A stretch of DNA of 56,368 bases, from NCBI GenBank assembly GCA_937922155.1, contig CAKZVL010000108.1, positions 1-56,368 on the forward strand, given 5' to 3'. This document shows, in pieces, positions 1-56,368 of the stretch. The position numbers and the translations under genes are program-made. The notes under the pieces are model-generated. The model saw nothing but the letters and a program-made list of their open reading frames with translations. It was not told where the DNA came from and did no database searches. The first letter of the stretch is position 1. The number at the start of each line of letters is the position of its first letter. This DNA comes from an uncultured Paracoccaceae bacterium (GTDB lineage: Bacteria; Pseudomonadota; Alphaproteobacteria; Rhodobacterales; Rhodobacteraceae).

Positions 1-6
1 ATCAAG

Positions 7-48
7 TGAGGTATTGAGTTACCTCAGCATGTGGGGTATCATGATACC
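7..48. promoter_or_regulatory. Tandem operator-like dyads GGTA-N6-TACC
   Basis: Two inverted repeats share the same core and spacing. The first is TGAGGTA-N6-TACCTCA (7-13 and 20-26). The second is the perfect 14-bp palindrome GGTATCATGATACC (35-48). Both contain GGTA-N6-TACC, and their centres lie 25 bp apart. Half-sites one helical turn apart are typical of sites for dimeric helix-turn-helix regulators. The second dyad touches the ATG of the small ORF at 49, but the sites could equally serve a gene left of the window. The regulator is not identifiable. Confidence 0.5.
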
Positions 49-180
49 ATGACAGATAAAGACATAAGACTTATGATTGCTGAATGGGTCGCGAAATCTG
101 GTGCCGCCCCGCACGATGCTTATGATCTGTGCGAGGCGCTCTGGAAGTTTATTCATCCTGCCAATAGCGGTTCCCCATAG
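49..180 (+). CDS. Possible 43-residue small protein
   Basis: An ATG-started ORF of 43 codons begins with MTDKDIRLMIAEWVAKSG and contains DAYDLCEALWKFIHP. The composition looks protein-like, but no family is recognised. There is no Shine-Dalgarno motif: the ATG lies directly against the palindrome at 35-48, so an mRNA would have to be leaderless or initiate elsewhere. Its 3' end overlaps the better supported minus-strand gene at 149-346 by 32 bases. It may be spurious. Confidence 0.25.
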   Translation: MTDKDIRLMIAEWVAKSGAAPHDAYDLCEALWKFIHPANSGSP

Positions 181-346
181 TTGCTTGAAGGCATTCGGCG
201 TAAGCATCCAATAGCCATTTACGGTCAACGGCTGTGGAGGTGTGTGAAATGTTTTTCCCTTCGCCTTTGGCCACTATATGAAGCAATTTGTACGCTACTT
301 GCTGAGGTGAATTTTCACCAATATGTACAACGGATTTTTCTGACAT
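149..346 (-). CDS. Small hypothetical protein, 65 aa
   Basis: The product starts MSEKSVVHIGENSPQQVAYK and is short, hydrophilic and probably helical, with no signal peptide or membrane segment. The start is supported by AAGGAG at 355-360, eight bases before the ATG, one of the clearest ribosome-binding sites in the window. A perfect TTGACA sits on the minus strand at 397-402, but no convincing -10 follows. The gene is divergent from the Flp pilin gene. No function is recognised. The strong RBS and protein-like composition argue it is real. Confidence 0.6.
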   Translation of the reverse strand: MSEKSVVHIGENSPQQVAYKLLHIVAKGEGKNISHTSTAVDRKWLLDAYAECLQATMGNRYWQDE

Positions 347-415
347 TCTCGAATCTCCTTAAAACAGAGTCCGAGCCTGCGCTTACGTCACGGGTTTGTC
401 AAATATACAATCGCC

Positions 416-421
416 TATAAT
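416..421 (+). promoter_or_regulatory. Candidate -10 element upstream of the Flp pilin gene
   Basis: A perfect TATAAT lies about 100 bases before the pilin start. The best -35-like hexamer (TTGTCA, 396-401) is only 14 bases away, too close for a standard sigma-70 promoter. The call rests mainly on the -10 match and its position in the 177-base gap between the divergent small gene and flp. Confidence 0.25.
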
Positions 422-523
422 TTGGTAAGGAAACTTCGGCAAATCGCCCACACTCAGTCATGATCCCGCCTCAATCAGTGAATAGAAGTGGTCAAGTAAA
501 ATGTTGAAATGTGAGGCGAAGTA

Positions 524-703
524 ATGACCAAAGCACTGAAAGAATTCAAAAATTCCGAAGACGGGGCCGTTTCCGCCGATTGGGTTGCGATCACAGCAGC
601 TGTGATGATCTTAGCTGTATCAATTGCCGGGATCCTGAATTCCAGCACAGTCGCGGCCGGACAGCAAATTGGCGATGACGTTTCGGCAATGGCAACGCCG
701 TAG
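524..703 (+). CDS. flp: Flp-family type IVb pilin
   Basis: This 59-residue protein is the major pilin candidate of the Tad (tight adherence) pilus. The N-terminus MTKALKEFKNSEDG is a short charged leader. It is followed by AVSADWVAITAAVMILAVSI, a hydrophobic pilin helix. The Gly14-Ala15 junction fits GxGD prepilin-peptidase cleavage, and D19-W20 takes the place of the usual Glu-Tyr at mature position 5-6, as in the alphaproteobacterial DWV-type Flp pilins. Cleavage would be by the CpaA homologue at 10435. A GAGGCG-like ribosome-binding site precedes the ATG. The gene heads the locus and is followed 51 bases later by cpaB. It is short enough to be missed by length-filtered gene finding. Confidence 0.85.
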   Translation: MTKALKEFKNSEDGAVSADWVAITAAVMILAVSIAGILNSSTVAAGQQIGDDVSAMATP

Positions 704-713
704 TCAAGAAATA

Positions 714-730
714 GGGGTCCAGTCGGACCT
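714..730 (+). other. Hairpin after the pilin gene
   Basis: GGTCC (716-720) and GGACC (725-729) form a short stem with loop AGTC, extended by a G-U pair. There is no T-run, so this is not an obvious terminator. It could act as an mRNA-stability or processing element that keeps pilin mRNA in excess over the machine mRNA; that role is inference. Confidence 0.3.
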
Positions 731-754
731 GAGTAGTAACTAAGAGGTAAGATT

Positions 755-1624
755 ATGCGTGCAGTTTTTGGATTGGTACTCTTGGTGGGGTTCGGCCTCG
801 CCGGTTTTGCCATTTATATGGTCAAAGACCATTTTGGTGCGCAACAAGCTCTAATCGACAAAACCAATGCACGGGCCGCAGCTGCGGTTCCAACCGTTGA
901 AGTTTATGCGGTCAATCGCAACATCGAATACGGTGAGCCGCTCACGCTCGAAGATGTGATCGTCATCAAGTACGCAAAAGAATTTCTGCCCGAGGGCACA
1001 TTCATGAGCGAAGATGATTTGTTCCCCGACGGTGCGGATGTTGCACGTGTTGTGACACATGGAATGACGCTTCATGAACCTGTCCTTGCTTCCAAAGTTA
1101 CAGAACCCGGACAGAACGCCGGAATCACATCCAGCCTTGCGAACGGCAAACGCGCCTTTACCATCAACGTCGATGCGACAACGGGTGTGTCAGGATTTTT
1201 ACGGCCCGGCGATCGTGTAGACGTCTATTGGACCGGATCAATCGCCAGCGGGGGCCTCGAACGCCAAGGCCGCCAGATCACCCGGCTTATCAAAAGCAGC
1301 CTAGAGCTGATCGCTGTCGACCAATCATCTGACAAAACGCGCAACAGCGCCGAAGTGGCAAAGACGGTCACCGTTCAAGTTTCGCCCCAAGACGTCGCCA
1401 GCCTGGCGCAAGCTCAATCGACCGGAAACCTCTCACTTTCCCTCGTAGGGAAAAATGACGAAACCATCGCAACAGCGATTGAAGTCGACCAGCGCAGCCT
1501 GCTTGGTATCGAAGATGCGCCCATTATTGCTGAGGCTCCTTTGCCAGAGCCAGAGCGCGTTTGTACAATTCGTCAGCGTCGCGGCGCAGAGGTTGTCGAA
1601 ACACCGATCCCTTGCACGAACTAA
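755..1624 (+). CDS. cpaB: Flp pilus assembly protein CpaB/RcpC
   Basis: This 289-residue protein has an N-terminal membrane anchor (GLVLLVGFGLAGFAIYMV, about residues 5-22) and a periplasmic region with an SAF-type domain (VEVYAVNRNIEYGEPLTLED onward, about 49-120). RcpC/CpaB-like beta structure follows (TINVDATTGVSGFLRPGDRVDVYW). In Tad systems CpaB associates with the secretin complex and helps pilus biogenesis, possibly by binding peptidoglycan through its SAF domain. AAGAGG before the ATG is a good ribosome-binding site. It is the second gene of the locus, but a strong terminator separates it from cpaC, so flp and cpaB probably form their own transcript. The length is normal for the family. 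Confidence 0.93.
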   Translation: MRAVFGLVLLVGFGLAGFAIYMVKDHFGAQQALIDKTNARAAAAVPTVEVYAVNRNIEYGEPLTLEDVIVIKYAKEFLPEGTFMSEDDLFPDGADVARVVTHGMTLHEPVLASKVTEPGQNAGITSSLANGKRAFTINVDATTGVSGFLRPGDRVDVYWTGSIASGGLERQGRQITRLIKSSLELIAVDQSSDKTRNSAEVAKTVTVQVSPQDVASLAQAQSTGNLSLSLVGKNDETIATAIEVDQRSLLGIEDAPIIAEAPLPEPERVCTIRQRRGAEVVETPIPCTN

Positions 1625-1649
1625 ATAGCTCAAGAACTTTAGAAAATTC

Positions 1650-1682
1650 AAAGCGCGACAGTTTTACCCTGTCGCGCTTTTT
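1650..1682 (+). terminator. Rho-independent terminator after cpaB
   Basis: A 12-bp perfect stem AAAGCGCGACAG (1650-1661) / CTGTCGCGCTTT (1669-1680), with a 7-base loop, is followed by a T tract. It lies inside the otherwise co-directional tad locus, so flp-cpaB and cpaC onward are probably separate transcription units or joined only by read-through. Confidence 0.85.
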
Positions 1683-1754
1683 CGTTGCGATCAGCAATCT
1701 GTTGCCAGTTATCCACATAAGCTCCCTCCCCCAAGGTATTGATTCTTGCATAAA

Positions 1755-1783
1755 TTGACGCGTCGGGGCATTGTCACTTCAAT
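1755..1783 (+). promoter_or_regulatory. Candidate sigma-70 promoter for cpaC
   Basis: TTGACG (1755-1760) and TTCAAT (1778-1783) are separated by 17 bases, about 49 bases before the cpaC start. It lies directly downstream of the terminator at 1650-1682, where a new promoter would be needed. The -35 matches well; the -10 is moderate. Confidence 0.4.
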
Positions 1784-1831
1784 AATGGGAAAAATCCCGA
1801 ATGAAACCCGTGATCCGAGAGGCAGGTCACA

Positions 1832-3259
1832 ATGAAAACTACGAGCTTTATCAAGGCGGCGCTGACCGGCTTGTCGCTGGCACTTGTATCTGTACCAGCA
1901 GCAGCCCCAGCAGAAACACTGCGCGTTATGCGCGGTGCACCATCTTCAGCACTTAATGTACCGATGAACAGAGCGGTTGTTGTCGAAAGTGACTCACCGT
2001 TCACAGAACTATCGATTGCCAATCCCGGCATCGCAGACATTTCTTCATTGTCGGATCGGACAATTTATGTCCTCGGCAAAGAACCGGGACGAACCACATT
2101 GACCCTTTTAGGGGCAGATGGTCGACTGATCACCAACGTCGAAGTACACGTCACCCCGGACATTGCAGAATTCAAAGAGCGCTTGACGCAAATTTTGCCC
2201 GGCGAAGACATTGAAGTGCGTACCGCAAACAACGGAATTGTGCTCAGTGGCACCGTTTCATCTGCTGCGCGCCTTGATCGGGCCTTGGAACTGGCGCAAC
2301 GCTATGCGCCCGACCGTGTTTCCAACTTGATGAGCGTTGGCGGAACACAGCAAGTTATGTTGAAGGTCCGTTTCGCAGAAATGCAGCGCTCAGTCAGCAA
2401 ATCACTGTCGTCCTCGATCGGTATCCAGGGCACAGCGCTCAACAATAACTTGGGTATCAATGCTGGTACCAACACGTTGTCCACATCAGATCTTGTCAGT
2501 TCTGCACTTGACGCAGGCACCATCGGGGCTGGCGACAACAATGCAGGTACTTTGTTTGGGTTTAATGCAGGCGGCCTCGAAGTTGGCATCCTTTTGGAAG
2601 CTTTGGAAAGCCGCGGCGTCGTACGCACTTTGGCAGAACCCAACCTCACAGCCCTAAGCGGTCAAGAAGCGACTTTCCTTGCGGGTGGTGAATATCCAAT
2701 CCCAACCGTTCAAGATTTTGGATCTGTCGGGATCGAATTCAAACCCTTTGGTGTGGCCCTAAACTTTGTGCCACGCGTTGTTGACACTGATGTCATCAAC
2801 ATCGAGATGAAAGCATCGGTATCATCACTGGATCCATCAACTGGGATTACCCAGAATGGCTTTACCGTCGACTCTTTCCGGACACGCGAGACATCAACAA
2901 CCGTTGAAATGCGCGACGGCGAAAGCTTTGCAATTGCTGGTCTTTTGTCTGATGACTTTCAGGATTTGAACGGTCAAGTGCCTTGGCTGGGTGACGTACC
3001 CGTCCTGGGTAGCTTGTTCCGCAGCGCCCAATATCAGCGCGACCAAACCGAACTCGTCATCATCGTGACGCCTCACCTTGTGAGCCCAACGCGTGGCGAA
3101 GCGCTTGCATTGCCAACGGATCGCGTTCAGCTCCCGACAGAAAAGGATTTGTTCCTCTTTGGTCGTGTTGAAGGTGGCCAAGGTCCAACCACTGGCGGCG
3201 CCAGCGAAGTTGCACGGCAGGATTTTTCCGGCTCGTACGGCTACGTGCTAGACGATTGA
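1832..3259 (+). CDS. cpaC: Secretin CpaC/RcpA of the Tad pilus
   Basis: This 475-residue outer-membrane secretin forms the pilus exit channel. It starts with a cleavable signal peptide (AALTGLSLALVSVPAAAPAE). An N-terminal pilus-assembly domain and a BON-like segment (EFKERLTQILPGEDIEVRTA, about 113-170) follow. The secretin domain fills the C-terminal half and includes VRTLAEPNLTALSGQEATFL, VPWLGDVPVLGSLFRS and ELVIIVTPHLVSP, which are hallmark type II/IV secretin sequences. GAGAGGCAGG precedes the ATG. The OmpA-type lipoprotein starts 16 bases downstream and may act as pilotin or peptidoglycan anchor for this channel (inference). The length is normal. Confidence 0.95.
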   Translation: MKTTSFIKAALTGLSLALVSVPAAAPAETLRVMRGAPSSALNVPMNRAVVVESDSPFTELSIANPGIADISSLSDRTIYVLGKEPGRTTLTLLGADGRLITNVEVHVTPDIAEFKERLTQILPGEDIEVRTANNGIVLSGTVSSAARLDRALELAQRYAPDRVSNLMSVGGTQQVMLKVRFAEMQRSVSKSLSSSIGIQGTALNNNLGINAGTNTLSTSDLVSSALDAGTIGAGDNNAGTLFGFNAGGLEVGILLEALESRGVVRTLAEPNLTALSGQEATFLAGGEYPIPTVQDFGSVGIEFKPFGVALNFVPRVVDTDVINIEMKASVSSLDPSTGITQNGFTVDSFRTRETSTTVEMRDGESFAIAGLLSDDFQDLNGQVPWLGDVPVLGSLFRSAQYQRDQTELVIIVTPHLVSPTRGEALALPTDRVQLPTEKDLFLFGRVEGGQGPTTGGASEVARQDFSGSYGYVLDD

Positions 3260-3275
3260 TAAGGAGCAACATGCT

Positions 3276-3953
3276 ATGAAATATCTTCTGACAGCGACAG
3301 CCGCAGCGACGTTGCTTGCCGGGTGTGAAGGGTCTCCGTTGGCCACACGGTCAACTTGGGGGCTAGAAGCCGGTCAACAAATCGACACCGGTGACTTTGG
3401 CAATGCCACCATGAACAATATGATGATCCAAACGGGTCAACTGTCCTACACCGTCAACCTTCAGAACCGCTTTGCTGAAGAAGTCGCCGATACGATCACA
3501 TTTGACTTTAACTCGGCCGCATTGACCGCAGAAGGACAGAACATTCTGCTCCAACAGGCTGCGTGGATACGTCAATTCCCTGAGGTGAAGTTCAAAGTAT
3601 TCGGTCATACCGACCTTGTCGGCAGCAATGCCTACAACCGTCGTCTTGGCCTTCGTCGTGCACGTGCGGCTGTGAACTTCCTTGTTTCTCAAGGGGTTGA
3701 TCGCAACCGACTACAAGCTGTGGTAACATTCGGCGAAACACGCCCCTTGGTTCAAACGCAGAACCCAGAAATGCGCAACCGTCGAACTGTGACAGAGGTC
3801 TCTGGCTTTGTTGAAAACCACCCAACCGTTATGAATGGTAAATTTGCAGAGGTGGTCTTCCGCGAATACGTCGCCAGCGGACAACCAGCATCCACATTGC
3901 GCACCATTGAATCTAGTGAATTTGGTAGCGGCGGCGGCGGTAACGGCGGCTAG
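3276..3953 (+). CDS. OmpA-family lipoprotein of the tad locus (CpaD position)
   Basis: This 225-residue protein has a lipoprotein signal (MKYLLTATAAATLLAGC, lipobox LAGC, lipidated Cys17). An OmpA/MotB peptidoglycan-binding domain spans about residues 72-165, including DTITFDFNSAALTAEG, FGHTDLVGSNAYN, LGLRRARAAVNFL and MRNRRTV. The tail is Gly-rich. It sits where cpaD lies in Caulobacter-type clusters, and roseobacter Tad loci commonly carry such a gene. The expected role is anchoring the secretin to peptidoglycan in the outer membrane. It follows cpaC by 16 bases with a GGAG ribosome-binding site. Its role in place of CpaD is inferred from position only. Confidence 0.85.
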   Translation: MKYLLTATAAATLLAGCEGSPLATRSTWGLEAGQQIDTGDFGNATMNNMMIQTGQLSYTVNLQNRFAEEVADTITFDFNSAALTAEGQNILLQQAAWIRQFPEVKFKVFGHTDLVGSNAYNRRLGLRRARAAVNFLVSQGVDRNRLQAVVTFGETRPLVQTQNPEMRNRRTVTEVSGFVENHPTVMNGKFAEVVFREYVASGQPASTLRTIESSEFGSGGGGNGG

Positions 3954-3978
3954 AGGCCGTTTTGACGCTAAACCCATG

Positions 3979-4016
3979 AAAAAACCGTTGACGCCCTGGC
4001 AGCAAAGGGCGTCAAC
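3979..4016 (-). terminator. Intrinsic terminator pointing against the tad genes
   Basis: A perfect 11-bp stem GTTGACGCCCT (3987-3997) / AGGGCGTCAAC (4006-4016) has an 8-base loop. Read on the minus strand it is followed by GG and six T residues (3979-3984), a canonical terminator. Read on the plus strand there is no T tract. No minus-strand gene ends here, so either an antisense RNA from the 4017-4216 gap is terminated or the hairpin has another role in the tad mRNA. Confidence 0.55.
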
Positions 4017-4216
4017 AACCCTCCTCTCCAATACAGATCGTCGCGAGAAACCGCACAATTACGATCTTTTGGTCCAATTTCCGACATGATTAGACGCGAC
4101 ATTCACGTCAATGGGACGACTCTACTTTCGCTATGTAGGGTCAGCCATGCGCCGGTGGAGCCGTAACAACGTCTATTCACCGCCTTGGCAGTCCTAAAAT
4201 GACAAGGACTTGGGCT

Positions 4217-5464
4217 ATGAGTAGTAATGCAGCTTTGAAGAACGAACCACAGGCGCTGGTCGCTTGCACGGTAAGTCGAAATGTTCAGATTTTTGATCTG
4301 TTAATTGAAGACATGGAAGGCGCGTTGGGCGAAACTTGGGGTGATCTCGATTTCGAAAACGCAATCCCATTCCTACAGCAACCTGAATCTGACGGACTAG
4401 GTTTTCTTGCGATCGCGATGGACGAAGAAGATGAGTCCAATCTCAATCAAATTGCCGCCATCATTGGTGCCGCAAAAGCCAAAAAAATCAAGGTTATCCT
4501 GATCACAGAGGATGTTAGCCCTGCCGCGCTTCACAGTTTGCTTCGCGAAGGTGGTGACGAATTCGTCCCCTACCCGCTTCCTGAAGGAGAACTGGCCAAC
4601 GCCATTGAGCGGGTTCTGACCCCACCAGAAGAAGTGCCCGTCGCGCCAGAGAACATCAGCAATCTAAAAGCGACCGGCGATCGCGAAGGCGTGATCATCG
4701 CAGTGCACGGCTTGGCCGGTGGCACAGGCGCTACGACCTTGGCCGTCAACTTGGCTTGGGACTTGGCCAATATCGAAAAAGAAGACGGACCACGCGTTTG
4801 TTTGCTTGATTTGGATTTTCAGTTCGGCAGCGCCGCAACATTCCTAGACCTTCCGCGTCGCGAGACAGTTTTAGAAATCTTGAGCGATACAGAAGCAATG
4901 GATTCCGAAGCTTTCATGCAAACGCTTTTGTCGTTTGAAGAAAAGCTGCACGTTCTGACGGCTCCGACAGATATGATTCCGCTGGACATGGTCGGACCAC
5001 CCGACATCGAACGCATTTTGGAAGTTGCACGGACGAACTTTGACTACGTCGTCATCGACATGCCTTCCACCATGGTAGAATGGTCCCAGACGATCCTAGA
5101 AGCAGCACACGTCTATTTCGCGATGCTGGAACTGGACATGCGCTCTGCGCAAAACACGCTACGTTTAAAGCGGGCCCTGCAATCTGAGGACCTGCCGTTT
5201 GAAAAACTGCGCTTCGTTTTAAACCGCGCACCAGGCTTTACCGATCTAAACGGCAAATCCCGCGTGAAACGTTTGGCTGAAAGTCTCGGCATCTCGATCG
5301 AAGTCCTGTTGCCCGATGGCGGTAAACCCGTAGCGCAGAACGCCGATCACGGGATCCCGATGTCCAATTCGATCCCTAAGAACGCAGTCCGTAAAGAAAT
5401 CTTCAAGCTGGCTCAGTCCGTTCACGAAGTGAACATGTCCGATGCCAGCGCAGCAACCGGGTAA
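4217..5464 (+). CDS. cpaE: Pilus localisation ATPase CpaE/TadZ
   Basis: This protein (415 residues from ATG 4217) belongs to the CpaE/TadZ family, MinD/ParA-like ATPases that position the Tad machine at the pole. The first 140 residues resemble a degenerate receiver domain. A P-loop-like GGTGATTLAVNLAWDLA (about 168-184) follows, then VCLLDLDFQFGSAATFL and YVVIDMPSTM. The deviant Walker motif lacks the usual Lys, as is common in TadZ. An in-frame ATG at 4199 has no ribosome-binding site, whereas AAGGA lies nine bases before 4217, so 4217 is preferred. It is separated from the upstream lipoprotein gene by about 260 bases, and cpaF follows after nine bases. Confidence 0.92.
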   Translation: MSSNAALKNEPQALVACTVSRNVQIFDLLIEDMEGALGETWGDLDFENAIPFLQQPESDGLGFLAIAMDEEDESNLNQIAAIIGAAKAKKIKVILITEDVSPAALHSLLREGGDEFVPYPLPEGELANAIERVLTPPEEVPVAPENISNLKATGDREGVIIAVHGLAGGTGATTLAVNLAWDLANIEKEDGPRVCLLDLDFQFGSAATFLDLPRRETVLEILSDTEAMDSEAFMQTLLSFEEKLHVLTAPTDMIPLDMVGPPDIERILEVARTNFDYVVIDMPSTMVEWSQTILEAAHVYFAMLELDMRSAQNTLRLKRALQSEDLPFEKLRFVLNRAPGFTDLNGKSRVKRLAESLGISIEVLLPDGGKPVAQNADHGIPMSNSIPKNAVRKEIFKLAQSVHEVNMSDASAATG

Positions 5465-5473
5465 GGTTAAGTC

Positions 5474-6904
5474 ATGTTTTCCAAGTATAAAAAAACAGAA
5501 GCGCCAAGACCCGAGGTCGTTCAAAAAGCCCCGGCGTCGTCAGAGGTTTCGGTTGAACCGAAAGTATCTTTGATGAAAACGATGCCCAAAAAGTCGGGCG
5601 AAGTTGCACCAATGGACCGCGAAGCCAAACGCAAAGAACGTTTGTCAGAGATCAAGCTAGAGCTGCACAAAGCCTTGCTTGATAACTTGAACTTGGCAGC
5701 CTTGGAAAACGCAACCGAAGCGGATCTGCGCCAAGAGATCAATTCGATTGCCGCTGAATCGCTCGAAGAAATGGGCATCGTCCTAAACCGCGAAGAACGC
5801 GCAACCCTAAGCCAAGATTTGTATTTCGAAGTAACGGGCCTTGGCCCGCTTGAAACGCTTCTAAAGGATGACACCGTCAACGATATTCTGGTCAACGGTC
5901 CCAAACAGATTTTTGTGGAACGCGCCGGTAAATTGCAACTGACTGACATCACCTTCAAAGATGAAAAGCACTTGATGCGGATCATCGACAAAATCGTATC
6001 TGCGGTTGGTCGTCGTGTTGACGAAAGCAACCCCTACGTCGATGCGCGTTTGCAAGACGGATCGCGTTTCAACGCGATGGTCCCGCCCGTCGCCGTTGAT
6101 GGCAGTCTCGTTTCCATTCGTAAGTTTAAGAAAGACAAACTCGGCATCGACGATCTGGTGAAATTCGGTGCCTTCACCGAAGAAATGGCCGCCTACTTGC
6201 AAGCCGCAGTCGCCTGCCGTTTGAATGTCATCGTGTCTGGCGGTACGGGCTCAGGCAAGACAACAACCCTTAACGCCCTTTCGTCCTTTATCGACAACAA
6301 CGAACGTATCCTAACAATCGAGGATACAGCGGAACTTCAGCTCCAGCAGACGCACGTGGGTCGGATGGAAAGCCGTCCCCCCAACGTTGAAGGCAAAGGC
6401 GAAGTATCCCCGCGCGATTGCTTGAAAAACGCCCTGCGTATGCGTCCAGACCGGATCATCGTGGGTGAAACACGCGGCGAAGAAGTTATCGATATGTTGC
6501 AGGCCATGAACACGGGCCACGACGGTTCGATGACTACAATTCACGCCAACAACGCCCGCGACGGTATTTCGCGATTGGAAAACATGATCGCGATGGCCGG
6601 TATCGAAATGCCGCTCAAGGCGGTTCGCTCGCAGATTTCATCGGCGGTAAACCTGATTGTTCAGGCCTCACGCTTGCAGGACGGCTCACGCCGCATGACC
6701 TCCATCACCGAAATCACCGGCATGGAAGGTGACGTTATTTCTATGCAAGAAGTGTTTCGCTACCAGCGCGTCGGCCTGACACCGGACAATAAAATTATTG
6801 GCCACTTCACCGCGACAGGTGTGCGGTCGTCCTATTCTGATCGTTTCAAATTGTGGGGGTATGAACTGCCACCTGCGATCTTTGAACCAATGGTTGCGGA
6901 GTAA
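5474..6904 (+). CDS. cpaF: Tad pilus assembly ATPase CpaF/TadA
   Basis: This 476-residue member of the secretion NTPase superfamily (VirB11/PilB-like) powers Flp pilus extension at the cytoplasmic face. After a disordered N-terminus come the CpaF N-terminal helices (about 60-130). Walker A is [16 protein letters not shown] (about 254-269). The Asp box includes [11 protein letters not shown], Walker B includes [14 protein letters not shown], and the His box includes [14 protein letters not shown]. All key motifs are intact and the length is typical. It lies between cpaE and tadB with gaps of 9 and 5 bases, so it is almost surely co-transcribed. Confidence 0.96.
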
Positions 6905-6909
6905 TCAAC

Positions 6910-7875
6910 ATGATATCTGCAGAACCACTCATTTACATTGTCATCTTTATTGCGGTCATGGCGCTCGTCCAGGGCGTGTACCTCGTGATGTTCGGCAAAT
7001 CGATCAGCATGAACGGCAAAGTAAACCGCCGTTTAGAACTTTTAGAAAAAGGTGGCGGTCGCGAACAGGTGTTGGAACAGCTCCGCAAGGAAATGACCCA
7101 ACACATGAAAAGCCAGAGCATCCCGCTCTACTCCATCCTTGCGACCAAGGCTCAAAAAGCCAATATCGCCTTCTCTCCTGCTCAGTTGATCATGCTGATG
7201 GGTGTCGTCAGCTTTGTCGCCTTCCTCGGCCTGACCGTCGCAACCGAGGTCAGCCTTCTTGTGCGTGTTGTCTTGGGCATTGGCATGGGGATTGGTGGCG
7301 TCTTCGTCTGGATCAACAACAAAGCCACCAAGCGTATGTCGATGATCGAAGAACAATTGCCAGAGGCCGTTGAACTCATGGTTCGCTCTCTGCGCGTTGG
7401 ACACCCATTTTCATCGGCCGTGTCCATCGTTGCCAAAGAAGTCGCTGATCCATTGGGTTCGGAGATTGGCGTTATCTCGGATGAGGCCGCTTATGGCCGC
7501 GACATGGGCGAATGCCTGAAAGCAATGGCAGAACGTTTGGACATGCAAGATATGCGCTTTCTTGCTGTGGCTGTGACCATCCAACAGCAATCGGGTGGTA
7601 ACCTGGCCGAAATCTTAGAAGGGCTCGCCAAAGTGATCCGGTCACGGTTCCGTCTTTTCCGCCGCGTTAAGGCAATCACAGCCGAAGCCAAATGGTCAGG
7701 GAAACTGTTGTCCGGTTTCCCGATCTTGGCCTTGATCGGCATCAACGTGATCCAGCCGAACTACTTTGACGAAGTGATCGAACAACCCATCTTCATCCCT
7801 GCATGTCTGGTTGTGGCTGGCTTCCTCATCGCAAACTTGATCGTCATGCGGTCACTTGTGAACATCAAAGTATAA
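6910..7875 (+). CDS. tadB: Tad inner-membrane platform protein TadB
   Basis: This 321-residue protein has a T2SSF/GspF-type domain. It has an N-terminal membrane segment (IYIVIFIAVMALVQGVYLVMF), a central pair (LIMLMGVVSFVAFLGLTVAT and VVLGIGMGIGGVFVWI), the cytoplasmic F domain (EEQLPEAVELMVRSLRVGHPFSSAV) and a C-terminal pair of membrane helices. TadB and TadC form the platform that couples CpaF ATP hydrolysis to pilin polymerisation. It starts five bases after the cpaF stop, and tadC follows after 12 bases. Length and topology are typical. Confidence 0.95.
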   Translation: MISAEPLIYIVIFIAVMALVQGVYLVMFGKSISMNGKVNRRLELLEKGGGREQVLEQLRKEMTQHMKSQSIPLYSILATKAQKANIAFSPAQLIMLMGVVSFVAFLGLTVATEVSLLVRVVLGIGMGIGGVFVWINNKATKRMSMIEEQLPEAVELMVRSLRVGHPFSSAVSIVAKEVADPLGSEIGVISDEAAYGRDMGECLKAMAERLDMQDMRFLAVAVTIQQQSGGNLAEILEGLAKVIRSRFRLFRRVKAITAEAKWSGKLLSGFPILALIGINVIQPNYFDEVIEQPIFIPACLVVAGFLIANLIVMRSLVNIKV

Positions 7876-7887
7876 AGGGGCGGCAAG

Positions 7888-8865
7888 ATGTTAAACCAGA
7901 TCAGCACATTTATCACGGACCAACTTGGTCCGATGGGCCCCTTGCTCGTTATCGGCGCTTTGGGCTTCATCATGATCATCTTGACGCTTCCGATCTTGAT
8001 GAAAAAGCAAGAAGATCCCCTTGATAAGCTTCGCGCGCAGCAAACCAAGCAACGCAAAGAAAACGATGCAACCGAAAAACTGCGCACAGCGACGTCCAAG
8101 GATAAGCTGGAAAAGTATTCCACATTCCTAGAACCACAGGATGAACAGGAATATTCCGCCGTAAAGCTAAAGCTGCTTCAAGCCGGCTACAAGAGCCGTA
8201 ACGCCGTTCGCTTCTTTCACTTCTTCCAGTTTGCGCTTGGCATTTTGGGTCTGATCCTTGGCGGTATCTACGCCGTGGTCAAGATGAGCCAAGGCGATGT
8301 GACAACCCAGAACCTTTTGATGATGACGATGGGTCCTGGCGTCGCTGGCTATATGTTGCCAAAATATTGGGTGACACGTCGTCAGGCCAGCCGTCAGTTG
8401 GCCATCGAAAACGGCTTTCCTGACAGCCTTGATATGATGCTGGTCTGCGTCGAAGCAGGCCAATCACTGGATCAATCAATTTTGCGGGTATCCAACGAAT
8501 TGCGCTCTGGTTTCCCAGAGTTGGCCGAAGAGTTTCTGATCGTCAGCCATGAAATGAAAGCGGGTAAATCCAAGGAAAATGTCCTGCGCGACATGGCCGA
8601 ACGATGTGGTGTGAACGACATCACCAGCTTTACCACCGTTTTGATCCAATCCCAGCAGTTTGGGACATCTATCGGTGACGCCTTGCGGGTCTATGCATCT
8701 GAAATGCGCGATAAACGCGTGATGAAAGCCGAAGAAGCAGCCAACAAATTGCCAACAAAAATGACACTTGCAACGATGATGTTGACCGTGCCGCCACTTT
8801 TGCTCATCCTTATTGGGCCGTCGATCTATAACATCTCACAAAACCTCGGCGGTTCAGGATTGTAA
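7888..8865 (+). CDS. tadC: Tad inner-membrane platform protein TadC
   Basis: This 325-residue protein is the second T2SSF-type platform protein. It has an N-terminal helix (LLVIGALGFIMIILTLPILM), a charged cytoplasmic stretch, a membrane pair around residues 110-160, the F domain (NGFPDSLDMMLVCVEAGQSLDQSI and ITSFTTVLIQSQQFGTSIGD) and a C-terminal helix (MMLTVPPLLLILIGPSIYNI). It partners TadB. GGGGCGG lies before the start, and the TPR lipoprotein gene follows after three bases. Confidence 0.95.
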   Translation: MLNQISTFITDQLGPMGPLLVIGALGFIMIILTLPILMKKQEDPLDKLRAQQTKQRKENDATEKLRTATSKDKLEKYSTFLEPQDEQEYSAVKLKLLQAGYKSRNAVRFFHFFQFALGILGLILGGIYAVVKMSQGDVTTQNLLMMTMGPGVAGYMLPKYWVTRRQASRQLAIENGFPDSLDMMLVCVEAGQSLDQSILRVSNELRSGFPELAEEFLIVSHEMKAGKSKENVLRDMAERCGVNDITSFTTVLIQSQQFGTSIGDALRVYASEMRDKRVMKAEEAANKLPTKMTLATMMLTVPPLLLILIGPSIYNISQNLGGSGL

Positions 8866-8868
8866 ACT

Positions 8869-9435
8869 ATGAAGACACGCCGCGCCCTTTTGGTGTTGGC
8901 CTTGATATCTCCACTAGCCGCCTGTTCAACGGGCGGCTTTGGTGCGTCCAACGATGGCGTTTTCGCACCCGGCGTCGCGGGCGAAACCACGCAAGACGGG
9001 TTGACCATTGGGCACCGGCTTATGGCAGCAGGCGAATATGAGCTTGCCCTCAAATCTTACACGCGCGCTGCATCACAACAGGGCCTAAACGTGGACACCA
9101 TGTCCGCCATCGGATCTGCAAATTTGCGTCTTGGCCGCCTCGGTCAGGCTGAACGCTGGCTGCGCCGCGCCACCGACGAGGCGCCCGAATTCCCTGCCGC
9201 ATGGAATAATTTGGGCGTAATTCTGCTTGAACAGGGCAAATACGCCGAAGCGAGTGAGATTTTCCGTATCGCCTTTGCAACGGATAACGGTAAATCTGAT
9301 CAAATCCGCGAGAACTTGCGACTAGCACTCGCAAATTTGGGTGACCCAAACTACGATCCATCCCAACAGAACCAGGACTTTAAACTGGTCAGGCGCGGGA
9401 CAGGGGATTTTGTGATCCTTAAAACTGCGCCCTAA
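8869..9435 (+). CDS. tadD: TadD-like TPR lipoprotein
   Basis: This 188-residue protein has a lipoprotein signal (ALLVLALISPLAAC, lipobox LAAC). At least three tetratricopeptide repeats follow (LMAAGEYELALKSYTRAASQ, GSANLRLGRLGQAERWLRRA, NNLGVILLEQGKYAEASEIF). TadD is a TPR lipoprotein thought to assist secretin assembly or stability in the outer membrane, like PilF/PilW pilotins. It begins three bases after tadC, so it is probably translationally coupled. A second TPR lipoprotein follows, so which one is the functional TadD equivalent is uncertain. Confidence 0.82.
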   Translation: MKTRRALLVLALISPLAACSTGGFGASNDGVFAPGVAGETTQDGLTIGHRLMAAGEYELALKSYTRAASQQGLNVDTMSAIGSANLRLGRLGQAERWLRRATDEAPEFPAAWNNLGVILLEQGKYAEASEIFRIAFATDNGKSDQIRENLRLALANLGDPNYDPSQQNQDFKLVRRGTGDFVILKTAP

Positions 9436-9462
9436 CGCGGCAGAGCAGTAAAGGACGCAAAA

Positions 9463-10320
9463 ATGCGCCAATCCATCATGATGCCCCTCAGCTTGGTAGC
9501 ACTTGTTGTGCTAAGCGCGTGTGAAAAATCTGGCGAAGCTCAGGTCGAACGCGCTTTGAAGGACCTAAACGTTGTGGATGAAAGCAATCTCAACGACGTA
9601 ATGCTAACCGTCAGCGCACCCGACGAAGCTGTGAAATACTTTACCGGGGCCGTCAGTAATGACCCTGGACGCATTGATCTGATGCGCGGATTGGCAAAGT
9701 CACTCATCCGTGCCAAACGCCCCGTCGACGCTATCACAGCATGGGAAGCCGTTATCGCGCACGAAGCCTCAACCCACGACGACGAGGTTGAATTTGCTGA
9801 TGCGCTGATCAGGTCAAATGAGTGGGACCGCGCAAGCGAAACCTTAACTGCCATCCCGCCGACCCACGAAACATATAAACGCTACCGCCTCGAAGCGATG
9901 GTCGCGGATAGTAAAGAACAATGGGAAAAGGCCGATAGTTTCTATGAAACCGCCGCAGGTCTCACAACAACTCCGGCAAGCGTTTACAACAACTGGGGCT
10001 ATTCCAAGCTGACCCGAGGCGATTTTAGCGGAGCGGAACGCCTGTTCAGCGATGCATTGCGCCACAACTCGGGCATGTTCACTGCCAAGAACAACCTCGT
10101 TCTCGCACGGGGTGCCCAGCGCAAGTATGACCTGCCGGTTATCCAAATGACGCAAGTGGAACGCGCGCAGCTGCTGCATACAGTGGCTTTGACGGCGATC
10201 AAGCAAAACGACATTTCAACCGGCAAAGGGTTGCTGCGCGAAGCGATCGATACGCACCCCCAACACTTCGAAGACGCCGTGCGCAGCCTACGCGCCTTAG
10301 AAGACAACGTGACGAACTAG
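9463..10320 (+). CDS. Second TPR lipoprotein of the tad locus
   Basis: This 285-residue protein has a lipoprotein signal (MPLSLVALVVLSAC, lipobox LSAC) and TPR-like repeats through most of the chain (DLMRGLAKSLIRAKRPVDAI, YETAAGLTTTPASVYNNWGY, SKLTRGDFSGAERLFSDALR, KGLLREAIDTHPQHFEDAVR). It probably sits in the outer membrane facing the periplasm as a Tad assembly factor. AAAGGA before the ATG supports the start. It is 27 bases downstream of the first TPR gene. Two successive TPR lipoproteins suggest separate duties, for example pilotin versus subunit chaperone; this is inference. Confidence 0.8.
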   Translation: MRQSIMMPLSLVALVVLSACEKSGEAQVERALKDLNVVDESNLNDVMLTVSAPDEAVKYFTGAVSNDPGRIDLMRGLAKSLIRAKRPVDAITAWEAVIAHEASTHDDEVEFADALIRSNEWDRASETLTAIPPTHETYKRYRLEAMVADSKEQWEKADSFYETAAGLTTTPASVYNNWGYSKLTRGDFSGAERLFSDALRHNSGMFTAKNNLVLARGAQRKYDLPVIQMTQVERAQLLHTVALTAIKQNDISTGKGLLREAIDTHPQHFEDAVRSLRALEDNVTN

Positions 10321-10434
10321 CGTCAATCAATTGGGTTTGCAGCGCCTCCCTAAATCGCGCTGCTTTCTCCACCGTTTTGCCACAATACCTTGCTTAAACG
10401 ACGTCAACGTCAGTCAAGTAAGGCTTTATTACTC

Positions 10435-10932
10435 ATGGACATGCAGGCATTTAGCTTTGCTGCGACCCTCTTTTTGTTCGCAGCTGTCCCCATTGGGGCC
10501 TATGTCGCCTACTCTGATCTTTCCCGCATGAAAATCCCAAACGTCGCAAACTACGCCCTCGTAGCAAGCTTTGCGGTTCTGGGTCTCATAGCGCTACCAT
10601 TCACTGATTATCTTTGGCAGTGGAGCCATCTGATCGTCGTCCTTTTGCTCGGAATTCTGTTGAACGCTGCTGGCGTTCTTGGCGCAGGTGACGCCAAATT
10701 CATGGCCGCCGCTGCCCCGATGATCCCGCTGGCAGAGGCACCGCGACTTATCCCGATTGCCATCGTCTGCCTGCTTGCCGGCTTTGTGACCCACCGGATC
10801 GCGAAATATTCTCCGCTTAGAACGCTTGTCCCAGATTGGGAAAGCTGGCGATCTGGCAAGCGCTTCCCGATGGGCTTTCCACTTGCCATGATGTTGGTCC
10901 TGTTTCTGGGCCAACTCATCTGGGCTTACTGA
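10435..10932 (+). CDS. cpaA: Prepilin peptidase CpaA/TadV
   Basis: This 165-residue aspartic GxGD peptidase should cleave the Flp prepilin. The catalytic aspartates are D28 (AYSDLSRMKIPN) and D86 in GAGDAKFM (83-90). Hydrophobic segments cover most of the chain, consistent with a polytopic inner-membrane enzyme. There is no N-terminal methylase domain, as is normal for the TadV class. ATG at 10435 is preferred over the in-frame TTG at 10390, which would add a charged extension. The gap to the upstream TPR gene is 114 bases, so a separate promoter is possible. It is the only prepilin peptidase in the window. Confidence 0.92.
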   Translation: MDMQAFSFAATLFLFAAVPIGAYVAYSDLSRMKIPNVANYALVASFAVLGLIALPFTDYLWQWSHLIVVLLLGILLNAAGVLGAGDAKFMAAAAPMIPLAEAPRLIPIAIVCLLAGFVTHRIAKYSPLRTLVPDWESWRSGKRFPMGFPLAMMLVLFLGQLIWAY

Positions 10933-11047
10933 CAGAGCGTTAAATCACCGGCGTTTGTTCATCATTTCGCCATAAAGGTCAGGCTCTCTACAGCTTGAAA
11001 CCGCGCCGCAATACGTGGCTTACGATCAGTGAATGGGCAGATAAACC

Positions 11048-12364
11048 ATGAATATGCAAGTTTCCGGCGTAATGGCACCCCCAGCGCCAAAGACCTTAGC
11101 GCAGATGCAGCTGCCTTTGTCGATGATGCGCGACATTCTTATCAAGACAATGTTCCGCCAGAACCATGATCTTGCTACAAAAATTTCCAAGGCAATCTGC
11201 CTGCCCTTGCCCGTCACGCAAGAGCTTTTGGACATGGTCCGCAGTCAGCTCTTGATCGAAGCGACAGGCACCGTCAGCGGCAGTGGCGGCGGCGGTAGCG
11301 AAATGGGATACCAATTAACCGACGCTGGTAAGGCACGGGCGCTAGACGCATTGGCGCAGTCGGAATATTTCGGTGCGATGCCAGTGCCACTGGCGATCTA
11401 CAACGAACAGGTCAAGCGCCAGTCGATCCGCAACATCCAAGTTTCGCGTGAACAACTCGTGACAGCGATGGGTCACTTGATCCTGCCTGACGACTTGCTG
11501 GACAACCTTGGCCCCGCTGTCGGCTCAGGACGATCCATTCTGATGTACGGACCGCCCGGAAACGGTAAATCCTCGATCTCTAACGGTATTCGTGACGCCT
11601 TGGGCGACAAAATCTATGTCCCTCGTGCGATTGAATACTCCGGTCAGGTCATCACCGTTTATGATCCCATCGTCCATTCTGCCGCCGAAGAAGAGGTCGA
11701 AGACCCTAATTCCTTGCGCCGCACGACAGGTCGCTTTGACACCCGCTATGTGCGCTGCGAACGGCCTACCGTCATCACCGGTGGTGAACTGTCACTCTCT
11801 ATGCTGGACCTTGTCTACAACGAAACCGCGCGCACCTATCAGGCGCCTTTGCAGCTGAAATCCAGCGGCGGCATCTTTATCGTAGACGACCTTGGCCGTC
11901 AGGCAGAACCGCCGCAATCCTTGGTCAACCGCTGGATCGTTCCACTGGAAGAAAACAAAGATATCCTTGCGCTGCAATCGGGCGAAAAATTCGAAGTACC
12001 CTTTGATACGCTTGTGATTTTCTCAACCAACTTCCACCCCAACGCGATCTTCGATAAGGCGGCCCTGCGCCGGATCTTCTTTAAGATCAAAATCGACGGG
12101 CCAAATCAGGAAAACTTCCTAAAGATTTTTGCCATGATGGCACGCAAACGCAAAATGCCGCTGGATGAGCCGACGCTCATTCACATGCTCAACAACCTCT
12201 ACCCTCAGATCGACAATAACTATGCCAACTATCAGCCAATCTTTTTGATCGACCAGATGATCGCAATTTGTGAATTTGAGGGCATCCCCTATCAAATGAC
12301 TCCAGAACTGATTAATCGGGCTTGGGCGAACATGTTCGTCAAAGAAGAAGAGATCATTCACTAG
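11048..12364 (+). CDS. AAA+ ATPase at the end of the tad locus, role unknown
   Basis: This 438-residue protein has Walker A GPPGNGKSS (168-176) and Walker B GGIFIVDDLG (about 274-283), then FSTNFHPNAIFDKAALRRIF, which reads as sensor-1 and arginine-finger region. The N-terminal 150 residues are a helical module with a winged-helix-like stretch (GYQLTDAGKARALDALAQSE) and a Gly/Ser-rich linker (about 77-84). There are no membrane segments. It lies 115 bases downstream of cpaA on the same strand, so an accessory Tad role (assembly, polar placement or regulation) is plausible but unproven. The start ATG has only a weak ribosome-binding site. Confidence 0.7.
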   Translation: MNMQVSGVMAPPAPKTLAQMQLPLSMMRDILIKTMFRQNHDLATKISKAICLPLPVTQELLDMVRSQLLIEATGTVSGSGGGGSEMGYQLTDAGKARALDALAQSEYFGAMPVPLAIYNEQVKRQSIRNIQVSREQLVTAMGHLILPDDLLDNLGPAVGSGRSILMYGPPGNGKSSISNGIRDALGDKIYVPRAIEYSGQVITVYDPIVHSAAEEEVEDPNSLRRTTGRFDTRYVRCERPTVITGGELSLSMLDLVYNETARTYQAPLQLKSSGGIFIVDDLGRQAEPPQSLVNRWIVPLEENKDILALQSGEKFEVPFDTLVIFSTNFHPNAIFDKAALRRIFFKIKIDGPNQENFLKIFAMMARKRKMPLDEPTLIHMLNNLYPQIDNNYANYQPIFLIDQMIAICEFEGIPYQMTPELINRAWANMFVKEEEIIH

Positions 12365-12419
12365 ATGATAATGCGGGCCAAGGGCTTGACCCGCTGACAT
12401 CGAAGGGCAAGTTGGGGGT

Positions 12420-14861
12420 ATGGTCGCCCTGCCCCCCCTTTTCCAAGACTGGTTCGCCAAACGCGGCTGGTCCATCCATCCCCATCAGCAGGACATGCTG
12501 GATCGTGCCAGCGATCCCGCCTTGTTACTGATTGCTCCCACAGGCGGCGGGAAAACCCTCTCAGGTTTTCTACCCTCGCTAATTGAGCTGATGGATGGCA
12601 CCCATACAGGATTACACACCCTTTATGTCTCTCCGCTAAAGGCGCTCGCAGCAGACATCAAACGCAACCTGCGTACGCCCGTGGATGAAATGCAGCTGCC
12701 GATCCGCATCGAAGACCGCACCGGTGACACAAGCTACACCCAAAAACGAAAACAACGCGCCGACCCGCCGCATATCCTTTTGACGACACCAGAAAGCCTC
12801 GCGTTACTAACATCTTACGAGGACGCGCCGCGCATCTTTAAGGGGCTCCAACGGGTCATCATCGACGAAATCCACGCGCTGGAAGAAAGCAAACGCGGCG
12901 ATCAACTGATGCTGGCCCTCAGCCGGATTCAAGCCCTGGCGCCCGGGCTGCGCCGCGTCGGCCTGTCCGCCACCGTCGAAGACCCCAAAGCGATTGCCCA
13001 TAGTCTGGCAAGCCACCCTGACCCTTGCGACATTCTGCATGCCGACCCGGGGCCTGACCCCGACATCGACATGCTTATCACAAATGAACCTCCGCCATGG
13101 GCAGGCGGCGGTGCCGCTTATGCAATCCCCGCCGTGTTGGAAGAGGTCAAGAAGCACCAAACAACACTCATCTTTCACAATACCCGCGCACAGGCCGAAA
13201 TTTTCTTTCATAACCTTTGGCTCGCAAACGACGATGACCTGCCCATTGGCATTCATCACGGTGCCTTGTCGCGCGAACAGCGCGAAGGGGTTGAATCCGC
13301 GATGGTGCGCGGCGACCTTAGCGCAATTGTCTGCACCGGCAGCCTCGACCTTGGGATCGACTGGGGCGATGTCGACCTTGTGATCCAGATCGGCGCGCCC
13401 AAAAACGTCAAACGACTGGTGCAGCGGATCGGGCGGGCCAATCATCGCTACAACGCCCCATCCAAGGCGCTGATGGTCCCCGCCAATCGGTTCGAAGTGG
13501 TGGAATGCGTCGCCGCCTTGCAAGCTGTCAAAGATCACGATCTTGACGGAGACCCCAAAGGAGCCGGCCCGCGCGACGTGCTATGCCAACACATCCTCAT
13601 CCGGGCCTGTGCCGGCCCCTTTACCGCAGACGACCTTTACCGCGAAGTCACCAGCGTCGGCGCCTACAGCAACCTAAGCCGGGCGGCGTTTGATGACTGC
13701 CTCGATTTCTGTGCAACTGGCGGCTACGCCCTGCGCGCCTATGACAAATGGAAACGGCTTTTGGAACGCGATGGGATGTGGCAATTGCGCGACCCACGCG
13801 CCAGCCGCAACATCCGCATGAACATCGGCACAATCCAAGATACCGACACGCTAAAGGTCAAATATAAGAACACCTTCAAATCTTTGGGTGAAATCGAAGA
13901 AGGCTTTGCCGCGACCCTAACCCCCGGTGATACCTTTCTTATCGGGGGTAAAATCGTGCGTTACGACGGGTTGCGCGAAATGACCGTCCAAGTCACCAAA
14001 GACGCCGCCAAAAAGCCCAAGATCGCGACCTTTATGGGCACAAAATTCGCAACCTCGACACAGCTACAGGCCCGAATCTTACGCAAACTGCAACAAGACA
14101 CGTGGCCAGAATTGCCCGATCACACAGCTGAATGGCTTGATCTGCAGCGTAAGTTCTCCAAAATGCCCGAAGCAGATCGCGTGCTGGTCGAAAGCTTTGC
14201 CCATGATACACGTCCCCACACGGTGTTTTACGGGTTCGCCGGGCGCAACGCGATGCAAACGCTTGGCCTGCTTCTCACCCAACGGATGGAAGAATTTGGC
14301 CACGGCCCCCTCGGCTTTGTCGCCACCGATTACGCGACGATGGTCTGGTCCGTCGATCCGGTCACGGACCCCGCCCCCCTGTTTGACGTCACTGGGCTGC
14401 GCGATGGGTTTGAACATTGGCTGTCAGGCAATGCGGTGATGAAAAAGACATTTCGCGGCTCTGCCAATATCGCCGGATTGATCGAACGCAACAGCCCGCA
14501 AGCGCGCAAATCCGGGCGTCAGGCCACGTTTTCCAGCGATATCCTCTATGACACCCTCACTAAATACGACCCAGACCACTTGCTGCTGAAAATCACCAAG
14601 GAAGAAGCCCTGCGCGGCCTCGTCGACTTTGGCCGCATCGAAGAGATGCTGACCCGCACCAAAGGTCGCGTTGATCACATCAAACTGGGCCGCGTCAGTC
14701 CGCTCGCAGCCCCCCTGATGTTAGAAGTTGGACGGATCGCGGTGCATGGCGAAGGGCGCGAAACCCTGATGGAGCGCGAAGCCGAAAAATTGATGGAACT
14801 GTCCGGCCTCAACAAAATTGACGCACAGCCTGCGAAACCCAACTGGCGGGTCGGCTGGTAA
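12420..14861 (+). CDS. Ligase-associated DEXH-box DNA helicase (Lhr-type)
   Basis: This 813-residue superfamily-2 helicase has Walker A APTGGGKT (about 38-46) and a DEIH box (IIDEIHALEESKRG, about 147-160). SAT is in VGLSATVEDP, and the motif V/VI region is DLVIQIGAPKNVKRLVQRIGRANHR. A long C-terminal Lhr-like core continues to the end. The size and the immediately following metallophosphoesterase match the ligase-associated DNA damage response helicase family (TIGR04121-type). The usual partner ATP-dependent ligase and exonuclease genes are not in this window. It is more G+C-rich than the adjacent tad genes. The ATG at 12420 has a GGGGG tract four to eight bases upstream. Confidence 0.9.
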   Translation: MVALPPLFQDWFAKRGWSIHPHQQDMLDRASDPALLLIAPTGGGKTLSGFLPSLIELMDGTHTGLHTLYVSPLKALAADIKRNLRTPVDEMQLPIRIEDRTGDTSYTQKRKQRADPPHILLTTPESLALLTSYEDAPRIFKGLQRVIIDEIHALEESKRGDQLMLALSRIQALAPGLRRVGLSATVEDPKAIAHSLASHPDPCDILHADPGPDPDIDMLITNEPPPWAGGGAAYAIPAVLEEVKKHQTTLIFHNTRAQAEIFFHNLWLANDDDLPIGIHHGALSREQREGVESAMVRGDLSAIVCTGSLDLGIDWGDVDLVIQIGAPKNVKRLVQRIGRANHRYNAPSKALMVPANRFEVVECVAALQAVKDHDLDGDPKGAGPRDVLCQHILIRACAGPFTADDLYREVTSVGAYSNLSRAAFDDCLDFCATGGYALRAYDKWKRLLERDGMWQLRDPRASRNIRMNIGTIQDTDTLKVKYKNTFKSLGEIEEGFAATLTPGDTFLIGGKIVRYDGLREMTVQVTKDAAKKPKIATFMGTKFATSTQLQARILRKLQQDTWPELPDHTAEWLDLQRKFSKMPEADRVLVESFAHDTRPHTVFYGFAGRNAMQTLGLLLTQRMEEFGHGPLGFVATDYATMVWSVDPVTDPAPLFDVTGLRDGFEHWLSGNAVMKKTFRGSANIAGLIERNSPQARKSGRQATFSSDILYDTLTKYDPDHLLLKITKEEALRGLVDFGRIEEMLTRTKGRVDHIKLGRVSPLAAPLMLEVGRIAVHGEGRETLMEREAEKLMELSGLNKIDAQPAKPNWRVGW

Positions 14862-14899
14862 GCCTTGCCCAAAACAAACAAAATTGGCACGAATGACGC

Positions 14900-15562
14900 A
14901 TGAAAAATGGCTATCCATTTCCTTTTTGCGATCTCACTGCGGTCGCTCTGCCCGAAGGCGGATTATGGATGCCAGACCACCAGATATTAACAGTCAGTGA
15001 TTTACATTTGGGAAAATCCGACCGGATCGCACGGCGCTCCGGCACCTTGCTCCCGCCTTATGAAACCCGTGAAACACTGGCACGACTAGAAGACCTGATC
15101 GACCGGCTTGCTCCCGCGCAAGTCATCTGCCTTGGCGATAGTTTTGACGATCTCGACGCAAGCCAAAGCCTCGCAGAGGGCGACCGCCTGCTCCTGCTTC
15201 GATTACAATCGGGCCGGGATTGGATCTGGATCGAAGGCAACCATGATCCAGGCCCCGTTGACCTTGGCGGTCGCCACCTAAACGAATTAACACTCGGCGC
15301 AATCACGTTTCGCCATATTGCACAATTGGACACAACCAGCGAAGTATCCGGCCACTATCACCCAAAATGCAGCTTGCCACGCGGCGGGACACGTCCCGCA
15401 TTCCTGATCGACAAAGCCCGCATCATCCTGCCAGCCTTTGGCGCTTACACCGGCGGCTTGCGGGCAAACCACCCAACATTGCGCAATTTGATGGCCGACG
15501 ATGCCACCGCCGTGCTCACCGGGCATAAGGCTTTGCCTGTTCCGCTCAAGGCAATAGCTTAA
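14900..15562 (+). CDS. pdeM: Ligase-associated metallophosphoesterase PdeM
   Basis: This 220-residue calcineurin-like phosphoesterase has intact metal-binding motifs: SDLHLGKSD (D-x-H), CLGDSFDD (GD), IEGNHDPG (GNHD) and SGHYHPK (GHxH). It belongs to the ligase-associated DNA damage response endonuclease family (TIGR04123-type), which pairs with the helicase encoded 38 bases upstream. The likely role is nucleolytic end processing during repair; its substrate is not firmly known. The last four bases overlap the convergent folD gene, so the two transcripts meet tail to tail. Confidence 0.88.
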
Positions 15563-16452
15563 ACGGTCAGCCCCTCGGGTTCATCAAGATCATTCGCACG
15601 ACAACACGCCGTCACCGTATTGGCCAAAAGACAGGCAATCGTCATCGGGCCAACACCCCCGGGCACCGGCGTGATAGCACCGGCAACGTCAGAACAGCTG
15701 GCATAATCAACGTCACCCACCAAACGGGTACCACCCTCAGGCTTATCAATCCGATTGATACCCACATCAATCACCGTCGCACCCGGCTTGATCCAATCGC
15801 CCGGCACCATCTCAGGGCGACCAACGGCAGCCACAACAATATCGGCCTGACGCACAACATCCGGCAAATCCTTGGTGCGCGAATGGGCAATCGTCACCGT
15901 ACAGCTCTCATTCAGCAAAAGCTGCGCCATCGGCTTACCCACAATGTTGGAGCGACCAACAACAACCGCATTCATCCCAGAGAGGGAGCCATGATGCTCC
16001 CTTAACATCATCAAACACCCCAGCGGCGTACAGGGCACCATGGATTTTTGTCCGGTGCCAAGCAGACCTACGTTTGAAATATGAAACCCGTCAACATCCT
16101 TAGCCGGATCAATCGAATTGATCACCAAATCACTGTCCAAATGATCCGGCAGCGGCAATTGCACCAGAATGCCGTGAATGGTCGGATCATTGTTCAGATG
16201 CCGGATCATCTCCAACAACTCATTTTCAGACATATCTTTATCAAGCCTATGCTCAACAGATTTCATGCCGACTTCGACGGTCATCTTGCCTTTTGAACGA
16301 ACATAAACCTGGCTCGCCGGGTCTTCGCCGACCAACACAACCGCCAAACCGGGTGTGATACCGTGATCCGCTTTCAATCGCGCAACATGCGCACCAACTT
16401 TATCCCGCACTTTTGCGGCAAAGGCTTTTCCGTCAATCACTGTTGCTGTCAT
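15559..16452 (-). CDS. folD: Methylenetetrahydrofolate dehydrogenase/cyclohydrolase FolD
   Basis: This 297-residue bifunctional cytosolic enzyme interconverts 5,10-methylene-THF, 5,10-methenyl-THF and 10-formyl-THF with NADP. Family motifs are [14 protein letters not shown] (with the catalytic Lys), [28 protein letters not shown] and [12 protein letters not shown]. It is read after fhs on the same strand with a 99-base gap. The two enzymes complete the folate C1 branch from formate to methylene-THF, which roseobacters use in C1 and DMSP-methyl metabolism. The start follows a copy of the intergenic repeat (16459-16492). Confidence 0.97.
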
Positions 16453-16458
16453 TGGTCC

Positions 16459-16492
16459 ATCATCTTGCTAAAAATACTCTTGCGCAAAGCGC
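16459..16492 (-). repeat. Copy 1 of the hairpin/T-tract/GCAAGATGA repeat
   Basis: On the minus strand this reads GCGC-TTT-GCGC hairpin (16482-16492), AA, then GAGTATTTTTAGCAAGATGA (16460-16479). It matches the copy inside nrdJ (55627-55658) at 19 of 20 positions from GAGTATTTTT onward, and also the copy before the gene at 27950. It lies between fhs and folD, just ahead of the folD start. A hairpin followed by a T run resembles a leaky terminator. Confidence 0.7.
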
Positions 16493-16551
16493 AGTGGGTC
16501 GGTGGGCGGGCGTGTTGCCCAACGGGCAAGAGAGCCGCCCAACCGATCAGC

Positions 16552-18228
16552 TTAGAACAGGCCTTCAACCTGCCCGTCATCATTCAGGTGGATAGCCTCC
16601 GCCGACGGCACCCGGGGCAGACCGGGCATGGTCATGATCTCACCGCAAACCACAACGACAAACCCTGCCCCCGCGCTCAACCGCACCTCACGCACGGGCA
16701 CGGCGAACCCTGTTGGCGCACCGCGCAGATTTGGGTCGGTCGAAAACGAATATTGCGTCTTGGCCATACACACCGGCAAATGGCCATATCCCTGCTCTTC
16801 CCAAAGCTTGAGCTGGCCGCGAATTTTGGTATCTGCCAACACCTCATCCGCGCGGTAAATGCGCTTTGAGATCGTCTCGATCTTTTCAAACAACGACATT
16901 TCATCTGGATAGATCGGCGCAAATTTTGCAGAATCCGCATCCGCCAATTCTGCAACCTTTGTGGCCAAATCCGCGGATCCTTCGGACCCCAGTTCCCAGT
17001 GACGCGACAGCACCGCCTCGGCCCCTTGGCTGGCGACGAAATCCTTCACCGCTTGCACTTCAGCGTCCGTATCAGTGACAAAATGGTTGATTGCCACAAC
17101 CACAGGCACGCCAAAGGACTTCAGGTTTTCAATGTGACGCCCAAGGTTGGGACAGCCTGCCTCAACCGCGGCGACATTTTCCGCACCCAAATCCGCCTTG
17201 GCCACACCGCCGTTCATCTTCATCGCGCGCACAGTGGCCACACAGACAACAACCGATGGTGACAGACCCGCTTTGCGGCATTTGATGTTTAGAAATTTTT
17301 CCGCGCCAAGGTCGGCCCCGAAACCCGCTTCGGTGACGACATAATCCGCCAATTTCAACGCAGTTGTCGTCGCGATCACAGAATTACAACCATGGGCAAT
17401 ATTGGCAAACGGGCCACCATGAACAAAGGCCGGATTGTTTTCCAGCGTTTGCACCAAATTGGGCTGCATCGCGTCCTTCAGCAGAACAGTCATCGCCCCA
17501 TCCGCTTTGATATCGCGGCAGAAAACAGGGCTTCGGTCCCGGCGATAGGCCACGATCATATCCCCCAGACGCTTTTGCAGATCCTTTAGATCAGTCGCCA
17601 GACATAAGATCGCCATGACCTCGGACGCCACCGTAATGTCAAACCCGCCTTCGCGCGGAAATCCATTGGCAACACCGCCCAGCGAACAGGTGATTTGGCG
17701 CAAGGCCCGGTCGTTCATATCAACAACGCGACGCCATTGAACGCGGCGCACGTCAATCTCAAGCTCATTGCCCCAATAGATATGATTGTCGATCATCGCC
17801 GACAAAAGCGAATGCGCAGAGGTGATCGCGTGGAAATCACCTGTAAAATGCAGGTTCATTTCTTCCATCGGCACGATTTGAGCGTAACCACCACCTGCGG
17901 CCCCGCCCTTCATCCCGAAATTCGGCCCGAGGGAGGCTTCACGGATACAGACCGCCGCCTTTTTGCCAATCCGGTTCAAACCATCGCCTAGACCCACAGT
18001 CGTTGTCGTCTTTCCCTCACCCGCAGGTGTGGGATTGATCGCCGTGACAAGGATCAGCTTACCATCCTTGTTTTTCTGCACAGAATTGATGAACGACTGG
18101 CTGACTTTCGCTTTGTCATGGCCATAGGGCAGCAAATCATCAGCCCCGATGCCAAGCTTTGCACCAATCTCTTGGATCGGCTGCTTGCGCGCTTCGCGGG
18201 CGATTTGGATATCTGACTTATAGCTCAT
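16552..18228 (-). CDS. fhs: Formate-tetrahydrofolate ligase
   Basis: This 558-residue cytosolic enzyme makes 10-formyl-THF from formate, THF and ATP. The P-loop is [14 protein letters not shown] (67-80), and other family blocks are [40 protein letters not shown] and [16 protein letters not shown]. The length is normal. GGAG lies nine bases before the ATG (GGAGTAAGACC). It is followed by folD, so the pair channels formate carbon into the folate pool. The 151-base region upstream shows no recognisable folate riboswitch. Confidence 0.97.
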
Positions 18229-18372
18229 GGTCTTACTCCTGATCCGGACTTATGGCCTTTTAACGCCTTGGCCCACCTGTAACGAGGGTTCAAGCAGGGC
18301 TGCGCGTGATTTCCGACACTCTAACCACAGGAATCGTCGCCATGCGACCTGCCGGTTTCGGATTGGAAATAT

Positions 18373-18390
18373 GCGCCGCCTAAACGGCGC
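18373..18390 (-). terminator. Weak terminator-like hairpin at the end of the MOSC gene
   Basis: GCGCCG (18373-18378) and CGGCGC (18385-18390) pair around the MOSC stop codon. Read on the minus strand it is followed by ATATTTCC, a poor T tract. It may weakly separate the MOSC gene from fhs. Confidence 0.3.
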
Positions 18391-18964
18391 TCCAGGCTGG
18401 TTGATCGGGCACATGCAGGCGAAAGCGCATCCCGGGTCGTAAAATGCCGGGCCGTTCCACCCAAGCGGTCACACCGCGTCTGCCCGTTGCCGCTGCTTTA
18501 TACAATTTTCCAATCTCACCATGATGGCGGGCAATCGTCATCCCCGGCTGGTGGCAAGGGCGATTTTCCATATCAATGATCAATGTTGTCCCGTTTTCAG
18601 CCTGCAAACGCGACGATGGCGGGACATGGGTAAAATCAGGAATACCCTTCAACACAATCGACGCACCAACCCAAGCAGGGTCCAACGCGTTAAGCCCCAT
18701 CGCTTGGGCGATTGTGGATTGTTCCTCTTCGCTGACGATGGACAATTGCCGCACATTGGCGATTTCAGTGCCCTTGGGATGCTGCATCGAAACGCGAGAG
18801 CATGACAGGCGCGTCCGCCCCCCGTACGGCACGCCACTGATGCCGTCGAAACCCAACACCAGTTCATCAACTTGAACACCATCAATCGCCTTTTCTTTGC
18901 GATCCGTCATGTGTCCAAGCCACGTTATTTCAGCTTCGAAATCAGTGGGCTTTAAGGCAGGCAT
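18380..18964 (-). CDS. MOSC domain protein
   Basis: This 194-residue protein carries the MOSC (molybdenum cofactor sulfurase C-terminal) fold. Conserved features include YGGRTRLSCSRVSMQHPKGT, with the conserved Cys, then RQLSIVSEEEQSTIAQAMGL, LGASIVLKG-like text (VGASIVLKGIPDFTHVPPSS) and RRGVTAWVERPGIL near the C-terminus. MOSC proteins bind molybdenum cofactor or sulfur and serve oxidoreductases; the partner enzyme is not in this window. It is a stand-alone MOSC domain without the N-terminal beta-barrel. It lies upstream of fhs on the same strand, with no functional link evident. Confidence 0.85.
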   Translation of the reverse strand: MPALKPTDFEAEITWLGHMTDRKEKAIDGVQVDELVLGFDGISGVPYGGRTRLSCSRVSMQHPKGTEIANVRQLSIVSEEEQSTIAQAMGLNALDPAWVGASIVLKGIPDFTHVPPSSRLQAENGTTLIIDMENRPCHQPGMTIARHHGEIGKLYKAAATGRRGVTAWVERPGILRPGMRFRLHVPDQPAWSAV

Positions 18965-19045
18965 TTGCGGACTCCCAAATTGTGCCCGCAGCAGTAACGC
19001 AGCCCGTCAGCAGGTCCAACCCGATTTTGCGATCTCAGGCGTCAA

Positions 19046-19075
19046 CGAAAAACGCCGCCCATTCAGGCGGCGTTT
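19046..19075 (-). terminator. Rho-independent terminator after ftsH
   Basis: A 10-bp stem AACGCCGCC (19051-19059) / GGCGGCGTT (19066-19074), plus one A-T pair, is followed on the minus strand by TTTTTCG. It lies about 10 bases past the ftsH stop and should end the ruv-tol-ftsH gene run. Confidence 0.85.
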
Positions 19076-19084
19076 CGTTTGAAT

Positions 19085-21004
19085 TTAGGTTGATGGTTCC
19101 GGCTCCAAACCAGCATCCGGTTTCTTTGGCTTTTTCGACTTGGTCTTGGGAATAGCCGTTACCGAATTTCCATCGCTTGGCGGTGTATCATCCGCATCGT
19201 CACCACGGTTCAGCGGTTCACCAGCAATCACCTTCGTGATTTCATCTCCGGTCAGCGTTTCATATTCCAACAAACCTTGCGCCAGGCGCTCCAGATCGTC
19301 TGATTTCTCGGTCAGGATACGCTTGGCCGTCTGGTAACCGGTATCAATCAGCTCTTTCACCTTATCATCGATGATCTTCTGCGTGTCGGCAGAATGGCTC
19401 GTGCCGCCGCCATAATTTCCCAGATGGGACGATTGCTCATTGGCATAATCAACGAACCCCAGTTCTTCGGAATAGCCAAACTGCGTCACCATAGCACGGG
19501 CAATCCGCGTAACTTGCTGAATGTCAGACGATGCACCAGATGTGACATTCTCAGGCCCGAAAATCAGTTCTTCGGCGACACGCCCACCCATCGCCATCGC
19601 GATTTTGGACGTGTACTTTGTCAGGCTCACCGAAAGCTGATCCCGCTCTGGCAACGACAGTACCAAACCCAACGCCCGACCGCGCGGAATAATTGTCGCT
19701 TTGTGGATAGGATCATGCTGCGGCACGTTTAGGCCCACAACCGCGTGCCCGGCTTCATGATAGGCCGTCAGCTTTTTCTCGTCTTCGGTCATGACCATAG
19801 ATCGACGTTCAGAACCCATCATCACCTTATCCTTGGCGTTTTCAAAATCGATCATCGTTACAAAACGACGACCAATTCGGGCCGCAGCCAAGGCACTTTC
19901 ATTCACAAGGTTTGCCAAGTCAGCACCGGAAAAGCCCGGCGTGCCTCGTGCAATGATCCGCAAATCAACATCGGGGCCGAGAGGCACCTTGCGCGCATGC
20001 ACGCCCAAAATCTTTTCACGACCCTTGATATCTGGATTTGGCACCTGAACCTGACGGTCAAAGCGGCCCGGACGCAAAAGCGCGGGATCAAGAACGTCAG
20101 GACGGTTGGTCGCCGCGATAATGATGATGCCTTCGTTGGCTTCAAAACCATCCATCTCAACCAGCAATTGGTTCAATGTTTGTTCGCGTTCGTCATTGCC
20201 ACCGCCATAACCAGCCCCGCGGGAGCGGCCGACGGCGTCAATCTCATCAATAAATACGATGCACGGTGCATTCTTTTTCGCCTGTTCGAACATATCCCGA
20301 ACACGAGACGCACCGACACCAACGAACATCTCGACAAAGTCAGAACCAGAGATGGTGAAAAACGGCACACCAGCCTCACCCGCAATCGCGCGCGCCAAAA
20401 GCGTTTTACCAGTCCCCGGAGGACCCACCAACAAAGCGCCCTTCGGGATCTTACCACCAAGGCGGCTGAACTTCTGCGGATTACGCAGGAATTCAACGAT
20501 TTCTTCTAGCTCATCCTTGGCTTCATCAATGCCCGCAACCTCATCAAAGGTGACGCGGCCATGCTTTTCGGTCAACAGCTTGGCCTTAGATTTGCCAAAG
20601 CCCATCGCACCGCCTTTGCCGCCACCTTGCATCCGGTTCATAAAATAAACCCAGACACCAATCAGCAACAAGAACGGCAAAAGGCTGATCAGGAATGTCT
20701 GCAAACCAGACTGTTCTTGGCTTTGCGCCGTGACGGGAATGTCTTCTGCGATAAGAAGTGAGGTGACTTCCGCATCCTCCGGCTTGATAGCTACATATTC
20801 GCGTCCATCTGCGCCGCTGTAGATGACTTTTTCACCGTCAAGCACAACGCGAGAGACAGTGCCCTCTTCCACAGCTGTGACAAATTCTGAATAGCTTTTG
20901 GTATTACCGACTGTCGCTCCCGGTGCGCCGCTAAACAAGTTAAATAGCGCCAGAACCAAAAGGAACAGGACAACCCAAAATACGATATTCCGTGCGTTAC
21001 CCAA
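19085..21004 (-). CDS. ftsH: ATP-dependent zinc metalloprotease FtsH
   Basis: This 639-residue inner-membrane AAA+ protease has two N-terminal transmembrane helices ([20 protein letters not shown] and [19 protein letters not shown]). Walker A is GPPGTGKT (194-201) and Walker B is [17 protein letters not shown]. The second region of homology is [20 protein letters not shown], and the zinc site is HEAGH (416-420). It degrades membrane and regulatory proteins. The start is chosen at TTG 21004 ([10 protein letters not shown]), because AGAGGAGA lies just upstream. The longer TTG at 21037 would run through this ribosome-binding site. tilS lies upstream with an 82-base gap, the usual tilS-ftsH order. 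Confidence 0.97.
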
Positions 21005-21086
21005 GGGGGATCTCCTCTGAACGGAAAATGATGCCAAACGGGCATCAAATCTAGTTGTGCATAAGATAGAGAGTTTGACCCGATCT

Positions 21087-22349
21087 TCAATGCGTAAGAA
21101 GCATATCGGGGAATTTCCGCAAGCCTTCTTTCAGGGTCAGGCCATAATCGGGGCCAAAACCCAGAACCGAACAGGCAATTAGTGTCTCACCTTCCCAGAG
21201 AGAGGGGAAACTAAAGACAAGCGGCATTGGTAGGCCCGTATTGGGTTTTGGGGTGATTTGATCATACCCCGCCTGCCCCAGCGGCGCGATGGTTAACCCA
21301 TTCAAATCATTTGATGAAACAACGATTCGTTCATCCCAAACCGCCACCTTTTTCAAGGGCGTCTTAGCCCCCGCAATTGGTTGCAATTCTCGCACGACAA
21401 AGATGTGCTGACCCTTCACAAACGCCTGGCATCCCTGCAGCGTCGCGCCACCACCGGCCAAAAGCCGCTGCAAAAGGTCACACAAGGGGGCATAGCGCGG
21501 GCGATAGAAATTATTTGCGACAAATTGCACGGATGCAGCCAAAATGCGCAACTGAGTCTCTTTGTCCAAATCTGCGAAACCATCGCGGTCTAAAACCACG
21601 CTGCCAACATAGGCAGGATCGTCCACTTGCAACGCCTGCGCCGCCTCAAACGCGCGTCTTTCCAACGCGATCCGCGCGTCTTGCAGACGCCCCGCCGTTT
21701 CAGCAAGGGTCGTGGTATCCAAACCCTCTGCACCAATCAATTGACGCATGCGAACACGGGCATAAGCGCGATCGTCATTGCTCGGATCCTCTGCGAAAGG
21801 AATCTTTAGTGTTCTTAGATAATGGCGCAGTTCCGATCGCCCTACATCCAACAAGGGACGTACAATTTTAAATCCACCAAGATCGCGCAATTCGGCCATG
21901 CCCGCCAAACCATCCACACCTGATCCGCGCGCTAACCGCATCAAAACCGTTTCAGCCTGATCATCGCGGGTATGGGCCATCAAGACATGGCGCAAATCGC
22001 CGCGCCATGTATCAACCAGATCCAAACGCGCCTTACGCGCAGCGTCCTGCAGGTTGCCTTGTCCGTTCCAACCGTCCCATTTCAATGTGTCGTGCGGAAG
22101 GCCAAGTACCTTGGCCTCTTGTGCAACCATCGCAGCCTCCGCCGCGCTCTCATCGCGCAAGCCATGATCCACCGTCACAACCCGCAACCGCACACCAAAC
22201 ACCCGCGCCCAGCCCGCCGCCAGATGCAACATCGCCATGCTATCGCCACCGCCAGACACGGCCAAGCCAAGCTCATCTGGAAAACTCGGACCCAGCAACG
22301 CGCCCATTTGGTCCGCAAACCGCTGGGGCAAGCCGCCGTTTAGCTGCAT
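21087..22349 (-). CDS. tilS: tRNA(Ile)-lysidine synthase TilS
   Basis: This 420-residue cytosolic enzyme attaches lysine to C34 of tRNA-Ile (CAU anticodon), switching decoding from Met to Ile. The N-terminal PP-loop ATP motif is [14 protein letters not shown] (SGGGDS 32-37). [19 protein letters not shown] and [16 protein letters not shown] are also family signatures. Its start overlaps the cpoB end by 10 bases, implying translational coupling to the Tol-Pal genes, and ftsH follows. The C-terminal third is divergent, as is usual. Confidence 0.95.
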
Positions 22350-23158
22350 CCCAAATTGGTCATTGTGGCCTGCACATCCGTCAGGATCGGGTTACCGGGA
22401 AACCGCGTGCCAACTTCGGCCAACGTCAGACAAGCATCGCTAACCTGACCAAGCTGGCCAAGTGAAAACCCCAACTTGTAAAGAGCCTCTGGTGCCTGTT
22501 GCCCCGTTGGCTCCGCCGAAAAACTGGCAAGATATGAACGCGCCGCCCCCACCATTTCGCCTAGCCCTTCAAACGCCTGACCGCGCACAAATTCAGCCTG
22601 CGGTGTTAAGGGCGATCCCGGATAGGCCGTGCTAAAGGTCGCAAGGAGATCAGCGGCGCGGCGAAAGTCACCGGCGGCGAGCGCCTCCTGCGCCCGCTCA
22701 AAGTCATTCTGTTCGCCAATGGCGAGACCCGGATTCGCGCCTGTTTCACCAGCAACATCGGCGCTGGGAACAGCCACTTCGTTATCAATACCGCCAAGCG
22801 ATGGCGTGTCGCCAAGGCTGCCAATATCGCAGCCCTCTTCCAACTCGCACAAACGAAACTCAAGATCGCCAATACGGTTGGTGCCATCAACCGTGATTCT
22901 GTTCACACGGAATTCAAGCTCTTCGGTCTTTGACGTCAGGCGCTGCAGCTCACTTTCAATCGCGTTCAAACGATCCAGCGGCGTATTGCCAGCCGCCCCT
23001 TCGGTCAAGCCACCTGTCGTGGAAAGCTCAGTACGCAGTTTTTGGATGTCGACGTACAGGACGGTCAGCTGCTGACGGATATCCGCCAAAGTCTCCTCCT
23101 GCGCCATCGCACCAACCGGCAACGAAAGCGCAAGGATCAAAATACCGCAGCGCACCAT
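22340..23158 (-). CDS. cpoB: Tol-Pal system protein CpoB/YbgF
   Basis: This 272-residue periplasmic protein coordinates Tol-Pal action with peptidoglycan synthesis at division. It has a signal peptide (GILILALSLPVGAMA). A coiled-coil region (about 22-100, ADIRQQLTVLYVDIQKLRTE) contains two Cys residues, and a C-terminal TPR domain (FERAQEALAAGDFRRAADLL onward) covers about 150-270. It begins one base after the pal stop, in the standard tol-pal order. Confidence 0.93.
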   Translation of the reverse strand: MVRCGILILALSLPVGAMAQEETLADIRQQLTVLYVDIQKLRTELSTTGGLTEGAAGNTPLDRLNAIESELQRLTSKTEELEFRVNRITVDGTNRIGDLEFRLCELEEGCDIGSLGDTPSLGGIDNEVAVPSADVAGETGANPGLAIGEQNDFERAQEALAAGDFRRAADLLATFSTAYPGSPLTPQAEFVRGQAFEGLGEMVGAARSYLASFSAEPTGQQAPEALYKLGFSLGQLGQVSDACLTLAEVGTRFPGNPILTDVQATMTNLGCS

Positions 23159-23159
23159 C

Positions 23160-23684
23160 TTAGCTTAGCCCACCAGATGAAATGATCGTCACAGCGCGGC
23201 GGTTCTTGGAATAACATGCCTCATCCGCGCACAACTCAATCGGGCGCTCCTTACCATAACTAATTGTGCGCATCCGCGTCGATGGCACACCTTTGGACAC
23301 CAAATATTCGCGCACTGCATTGGCACGGCGGGCACCCAAGGCAAGGTTATATTCCCGCGTGCCTTGCTCATCTGCATGGCCTTCGATAATCGCCAAATAA
23401 TCGCTGTTCGTGCTTAACCAAGTGGCCTGCCCATCCAACGTTGCCTTACCAGCATCTGTCAGGGTTGAACTATCAACCGCGAACAAGACCCGATCGCCGA
23501 TCGTTTGGGCGAAAAACTCTGGACTTGCCGGATCGTTTGCGCCGCTCAACGGTGCAGGCGCGGCAGCAACAGGTCCGGCACTTACCCCGGAACCATCAGC
23601 CTCGTCACCAAAACGATCAGGCCGTGTACAGGCCGCTGTTGAAAGCGTCAGCAGCACCATCAATGCTTTTGTTGTTGTTCTCAT
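23160..23684 (-). CDS. pal: Peptidoglycan-associated lipoprotein Pal
   Basis: This 174-residue outer-membrane lipoprotein has lipobox STAAC with the lipidated Cys at residue 19. The C-terminal OmpA domain contains RVLFAVDSSTLTDAGKATLD, IEGHADEQGTREYNLALGAR and YGKERPIELC, and holds the diaminopimelate-binding groove. Pal binds peptidoglycan and TolB and helps outer-membrane constriction. It is encoded 87 bases after tolB, with no clear terminator between them. Confidence 0.96.
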   Translation of the reverse strand: MRTTTKALMVLLTLSTAACTRPDRFGDEADGSGVSAGPVAAAPAPLSGANDPASPEFFAQTIGDRVLFAVDSSTLTDAGKATLDGQATWLSTNSDYLAIIEGHADEQGTREYNLALGARRANAVREYLVSKGVPSTRMRTISYGKERPIELCADEACYSKNRRAVTIISSGGLS

Positions 23685-23771
23685 GACTTGAATTCCTGTC
23701 TACCGCTTGTTTGTTTTTTCTTACCCTAGCACGTTCGCATCCCCTGGGGAATCCACCACAACGTGAATGTT

Positions 23772-25082
23772 TCAGGGCTGTAACGGCCCCCATGCCGGAT
23801 CCGAAGCATTGCTGACAACTTGGCGCAAATTGCGCCCCGCAATGTCAACCGACCAAAGCGACGATGTCCCAGTTTCGCCCAGCGTTTCGCGGGTAAACAT
23901 GATCACGCGACCATTGGGCGACCAGCTTGGGCCTTCATCCAATGACGACGACGTCAATAGCCGTTCCTCTGTGCCATCCGTACGCATCACGCCAATATGG
24001 AACCGGCCCGCATTCTGGTTGGTAAACGCAATCTGATCCCCGCGCGGCGACCAAACCGGGCTTCCGTATCGACCATCGCCAAAGGAAATGCGCCGCGCCT
24101 CACCACCACTTGTGGACATAATATATAGCTGCTGCGAACCTGACCGGTCACTTTCAAACACAATCTGGCTGCCATCGGGGGAAAAGCTGGGGGCTGTTTC
24201 AATCGACGGGGCCGTCGTCAAACGCTGGTTCTGACCCGTGGTCAAATCCGTAATATAAAGGTCGGTGTTCCCACCATTGGCAAGGCTATAGATCACCTTG
24301 CTGGCATCGCGCGAAAAGCGAGGCGAAAATGCCATCTCGCCTGGCGCCGTGGCAAGCTGCTGGCGCCCCACACTGGCCACATCCAAAACGTTGATCCGCG
24401 GGAACCCCGTTTCATAAGATGTATAAAGAACCCGATCACCATTGGGCGAAAACCGTGGAGCCAGAACAATCGCAGCACTATCAGTTAAAAACTGCACATT
24501 CGCCCCATCAAAATCCATGATCGCCAAACGCTTCAACCGCTGCCCCTTAGTGCCACTTTCGGCGACATAAACAACGCGGCTATCAAAATACCCGCCCTCA
24601 CCCGTGATCCGGGAATAGGCCGCGTCCGCTACCTTATGCGCCATCCGCCGCCAGCCCTGAACCGTGCCAGCGAATTGCAGGCCCTCGCCTAGTTCCTCAC
24701 CCGAAAAGACATCGTAAAGACGGAATTTCACCGCCATCTGATCCCCGCTAACGCTGACAGCGCCGCGAATAACCGCTTGCGCATTGATCGCGCGCCAATC
24801 GGTATAGGGCAGCGCCTCGGAAAATGTTGCCGGAACGCTGATAAACGCATTGGCAGGAATTTCGCGAAACAAGCCTGTGTTATTCAAGTCCTGCGCGACG
24901 AGCCGCGTAATGTCGCCAGCTAACTGCTCCGCTTCACCCGTTTCCGCAACAAAGGGCACAACGGCAAAGGGCAATGGTTCAATCACACCATCGGTAATCG
25001 TCAACCGCAAAGGGCCGTCTTGGGCGACGCTTGCGCCTGCGAACAGACACATCATCAGGATTGTTAGAAACCGAACCACCAT
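23772..25082 (-). CDS. tolB: Periplasmic protein TolB
   Basis: This 436-residue protein has a signal peptide ([17 protein letters not shown]), an N-terminal alpha/beta domain and a C-terminal beta-propeller of TolB repeats ([80 protein letters not shown]). TolB exchanges between Pal and the TolA system. It lies 109 bases downstream of tolA in the standard order. Confidence 0.97.
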
Positions 25083-25191
25083 TATCTTTTCCTCACCTAC
25101 AGGCGTTTACCGCCCTTTTTAACGTTCTATGTCACAAATCTTCGCCCTTGTACGGGGATTTCAGCAATTTGCGCGGTATATTGCTAAGATT

Positions 25192-26292
25192 TTACCGCAA
25201 GCGCATTCCACTCGGATCAAAGGTAATTTCAACATCTTTCCATTGGCCATATTTCTCCGATGGCAGATCATAACCGCTTTGGGTCTGACAGCGCAAAATC
25301 GCGCGGCGCGCTGCCTCAAACGCGGTGCGTTGCGCCCCATCGTCTCCGCCAGAAGCGGACAGCTGCCGAACATCGCCATCCACCCGGCCATTCTCATCTA
25401 ACGAAAACGCAACCGTCATTGTCACGCGCGCGGCGACAGATCCGGGATCCACGTTCCAGCAATTGTTGACGGCGATCCGAAAGGAATCCCGCTCTGATCC
25501 GGTCATCGGTGGGCCTTGCTCCACAGCCGGGGCATCACTCGCTTGCGCGGCTTCCACCGCGGCTTGAACAGCCGCGTCATCCGTCGACGTCTCTGCAGTT
25601 TGCGGCGCTTCTGGCTCAGGCTCAGGCGTCGGACGGTTCGGGCGCGCGGCCGGACGCAATGACGTTTCAACAGCGCCAGAGGGTTCATCGGCCTCTGTCA
25701 CGATTTCAGTCGTCGTATCCGGCGCGGCGGCTGGTTCTTCTGGTTCTACGTCTTGGGCGGTCTCGGCAGGCTCTGTCGATTGCTGCGGCACCGGCACATC
25801 ATCCACCCGAAGGTCCGGTTCAGGCGGTTGCAATGGTTGGGCCGCCACCCGTGGCGCAGGGCGCGCTTGCGGCGGCGCTTCTGTGATTGGCTCAGGGATA
25901 GCTGGGCTGCTTTCTTGCGCAGGTGGCGCCACCTCAGGCGGCGTATCCTCAACCTGAGCCGGACGCGGGATCGGCGCCGGCGCCTCGGGCGGTGGAATTT
26001 CTTCGCTCGGCGGTTCTACATTCACGGGTTCAGTTGGCGTCACCGGATCCTCAACCGCCTCTGGTGCGGCGGGCGCGTCATCAAAAACCGGGACAACCGG
26101 GGCTTGGGGTTCCAAAGTGCTCGGCTGAGGCGTACGGGCTGCCACAAGCGCTGCAAAATCTTCGCCCGACACCATACTCACTTCGGTCACTTCAAATGGC
26201 GGCGGCTCTGACGACAGACCCCAGCCTGAAATCAACCAGACCAAAAGCCCGGCGTGCCCAATGGCAGAGGTATAAAGACCGGGGCTGCGCAC
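25192..26292 (-). CDS. tolA: TolA-like energy-transducing protein
   Basis: This 366-residue protein starts from GTG three bases after the tolR stop. It has one N-terminal membrane helix (IGHAGLLVWLISGWGL). A very long Pro/Glu/Ala-rich periplasmic segment covers about residues 45-250. The C-terminal TolA/TonB-like domain contains SFRIAVNNCWNVDPGSVAAR, VTMTVAFSLDENGRVDG and FEAARRAILRCQ. It spans the periplasm to link TolQR energy to TolB and Pal. Position between tolR and tolB fixes the identity. The central spacer is Pro-rich rather than the Ala/Lys helix of E. coli TolA. Confidence 0.92.
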   Translation of the reverse strand: MRSPGLYTSAIGHAGLLVWLISGWGLSSEPPPFEVTEVSMVSGEDFAALVAARTPQPSTLEPQAPVVPVFDDAPAAPEAVEDPVTPTEPVNVEPPSEEIPPPEAPAPIPRPAQVEDTPPEVAPPAQESSPAIPEPITEAPPQARPAPRVAAQPLQPPEPDLRVDDVPVPQQSTEPAETAQDVEPEEPAAAPDTTTEIVTEADEPSGAVETSLRPAARPNRPTPEPEPEAPQTAETSTDDAAVQAAVEAAQASDAPAVEQGPPMTGSERDSFRIAVNNCWNVDPGSVAARVTMTVAFSLDENGRVDGDVRQLSASGGDDGAQRTAFEAARRAILRCQTQSGYDLPSEKYGQWKDVEITFDPSGMRLR

Positions 26293-26295
26293 AGC

Positions 26296-26787
26296 CTAGC
26301 CATCCGCTCCGTCAGATGCCGCGCCTTCAAAAACCGGGCCACCAATATCCGTGACCAGACCAATGTTGCTAAACCCCGCGGCATTCAGCGCGCCCATGAC
26401 TTGGGCCACGCGGTTCCAAGCGTTGCTGCCATCGGCGCGCAGATAAATTCTGTCATTTTCACGTTCCGCCGCAATGGCACGCAGCTTGGCAACCAATTCA
26501 GCCTCAGCAGTATCGGTGTTTTGAATGGCCAATGATCCATCCGCTTTGATCGTGATGGTCAATGGTTCCTCATTATCACTGGGCAAAGCATCCGCAGCGG
26601 TCTCGGGCAATTGCACCTCGACCCCGACGGTCAGCAATGGCGCTGCCACCATAAAGATGATCAACAAAACCAACATCACATCCACAAACGGCGTCACGTT
26701 AATCTCTGACATCGGCTGGCTGCGGGTCACCCGACGACGCTTGCGCCGGCCACCACTTTCCCCCGATTTCATAACACCTGCGCCCAT
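26296..26787 (-). CDS. tolR: TolR protein (ExbD/TolR family)
   Basis: This 163-residue inner-membrane protein has a basic N-terminus (GRRKRRRV), then SEINVTPFVDVMLVLLIIFM with the essential membrane Asp, and a periplasmic ExbD-like domain. With TolQ it forms the proton-driven motor of the Tol-Pal system. The gene starts one base after the tolQ stop. The C-terminal Gly/Asp-rich extension beyond the core is unremarkable for the clade. Confidence 0.96.
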   Translation of the reverse strand: MGAGVMKSGESGGRRKRRRVTRSQPMSEINVTPFVDVMLVLLIIFMVAAPLLTVGVEVQLPETAADALPSDNEEPLTITIKADGSLAIQNTDTAEAELVAKLRAIAAERENDRIYLRADGSNAWNRVAQVMGALNAAGFSNIGLVTDIGGPVFEGAASDGADG

Positions 26788-26788
26788 G

Positions 26789-27457
26789 TCAGCTATCCAA
26801 CTGACGGCTCAGGATGGTGGTAAATTCATCCGCAAAGGCTTCATAACCAGCGATTAACCGATCCGCATCAGCAGACAGTTTGTTGTAGAAAATAACAGCA
26901 GGGATCGCCGCCAACAGACCAAGACCCGTCGCCAATAGCGCCTCTGCAATGCCGGGTGCCACAACAGCCAAATTGGTGTTTTGCTGCTCTGCAATTTCGA
27001 TAAAGGAATTCATGATGCCCCAAACTGTGCCGAACAAACCAACAAACGGCGCAGTCGACCCAACCGTCGCCAACACCGGTAGACCGCGTTGCAGCTTTCC
27101 AGCTTCTTTGGCGATGGCCACATCCATCGAACGCTCAATCCGGGCTTGGGCACCCGCGATCAATGATCCATCTTGGCCATGGCTGCGTCGCCACTCCAAC
27201 ATGCCGGCGGCAAAAATGATCTCTGACGATCCACGCGGATTGCCGCCAATTTTGTCGTAAACACCGTCCAGCGGCTCCCCCGACCAAAAGGCGCGATCAA
27301 ACAAATCCGCATCGCGGCGCGCGCGGCGATATTGGATCAACTTGTCGACGATCACGGCCCAACACCAGATCGATGCCACAATCAACATGATCATCACGAG
27401 TTTTACGGTCAACGTCGCATCTGCGAACATCGACCAGACAGAAATGCTACTTTCCAT
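26789..27457 (-). CDS. tolQ: TolQ proton-channel protein
   Basis: This 222-residue MotA/TolQ/ExbB-family protein has three membrane helices: LVMIMLIVASIWCWAVIVDK, VLATVGSTAPFVGLFGTVWG and APGIAEALLATGLGLLAAIP. GTVWGIMNSF and GIAEALLATGLGL are family signatures. It forms the TolQR stator. It lies 106 bases downstream of ybgC and is tightly coupled to tolR. Confidence 0.97.
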   Translation of the reverse strand: MESSISVWSMFADATLTVKLVMIMLIVASIWCWAVIVDKLIQYRRARRDADLFDRAFWSGEPLDGVYDKIGGNPRGSSEIIFAAGMLEWRRSHGQDGSLIAGAQARIERSMDVAIAKEAGKLQRGLPVLATVGSTAPFVGLFGTVWGIMNSFIEIAEQQNTNLAVVAPGIAEALLATGLGLLAAIPAVIFYNKLSADADRLIAGYEAFADEFTTILSRQLDS

Positions 27458-27563
27458 ATACCTGCTCTGCTTTTTTGGCCCGCCTTGTGGGCTCTGCTTT
27501 TGCGGCAGCTTAACCCAACGCCCAGCGGAAATCTATGCGTCTTGCGATCACATTCAAGCAGTA

Positions 27564-27953
27564 TCAGCCAAGTTTCGCCCGCAGCTTGGCCGGAAGGCGC
27601 GTAGGGCGCCCCTCTGTGGTCATGCAGACGGCAGTGACCTCGGCCCGGAACAAAACCTCATCGCCGCGCCGAACCTCTTGCTCAAATAGCCAGCGCACCG
27701 GACTTTGGGCGCGATGTTGCGTCACAACGCTCAAACGATCATCCAACCGCGCTGCGCCTAGATAATCCGCCACGACTCGCGTTACAGCAAAAACGATCCC
27801 GTCTTCTTCACGCATTTTGCGCTGGTCCAGCCCAAGCTCTTCCACAAGCTCTGATCGCCCCCGTTCAATATAGCGCAGGTAATTGGCGTAATAGACAATC
27901 CCCGCCATATCGGTGTCTTCATAATAGACGCGCACAGGCAAACGATGGGTCAT
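27564..27953 (-). CDS. ybgC: Tol-Pal-associated acyl-CoA thioesterase YbgC
   Basis: This 129-residue hot-dog-fold thioesterase contains YYEDTDMAGIVYYANYLRYI, holding the conserved DTD and Tyr-Xaa-Asn residues of the YbgC active site near residues 12-25. It hydrolyses short or medium acyl-CoA or acyl-ACP and is linked with phospholipid metabolism. It opens the tol-pal set in the usual order. Its ATG overlaps the end of the unknown gene upstream by four bases. Confidence 0.93.
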   Translation of the reverse strand: MTHRLPVRVYYEDTDMAGIVYYANYLRYIERGRSELVEELGLDQRKMREEDGIVFAVTRVVADYLGAARLDDRLSVVTQHRAQSPVRWLFEQEVRRGDEVLFRAEVTAVCMTTEGRPTRLPAKLRAKLG

Positions 27954-28579
27954 TGCAGCGGCTCCAACCGGGCGACAAGGCGCAGCGCATGGGATGGGTC
28001 GCGTGCAACAGCAGGCATCACCGGATCGTAAGCCGCGCGTATGATCGAGGCGATATCAGGGCGCAGTACCGTTTTATCCTTCAGCAATGCAAGCGGCGAT
28101 GCTTCGTGAAAGGCCCGATCAGACCACAGCAAAATGCTTTGGACCGCCTGCCCAAGGGCAATCGTATCTGCATTTGCCTCCTGCATATGCTTGTCAAATC
28201 TCAGGAAAACGAAACACGCCTTGATCGCGCCTTCCTCATCAAAGCGGAAAATCCGATATTGATTGGCCTCCTGCCGGATCAAGTCAGTCACAAGCAGCTC
28301 AAGGTTTGGCACAAGCTTGTCCAGGTTTGGCACCTCGCTCAGCTCGCGCCACTCCCGACAGAAAAACACCATCAGATTGGTCCCAAGCTCTGGATCAGTT
28401 TCCGCCATCTGATGCTGCGCCAATGTGACCACGGCCTCAATCGCACCCTTAAAGACGGACAAGGTCGCATCATCCACGCCAAAAATGACCGGCGCTATCG
28501 GGCGCCCCCACCGTGCGCACAAATACGTGCCATCGGATCGGGTAAAAAGCCCTTCAACTTGTTTTGGTATTACCTTCAT
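27950..28579 (-). CDS. Conserved-looking protein of unknown function, 209 aa
   Basis: This soluble 209-residue protein has no signal peptide or membrane segment. It begins MKVIPKQVEGLFTRSDGTYL; CARWGRPIAPVIFGVDDATL and LMVFFCREWRELSEVPNLDK follow. No family is recognised. It is translationally coupled to ybgC (four-base overlap) and lies directly after ruvB. Its whole 30-base upstream spacer is a copy of the intergenic repeat, which also supplies GGCAAG and the ATG. Its position between the DNA-repair and envelope genes does not reveal its function. Confidence 0.75.
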   Translation of the reverse strand: MKVIPKQVEGLFTRSDGTYLCARWGRPIAPVIFGVDDATLSVFKGAIEAVVTLAQHQMAETDPELGTNLMVFFCREWRELSEVPNLDKLVPNLELLVTDLIRQEANQYRIFRFDEEGAIKACFVFLRFDKHMQEANADTIALGQAVQSILLWSDRAFHEASPLALLKDKTVLRPDIASIIRAAYDPVMPAVARDPSHALRLVARLEPLQ

Positions 28580-28605
28580 CTTGCCCCATAAACTCCCCCC
28601 GGAGG
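28575..28605 (-). repeat. Copy 2 of the repeat, forming the ruvB spacer and a start codon
   Basis: On the minus strand it reads CCTCCGGGGGGAGTTTATGG then GGCAAGATGAA. It aligns with the nrdJ copy (CCTCCGGCGGGAGTATTTTT then GGCAAGATGAT) at about 25 of 31 positions. It fills almost all of the spacer between the ruvB stop (28610) and the start of the 209-aa gene. The ATG within GCAAGATGA is that gene's start codon. Confidence 0.65.
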
Positions 28606-28609
28606 GTCG

Positions 28610-29638
28610 CTAACTCCCGAATAAATCACGCGGCCCATTGGGCGCCTCCAGGCCAAGATGCCGCCAAGACGCCGCAGCCAACATCCGCCCTCGCGGGGTG
28701 CGCTGGATCAGACCCTTTTGCAGCAAATACGGCTCAATAACATCTTCCAAACTATCACGGCTTTCCGACAAGGCCGCCGATAGGGTTTCGACTCCAACCG
28801 GGCCGCCGCCATAACTTTCCGCGATCAATCGCAGATACCGGCGATCTGCATTGTCCAAGCCCAAATGATCCACGCCCAAACGCGTCAACGCCCGATCTGC
28901 AATCGCTTGGGTGACGGTCCCGTCCCCTTCGACCACAGCGAAATCCACGACCCGGCGCAAAAGCCGCCCTGCAATACGCGGCGTGCCACGGGCGCGGCGG
29001 GCAATCTCACGTGCGCCTGCATCTGCGGCAGGCGCGCCCATCATCCGCGCACCACGGGTGACGATCTCGTGCAGCTCATCTTCGGTGTAAAACTCCAACC
29101 GGGTCGGGATGCCAAAACGATCCCGCAAAGGCGTCGTCAAAAGCCCCATGCGTGTGGTGGCACCGACCAGCGTAAAGGGCTGCAATTCAATGCGTACAGT
29201 GCGCGCAGCCGGACCTTCCCCAATCACCAAATCCAGCTCAAAATCCTCAAGCGCGGGATAAAGCACTTCTTCAACCGCCGGGTTCAGGCGATGAATTTCG
29301 TCAATAAAAAGCACATCGCGGGCTTCCAGATTGGTCAGGATCGCCGCCAGATCACCCGCTTTGGCCAACACCGGGCCAGATGTCATACGAAAATTCACAC
29401 CCAGCTCACGGGCCATAATCTGCGCCAACGTCGTTTTGCCCAAACCGGGCGGACCATGAAACAGCGCATGATCCATCGCTTCCCCCCGACGCTTGGCGCT
29501 TTCGATGAACACCTTCAGGTTGGATCGCGCCTCTTTCTGGCCGATGAATTCATCCAGGGATTGCGGACGCAACGCGCGATCTGCGTCTTCTGGGCGCGCC
29601 TCAGGGCGCAATGTTGGATCAGGGTCGGACATATCCAT
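28610..29638 (-). CDS. ruvB: Holliday junction branch-migration ATPase RuvB
   Basis: This 342-residue AAA+ motor drives branch migration with Ruv[12 protein letters not shown] is the family N-terminus, Walker A is [10 protein letters not shown] (61-70), and Walker B is [11 protein letters not shown]. Sensor 1 includes [19 protein letters not shown], and the C-terminal winged helix includes [18 protein letters not shown]. It starts three bases after ruvA. The ATG at 29638 has an alternative two codons later. Confidence 0.98.
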
Positions 29639-29641
29639 CCC

Positions 29642-30298
29642 CTACCCCTTTGGGGCCAACAGCTTCAAGGCCGCACGGATCAATGTTGGCGTATCCCCGT
29701 CAGGGTCAGCACCTGCCGCCTCCGCCACCGCCCCTGCTGCATCGCCAGGCGCATAGCCAAGATTAGCAAGCGCGGACAACGCTTCCGATTGTGCGGGGTT
29801 CGCCTTCGGGGCCGCTTGGCGCGCCGGAGTTGTAACGACATCTTCGATCACCGCATCATCAGCCTGAACAGCGCCCATGCCGCCCATGGCCATCACACTT
29901 GGCGCTTTGTCTTTCAGTTCAATCGCGACCCGCTGCGCGGTCTTAGGGCCGACCCCCTTGGCCTTAGCCAAAGCGTTCCAATCGCCCAGCGCAATCGCCC
30001 GGCTCACACCGTCCGCACCCAATGCACCCAAAATCGCCATCGATGCCTTGGCCCCGATGCCTTGCACCGACATCAACAAACGATGCCATTCCTTTTCCAC
30101 CAATGTGGTAAAACCAAACAACTGCAAATTGTCTTCACGCACCAACAGATCAGTATAAAGGGCCACAGCCTCGCCCGGCCCCGGCAATCCAGCCATCACT
30201 CGTTGGCTGACATAAACGAGATAGCCCACACCCCGCACATCAATCAAAACGTGATCCTCTGCGCGATACTCCAACCGTCCTGATATTTTGCCAATCAT
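29642..30298 (-). CDS. ruvA: Holliday junction DNA-binding protein RuvA
   Basis: This 218-residue protein starts from ATG 30298 ([20 protein letters not shown]). An N-terminal OB fold is followed by helix-hairpin-helix motifs ([20 protein letters not shown] and [20 protein letters not shown]). A C-terminal RuvB-binding domain ([20 protein letters not shown]) completes it. RuvA holds the junction and loads RuvB. A longer reading from 30358 only adds residues antisense to nothing conserved. Its ATG overlaps the ruvC stop as ATGA. Confidence 0.97.
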
Positions 30299-30798
30299 CC
30301 CGCGCGCGCCAATGCTGTCGCCAGATGGCCCGCCGATTGGGCATGATGGGCATGACAAATCGCAATTGCCAACGCGTCAGCGGCATCCGGCCCCGCAAGC
30401 TCAACCCCCGGCAGCTGCAATTTCACCATATGTTCAATCTGGCGCTTGTCGGCATGGCCCACACCAACAACGGCTTTCTTTACCGCATTGGGGGCGTACT
30501 CACCAATCGAAATTCCTGACTGCGCTAATGCCAACATGGCAACACCACGGGCTTGACCCAACTTCAATGTGCCCGCCCCGTCTTTGTTGACAAAGGTTTG
30601 CTCAATAGCACCGGTCTGCGGCAGATGCGTTTCCAAAATCTCGCGCAGCGCGACATGCAAGGCCAACAGCCGGGTGGCAAGATCATCGCCAACGCCATGA
30701 CAAACGCCATTGGCGACATGACGCAAACGGCTCCCGTCCACGTCAATCACACCCCAGCCCATATTGCGAAGGCCGGGATCAATTCCCAAAACACGCAT
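30295..30798 (-). CDS. ruvC: Holliday junction resolvase RuvC
   Basis: This 167-residue endonuclease starts from ATG 30798 ([20 protein letters not shown]). The four catalytic acidic residues fall at D7, E66 (GAIEQTFVN), D138 and D141 ([14 protein letters not shown]), exactly the E. coli positions. It cleaves four-way junctions delivered by RuvAB. It heads the ruvCAB gene run, and the long Tol-Pal to ftsH series follows on the same strand without a clear terminator. Confidence 0.97.
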
Positions 30799-30984
30799 TG
30801 TCGCCCTGCTCTTTGCTATTTGTTTTGCCGCAATTAGCACAAAAGGCGAACACATAGAAAGTAAATTGCGCCCCATCGCCCAAAGCCCGATGGCTTGAAG
30901 GTCAATAGCGACATCAAAAATGTCATTAACGGCAATATCTTAGCGGCTATCGTGCTCAATTTTTAGCCATTCTAAAAACACATA

Positions 30985-31007
30985 AGGGGCATGCAAAAAA
31001 TGCCCCT
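30985..31007 (+). other. Hairpin in the leader of the DUF1127 gene
   Basis: An 8-bp perfect stem AGGGGCAT (30985-30992) / ATGCCCCT (31000-31007) encloses a 7-base A-rich loop, 66 bases before the DUF1127 start. There is no T tract on the plus strand. It may be a 5' UTR structure that affects stability, or part of a small RNA. The rest of the 275-base gap between ruvC and this gene shows no other clear element. Confidence 0.35.
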
Positions 31008-31073
31008 ATTCATATGCAACATCAAAGACTAACTGCCCAGTCAGACCCATTAAACCAACAAAGGAGCATGGCC

Positions 31074-31280
31074 ATGGCCACTTTTGACCTCACACGCCCA
31101 GTCGCACGATCCGCCGGTCGTGTCTCTTCCCCGCTGACTTCCGCTGTCAAAGCGTTCTACGCTTGGAACGATGCGCGCAAGACCCGCAACGTCCTTTCTC
31201 AACTCAGCTTGAGCGAGCTCAACGACATCGGCATCACACGCGCCGACATTGATCGTATCGCCCACGGTGCAAATTTCTAA
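31074..31280 (+). CDS. DUF1127 small protein
   Basis: This 68-residue protein has a C-terminal DUF1127 motif (RNVLSQLSLSELNDIGITRA, DIDRIA). DUF1127 proteins are short Arg-rich polypeptides; several affect RNA or phosphate and stress metabolism in alphaproteobacteria. AAGGAG (31061-31066) is seven bases before ATG 31074. The ATG at 31068 is too close to that site, so 31074 is chosen. It is monocistronic, with a hairpin before and a strong hairpin after, the arrangement seen for stress-induced DUF1127 genes in Rhodobacter; regulation here is not shown. Confidence 0.85.
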   Translation: MATFDLTRPVARSAGRVSSPLTSAVKAFYAWNDARKTRNVLSQLSLSELNDIGITRADIDRIAHGANF

Positions 31281-31313
31281 TTTTTGCTCTCATGCCTTCC
31301 GGCCAAAGCAAAA

Positions 31314-31341
31314 TGGACCGCTTCCCAAAGGAAGCGGTCCA
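31314..31341. terminator. Shared hairpin terminator between convergent genes
   Basis: A 12-bp perfect stem TGGACCGCTTCC (31314-31325) / GGAAGCGGTCCA (31330-31341) has loop CAAA. Read on the minus strand the stem is followed by TTTTGC, and on the plus strand by ATTCGTT. It lies between the DUF1127 gene and the minus-strand membrane protein, serving the latter best. Confidence 0.75.
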
Positions 31342-31383
31342 ATTCGTTAAATGAAAGTAACGACGATACCAAGGAAATGTAGT

Positions 31384-31728
31384 CTAGAGGCCAAGACTAC
31401 GGAAAATGCCTGATGTCGCGGTGGTAACCGCATCAGGCTGCATCAACCACGCGCCAACCCTCTCAAACGCAGAACCTTCAGCAAGGGCAGCAACACGTTC
31501 TTGGTACGTGACCTGGCCAAGATCGGCGAGAATGTAAGCTTTGAAAAGGACACTCGCGCCAATCACAAGCAGCAGGCCTTTCAAAGGGAAGCGTGGATTA
31601 TAAACGCGGGGGCGGGCAACGATCAATCCGTCAGAGCGGATGGCATGCACTGCACCGGTATTCAAACGCTGGTGGCTGCGAACAATCGTGCGCAACCGCT
31701 TTTCAAATGGGACGCCAAAGGATGACAT
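31384..31728 (-). CDS. Small single-pass membrane protein, unknown function
   Basis: This 114-residue protein starts from ATG 31728 (MSSFGVPFEKRLRTIVRSHQ), with GGAG upstream; a longer reading from 31821 lacks support. A basic cytoplasmic N-terminus of about 48 residues precedes one membrane helix (LLLVIGASVLFKAYILADLG). An extracytoplasmic tail (QVTYQERVAALAEGSAFERV) follows. No domain is recognised. It is monocistronic. The composition and clean start argue it is real. Confidence 0.7.
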   Translation of the reverse strand: MSSFGVPFEKRLRTIVRSHQRLNTGAVHAIRSDGLIVARPRVYNPRFPLKGLLLVIGASVLFKAYILADLGQVTYQERVAALAEGSAFERVGAWLMQPDAVTTATSGIFRSLGL

Positions 31729-31832
31729 ATCAAACTCCAAACAAAGCGCCCCCACCTCGTTGAAGACATATTTGACCCTCAATTGTGGCAACAATTGGGC
31801 ACAGGCCCTGGATTGAGCCAATTTTAAGAAAT

Positions 31833-32708
31833 TCAGTGAAATTTCCCAAGCGTCAACGTTGTCCAGTCAACAATGCTATCCCGATGAATAAGATTGAACC
31901 CAGATCGTGTATAAACATCGACGACTTCGTCGGCTTGCTCGTTCAAAATACCCGAAAGAATCACAATTCCCGCCTCCGTCGTCGCTGATTCCATGTCTTT
32001 GGCCAGCGCGATTAGCGGTCCTTTGAGGATATTTGCGAAAACGAGGTCATAGGGACCCGCCGTTTTTAGTTCTGGTGCGTCAAATCCGGCAGCAATGACA
32101 CAATTCACCCGTCCCTCTAATCCGTTGGCTGCCACATTTGCCTTCGCAACATCCACGGCCGTCGGGTCAATATCACTGGCCCAGATCGTTTGATCAAACA
32201 CATGGGCGGCCGCCATGGCCAAAACTGCCGTGCCGCAACCAACGTCAATGACGCTTTTGGCGGCAAACCCATCATCGACCAATCGATCCAAAGCGCGCAA
32301 ACAGCCAAGCGTCGTGCCATGATGACCAGTGCCAAACGCCATCGCCGCCTCGATCAGCAATGGGACACATCCCTCAGGCACCAAATCCGCAGCGTGCGAG
32401 CCGTAAACAAAAAACCGACCAGCCTCGACCGGGGGCAGATCGCGACGCACTTTGGCAACCCAATCTTGATCCGGGATCTCAGAAATCTGAAAAGGGGATA
32501 TTTTATGCACAGCCTCTAACACCGAAATCCCGGCAACATCCGGCGCGTCAGTGAAATAGGCTGCGACTTCCCAAAGGCCAGAGCCATCCTCAACCTCAAA
32601 AATACCAACGCCCATCGGCGCTGGCTGCAAAGCTTCCAAACTCTCAGAAAGGGTATCGGCGATCGCCTGCCCCTGAACGGTCGTGATTGCGCTATAACTT
32701 GTGGTCAT
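31833..32708 (-). CDS. prmA: Ribosomal protein L11 methyltransferase PrmA
   Basis: This 291-residue cytosolic SAM-dependent enzyme trimethylates ribosomal protein L11. The N-terminal substrate-binding domain is followed by VPLLIEAAMAFGTGHHGTTL, which marks PrmA. SAM motif I is VIDVGCGTAVLAMAAA, and later family blocks are IWASDIDPTAVDVAKANVAA and YDLVFANILKGPLIALAKDM. The gene stands alone on the minus strand, with msrA 53 bases upstream in the same direction. Confidence 0.95.
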   Translation of the reverse strand: MTTSYSAITTVQGQAIADTLSESLEALQPAPMGVGIFEVEDGSGLWEVAAYFTDAPDVAGISVLEAVHKISPFQISEIPDQDWVAKVRRDLPPVEAGRFFVYGSHAADLVPEGCVPLLIEAAMAFGTGHHGTTLGCLRALDRLVDDGFAAKSVIDVGCGTAVLAMAAAHVFDQTIWASDIDPTAVDVAKANVAANGLEGRVNCVIAAGFDAPELKTAGPYDLVFANILKGPLIALAKDMESATTEAGIVILSGILNEQADEVVDVYTRSGFNLIHRDSIVDWTTLTLGKFH

Positions 32709-32761
32709 TTCGGCCCCCTGAACAAGGCCCCCCGGTTAGACCGTCACAGCGCAAACTGCAA

Positions 32762-33412
32762 TCAGGCGCTGACGCCAATCGGACACGTCACGCCAGTTCC
32801 GCCAATCCCACAATATCCGTTTGGATTCTTGGCAAGGTATTGTTGGTGATACTCTTCGGCGAAAAAGAACTCAGGCGCTTCAATGATCTCGGTCGTGATG
32901 ACGCCAAAACCTGATTGCTGCAAACGCTTGGCATAAACCGCCTTGCTTGTGTCCGCCGCCGCCAATTGATCCATGCCATAGGCATAGATGCCAGAACGAT
33001 ATTGCGTGCCACGATCATTTCCCTGCCGCATACCTTGGGTAGGATCATGCCCTTCCCAGAACACTTGCAACAATTGCTCATAACTTATGACCTTCGGGTC
33101 ATAGACAATGCGCACAACTTCATTGTGGCCCGTGTTCCCGGAACAAACCTCTTCATAGGTGGCATTGGGGGTATGCCCACCGGCATATCCAACCATAGTC
33201 AAATGAACGCCCTTAAAATCCCAGAACATCCGCTCAACGCCCCAAAAACAACCCATGCCAAACATTGCCGCATGCATGCCATCTGGCACCTTCTTTGTCA
33301 GAGGGCGGTTGAACAGGAAATGATTGGTCCTTGGCAAAATTGATGTGGCACGACCAGGCAGCGCTGCATCAGCGTCGATAATTTCGGACTTCTTTTCAAG
33401 AAATGAAAACAT
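32762..33412 (-). CDS. msrA: Peptide-methionine (S)-S-oxide reductase MsrA
   Basis: This 216-residue enzyme repairs oxidised methionine. The catalytic Cys55 lies in [52 protein letters not shown] and [12 protein letters not shown] are family signatures, with a resolving Cys near the C-terminus. AAGGAT precedes the ATG. No MsrB domain is fused. It lies between an MFS gene and prmA in the same direction. Confidence 0.96.
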
Positions 33413-33466
33413 GGCAGATCCTTTTGACTTCCATCAACAGATAGATAGGGCAACTTGGCGTGTATA

Positions 33467-34696
33467 CTACTCTGCTGCTGCAGGAATGGATGGGGAAAAT
33501 ATCGTTTCTCGCCCCGGCACTGGATGGCGTGGAATCATCAGCCCCAGAATAAGCGAGACAATCGCCATACCCGCCGCCAACAAAAACACAGCGACCGGCG
33601 ATGACAACCAAAGATAACCAAGCAAGGCTGGCAAAAAGACCGCCGCAATATGATTAATGGTAAAGGCCACCGCCGCCGTCGGTGCGATGTCGTGTGGGTC
33701 TGCGATCTTTTGGAAATACGTCTTCAACGCCAACGCCAGCGCGAAAAAGAAATGGTTCAAAATATACAGACCAGAGGCGATCAACACGCCCCATTGAAAA
33801 TAATAGACGCCACCATAGGCCAGAAACACCAAAGCCAAACCCGTGTATTCAAAAATCAGCGCCTTACGTTCGCCAAACACCGTGACAAAGCGGCCCATGA
33901 TCGGTGCGGCGAAAATATTGGCCACTAGGTTGATCAGATAAAGGGCCGTGATCTCATGTACGTCAAAGCCGAACTTTTCGACCATCATGAAACCTGCAAA
34001 AACCAAGAAAATCTGTCGACGGGCACCGGACATAAACTGCAACGCATAATAGAGCCAATAGCGCTTGCGCAGCACCATCTTGGTAATCTGCGGATTTGGC
34101 GCTTCGAACTGCGGGTAGGCGAAAAAACAGAAAAGCGCGATGACACTCGTCAGCCCGCCAGCGGCCATGTAAACAAAATTGTAGGAAAGATCGAATGTCT
34201 CCCAGCTGAGCACGATCAACACATACGCGACAAACGTGGCAGCAGACCCCGCCGCCAACAACCAACCCAGCATTTGGGGCGCGCGGGCCTTTTCAATCCA
34301 TTGCAACTGCAACGATTGGTTCACCGTCTCATAATAGTGGTAGCCAATCGACGACAGCATCGTGATCGTCAAAATGCCGCCCATGGATGGAAAATGTGCG
34401 GTGATGGCCGTGGCCACCCCCAGCAAGAGGAGCGACACAATGGCAAGCACCTGCTCGCGCATGAACATGATGATCGCGATAACACCAACCGCGAAAAATC
34501 CGGGGATCTCGCGGACGGTATGCAGCCAGCCAATGTCTGATCCGTCAAAATTCGCCGCTTCGATCACAAAGTTGTTCAAAAGGGCAGACCATACCGAAAA
34601 GGCAATTGGCATGCCCATCGCCATCAGAAACAACAACCCAACGGGTCGTCGCCATAGCGGCAGGTGATGTGCGTCTTGCAACTTTACGATCTGCAT
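33467..34696 (-). CDS. Major facilitator superfamily transporter
   Basis: This 409-residue protein has about 12 predicted membrane helices in two halves, for example GLLFLMAMGMPIAFSVWSAL, VLAIVSLLLLGVATAITAHF, VAYVLIVLSWETF and AVFLLAAGMAIVSLILGLMI. Arg-rich cytoplasmic loops follow the usual positive-inside pattern. The substrate cannot be told from sequence. It is followed by msrA with a 54-base gap. Inward-facing acidic and histidine residues are few, so no ion coupling is inferred. Confidence 0.85.
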   Translation of the reverse strand: MQIVKLQDAHHLPLWRRPVGLLFLMAMGMPIAFSVWSALLNNFVIEAANFDGSDIGWLHTVREIPGFFAVGVIAIIMFMREQVLAIVSLLLLGVATAITAHFPSMGGILTITMLSSIGYHYYETVNQSLQLQWIEKARAPQMLGWLLAAGSAATFVAYVLIVLSWETFDLSYNFVYMAAGGLTSVIALFCFFAYPQFEAPNPQITKMVLRKRYWLYYALQFMSGARRQIFLVFAGFMMVEKFGFDVHEITALYLINLVANIFAAPIMGRFVTVFGERKALIFEYTGLALVFLAYGGVYYFQWGVLIASGLYILNHFFFALALALKTYFQKIADPHDIAPTAAVAFTINHIAAVFLPALLGYLWLSSPVAVFLLAAGMAIVSLILGLMIPRHPVPGRETIFSPSIPAAAE

Positions 34697-34795
34697 AAAA
34701 CCGCAGTTAAGCGGTTTTGAGCGTAGAAGCGATATTTAATCGTCCCGGATAGATATTGTGATGCAGGCTTAGACCTGACTTCGCCCCCTTTCGGA

Positions 34796-36382
34796 TCATG
34801 CGGCGCGTTGGACCGTTCTGCGCGCTTGCTGTGGGTCCAGCCGAAAGCCTGTCAAAACGCGCGCTAGATCCGATGACTCGCTTGCCATCTGTTGGCCCAT
34901 CGCCGTCAACTCTTCGCTCATCGCAGCACTATTTTGCGTATCTTTGTCCAACAGCCGGACGGCCGAGGTCATAACGTCCGCTTTCGTCGCCTGCCCATTA
35001 ATCGCTTTGGTAATTTCGTCCATCATCTCGCTCGTTCTTGACACACGCGCGACAATATCATTCAGCGCTTCCCCAGCTTCGTTCACCAATCGCGATCCCG
35101 CCGATACTTCATCAGAACTTTTGACAACCAGCGCCTTTACCTCCTGCGCCGCGTCGCTCGTTCGCTGCGCCAAAGCGCGGACCTCTGATGCAACAACGGC
35201 AAAGCCACGCCCGGACTCGCCTGCGCGCGCCGCCTCGACACCCGCATTCAACGCCAGCAAGTTTGTCTGAAAGGCAATATCATCAATCATGTTCAAGATC
35301 TTGCTGATCTCCGCCGACGATTCCTCGATCTTATGCATTGCGCTGACAGCCTGTCCAACGACAACACCGCTGTTGAGCGCGCTTTGGTGCGCATCTGTTG
35401 CGGATCCATTTGCTTCTGATGATTGCTCTGCGGTTGATTGCAGAACACCCAGAAGGCTTTCCAACGATTGTGCTGTTTCTGACAAAGTCGCAGACTGCTT
35501 TTCAGTTTGACTGGAAAGCTCAGTTGCAGCGCTGGCAAGCTCTTTGGAATTCAGATCAAAGTGGCGCGCGGATTGCGTGGACGTAGTCAAGACATCGCGC
35601 AACATCGTCACGACAGAATTAAAATCTGCGCGCAGCCCCTCGAATTCCGCAGGCATTTGGGCATCCATGTTCTTGGAAAAGTTTTTGTTCGCGAGGTCAG
35701 AAAGTTGATGCCGCACAACCTCCAAAACCTGAGCGGTTTTGTTCTTTTGATCTTCGGCATCACGCATTGCTTTTTTGGCGGTGGCAGTCGCGCGGGCAAG
35801 GTCCTTTTTCTGTGCTTGGTTATCCGTATCGGCTCGGTTCACCTGTCGTATCGAAAACCCCAAAACGAGAGTTTCTAAAACCACAATGCCCGCGTGCATC
35901 AGCGTCCGTCCCAATGGATTTTCCTCTGGTGCAGGATATACCATTTCCGGCATCAGAAATCCCATCCCAAGGTGGTGAACCGCGATAAATCCCGCACCCG
36001 CGACCAACACGCGCACATCCGCCATCAAGGCGATAACCGCCAACAAAACGAAATACATCATATGCGTATCGATCTGCCACGGATGTCCGTTAAACTCCGC
36101 CGTGAACGCAATGTTCTGAACCAGCAATGCGACCATAACGACCCACTTCAAATGCGGGCCCGGTATTTTGCTGGCGAGAAACGCAACTCCAGCCGCCGCA
36201 ATTGAAACCAAAACAACAAGATCAAATTTGGCCCCGATCAACACCGCACTCAGTGGCGCAATCAGTGCAAGACCGTATGTGAACCAAAGCGCAATTCGCG
36301 TTCCAACTTGATCTGTCTGTGCAGACAACTCGCCGATTTGTTTAGGTATCGCTTGCACCACATCACTCCATCCAGACTTCAT
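34796..36382 (-). CDS. Methyl-accepting chemotaxis protein with six-helix membrane sensor
   Basis: This 528-residue chemoreceptor has an N-terminal block of about six membrane helices (residues 30-180) and lacks a large periplasmic ligand domain. Its short loops contain H100 and H107 ([16 protein letters not shown]) and an HH pair (H136, H137, in [15 protein letters not shown]). A cytoplasmic coiled coil and HAMP-like region follow. The signalling hairpin tip is [20 protein letters not shown] (371-390), intact for CheA/CheW contact. The likely input is a membrane-soluble or redox signal. No che genes are nearby. It stands alone, 50 bases from priA. Confidence 0.9.
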
Positions 36383-36432
36383 TTGGTCATGACTTAGGCA
36401 GCACTCCCTAAATAAATGTGACTTTCTGAACG

Positions 36433-38625
36433 TCAGTAAAAACTTTGTGGATCAATATCGATGCTCAGCCTAAGGGTGTTAGACAATCGAAATTGACCGA
36501 CCCACTGGCTTAGCGCTTTCTGCAAGGGGGCCGACTTTTCCGCCTTCACCAATAGGCGCACCCGGTGTCGCCCGCGAATGCGCGCAATCGGTGCCGGTGC
36601 CGGGCCATAAACCTGCGCCCCGATCTGGCGCAATGGCCCGTCGCGCCGCGCCATGTCTGCGCCGAGGTCAAACACCTCTTGCATGTCGGGGCTGCTCAAC
36701 ACAATTCCCGCCATACGCCCATAAGGCGGCACGCCCGCTTGCTTGCGCTCCGCAGCCTCAGCACTCCAAAACGCCTCTTCATCGCCGGCAAGGATGGCCC
36801 GGATCACAGCATGCTCTGGCTGATAGGTTTGCAGCAACGCCTCTCCCGGCTTTTCAGCCCGCCCAGCGCGCCCCGCAACCTGACGCATCAATTGAAACGT
36901 CCGTTCTGCCGCGCGCAGATCCGATCCTTGCAACCCAAGGTCCGCATCAATCACACCGACAAGCGTCAGGTTGGGAAAGTTATGGCCCTTGGCCACCAAC
37001 TGGGTGCCAATCACGATATCACACCCGCCTTGCGCGATCTCTTCGATATGGGCCTTCATCGCGCGGGCCGATCCATAAAGGTCCGATGAAAGCACCGCGA
37101 CACGGGCCTCCGGAAACAGCTCTTGCACCTCTTCACCCATCCGTTCCACACCGGGGCCAACCGCGCTTAGGCGATCCTCGGCCTCGCAATGGGGGCACAC
37201 GGTCGGCATTGGCTTCGTTTCCCCGCATTGATGGCACATCAACCGCTTTAAAAAACGATGCTCCACCATCCGCGCATCACAATCATCGCATCCAATCTGA
37301 TGACCACAAGCACGACACAACGTAATCGGTGCATAGCCACGGCGATTAAGAAAAATCAGCGATTGTTCCTGCTTGTCCAGCCGGTCCTGCAAGGCACTGC
37401 GCAGGCTTGGCGAAACCCACTTGCCCCCGGGCACATCCTCTGCCCGCATATCAATCGCCGACATTTTGGGCAAAACCGCTGGCCCAAATCGCGCATCCAA
37501 AGTCAGGCGCTCATATTTGCCCGCCTCCACATTCGCCCAGCTTTCCAATGACGGCGTGGCCGATGCAAGGATCACGCGCGCATCATTCAATGACGCCCGT
37601 AGCACCGCCATATCCCGCGCGTTATATAGAACGCCGTCTTCCTGCTTATAGGACGTGTCATGTTCCTCATCGACAACGATCAAGCCCAAGGATTGATACG
37701 GCAGATAAAGCGCAGAACGCGCACCAACAATCAGTTGCGCCGCGCCCTGCCCGACCATCTTCCAGCAACGCCGACGCTCTGTCATCGTCACACCAGAATG
37801 CCACTCCGCTGGCTTCATGCCAAATCGGGCTTCAACGCGGGTCAGAAACTCACCGGTCAACGCAATCTCTGGCAACAGGACAAGCGCCTGCCGACCTTGG
37901 CGCAAACATTCCGCGACGGCTTCTAGATAGACTTCCGTCTTGCCGGACCCGGTCACTCCCTTCAGCAATGTCGTCCCATAGGTGCCAGCGGTGATCCCCT
38001 CACACAACTGGGTCGCGACGGTTTGCTGATCCGCAGTCAAATCCTTTGCACCATAATCCGGGTCAAGCCGCGGGTACGGCGTGTCGCGCGGCGCATCAAC
38101 CTCCGCCACCGCACCCAGTTTCACAAGGCCTTTAACAACAGACGATCCAACACCCGCCATCTCTGACAGTTCTTTCAGGGTAAAGGACAGCCCGCCATAC
38201 TCTTCGAGCACCGCCAAAACCTTCTGGCGCGCATCCGTCAACCGATCCGGCACCTGATCCCCAAGCCGATAAACCTTGCGCATCGACGGCGGATCACCCA
38301 GCCCCGGCGCACGCGTGGCAAGGCGCAACATCGCATTCATCGGGGTCAGCGTATAGGCCGCAACCTTTTCCAAAAATAACTGCATCTCTTCGCGCATTGG
38401 GGCCACATCAATCACGCGAATAACCGACCGCACCTTGTTGATGTCAAAATCCCCCTTGCCCGGCCCCCAAACCACACCGCGAACCTTGCGCGGCCCCAAA
38501 GGCACCTCGACAAACGCACCGGCCATGACGCCACCTTCTGGGGCTTTGTAATCCAAAAACCTGTCCAGTGGTTGCGCAGTCAAAACAGCAACCAACTGAC
38601 CTTCATGGAAAAAGCCGTCTCTCAT
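36433..38625 (-). CDS. priA: Primosomal replication-restart helicase PriA
   Basis: This 730-residue protein starts from ATG 38625 ([20 protein letters not shown]). The N-terminal DNA-binding domain is followed by the helicase core: Walker [12 protein letters not shown] (about 220-230), DEEH box ([12 protein letters not shown], about 316) and motif VI-type text ([20 protein letters not shown]). The inserted zinc-binding region has paired Cys ([23 protein letters not shown]; about 435-480). It restarts collapsed replication forks. An apparent extension to 39393 is antisense to the transaldolase gene and is rejected. Confidence 0.96.
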
Positions 38626-38656
38626 GTTAGCGCCAACATTCTGGGGGTTTTCGTGA

Positions 38657-38668
38657 CCATGCGCATGG
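38657..38668. promoter_or_regulatory. Palindrome between priA and tal
   Basis: The perfect 12-bp palindrome CCATGCGCATGG sits in the 90-base divergent spacer between priA and the transaldolase gene. It may be an operator, but no cognate regulator or promoter alignment is evident, and short palindromes also arise by chance. Confidence 0.25.
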
Positions 38669-38715
38669 GGTACTAGGTCCGCAACCAAACGCCAACCACC
38701 CAAAAGGAACGCGAC

Positions 38716-39369
38716 ATGAAATTCTTCGTAGACACCGCTGAAATCGACGCCATCAAAGAACTCCACGCTCTTGGCATGGTGGATGGGGTTACAACCAACC
38801 CGTCGCTCATCGCCAAATCCGGGCGCGACATTCTGGAAGTCACGAAAGAGATTTGCGATCTCGTTGATGGCCCCGTGTCCGCAGAAGTCGTTGCACTCGA
38901 CGCCGACACAATGTTGGCCGAAGGGCGCAAGCTGGCCAAAATCGCCGACAACATCGCCGTCAAGGTGCCGCTGACATGGGCAGGTCTGCAAACCTGCAAA
39001 ACGCTGTCGGAAGAAGGCACGATGGTCAACGTCACGCTCTGCTTTTCCGCCAACCAAGCGTTGCTGGCTGCCAAAGCCGGGGCAACCTTCATCAGCCCCT
39101 TCATTGGTCGGCTGGACGACATCAACATCGACGGGCTGGAATTGATCGAAGACATCCGTACAATCTATGACAACTACGGGTTTGAAACCCAAATCCTCGC
39201 CGCCTCGATCCGCAGCGCCAACCATATGTCCGACTGCGCCAAAATTGGTGCCGACGTCGCCACCGCGCCGCCAAATGTCATCAAGGGCATGGCCAATCAC
39301 GTCCTGACCGACAAAGGGCTGGCTGGCTTCATGGCGGACGTTGAAAAAGCGGGCATCAAAATTCTCTAA
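38716..39369 (+). CDS. tal: Transaldolase / fructose-6-phosphate aldolase family
   Basis: This 217-residue cytosolic enzyme of the short TalC/FSA-type subfamily begins [20 protein letters not shown]. The Schiff-base Lys83 lies in [25 protein letters not shown] and [19 protein letters not shown] are family signatures. It may act as the transaldolase of the pentose phosphate pathway; sequence alone does not separate transaldolase from fructose-6-phosphate aldolase. AAAGGAACGCGAC precedes the ATG. It is divergent from priA and ends at a strong terminator. Confidence 0.93.
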
Positions 39370-39408
39370 GTAAAAGCGTCCAGCGGGCAACACTTACCCA
39401 GCGAAAGT

Positions 39409-39440
39409 AAGCTGCATCCATGGATTGGGTGCAGCTTTTT
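39409..39440 (+). terminator. Rho-independent terminator after tal
   Basis: An 11-bp stem AAGCTGCATCC (39409-39419) / GGGTGCAGCTT (39427-39437), with one G-T pair and a 7-base loop, is followed by TTT. It separates tal from the DUF484-xerC pair. Confidence 0.85.
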
Positions 39441-39488
39441 CTATGAACGCCTGCTAAGATGCCAAAAATCAAAAAGATGAGCAGCTAA

Positions 39489-40196
39489 ATGACCAAAACA
39501 CCCCTGATGGAAAACCACGTTCGCGAAAAAATTATCGCGGACCCCGAAATGCTTTTGGAAGATCAGGACATTATGCAAGCGCTCGTCGCGGCAAATGAAC
39601 AATCCATGGGCACCAACATCGTTGACCTGCGCGGCATCGCGATGGAACGGCTCGCCGCACGGCTGGATCGCTTGGAAGACACCCACCGCTCTGTAATCGC
39701 GGCCGCTTACGAAAACCTCGCCGGGACGAACCAAGTGCATCGCGCCGTGCTGCGCCTACTGGATGCCACCAAATTCGAGGACTTCCTAAGCGACCTTGCA
39801 GGCGACGTCGCAGATACCTTGCGCGTGGATGCAATGCGCTTAGTCCTAGAAAGCTCTGAGACAGCCGCCGATCCCGCCGTCAAAAAGATGAACCAAATCT
39901 TGAATGTGGTCGAACCGGGCTTTTGCGACCAATACATCACCCAAGGCCGCGACATCCCTGTGCGACCCGTCACACTGCGCCAAACAAAGACAGAAGACGA
40001 AAAGGTCTATCAAGAACAAGCTGACTATGTCCGGTCAGAGGCGTGCCTGAAACTGGATTTCGGCGACGGTCGGATGCCCGGAATGCTGGTCATGGGTTCC
40101 GAGGATCCACATTTGTTTACCCCGCAGCAAGGCACCGACCTCCTAACCTTCTTTGGTGGCGTTTTCGAACGCACCATGCGGCAGTGGCTGGGGTGA
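39489..40196 (+). CDS. DUF484 family protein
   Basis: This 235-residue soluble protein has a GAF-like fold by family. The N-terminus VREKIIADPEMLLEDQDIMQ is the typical DUF484 opening. A helical segment (IAMERLAARLDRLEDTHRSV) and the C-terminal domain ending FFGGVFERTMRQWLG follow. DUF484 genes commonly lie directly upstream of xerC, and here the stop overlaps the xerC GTG as GTGA, implying coupling. The function is unknown; a link with chromosome-dimer resolution is suggested only by context. Confidence 0.88.
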   Translation: MTKTPLMENHVREKIIADPEMLLEDQDIMQALVAANEQSMGTNIVDLRGIAMERLAARLDRLEDTHRSVIAAAYENLAGTNQVHRAVLRLLDATKFEDFLSDLAGDVADTLRVDAMRLVLESSETAADPAVKKMNQILNVVEPGFCDQYITQGRDIPVRPVTLRQTKTEDEKVYQEQADYVRSEACLKLDFGDGRMPGMLVMGSEDPHLFTPQQGTDLLTFFGGVFERTMRQWLG

Positions 40197-41107
40197 TTTC
40201 CCCGGCCCTCACCAAGGCGCTGAACACATGGCTTGACCATCAACGCGCGCTGTCGGGGGCTGCCGAAAATACGGTGAAAGCTTATCAGACCGACGTGTTG
40301 GGCTTTCTGGCATTCATGACGCAGCACAAGGGCGAAACCCAAGGGCTCGCACCCATCGCTGCGGTGAAAGTCGGCGACATGCGATCATGGATGGCGCACG
40401 AACGCGGACGCGGCGTCGGGGCGCGATCACTGGCGCGATCTCTATCGGCGGTCAAATCGTTCTACCGATGGCTCGCCGAAAAGGAAGGGTTCGAACCGAC
40501 CGCTGTCCTCTCGACACGATCCCCAAAGTTCACCAAAAAGCTGCCAAGGCCACTGTCCGAAGACGCGGCCAGCGCGATGCTCGACACGGTTGAGTTGCAA
40601 TCCCTCACCCCGTGGATCGCAGCTCGCGATCAAGCCGTCGTAACCCTCCTTTATGGATGTGGCCTACGTATATCCGAAGCCCTCGGCCTCACAGGCGCAG
40701 ACAGCCCATTGCCCGACACCCTGCGGATCAAAGGCAAAGGCGGCAAAGAACGCATCGTCCCCGTCATCGACGCCGCCCGCGACGCCGTCGAAATCTATCG
40801 CCACATCTGCCCACACGACTTGACCGACAATGGCCCATTGTTCCGGGGCGCGCGCGGCGGCGCCCTCAACCCAAGACTGGTGCAAAAGGTGATGGAACGC
40901 GCCCGCATGCAACTTGGCCTTCCAGCCACCGCGACACCGCACGCCATGCGCCACAGTTTTGCGACACATCTCCTCACAGCAGGCGGCGATCTGCGATCCA
41001 TCCAAGAACTGCTTGGGCATTCTTCGCTTTCGACCACACAGGCCTACACTGCCGTTGATGGCGCGCGCTTGATGGAAATCTATGACAAAGCACATCCTCG
41101 CGCCTGA
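40193..41107 (+). CDS. xerC: Tyrosine recombinase XerC
   Basis: This 304-residue recombinase starts from GTG 40193 (MISPALTKALNTWLDHQRAL), overlapping the DUF484 stop by three bases. The SAM-like N-terminal core-binding domain spans about 5-95. The catalytic residues are R159 (GCGLRISEALG), the Lys in GKGGKER (about 182-185), H250 and R253 (HAMRHSFATHLL), H276 (LGHSSLSTTQAY) and Tyr285. With XerD it resolves chromosome dimers at dif near FtsK. The longer reading from 40043 lies within DUF484 and is rejected. Confidence 0.95.
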   Translation: MISPALTKALNTWLDHQRALSGAAENTVKAYQTDVLGFLAFMTQHKGETQGLAPIAAVKVGDMRSWMAHERGRGVGARSLARSLSAVKSFYRWLAEKEGFEPTAVLSTRSPKFTKKLPRPLSEDAASAMLDTVELQSLTPWIAARDQAVVTLLYGCGLRISEALGLTGADSPLPDTLRIKGKGGKERIVPVIDAARDAVEIYRHICPHDLTDNGPLFRGARGGALNPRLVQKVMERARMQLGLPATATPHAMRHSFATHLLTAGGDLRSIQELLGHSSLSTTQAYTAVDGARLMEIYDKAHPRA

Positions 41108-41191
41108 ATATGCGATCATTCAGGAATGATCTGCCCTCAAACCCCCGGTAAGCCATTGCCCACGCGTCTATAATCCTTCAAACACGGCCCT

Positions 41192-41887
41192 ATGCATATC
41201 ACAACCAAAGCCCTGTTGGTTCACCTGTTCACCGCAACTGGTGCCGTTTTCGCGATGCTGGCGATGCTGGCCGCTGTTCAGGAAAAATGGAGCCTGATGT
41301 TCGTTTGGCTGGTCGTGGCCTTTATCGTTGATGGCGTCGATGGCCCATTGGCCCGCAAATACGATGTGCGCACCAATGCACCTAATTTTGACGGGGTGCT
41401 GCTTGATCTGATCATCGACTACCTGACCTATGTCTTTATTCCAGCCTTCGCACTTTATGCATCCGGGTTGATGGATGGCTGGTCCGGTTGGGTCGCGATC
41501 ATCCTGATAACCTTTGCCTCTGCGATGTATTTCGCCGACACGCGGATGAAAACCAAAGACTATTCATTCAAAGGATTCCCTGGTTGTTGGAACATGCTCA
41601 TCCTAGTGCTGTTCGCGCTCGAACCGCCTTGGTTTGTCTGCCTGATTATCGTGATCATGCTCGCAGTTGCGATGTTCCTGCCGATCAAATTTGTACACCC
41701 AGTGCGCACAGCACGGTGGCGCAACATCACATTGCCGATGGCCATCGGCTGGACAGCCTTTGCAGGCTGGGCCGCATGGGTGGACTTCAACCCGGAAAGC
41801 TGGGCCCATACGGGACTGGTGATCACATCTATCTACCTCTTGGCGGCAGGTGCCGTGCAACAGGTGATCTACGGCCCTGACGGCTAA
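41192..41887 (+). CDS. pcs: Phosphatidylcholine synthase
   Basis: This 231-residue CDP-alcohol phosphatidyltransferase contains DGVDGPLARKYDVRTNAPNF then DGVLLDLIID, the DG-x2-AR-x8-G-x3-D-x3-D catalytic motif in the Pcs-specific form. About six to eight membrane helices are present. It condenses CDP-diacylglycerol with choline in the inner membrane, the choline-dependent PC route of alphaproteobacteria. The last four bases overlap the convergent EamA transporter gene. It starts 84 bases after xerC with no terminator seen. Confidence 0.94.
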   Translation: MHITTKALLVHLFTATGAVFAMLAMLAAVQEKWSLMFVWLVVAFIVDGVDGPLARKYDVRTNAPNFDGVLLDLIIDYLTYVFIPAFALYASGLMDGWSGWVAIILITFASAMYFADTRMKTKDYSFKGFPGCWNMLILVLFALEPPWFVCLIIVIMLAVAMFLPIKFVHPVRTARWRNITLPMAIGWTAFAGWAAWVDFNPESWAHTGLVITSIYLLAAGAVQQVIYGPDG

Positions 41888-42720
41888 ACCCGCGTCAGGA
41901 TCACACCACCAACGATCAAGGCCGCAGCAGCCGCTTTGCCTTTGGTCATCCGCTCACCGAACACCAACCAGCCGATCAAGACCGCGAACAAAATCGACGT
42001 CTCGCGCAAGGCCGCAACAAGGGCGATGGGCGCCTGTGTCATGGCCCAAACGACAACAGCATAGGCCACAAGGGATGCCGCCGCAGGAATAATCCCCGCC
42101 CGCCACGCCGCAAAAGACGCGCGTGCAATCGTCCTGCCTTTCAACATCAAGATCGCAGGCACATAAAAGAAGCCTGACAAAAACAGCAACCACGCCACAT
42201 AGGGCAACGCCGCCCCATTGACCCGCGCACCAACCCCATCAACCAACGTATACCCCGCCGTCGCGCTAGCCGCGCCAAAGGCATAAGGAATCAACCGGCG
42301 ACTCTCGCCCGAGGTCCAAGCGCCATGCGCCATCAGCAAGATGCCCGCCCCCAGAACAGCAACGCCTAGATATTCAACACCAGTGATCGGATCCGCCAAA
42401 AAGAACAGGCTGAACACCATCACCAAAAGCGGCGCAGACCCACGCGAAATCGGATAAACCCGGCTGAGGTCGCCCTGTTCATAGGCGTAGGCAAGGAACA
42501 ATTGATACACCATATGGATCAAGCCAGAAGCGATCAGCCAGACCCATGCTTCTGCTTTCGGCATCGGCAACCAGACCAAGACCGACAGCCCAATCAGCGC
42601 TTGCCAGACCGTAAAGATCATCATCGTGGTCTGCTTATTGCCACCGGTTTTGATGATCGCATTCCAGCCCGCATGCAAAAGGGCGGCACCTAGAACGGCT
42701 GCGAATATCCCAAAACTCAC
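41884..42720 (-). CDS. EamA/DMT-family transporter
   Basis: This 278-residue inner-membrane protein has about ten helices as two EamA repeats (AAVLGAALLHAGWNAIIKTG at the start, FLADPITGVEYLGVAVLGAG closing the first half, ILFAVLIGWLVFGERMTKGK near the end). FLADPI and FGERMT are typical repeat ends. Substrates of DMT exporters vary and none can be assigned. It is the last gene of the ileS-ogt-EamA series and overlaps ogt as ATGA, implying translational coupling. Confidence 0.88.
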   Translation of the reverse strand: MSFGIFAAVLGAALLHAGWNAIIKTGGNKQTTMMIFTVWQALIGLSVLVWLPMPKAEAWVWLIASGLIHMVYQLFLAYAYEQGDLSRVYPISRGSAPLLVMVFSLFFLADPITGVEYLGVAVLGAGILLMAHGAWTSGESRRLIPYAFGAASATAGYTLVDGVGARVNGAALPYVAWLLFLSGFFYVPAILMLKGRTIARASFAAWRAGIIPAAASLVAYAVVVWAMTQAPIALVAALRETSILFAVLIGWLVFGERMTKGKAAAAALIVGGVILTRV

Positions 42721-43169
42721 AGCAACAGCCCCGCAGCCCCTTCAAGCTTTAGCAAGGCGACCTTCGCCTCAACCCCGCCAGCGCCCGAAAACCCACCAAG
42801 CGAATTAGCACCCAAGACGCGATGGCACGGGATCAAGATCGCAATAGGATTGGCGCCGCAGGCTTGGCCAATCGCTTGGGCCGACACGCCCAGTTCTTTG
42901 GCCAAATCGCCATAGGTGCGGGTTTCCCCATAAGGAATGGCACAAAGGGCTTCGTAAAACCGTAGCTGAAATTCAGACCCGCGCGGCGCAAGCGGCAGGT
43001 CAAACACCTGCCGCGTTCCTGCGAAATACGCAGCCAGTTGACCACAGGCGCTCTGCGCCAACGCCCCATCGGGTAAGGTGCCCGCCCTACCCCAATGCAG
43101 CGCGGTAATTGATGTGACATCCCCGTCAAACCCAATCGGTCCAACGGGGCTATCCATCAAGACGGTCAT
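42717..43169 (-). CDS. ogt: Methylated-DNA-protein-cysteine methyltransferase
   Basis: This 150-residue suicide repair protein removes O6-methylguanine lesions. Acceptor Cys115 lies in ILIPCHRVLGANSLGGFSG. AIPYGETRTYGDLAKELGVS (the helix-turn-helix region) and AQAIGQACGANPIAILIPCH are family text. It has no Ada regulatory N-terminus, so it is the Ogt-type stand-alone form. It is coupled to ileS (TGATG overlap) and to the transporter downstream. Confidence 0.95.
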   Translation of the reverse strand: MTVLMDSPVGPIGFDGDVTSITALHWGRAGTLPDGALAQSACGQLAAYFAGTRQVFDLPLAPRGSEFQLRFYEALCAIPYGETRTYGDLAKELGVSAQAIGQACGANPIAILIPCHRVLGANSLGGFSGAGGVEAKVALLKLEGAAGLLL

Positions 43170-46063
43170 CAGCTCAACGCAGCATTACAACGACCACAAA
43201 TACCTGCATGGGAATGGCTGCCAACGTCTGGCAAAATCTTCCAACACCGTTCGCACTTATCACCGTCCGCCTTGGCAAAGCTCACCGCGACGCCCTCGAT
43301 CTCTTCGATCTTAAACGCATCTGCGGGGGCCGCATCAGTGCTGATATGAATGCCCGACGTGATGCAAAGGTCATCAAATGGAACCGTCTTCAATATCGCC
43401 GCATCCGCGTCACTGACATAAACGGTCGGCGCCGCCTCAAGGGAGGCACCAATCACCTTCGCTGTCCGCTCAACCTCAAGCGCGCCTGTCACAACCCGAC
43501 GCACACGGCGAATTGACGACCATTTGGCCGCCAGTTCATCGTTGCGCCACGTCTTTGGCGTCTCTGGGAAGTCCTGCAAATGAACCGACCCGTCCTTGCC
43601 GCGTTCCAACCAAACCTCTTCCATGGTGAACGGCAACACTGGCGCAAGCCATGTATTCAACCGCTCCAGCACCAGCTCCAAAGTCCAAAGGGCGGCGCGG
43701 CGGCGATCCGTATCGCCATCACAATACAACGCATCCTTGCGGATATCGAAATAATAGGCAGACAAATCAACAGTCGCAAACTGGAACACCGTTTGGAACA
43801 TGCCTTGGAAATCAAAGGCCGCATATCTTTCGCGCACAGCTTCATCCAGCTCTGACAAACGATGCAAAACCCATTGCTCCAACTCTGGCATATCGGCCAC
43901 GGCAACCTCTGCCTGCGACCCATCCAGATTGCCCAAAAGGAAACGATAGGAATTACGCAAACGGCGATAACTATCCGCAACGCCTTTCAGGATTTCAGGC
44001 CCGATCCGCTGATCGTTCATGTAGTCCACTTGGGCTACCCAAAGGCGCAGAATATCCGCACCATATTGCTGGATCACCTCAGCAGGCGCGATGATATTGC
44101 CGATAGATTTGGACATCTTCACGCCCTTATCATCCAGCGTGAATCCGCACGTCACCACATTACGATACGGCGCACGGCCAAGCGTTCCACAACCCTGCAA
44201 CAGCGATGAATGGAACCAGCCCCGATGCTGATCTGTACCTTCAAGATAGACATCCGCGATGCCATCCTCGGTCCCATCTTCGCGATCGCGCAGGACAAAG
44301 GCATGGGTCGACCCGCTGTCGAACCACACGTCCAAAACATCCATGACCTGATCATACTCATCCGGGTTGACGATGCCGTCCAGCACACGCGCTTTGAACC
44401 CATCCTCAAACCAAACATCCGCGCTCTGCTCTTCAAAGGCTTTCACGATCCGCGCGTTCACCTCTGCATTCTTCAGCAGGTAATCCGCATCCGTCGGCAA
44501 CGCGCCCTTCTTTGTGAAACAGGTCAACGGAACACCCCAAGCGCGCTGGCGCGACAGCACCCAATCCGGGCGGCTTTCGATCATCGAATACAACCGATTG
44601 CGCCCAGTCTGCGGATGCCATGTCACCAGTTCGTCAATGGATTTCAACGCCCGTTCGCGGATCGTATCGCCCATCTCGCCCATACCATCATCCAGCTTGC
44701 GATCGACACTGGCAAACCATTGCGGCGTATTGCGATAGATGATCGGGGCTTTGGATCGCCAGGAATGCGGATAGCTGTGCTTGATCTTGCCACGGGCCAG
44801 CAATCCACCAACCTCAACCAGCTTGTCGATGACAGCTTTGTTGGCATCCCCCTCACCGCCCTTGCGGGACAGGATGTACTTACCACCAAAGAACGGCAAA
44901 TCCGCACGGAACCCGCCGTCATCCATGACGTTATAAGTGATGACCTGCTCCAGCATGCCAAGGTCACGGTAAAGCTCAAATTCCTCCATCCCGTGGGACG
45001 GGGCGCAATGCACGAAACCAGTACCTTCGGTGTCGGTGACGAAATCAGCCGCACGGAAATCGCGGATGTCATCCCATTCGCCGTTTGAACCCTCTGCACC
45101 ATGAAGCGGGTGGGTCAAGTTAATCTTGCCCAGATCATCCGCAGTGACGTCACACAAACGACGATACATCGTTTCATCCAAACGCGCCTTGCTTAGGACA
45201 TCGCCCGCAAGGTTATCAGCAAGGATATAGCGATCCCCGATACTCAGCCAGGCCTCTTCAGGACGGCCCGTGACCTCATACAAACCATAGGAAATGTCAG
45301 CGCCATAAACGACGGCCTTGTTGGACGGAATGGTCCAAGGAGTCGTCGTCCAGATGACAACCTGCGCGCTATCCAGCGTCTTATCGCCCGTACCCACAAC
45401 CTTAAACTTCACCCAAACTGTAAAGCTCTCCTTGTCGTGATACTCCACCTCCGCCTCTGCCAGCGCGGTCTGCTCCATTGGGGACCACATCACTGGCTTT
45501 GACCCTTGGTACAAAGTCCCGTTCATCAGGAACTTCATGAACTCATCCGCGATGACGGCCTCAGCACGATAATCCATCGTCAGATAAGGGTTTTCCCATT
45601 TGCCGGTGACGCCAAGGCGCTTGAACTCATCCAGTTGCACGCCGACCCATTCGTCCGCAAAGGCACGACATTCGCGGCGGAAATCAACGATTGGCACATC
45701 GTCTTTGTTCTTGCCCTTCTTGCGGTACTTCTCTTCGATCTTCCACTCGATCGGCAGACCATGACAATCCCAGCCGGGCACGTAACGGGCATCAAATCCC
45801 ATCATCTGGTGGGAACGCACAACAAAATCCTTCAACGTCTTGTTCAGCGCATGACCAATGTGCAAATGCCCATTCGCATAAGGCGGCCCATCATGCAGGG
45901 TAAAGGGCGTGCGCCCTTCCTTCTCACGCAAGCGGTCATAAACGCCAATCTCTTCCCAACGGGCCAGCCACTCAGGCTCGCGCTTGGGCAAACCGGCCCG
46001 CATCGGAAAATCGGTCTTTGGCAGGTTTAGGGTATCTTTGTATTCGGGGGTGTCGGCGCACAT
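43169..46063 (-). CDS. ileS: Isoleucyl-tRNA synthetase
   Basis: This 964-residue class I synthetase has the HIGH-type motif HLHIGH (66-71) and KMSKS (649-653). The editing (CP1) domain lies between them, and the C-terminal zinc-binding CERCWK and CGRCNAAL are present. It charges tRNA-Ile. It heads the ileS-ogt-EamA series and is divergent from the asd attenuator. The upstream 241-base gap shows no T-box and no recognisable RNA switch for ileS itself. TolB-operon tilS elsewhere in the window prepares one of its tRNA substrates. Confidence 0.98.
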   Translation of the reverse strand: MCADTPEYKDTLNLPKTDFPMRAGLPKREPEWLARWEEIGVYDRLREKEGRTPFTLHDGPPYANGHLHIGHALNKTLKDFVVRSHQMMGFDARYVPGWDCHGLPIEWKIEEKYRKKGKNKDDVPIVDFRRECRAFADEWVGVQLDEFKRLGVTGKWENPYLTMDYRAEAVIADEFMKFLMNGTLYQGSKPVMWSPMEQTALAEAEVEYHDKESFTVWVKFKVVGTGDKTLDSAQVVIWTTTPWTIPSNKAVVYGADISYGLYEVTGRPEEAWLSIGDRYILADNLAGDVLSKARLDETMYRRLCDVTADDLGKINLTHPLHGAEGSNGEWDDIRDFRAADFVTDTEGTGFVHCAPSHGMEEFELYRDLGMLEQVITYNVMDDGGFRADLPFFGGKYILSRKGGEGDANKAVIDKLVEVGGLLARGKIKHSYPHSWRSKAPIIYRNTPQWFASVDRKLDDGMGEMGDTIRERALKSIDELVTWHPQTGRNRLYSMIESRPDWVLSRQRAWGVPLTCFTKKGALPTDADYLLKNAEVNARIVKAFEEQSADVWFEDGFKARVLDGIVNPDEYDQVMDVLDVWFDSGSTHAFVLRDREDGTEDGIADVYLEGTDQHRGWFHSSLLQGCGTLGRAPYRNVVTCGFTLDDKGVKMSKSIGNIIAPAEVIQQYGADILRLWVAQVDYMNDQRIGPEILKGVADSYRRLRNSYRFLLGNLDGSQAEVAVADMPELEQWVLHRLSELDEAVRERYAAFDFQGMFQTVFQFATVDLSAYYFDIRKDALYCDGDTDRRRAALWTLELVLERLNTWLAPVLPFTMEEVWLERGKDGSVHLQDFPETPKTWRNDELAAKWSSIRRVRRVVTGALEVERTAKVIGASLEAAPTVYVSDADAAILKTVPFDDLCITSGIHISTDAAPADAFKIEEIEGVAVSFAKADGDKCERCWKILPDVGSHSHAGICGRCNAALS

Positions 46064-46247
46064 CGGTGGCGTCCTTCAGTCATAACAATAGGAAAAAAGA
46101 GGGCGGTGCGCCATCGCAGACACCTTTGCCCGGCCACGCCTTAGCGGACCGGGATCATAATTCGTATGATTGCGAATATCATCATGCTTTGGCTTATATG
46201 CGACATCCGCGATCTTGCAAGTTAAGACAGCATTTCGAATCGACGAT

Positions 46248-46276
46248 TTGCGGCAACGTTCACCAATTCTTGCAAT
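46248..46276 (+). promoter_or_regulatory. Candidate promoter for the asd leader
   Basis: TTGCGG (46248-46253) and TGCAAT (46271-46276) are spaced by 17 bases. They would start transcription near 46283, about 22 bases before the leader ATG. An alternative pair is TTGCAA (46270-46275) with TAAACG (46293-46298). Both are moderate matches, so the exact promoter is uncertain; transcription must begin upstream of 46305 if the attenuator works. Confidence 0.3.
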
Positions 46277-46304
46277 GGCAAAGGCCACCTGCTAAACGCG
46301 CCGC

Positions 46305-46373
46305 ATGAACCAACTGATGTCCAAAACCATGACGACCAAAACCACCGCTCCGGCGGGGGTTTGTTTGGCATGA
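46305..46373 (+). CDS. Putative Thr/Met/Lys-rich leader peptide of asd
   Basis: This 22-codon ORF (ATG to TGA) begins MNQLMSKTMTTKTTAPAG. Five Thr codons, three Met and two Lys are concentrated in codons 7-14 (K-T-M-T-T-K-T-T, 46323-46346). Thr, Met and Lys are the amino acids made from aspartate semialdehyde. The last third of the ORF (46352-46367) is also the 5' arm of an antiterminator. The layout matches E. coli thrL-type leaders. The weak point is the missing strong ribosome-binding site. Confidence 0.7.
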   Translation: MNQLMSKTMTTKTTAPAGVCLA

Positions 46374-46432
46374 GGTAACATCACCTAACGTTTCAAACAA
46401 AAACCCCGCCGATCTGGCGGGGTTTTGTTTTT
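46342..46432 (+). promoter_or_regulatory. Transcription attenuator of asd
   Basis: Three mutually exclusive structures can be drawn. The pause hairpin pairs CCGC (46345-46348) with GCGG (46353-46356). The antiterminator pairs 46352-46358 (GGCGGGG) with 46404-46410 (CCCCGCC), and 46360-46367 (TTTGTTTG) with 46394-46401 (CAAACAAA), separated by a small 1x2 internal loop. The terminator is 46400-46432. A ribosome stalled on Thr/Met/Lys codons leaves 46352 onward free so the antiterminator forms; a ribosome reaching TGA (46371) covers that arm and the terminator forms. All pairings were drawn by eye. Confidence 0.75.
46400..46432 (+). terminator. Intrinsic terminator between the leader peptide and asd
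   Basis: An 11-bp perfect stem AAAACCCCGCC (46400-46410) / GGCGGGGTTTT (46416-46426), with loop GATCT, runs into TTTTGTTTTT. It points at asd, whose ATG is only 38 bases further on. A strong terminator directly before a biosynthetic gene is expected for an attenuator, not for the end of an upstream gene: no larger plus-strand gene precedes it. Confidence 0.9.
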
Positions 46433-46469
46433 GAAAACCCCGTCTTCCGGCAATCCCAAAGGAAGACCA

Positions 46470-47504
46470 ATGAACATACAACCAAGTCCTGCCCCCGCCC
46501 CCTTCGTCGCAATCGTCGGCGCAACAGGTGCTGTAGGGTTAGAGCTGATCAAATGCCTAGAATCCCGCAACTTCCCACTCGGCGCATTACGGCTCTTGGC
46601 CTCTGCAAGGTCCGCCGGGCGCGACCTGCCGTTTCGCGGTGCGGATATTCCGGTGCAGGAACTGACCGAAGACAGCTTTGTGGATGTGGACATCGCATTC
46701 TTTTCCGCCGGGGCCAGCATATCCCGCAAGTTCGCACCCATCGCTGCGGCCGCAGGGGCACAGGTGATCGACAATTCGTCGGCCTTTCGCATGGTTGATG
46801 ACATCCCCCTCGTCGTGCCCGAAGCCAACGCAAATGCCTTGCGCGATGCACAGATCATCGCCAATCCAAACTGCATCGCCGCGATCCTCACGGTCGCGCT
46901 CGCCCCGCTGCACCAACGCTGGTCAATCACACGGCTGTCTATGTCGACATACCAAGCGGCTTCCGGCGGCGGGATCGAGATGATGAATGAATTGCGCGAT
47001 GGCACCCGCGCCTATCTAGACAATCAACCTTTCGAACCTCAGGTCTTGCCGCATCCATATGCGTTCAACATCTTTAGCCACAATTCCGACATCGACCCTG
47101 AAACCGGTTACAACGGCGAAGAACTCAAAGTCATCGCCGAAACCCGCAAAATCCTCAACCAGCCTCAGCTCCCGATCAGCGTGACTTGTATCCGCGTGCC
47201 AATACTGCGTGCCCATGGCATCGCCCTGCAAATCCGGTTTGAAGATCACGTTTGCGTCGACAGCATCCGGCAAGCCTACAAAGGCGCACCCGGCGTGCGT
47301 GTCGTGGACAATATGCTCAACAATCATTTCCCGATGCCGTCCGAAGCCTCAGGCGATCCTGATGTTCTGATTGGGCGCATCCGCAACGATCTGGGCGACC
47401 CTTCCAACCGAACCACAACGATGTTCATCGTCGGCGATCAACTTCTCAAAGGTGCTGCGCAAAACGCAGTGCAAATCGCAGAGGCGTTGCTGGAACAGGC
47501 CTAG
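46470..47504 (+). CDS. asd: Aspartate-semialdehyde dehydrogenase
   Basis: This 344-residue cytosolic enzyme reduces aspartyl phosphate to aspartate semialdehyde, the branch point to Lys (and diaminopimelate), Met and Thr. The N-terminal NADP loop is VAIVGATGAVG (13-23). Catalytic Cys135 lies in ANPNCIAA, and IRVPILRAHGIALQI is in the dimerisation domain. ATG 46470 is chosen because AAGGAAG lies just upstream; an in-frame start at 46425 would lie within the terminator T tract. Control by the upstream attenuator is proposed. It is convergent with the extensin-like gene (four-base overlap). Confidence 0.96.
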   Translation: MNIQPSPAPAPFVAIVGATGAVGLELIKCLESRNFPLGALRLLASARSAGRDLPFRGADIPVQELTEDSFVDVDIAFFSAGASISRKFAPIAAAAGAQVIDNSSAFRMVDDIPLVVPEANANALRDAQIIANPNCIAAILTVALAPLHQRWSITRLSMSTYQAASGGGIEMMNELRDGTRAYLDNQPFEPQVLPHPYAFNIFSHNSDIDPETGYNGEELKVIAETRKILNQPQLPISVTCIRVPILRAHGIALQIRFEDHVCVDSIRQAYKGAPGVRVVDNMLNNHFPMPSEASGDPDVLIGRIRNDLGDPSNRTTTMFIVGDQLLKGAAQNAVQIAEALLEQA

Positions 47505-48331
47505 CGGCAGTAAGAGCCTGATCTGTATCGGGCGGTGTCAAAGTGAAAGTGATCTCGGTGAAACCGGTTCGCATTCGGCCCAAGCACCGTCCCAAACGGA
47601 CCACAGGCCCCCCGCCACATCGCAGCCAACGCCCGCCCCTTTGATCCACGTCCCCAATCGGTGAGAACAGTAATTTCATCACCGTTCTGCAAACCTATCC
47701 CCGCAATATCAATCGCGCGGCCAAAAGAATGTTCCGACAGTTTCCCGCTAGAGGCTGAATTGCGGAACCGACAAGAATAATGCGACACAACCCGCAAGCT
47801 TGCGATGCCCCCACCAATGTCACCAACCGCCGGGGCCGCCGTGCGCGTGACCCAGTTCTTCAATGCGGAGGCTGTACGACAATCAATCGTCGCGCTGGGG
47901 CTAAGCGAAACACCCGCCACAGATCGCACGCGCACGCCACTGTCAATTCCACAGCGGCCACGGCCAGCCACAGCCCCCAAGGCGACACCCTGAATGGCCG
48001 GATCACCGCAAACCTGCCCACGGCGGCGCGCTGTTTCAATCGCGCGGGCCTGCTGCGTAATCGCAGCCGGACGCACAAAAGGGCGCAAAGATTGCATCAG
48101 ATGGTTGTGGACAAACGGACGCAGGCTGGGGCGTTTATCGACCGTGGGCGGCACGATCACGGTCAAGTACGCTTCAATACCGGCCGGACGCTGAAATGGA
48201 CGCACCCCCACCCCAACGCTTATCGCGGGCGCTGTACGGGTACTAACGCGCGGCTCAACCTCCGTGGCATGATGCCCCTCCGCATGGGCCAACCCGGCGC
48301 ATAGGGCCAGAATGATCGCCAACGCGCGCAT
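47501..48331 (-). CDS. Extensin-like C-terminal domain protein
   Basis: This 276-residue exported protein has a signal peptide (ALAIILALCAGLAHAEG), a Pro/Arg-rich spacer (about 20-100), then the extensin-like domain. That domain contains LKNWVTRTAAPAV, RVVSHYSCRFRNSASSGKLS, EHSFGRAIDIAGI and RFHRDHFHFDTARYR. The His/Asp arrangement (EHSFGRAIDI, HRDHFHFD) resembles LAS/DD-peptidase-like zinc sites, so a peptidoglycan-related role is possible but unproven. It overlaps the tyrC stop as TGATG and so ends the hisC-tyrC series. Confidence 0.85.
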   Translation of the reverse strand: MRALAIILALCAGLAHAEGHHATEVEPRVSTRTAPAISVGVGVRPFQRPAGIEAYLTVIVPPTVDKRPSLRPFVHNHLMQSLRPFVRPAAITQQARAIETARRRGQVCGDPAIQGVALGAVAGRGRCGIDSGVRVRSVAGVSLSPSATIDCRTASALKNWVTRTAAPAVGDIGGGIASLRVVSHYSCRFRNSASSGKLSEHSFGRAIDIAGIGLQNGDEITVLTDWGRGSKGRALAAMWRGACGPFGTVLGPNANRFHRDHFHFDTARYRSGSYCR

Positions 48332-49251
48332 CAGTCCTTTTTCACCGGGGCGCGGCCAAAATCCGGCGCGGCGGTATCCTGACCGGCATCAATAATCCCA
48401 CGACGAATGGCGCGGGTCCGCGTGAAATAGTCAAACAAGTGGTCACCATCACCCATGCGGATCGCGCGCTGCAAGGCGAACAGCTCTTCGGTGAAACGAC
48501 CCAAGATTTCCAAGGTCGCCTCCTTATTCGTCAAAAACACATCGCGCCACATTGTCGGGTCAGACGCGGCAATGCGGGTAAAATCGCGAAAGCCCGCAGC
48601 AGAATATTTGATCACTTCAGTGTCAGTGACGCGGTGCAAATCGTCTGCCACACCTACCATCGTGTACGCGATCAGGTGCGGCGCATGAGACACCACAGCA
48701 CAGACCAAATCGTGGTGATCGACCTCCATCATGTTGATGTTGGATCCCAGACCAGCCCAAAAATCCGTGAGCCGGGTCAAAGCGGCCTCATCCACATTTT
48801 CCGGTGGCACGATCAAACACCAACGGTTGTCAAACAGCTCTGCAAATCCCGACCGAGGGCCAGAATGTTCGGTGCCCGCCATGGGGTGGCCGCCAATAAA
48901 ATGCACACCCTTGGGCAACTGCGGGATCACGGCATCAAAAACGGCTCGTTTCACCGATCCCACATCGCTGACCGTCGCACCGGGTTTCAGTGCGGGTGCA
49001 ATGTCTTGCATCACAGCGCCCATAGCACCAATCGGCACGCACAACACAACCAAATCCGCGCCCTCAACAGCCTCAGCCGCGCTGTCAAAGACGGTACATA
49101 AATCCAACTCCCGCGCCGTCTCGCGCGTCTCGGCAGAACGGGCAAAGCCGGTAATCTCGCGCGCCACACCGGCACGCTTGATCGCATGGCACATGGACGA
49201 GGCGATCAAACCAAGCCCGATCAGCGCAACCTTGTCATAAATCACACTCAT
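48331..49251 (-). CDS. tyrC: Prephenate/arogenate dehydrogenase family protein
   Basis: This 306-residue enzyme of tyrosine synthesis has an N-terminal Rossmann motif ([20 protein letters not shown]). [20 protein letters not shown] is the hallmark block of TyrA/TyrC dehydrogenases, and [13 protein letters not shown] and [20 protein letters not shown] continue the family pattern. There is no ACT or chorismate-mutase domain. It catalyses NAD(P)-dependent oxidative decarboxylation of prephenate or arogenate; which substrate is preferred cannot be read from sequence. It overlaps hisC as ATGA. Confidence 0.93.
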
Positions 49252-50336
49252 TCGCCCGCACCCTTAAACTGCGCGATACTATGCACAATCCGCCGACAAG
49301 CGGATTCATCTCCTATGGTGATCCGCAAGCAATTGGGAAAGCCATAGCTTTTGGGATGGCGCACAATAATCCCATCGGCCTTAAGGCGCGCATCGCAGGC
49401 AATCGCTTCTTCCTCGCTCCCAAACCGGGCCAGAATATAGTTCGCGGTCGAGGTGTCAGAGGGTACACCAATCTCGGCCAGCGCACCGGACAACCACTCA
49501 CGCCATTTCGCATTCTGCGCACGGCAATGATCGACAAATTCACGATCCCGCACGGCAGCTTCTGCGGCGGCAAGCGCGGCACCAGACAGGTTGAACGGAC
49601 CGCGAATTCGGGTCAGCACTTCAATAATCTCAGCCGGGCCATAGCCCCAACCAATCCGCAATCCGCCAAGCCCGTAAATCTTGGAAAACGTGCGGGTCAT
49701 GACGACATTGTCGCGCGCTTCGATCAGGGCAAGTCCCCCGTCATAGTCAGCGACGTATTCAACATAAGCACCATCCAGAACCAGCAACGCCTTGGGCGGA
49801 ATACCTTCGGCCAAACGCTGCAACGCCGCCTGCCCGATCATCGTCCCCGTGGGGTTGGCGGGATTGGTGATAAACACAATGCGGGTGCGATCCGTACAAG
49901 CGGCCAAGACCGCATCCACATCCACCACACGATCACGCTCAGGCACAGACACAGGGCTTGCCCCGGCCGCAAGGGCCGAGATTTTGTACATCGCAAACCC
50001 ATGTTCTGTATGCACAACCTCATCGCCAGGGCCCGCATAGGCCTGACAGATCAGGTGCAAAATCTCATCCGACCCAACACCGCAAATCACGCGATCCGCA
50101 TCCAGCCCATGCACCTCAGCAATCGCAGCACGCAAGGGCGCATGATCAGTGGATGGATAGCGGTGCAATTCCATCGCGACTCGGCCAAAGGCCTCCTTCG
50201 CTTTGAGGCTGGGGCCAAAGGGGTTTTCGTTCGACGATAACTTCAAAACATTGGACACCCCTTCCAAATGGCTTGCCCCGCCTTGGTAAAGCGCAATGTC
50301 CATAATGCCAGGCTGCGGGGTGATCTGCGATCCCAT
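49248..50336 (-). CDS. hisC: Histidinol-phosphate aminotransferase family
   Basis: This 362-residue PLP enzyme starts from ATG 50336 ([20 protein letters not shown]) with AAAGGAA upstream. [18 protein letters not shown] and [19 protein letters not shown] open the fold I domain. NPANPTGT and DGAYVEYV follow, and Lys219 binds PLP ([17 protein letters not shown]). It is directly coupled to tyrC, so besides histidine synthesis it may transaminate aromatic keto acids, as HisC homologues next to tyrC often do. The annotated extension upstream to 50471 runs into the rpsD terminator and is rejected. Confidence 0.94.
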
Positions 50337-50385
50337 CGGGTATTCCTTTAAAGTCAGTGGCGTTTCTAACGGGGTTGAAGGCAAA

Positions 50386-50417
50386 GAAAAAGGGCCGCAG
50401 TCAGTATGACGCGGCCC
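50386..50417 (-). terminator. Rho-independent terminator after rpsD
   Basis: Minus strand: GGGCCGC (50411-50417) pairs with GCGGCCC (50392-50398), followed by TTTTTC. It ends the rpsD transcript about 26 bases after the stop and separates it from hisC. Confidence 0.8.
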
Positions 50418-50442
50418 CCTAGAATACGTGCAAAGATTAGGT

Positions 50443-51063
50443 TTAGTTCTTTGCGTAAAATTCGACCACAAGGTTTGGTTCCATGGTCACTGGATAAGGC
50501 ACATCGCCCAAACCCGGTGTCCGCACGAACTCACATGTCATCTTGGAATGATCGACGCTCATGTAATCAGGCACATCACGCTCAGGCAGCTGAGATGCAA
50601 CCAAAACCAATTCCATCTGCTTTGACTTCTGGCGCACAGAAATAATGTCGCCTTCCTTCACGCGGTAGGATGGGATGTTGACCTTTTTTCCGTTCACTTC
50701 GACGTGGCCGTGGTTCACGAACTGGCGTGCGGCAAACACAGTCGGCACGAACTTAGCGCGGTACACAACAGCGTCCAGGCGGCGTTCCAGCAGACCAATA
50801 AGGTTTTCACCTGTATCGCCTTTAACACGTTCCGCTTCGGCATAAATGCGGCGGAACTGCTTTTCGGTGACGTCGCCGTAATAGCCCTTCAGTTTCTGCT
50901 TGGCACGCAGCTGTAGACCAAAGTCAGACAGCTTCGCCTTACGACGCTGGCCGTGCTGGCCAGGGCCATATTCACGACGGTTCACTGGGGATTTCGGACG
51001 ACCCCAGATGTTTTCGCCCATCCGGCGGTCAATTTTATACTTGGCAGCGGTACGCTTTGTCAT
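50443..51063 (-). CDS. rpsD: 30S ribosomal protein S4
   Basis: This 206-residue protein starts from ATG 51063 ([20 protein letters not shown]) with AGAAGGAGA upstream. Text such as [40 protein letters not shown] and [20 protein letters not shown] (the S4 RNA-binding domain) is diagnostic. S4 nucleates 30S assembly on 16S rRNA. It is monocistronic here, away from the ribosomal protein clusters, with its own promoter and terminator. Longer N-terminal readings to 51159 lie in the promoter region and are rejected. Confidence 0.98.
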
Positions 51064-51170
51064 ACGCTGTTCTCCTTCTACGGTTTGTGAAGGGCGTTGT
51101 CCTTTCCCCAGATTTTGCCGGGGCGACAGGCTCCCTCTTGCGAGGACCGCCAACACCAATGAATTTGGGG

Positions 51171-51198
51171 CTTATAAGCCTGTGATCCGCCCTGTCAA
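51171..51198 (-). promoter_or_regulatory. Strong sigma-70 promoter of rpsD
   Basis: Minus strand: a perfect TTGACA (51193-51198), a 16-base spacer, and TATAAG (51171-51176). Transcription would begin near 51163, giving a leader of about 100 bases before rpsD, a plausible place for S4 autoregulation. It is the best promoter match seen in the window. Confidence 0.7.
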
Positions 51199-51254
51199 CA
51201 GGCCTTGGCATCGCGCTATATTCGCGTAGCATCCACAGGACAGGAGGAGCCAAC

Positions 51255-52301
51255 ATGACCTATACCCCCGCCAATACCCGTTATAACACCATGATCTACC
51301 GCAACTGCGGGGCATCGGGGCTAAAACTGCCCGTGATTTCGCTGGGGCTTTGGCACAATTTCGGCGGCGACACGCCGCATGACCTCAAACGCGCGATGTG
51401 CCAAACCGCCTTTGATGCGGGAATCACCCATTTCGATCTGGCCAACAACTATGGCCCACCTCCCGGCAGCGCTGAAGAAGCCTTTGGTGAGATTTTGCGC
51501 ACAGACTTCGCCGACCACCGTGACGAACTCATCATCTCGTCCAAGGCAGGCTACAAAATGTGGGACGGCCCCTACGGCGAAATGGGCAGCCGCAAATACC
51601 TGATCTCATCCTGCGACGCCTCGCTCAAACGGATGGGGCTCGATTACGTCGACATCTTTTATTCTCACCGTTTTGACCCAAACACCCCGCTTGAGGAAAC
51701 GATGGGCGCGCTAGATCACATCGTGCGATCCGGGCGCGCGCTTTATGTTGGGATCAGCAGCTATAATTCTGTCAAAACGCGCGAAGCTGCCGCGATCCTT
51801 CGCGACCTCGGCACGCCCTGCCTGATCCACCAGCCCAGCTACAACATGTTCAACCGCTGGGTAGAAGAAGACGGGCTCAAGGACACGCTCAACGACCTCG
51901 GCATCGGGTCCATCGCCTTCACGCCTTTGGCGCAGGGCATGCTGACCAACAAATACCTCAACGGCATCCCCGAGGGCAGCCGCGCAACGCAGGGCAAATC
52001 GCTTCTAGACGGGTTCATCACCCCCCAAGCCATCGAGGCGATCCGCGGACTAAACGATATCGCAGAAAACCGGGGACAGACGCTCGCGCAAATGGCGCTG
52101 GCTTGGGCGCTGCGCGATGGCGGGATCACAACTGCGCTGATCGGGGCCAGCAAACCAAGCCAGATCACCGATTGCGTCGGCGTCGTTGGCAACATGGACT
52201 TCACCGCAGAGGAACTGTCAGCCATCGAAACGCTCGCCCGCGACGAGGATATCAACCTCTGGGCGCGCTCGTCTGGATCTGACAACGGCCCGGAAAGATA
52301 G
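51255..52301 (+). CDS. Aldo/keto reductase (YghZ/MgrA-like)
   Basis: This 348-residue TIM-barrel NADPH reductase is close to the L-glyceraldehyde-3-phosphate reductase group: ISSKAGYKMWDGPYGEMGSR, LKRMGLDYVDIFYSHRFDPN and TPLEETMGALDHIVRSGRAL are typical of it. The tetrad is suggested by D and Y in FDLANNYGPP, K in SSKAGYKMW, and H in FYSHRF. CAGGAGGAGCC before the ATG is a strong ribosome-binding site. The physiological substrate is uncertain. It stands alone, divergent from rpsD and convergent with the GGDEF/EAL gene (three-base gap). Confidence 0.92.
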   Translation: MTYTPANTRYNTMIYRNCGASGLKLPVISLGLWHNFGGDTPHDLKRAMCQTAFDAGITHFDLANNYGPPPGSAEEAFGEILRTDFADHRDELIISSKAGYKMWDGPYGEMGSRKYLISSCDASLKRMGLDYVDIFYSHRFDPNTPLEETMGALDHIVRSGRALYVGISSYNSVKTREAAAILRDLGTPCLIHQPSYNMFNRWVEEDGLKDTLNDLGIGSIAFTPLAQGMLTNKYLNGIPEGSRATQGKSLLDGFITPQAIEAIRGLNDIAENRGQTLAQMALAWALRDGGITTALIGASKPSQITDCVGVVGNMDFTAEELSAIETLARDEDINLWARSSGSDNGPER

Positions 52302-52304
52302 GCC

Positions 52305-54314
52305 CTAGCGGTATGCCACGCGAAATTCATCGGGGATCATCGCAAGCTTGCGCACAGCTTGCGTGTCCAACGGCTTGCCGAAAATAAACCCCTGAACGGT
52401 GTGGCACTTTGCCCGGCGCAGAAATGTCAACTCTTCGCGGCTTTCCACACCCTCCACCAAAACAGGAATGGCCATCGCTTCACCGATCAGCACCGTCGCT
52501 TGGATGATTGCGGCGCGATCCGGGTTTTCATGCACATCGATGACAAAACTTCGGTCAATCTTGATCTTATCAAAAGGAAAGGCCTGCAACATAGCAAGCG
52601 ACGAATACCCGGTGCCAAAATCATCCATTGCAATGCGAATTCCCAAACCGCGCAAACGGTGCATCACGTCAAGCGTCGCCTCTTCATCCTCAATGATACT
52701 GGCCTCCGTAATTTCCAGCTCTAGCCGGCTGGCGGGCAGCCCTGTCGTTTCTAACGTCGCTTGAACCATATCGAAAAAGCCCGCTTCCAGCAGTTGTTGC
52801 GGCGCCACATTAACGGCGATGGAATAGGGGCGATGCCAACTTGCCGCCTCCGCGCAGGCCGTCTTTAGGACCCAAGCTCCAATGTACCTTATCAGCCCCG
52901 ATTGTTCCGCGAGTGGGATGAAAACCACGGGTGAAATAAGTCCTTGCTCTGGATGCTCCCACCTGACCAAAACTTCAAAGCCGCATAATTCTTCGGTCTG
53001 AATATCGTGCTGCATTTGATAGTGCAGAAAAAGCTCTCCGCGATCCGCAGCGCTGCCCAACTGCTGCAACATCGCAGATTTGGCCCGTTCTTGGTGATCC
53101 ATCTCACGATCAAAACGCTCGACCTTCTTTGATGCATTCACTTTTGATCGCTTCAGAGCAACTTCAGCCTTAACCATTAGCTCATCAAAACTCTGGCCAT
53201 CTTGCGGCAACAAGGCATAGCCGACACTTGCTGTGGATCTCACCATCGTTTGTCCGACCGTAATAGGCTGGTTAATGCGCAAGAGCATTTCTTTGGCAAT
53301 GTCCTCTACGTATTGCGGTTCGCTGACATGGTTCAACACGATCACAAATTCATCACCACCAATGCGTGCAACGAATTCTCTATCGCTGCTCTGCAACGAC
53401 AGCCGATACGCAATTTCTTTTAGGACGTGGTCCCCATAGCGATTACTGTGCAATTCATTGATCGATTTGAAACCGTCAATATTGAACATGAGGATCGCGG
53501 CGGGATGTAGATAACCGCGTGCGCTTTGCGATCTCAAGGCTGAAAAATGCTGCTCAAGGCGTAATCGGTTGGGCAAATCAGTCAGGGGATCCAGCAATGT
53601 CGCATCGCGCAACAATGATTGCCGCACCGAGGTGTGATGGGCTTCCGTTACAAAGGCTGCAACAGACCAAAGCAAAAACACCGCCAATGTCGCGGTCAAA
53701 ATCGTAAACATTGTACTTGGTGAAATCGTCACAAAAAGATCACCAATATATGGCCGCGGCGGACCCAGATTTAAAATCGTGGCCAATGACTGCGGCAACA
53801 AGATCGTCGCGCTAAAGGCAAGGCAAAATGAATGCCAAAAAACGACCAGCGCGTATTTTAGCAGCGCGTAAAATGTAATCATTCCCATCACAACGCTCAG
53901 TGCAGTGATCCCAATGATGTGACCAAAAAACAAACCATCAAGAACCGACAATGACGCTGTTGTCATCGCAAACAGAAACGTCGCCGCCGCTGTCAGCCCA
54001 AAGATCGCACCGCACGCAAGGTTAACCCAAATCCCCCGCGGCACGCTCGACACCCACAGCGCGACGCCAACGCCAGAGGACGCCAGTACAAAACCAGAAA
54101 TCACCCGGATAAAATCAAACTGGTGCGGCTGCCCCACAATAAGATGGCAAAAGAAGGTCATCTGCGCCATCCAGATTGCCGCACCCAGCAGCAGGATCGT
54201 CAGCGTCAAATGCGCCCGTTTGGCAACGCCATCCGTTCTTTGAACAAGGATCATCAGCCGCACCGCAACACATATGCTGAAAACGCAAACAACGATGGAT
54301 GCGACATGCATCAT
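52305..54314 (-). CDS. Membrane GGDEF/EAL cyclic-di-GMP protein with MHYT-like sensor
   Basis: This 669-residue protein has about seven N-terminal membrane helices (residues 1-225) whose spacing resembles a MHYT domain, although its MHYT motifs are degenerate (for example WMAQMTFFCH at 48-57). A GGDEF domain follows, with the intact motif at 319-323 (RIGGDEFVIVLN) and no RxxD inhibitory site upstream. The EAL domain has the signature as EVL (447-449, GFEVLVRWEH) and keeps NVAPQQL, ELEITEASI, DDFGTGYSSL and KIDRSF. Both c-di-GMP synthesis and breakdown are formally possible. It is monocistronic. Confidence 0.9.
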   Translation of the reverse strand: MMHVASIVVCVFSICVAVRLMILVQRTDGVAKRAHLTLTILLLGAAIWMAQMTFFCHLIVGQPHQFDFIRVISGFVLASSGVGVALWVSSVPRGIWVNLACGAIFGLTAAATFLFAMTTASLSVLDGLFFGHIIGITALSVVMGMITFYALLKYALVVFWHSFCLAFSATILLPQSLATILNLGPPRPYIGDLFVTISPSTMFTILTATLAVFLLWSVAAFVTEAHHTSVRQSLLRDATLLDPLTDLPNRLRLEQHFSALRSQSARGYLHPAAILMFNIDGFKSINELHSNRYGDHVLKEIAYRLSLQSSDREFVARIGGDEFVIVLNHVSEPQYVEDIAKEMLLRINQPITVGQTMVRSTASVGYALLPQDGQSFDELMVKAEVALKRSKVNASKKVERFDREMDHQERAKSAMLQQLGSAADRGELFLHYQMQHDIQTEELCGFEVLVRWEHPEQGLISPVVFIPLAEQSGLIRYIGAWVLKTACAEAASWHRPYSIAVNVAPQQLLEAGFFDMVQATLETTGLPASRLELEITEASIIEDEEATLDVMHRLRGLGIRIAMDDFGTGYSSLAMLQAFPFDKIKIDRSFVIDVHENPDRAAIIQATVLIGEAMAIPVLVEGVESREELTFLRRAKCHTVQGFIFGKPLDTQAVRKLAMIPDEFRVAYR

Positions 54315-54451
54315 GGAAAATTCAAGGACGTTTTGGACAAAGTACTCGATGACCTAAGCCACTCACCTGGATAAGATTGCGCTTATCTCAATGACTGATT
54401 CAAACTAAGAAACCGTTCACGCCCGCGCCCCGATGGCCGTGTCTGAAACTC

Positions 54452-55072
54452 TTAGAGCTTGCGAAAAATCATCACCAAACCACGATCTTGTGCGTGCGGA
54501 TGATCTTTGCCTTCGTAAATCGCGATGTCTTTAAACCCGATATCACTTATGTGTCCGTGCGCGTTCAAAATGCCAAGGGTCGATCCAAATCCCATCCCGT
54601 CATAAACCGCCGGAATACAGCCACATACAAACAGCGCGCCGGGGCGGCACACGCGCAAAAGTTCCGGCAAACACTCTGGGCCCACATGGCCATGGGTAAA
54701 CGTGCCAGACGATATAACAGCGCCATAGGCCGCATCGGGCATGTCTAAGGGCTTTAAGACATCCCCAACGATCCGGTTGCGATAAAGGTTCTTTTCGCCA
54801 GCACGGCCCAACATTTCCCCCGAAATATCGATGCCATCAACCACAAGGTCAGGCAGATTTTCCGCCAACATCCCTGTGCCGGCCCCTACGTCCAAAACGG
54901 GCTGGTCTGCATCATAAAGCGCGCGAAAAATGCGGGCAATCTCGCGCGGCGCTATATACCCATAGGCGGCGCCAAAACCGCTGTCATAAGACGACGCCCA
55001 GTCCCGATAAAGCGCCTTGGCATCAGATGGGCCATCAATGCCATAAGCATCGCGGAGATCTAAATCCCCCAC
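54452..55072 (-). CDS. Class I SAM-dependent methyltransferase
   Basis: This protein is 206 residues from GTG 55072 (MGDLDLRDAYGIDGPSDAKA). SAM motif I is VLDVGAGTGMLAENLPDL. ISGEMLGRAGEKNLYRN, AVISSGTFTHGHVGPECLPE and LLRVCRPGALFVCGCI fit a Methyltransf_11/25-type fold. The substrate is unknown. It lies four bases after the nrdJ stop on the same strand, so it may be co-transcribed. A GTG at 55108 would extend it by 12 codons into nrdJ; GAAGG upstream of that GTG keeps it as an alternative. Confidence 0.8.
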   Translation of the reverse strand: MGDLDLRDAYGIDGPSDAKALYRDWASSYDSGFGAAYGYIAPREIARIFRALYDADQPVLDVGAGTGMLAENLPDLVVDGIDISGEMLGRAGEKNLYRNRIVGDVLKPLDMPDAAYGAVISSGTFTHGHVGPECLPELLRVCRPGALFVCGCIPAVYDGMGFGSTLGILNAHGHISDIGFKDIAIYEGKDHPHAQDRGLVMIFRKL

Positions 55073-55076
55073 CGGC

Positions 55077-56368
55077 CTACCCGCACTTGGAAAAGCCGCA
55101 AGAGGCACAAGTCATGCACCCTTCAACCATGCGCAGCTCATCAGATCCGCACGACGTGCAGGCCTTTTTGGGGCGGTTGTCCATCGCGACAACGTCGGAC
55201 TGCGGGTCGGTTTTCAAACCCATCCCCTCGCCTTCCAAAAACCCGATGGCGACCATATGCTTTTCAATCACTCCGCCGATCGCCGCGAGGATAGACGGCA
55301 CATATTTGCCCTGCATCCAAGCACCGCCCCGCGGATCAAACACCGCCTTAAGCTCCTCCACCACAAAGGACACATCGCCCCCGCGCCGGAACACTGCACT
55401 GATCATCCGCGTCAGCGCCACGGTCCAGGCGAAATGCTCCATGTTTTTCGAGTTAATGAAAATCTCGAACGGGCGATTGTGCCCTGCAACCACGATGTCA
55501 TTGATCGTGATATAAATCGCATGCTCTGAATCCGGCCATTTGAGTTTGTAGGTCTGCCCTTCCAGCTCTGTCGGGCGATCCAGCGGTTCGGACATATAAA
55601 CGACATCGCCGGTTGAGGGGGTGGAGCCTCCGGCGGGAGTATTTTTGGCAAGATGATCAGGGGCGTCATCGCCGAAGAGGAGCCAACCGGGGGAGACGTT
55701 CAGTGCAACCGCAAGTTTTTCAACAGTATCGCCCTTAGGACTCGCTACTTTTTCTGTGACAATATCTCTGACCGCCGTATGATTTAAACCAGCCTGCTTG
55801 GCTATAGCACTGTTGTTTGTGCCTCGAAACTCAATCGCTGAGAGGAGCCGCTCCTTAAGCGTATTGCCTTCAAGTGCAACCTTCTTCTCCTCACTCACCG
55901 ACAACACAGACCCCGTCACGTCATTCGGGCGATAGGTCGTGCAGCCCTTACAGCCTTGATCCCAAGCGGCCATATAGACCTCTTTGAAATCATCAAAGCT
56001 GATATCTTCTGGGCAATTGATCGTCTTAGAGATCGACGAATCAATCCACTTCTGCGCCGCCGCCTGCATGCGCACGTGGTCCAGGGGGGCCAGCGTCTGG
56101 GCGTTGACAAAATGGTCGGGCAAGGGCGCGTCACCCTTCAGCTCGCGCCACAGCTGCACGGCGTAATCCACGACTTCTTCTTCGGTCTTGGTGCCGTCTT
56201 TTTGCAAAACCTTGCGGGTATAGGCATAGGCGAACACAGGTTCGATGCCGCTAGACACGTTGCCCGCGTACAGCGAAATCGTGCCAGTGGGCGCGATAGA
56301 GGTCAGCAAAGCGTTACGGATACCATGCTCGCGGATCGCGTCGCGCACGTCGTCGTCCATCGCCATCA
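55077..56368 (-). CDS. nrdJ: Vitamin B12-dependent ribonucleotide reductase, C-terminal part, with HTH insert
   Basis: The gene is cut by the window edge; the last 430 or so residues are seen. NrdJ is the class II adenosylcobalamin enzyme that makes deoxynucleotides with or without oxygen. NALLTSIAPTGTISLYAGNV, SKTINCPEDISFDDFKEVYM and AAWDQGCKGCTTYRPNDVTG belong to the catalytic barrel. YKLKWPDSEHAIYITINDIV, VALTRMISAVFRRGGDVSFV and the Cys-rich end (CTSCG, VEGCMTCASCGFSKCG) form the C-terminal domain. Between them, about 65 residues (55668-55862) read as an XRE-type helix-turn-helix, with a repeat-derived stretch after it. The frame is intact, so this is not obviously a pseudogene. Confidence 0.93.
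   Translation of the reverse strand, partial: MAMDDDVRDAIREHGIRNALLTSIAPTGTISLYAGNVSSGIEPVFAYAYTRKVLQKDGTKTEEEVVDYAVQLWRELKGDAPLPDHFVNAQTLAPLDHVRMQAAAQKWIDSSISKTINCPEDISFDDFKEVYMAAWDQGCKGCTTYRPNDVTGSVLSVSEEKKVALEGNTLKERLLSAIEFRGTNNSAIAKQAGLNHTAVRDIVTEKVASPKGDTVEKLAVALNVSPGWLLFGDDAPDHLAKNTPAGGSTPSTGDVVYMSEPLDRPTELEGQTYKLKWPDSEHAIYITINDIVVAGHNRPFEIFINSKNMEHFAWTVALTRMISAVFRRGGDVSFVVEELKAVFDPRGGAWMQGKYVPSILAAIGGVIEKHMVAIGFLEGEGMGLKTDPQSDVVAMDNRPKKACTSCGSDELRMVEGCMTCASCGFSKCG
55627..55658 (+). repeat. Copy 3 of the repeat, embedded in nrdJ coding sequence
   Basis: On the plus strand (antisense to nrdJ): CCTCCGGCGGGAGTATTTTT then GGCAAGATGATC. It is translated in nrdJ as DHLAKNTPAGG. It matches the copy before folD at 19 of 20 positions over GAGTATTTTTNGCAAGATGA and aligns with the copy before the 209-aa gene. 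It forms a CTCC/GGAG hairpin followed by T residues on the plus strand. Confidence 0.7.
55668..55862 (-). other. XRE/Cro-type helix-turn-helix domain inserted in NrdJ
   Basis: Residues about 169-233 of the visible fragment: TLKERLLSAIEFRGTNNSAI, AKQAGLNHTAVRDIVTEK, then ASPKGDTVEKLAVALNVSPG, WLLFG. This is the five-helix layout of Cro/CI-type repressors: helix 1, AIAKQAGL as helix 2, NHTAVRDIV as recognition helix, then TVEKLAVALNV and a WLL/FG end. It lies between the barrel end (NDVTGSVLSVSEEKK) and the C-terminal start (GDVVYMSEPLDRP), which are continuous in the ordinary NrdJ proteins I recall. Confidence 0.75.

Follow-up and report, generated by a model that had tools for sequence, protein, structure and literature searches.

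The region upstream of asd in the window (the whole stretch of 56,368 nucleotides that was analyzed) very probably contains a ribosome-mediated attenuator that couples asd to the supply of tRNA-Thr and tRNA-Lys in charged form, tRNA-Met being perhaps a further input in this lineage. The leader ORF, the RNA segments, their mutual exclusivity, the dependence of structure on ribosome position in the window, the conservation in relatives, and the promoter spacing were all obtained by computation. In the mechanism that we infer from them, which comprises starvation sensing, termination, leaderless initiation, and a translational layer, transcription would start at or just 5' of the leader AUG and, when Thr or Lys is scarce, the ribosome would stall in a K-T-M-T-T-K-T-T run, upon which segment 2 of the RNA would pair with segment 3, no terminator would form, and asd would be transcribed. 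When both Thr and Lys are plentiful, the ribosome would pass codon 16 and cover segment 2, the hairpin between segments 3 and 4 (3:4) would form, and transcription would stop. In many relatives without a U-tract, a hairpin covering the Shine-Dalgarno (SD) sequence may substitute, the same switch then probably acting on translation. The asd product catalyzes a step shared by the routes to lysine, threonine, and methionine, and an attenuator of this type would read two branch end products at once; such dual reading of Thr and Lys would help to explain how the aspartate pathway is managed in Alphaproteobacteria. Judged from sequence comparison, an asd leader attenuator appears to recur in many related bacteria, and it has hardly been described before.

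The gene concerned (asd, 46470-47504, forward strand) encodes an aspartate-semialdehyde dehydrogenase of 344 residues, which scores 367.4 bits against a cut-off of 324.2 for NCBIfam TIGR01296 and is the second paralog in the genome. The other asd, on another contig (G000:C50:19312-20295; L002), is 41% identical to that of the window and joins the usual Rhodobacteraceae asd in a tree of 93 asd proteins, in which the window asd falls in a different clade; a Thr/Lys leader was looked for before this usual-type copy and was not found. An ileS-like gene, named by eye, diverges from asd on the minus strand with its start at 46063, and the 406 nt that separate the two contain, in this order, promoter-like boxes, a 22-codon ORF, a hairpin, and a U-tract.

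The leader peptide ORF (46305-46373, forward strand; MNQLMSKTMTTKTTAPAGVCLA, followed by a stop codon) is evident in the sequence, is conserved in relatives, and probably lies on a leaderless or near-leaderless mRNA. The initial annotation had described a 22-codon ORF with a K-T-M-T-T-K-T-T run just before a terminator, and this ORF is indeed present; the run occupies residues 7-14 (46323-46346, forward strand), a modeled ribosome on any of these control codons gives the antiterminator, and the stop codon lies 26 nt 5' of the terminator hairpin core. An ORF equally rich in Thr, Lys, and Met arose in 7 cases when the 406-nt intergenic region was shuffled 2000 times, and terminated leaders can serve as small RNAs, an example in the available text being rnTrpL of S. 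meliloti (PMC7298713), so that an ordinary terminator or small RNA gene, preceded by an ORF that is Thr/Lys-rich by chance, has to be weighed. This explanation is highly improbable because dozens of genomes share the position and codon content of the ORF, the spacing of the promoter, and the association with the gene. Taken on its own, without relatives, the window makes a suggestive case for an attenuator, and the case becomes convincing because the leader is conserved in relatives. When the T/K/M score was also run on 28 other asd upstream regions as controls, the means were 0.329 for the leader set and 0.166 for the controls, with overlapping ranges (the lowest leader scored 0.172 and the highest control 0.42). 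This top-scoring control (L006, genome G037) looks like a genuine Thr/Lys leader in its own right; it lies upstream of an asd of the other clade, its ORF ends in ...MAAPTTTKKTKTVA and is followed by a GC-rich repeat, and it possibly represents another gain of a leader on that clade.

Conservation was assessed in three collections. Among 385 genomes searched across the class, 29 have a close relative of the window asd (E at most 1e-85), and a Thr/Lys-rich leader ORF lies within 420 nt upstream of 19 of these (L035 and L039 being weaker cases) and was not recognized upstream of the other 10. In the family, only 18 of 394 sampled Rhodobacteraceae genomes have a window-type asd (E ≤ 1e-85), and leader and hairpin precede asd in 17 of these 18, the exception being L154, whose asd match begins at residue 40. 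Finally, in a named collection, the leader was found in at least 12 asd relatives (12 of the best 80, with L064 weak), the carriers including Yoonia maritima, Marivivens donghaensis, Acidisphaera, and five Bradyrhizobium records. Conservation in relatives, on which the initial annotation had staked its proposal, is thus what was found: Thr/Lys leaders with a GC-rich hairpin occur in many Alphaproteobacteria. On the asd tree, the leader label requires 6 changes compared with 30.0 when labels are shuffled, a difference to which near-copies contribute.

For further comparison, 47 leaders were gathered, and removal of two exact duplicates (L144, of L060, and L070, of L055) left 45; L064 was left out of the codon counts, giving 44, and 2 of the 26 leaders from outside Rhodobacterales fall outside the codon-core window of the codon analysis. 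Thr (2-9) and Lys (1-5) occur in 44 of 44 counted leaders, although the ORFs, those before asd and before thrS alike, had been chosen for T/K/M or T+K richness, a choice that favors Lys in both. Met beyond the start codon accounts for 6.6% of residues in the 18 Rhodobacterales leaders, of which typical cores are TKTTTKTTAPAGV, and for 15 of 606 residues in the 26 others. The rich codons had been given as those for Thr, Met, and Lys, the three end products; Thr and Lys are constant, but Met is limited by lineage. Differences among the 18 Rhodobacterales cores number 324, 665, and 872 at first, second, and third codon positions, a pattern as in translated sequence, in which the first-position count is lowered because A is the first base of every Thr, Lys, and Met codon.

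The RNA elements downstream of the control codons all lie on the forward strand. The intrinsic terminator (46395-46432), supported by terminator scan, folding, and covariation, consists of hairpin 3:4, with arms at 46395-46411 and 46415-46430, and a U-tract that extends to 46432. A scan of both strands of 45500-48500 gave 6 terminator-like sites where 3.9 were expected, and among these six the hairpin at 46400-46426, which precedes GTTTTTG, exceeds the others widely in stem length (12 pairs, compared with 5-6), which bears out the earlier assignment of an intrinsic terminator aimed at asd. Folding of the 46280-46470 RNA, which had been suggested as a check, gave a structure more stable than those of dinucleotide shuffles (z -3.22; 1 of 200 equally good). 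Segment 2, the 5' arm of the antiterminator (46351-46372), forms 20 bp with segment 3 (46389-46411), which is common to antiterminator (2:3) and terminator, with a folding energy of -30.4 kcal/mol, and none of 200 shuffles matched this pairing; the 15-bp pairing of 46352-46367 with 46394-46410 in the initial annotation is therefore real, but its extent is greater. The pause hairpin proposed at 46345-46356 (1:2) does exist as a short and possible pause structure, yet by eye it comprises merely about 4 bp. An alternative hairpin, 4:5 (46416-46444), in which 46416-46426 pairs with 46434-46444 over 11 bp, is predicted when segment 2 holds segment 3, and a further hairpin, 5:6 (46442-46467), identified by folding and shuffles, pairs GTCTTCC (46442-46448) with GGAAGAC (46461-46467) over the asd SD. 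The window thus combines a leader ORF, a terminator, and a mutually exclusive antiterminator that overlaps the 3' end of the leader ORF, as an attenuator should.

The effect of ribosome position was modeled by placing the A site at each codon in turn, the RNA being hidden as far as 12 nt from that codon's first base, and in the main calculation the window transcript was folded as far as 46452. With the A site at codons 5-16, the model gives 9-19 expected pairs of antiterminator and <1 of terminator, whereas from codon 17 on it gives 14-15 pairs of terminator and <1 of antiterminator; the structural flip occurs three codons beyond the last control codon. In the window, by computation, the stall position therefore sets the structure, as is expected of an attenuator, and the classical logic proposed in the initial annotation is reproduced by the model. 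The result depends on transcript length: when the window transcript is cut at the end of the hairpin, the antiterminator is favored at 4 of the 7 counted control codons, and with the same cut only 20 of 45 homologs form the antiterminator at half or more of their control codons. With the longer transcript and the ribosome at its best stall, 37 of 45 homologs form 5 bp or more of 2:3, but only 19 lose at least 3 bp of 3:4 in comparison with the stop position. Hairpin 3:4 prevails in all 45 homologs when the ribosome stands at its last readable position. The likeness to a textbook attenuator extends to the switch by ribosome position but not to the ribosome-free leader, which in the window is predicted to fold as the antiterminator, a behavior that differs from the textbook trp picture. 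Because the ribosome-free RNA prefers the antiterminator, absence of leader translation would lead to readthrough and not to super-termination.

Hairpin 3:4 was found in all 45 leaders, 35 of which were used in the alignment for covariation of its helix and 42 in that for a covariance model. In the 35 aligned leaders, 5 pairs of the 3:4 helix have changed on both sides, and the covariation score is 0.173, compared with 0.084 for shuffled and at most 0.087 for slid versions. No pair of the 2:3 core has changed on both sides in the aligned leaders; this core is nearly invariant and therefore neither supports nor refutes the antiterminator. Of the compensatory changes that the initial annotation had looked to relatives for, those in the terminator helix are thus seen, but the antiterminator core has none. 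Pairings matched by at most 10 of 200 shuffles were obtained for 2:3 in 15, for 4:5 in 20, and for 5:6 in 13 of the 45 leaders, where about 2 of 45 would be expected by chance in each test. Strong, conserved hairpins in a 5' leader could also belong to a riboswitch or another metabolite-binding RNA to which the short ORF is incidental. We regard this as most improbable: no Rfam family reaches its threshold over 45900-47700, the alignments, in our reading, conserve peptide codons and complementary arms with no aptamer-like block, and the Lys codons in the Thr run track the gene that is controlled.

The promoter region bears on how the leader is translated. On the basis of homolog spacing, the leader/asd promoter has a -35-like element, CTTGCA (46269-46274, forward strand), and a -10-like element, GCTAAA (46291-46296, forward strand), which would place the transcription start near the leader ATG. 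Counted back from the leader ATG, 41 of 45 homologs have a -35-like TTxxx between -42 and -32, mostly at -37 or -36, compared with a mean of 2.3 in shuffles, and 39 of 45 have TA between -15 and -10, compared with a shuffled mean of 7.2. A tetramer resembling an SD precedes the leader ORF in 2 of 45 homologs and the asd start in 34 of 45, the asd starts having themselves been chosen with an SD score. The conserved distance from promoter to ATG suggests a leaderless mRNA with a predicted start within a few nucleotides of the AUG, and the leader SD would be absent because the transcript is likely to be leaderless. The lack of an SD ahead of the leader ORF, which the initial annotation had counted as its weak point, is confirmed for the window, but the lack is itself conserved and fits a transcript of this kind. 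Annotation methods based on the SD may miss such leader peptides, which are possibly leaderless. There is a parallel in trpL of S. meliloti, the transcript of which begins with the leader ATG according to the available portions of two reports (PMC7298713, PMC10117765).

A good U-tract is not general among the relatives. At least 5 T within 9 nt after the hairpin are present in only 17 of 45 leaders, the other 28 being U-poor; L066, of the Bradyrhizobium type, is a U-rich leader, and L149 and L151 represent the U-poor kind. In the U-poor leaders, the downstream segment 5 tends to pair with the hairpin loop and 3' arm (the mean z for 4:5 is -1.98 in the 28 U-poor and -0.55 in the 17 U-rich leaders); the asd SD is another possible partner of this segment (5:6). 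Pairing of the SD is stronger in the asd leaders than at the starts of 41 other genes of the window (-11.3 vs. -8.7 kcal/mol mean, p 0.002), and the SD hairpin of the window asd was equaled by none of 100 shuffles. When the window RNA is folded with the SD not yet transcribed, a ribosome at the stop position gives 12.4 bp of 3:4 and 0.1 bp of 4:5, and a stalled ribosome gives 11.0 bp of 4:5 and 0.0 of 3:4. These features are those of a translational attenuator, in which the leader ribosome mainly sets access to the asd SD through 4:5 versus 5:6 and termination is secondary. As an account of the window this is rather unlikely, however. At equilibrium, with the SD present, neither the window nor most homologs show any dependence of SD access on where the ribosome stands; in the window, 4:5 and 5:6 overlap by only 3 nt and coexist in the stalled fold; stalling adds at least 3 bp of 4:5 in only 11 of the 28 U-poor and 3 of the 17 U-rich leaders; and the window possesses a good U-tract. 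The model results therefore favor attenuation mainly by termination in the window, with a possible second layer on translation, and this layer would rest on kinetics because equilibrium SD access ignores ribosome position. The window carries both features, a U-tract and an SD-covering hairpin, and the U-poor relatives probably act on translation; with their SD hairpins they offer a testable case of an attenuator shifting from transcription to translation. Two other schemes were set aside: thermodynamic switching of the SD by ribosome position obtained no support from equilibrium folding, and SD mimicry, in which segment 4 would copy the SD to compete for segment 5, was dropped, the shared word being no better than in shuffles (for the longest common word, one U-poor leader of 28 and none of the 17 U-rich leaders reached q ≤ 10 in 200).

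Among known systems, the family RF00506 (Thr_leader) aligns with 46313-46431 (E 0.0037), its score of 30.1 bits lying below the gathering score of 55. The enterobacterial thr attenuator represented by this family likewise has a Thr-rich leader and terminator/antiterminator logic; its leader has Ile as second amino acid and controls thrABC, whereas the window has Lys rather than Ile, asd rather than thrABC, and a leader ORF without an SD. Control of thrA by Thr, Ile, and Met in Pasteurellales was reportedly predicted by Vitreschak in 2004, and would be an earlier case in which one leader answers to several amino acids. T-boxes differ from the asd leader in sensing tRNA directly, without a leader peptide. 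Those of actinobacterial ileS, in the available text, resemble it as charge sensors in which an SD-covering hairpin replaces the terminator (PMC1262725). In Rhodobacterales, uORFC-8-2 before cysS is likewise a uORF thought to sense charged tRNA, but it has Cys codons and precedes a tRNA synthetase gene, as far as the available part of the report goes (PMC8632094). The trpL leader of S. meliloti shares with the asd leader an alphaproteobacterial setting, dependence on the ribosome, and a transcript that begins at the leader ATG, and differs in having Trp codons and controlling trpE(G); the available portions of the two reports cited above make no mention of an SD-hairpin alternative.

The mainly open literature that was searched describes no asd attenuator in Alphaproteobacteria, with the exception of a remark on SEP5 of S. 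meliloti, and asd appears nowhere in the main text, as available, of Naville and Gautheret 2010 (PMC2965389). The statement in the initial annotation that no asd case had been described therefore stands for Rhodobacterales, but SEP5 is a partial precedent. According to the available part of its report (PMC10117765), SEP5 is located in the 5' UTR of a gene called aspartate dehydrogenase, contains six Thr and three Lys codons clustered toward its 3' end, is translated as judged by Ribo-seq and western blot, is proposed by the authors as a possible leader peptide, and is described as conserved only in Sinorhizobium. The S. meliloti Ak57 ORF before asd, annotated as a hypothetical protein, ends in ARKTTAKTTTKTV, with six Thr and three Lys. 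The ORF before S. meliloti asd (L155:705-875, CP090106.1), which ends KTTAKTTTKTV, has an annotated TTG start; read from an internal ATG it has 39 residues, and its Thr/Lys cluster agrees with SEP5. Codon counts and position thus point to SEP5 being the Ak57 ORF before asd, and SEP5, thought to be restricted to Sinorhizobium, may be re-read as an instance of a wider system. Like the window leader, it is a short Thr/Lys-rich ORF upstream of asd, but it precedes an asd of the other clade and has its cluster at the 3' end of the ORF; the account of SEP5, in the part available, names no terminator or antiterminator.

The RNA core is also found before other genes. The covariance model was built from the 42 aligned asd leaders, is mostly a sequence model because it has only 5 base pairs, and was searched in 385 genomes; in the window's own genome no further copy was found, the next best match having an E of 0.096. 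Elsewhere it also matches upstream of thrS-like genes, with E down to 2e-12. The two thrS-like proteins checked (L192 and L195) both pass the thrS cut-off; the others were recognized by eye from translations, L201 from its first residues only. All 13 thrS-like leaders carry at least 3 Thr, and the -35 spacing is kept in 12 of the 13. Lys is present in the Thr-densest nine residues of 2 of the 13 thrS-like leaders compared with 52 of 52 asd leaders, and anywhere after residue 4 in 5 of the 13 (first-ATG ORFs) compared with 52 of 52, contrasts to which no p value is attached because the ORFs were picked for Thr/Lys richness and the genomes are related. Leaders with Thr runs, mostly without Lys, are seen in L169, L171, L181, L184, L192, L193, L195, L207, and others, for example MHRVAHLCTTTTTTTRFGGPDGVVMR. 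Leaders with Thr and Lys before asd and mostly Lys-free Thr leaders before thrS, on one core, would make codon-level specificity testable.

Three further matches (L206, L208, and L210) precede dapA, the proteins passing the dapA cut-off. A clear leader ORF is present only in L206 and L210, with 1 and 2 Lys, respectively, and L208 has a Lys-rich frame without a stop in the stretch viewed; these loci give no more than a hint of a Lys-coded attenuator before dapA. A broader reading, which we put forward tentatively, its probability being close to but below that of its converse, is that these leaders belong to an alphaproteobacterial attenuator platform with a leaderless start and a common hairpin core, retargeted by recoding of the leader (Thr and Lys for asd, Thr for thrS, perhaps Lys for dapA) and with the U-tract exchanged for an SD hairpin, some members, the window included, acting at both levels. 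Separately, the model matches leaders of the MTRxxx...VR type before other genes (L194, L200, and L205), and a single genome, G092, has three leaders of the THxGGPS type (L178, L202, and L209); both groups are possible further attenuator classes.
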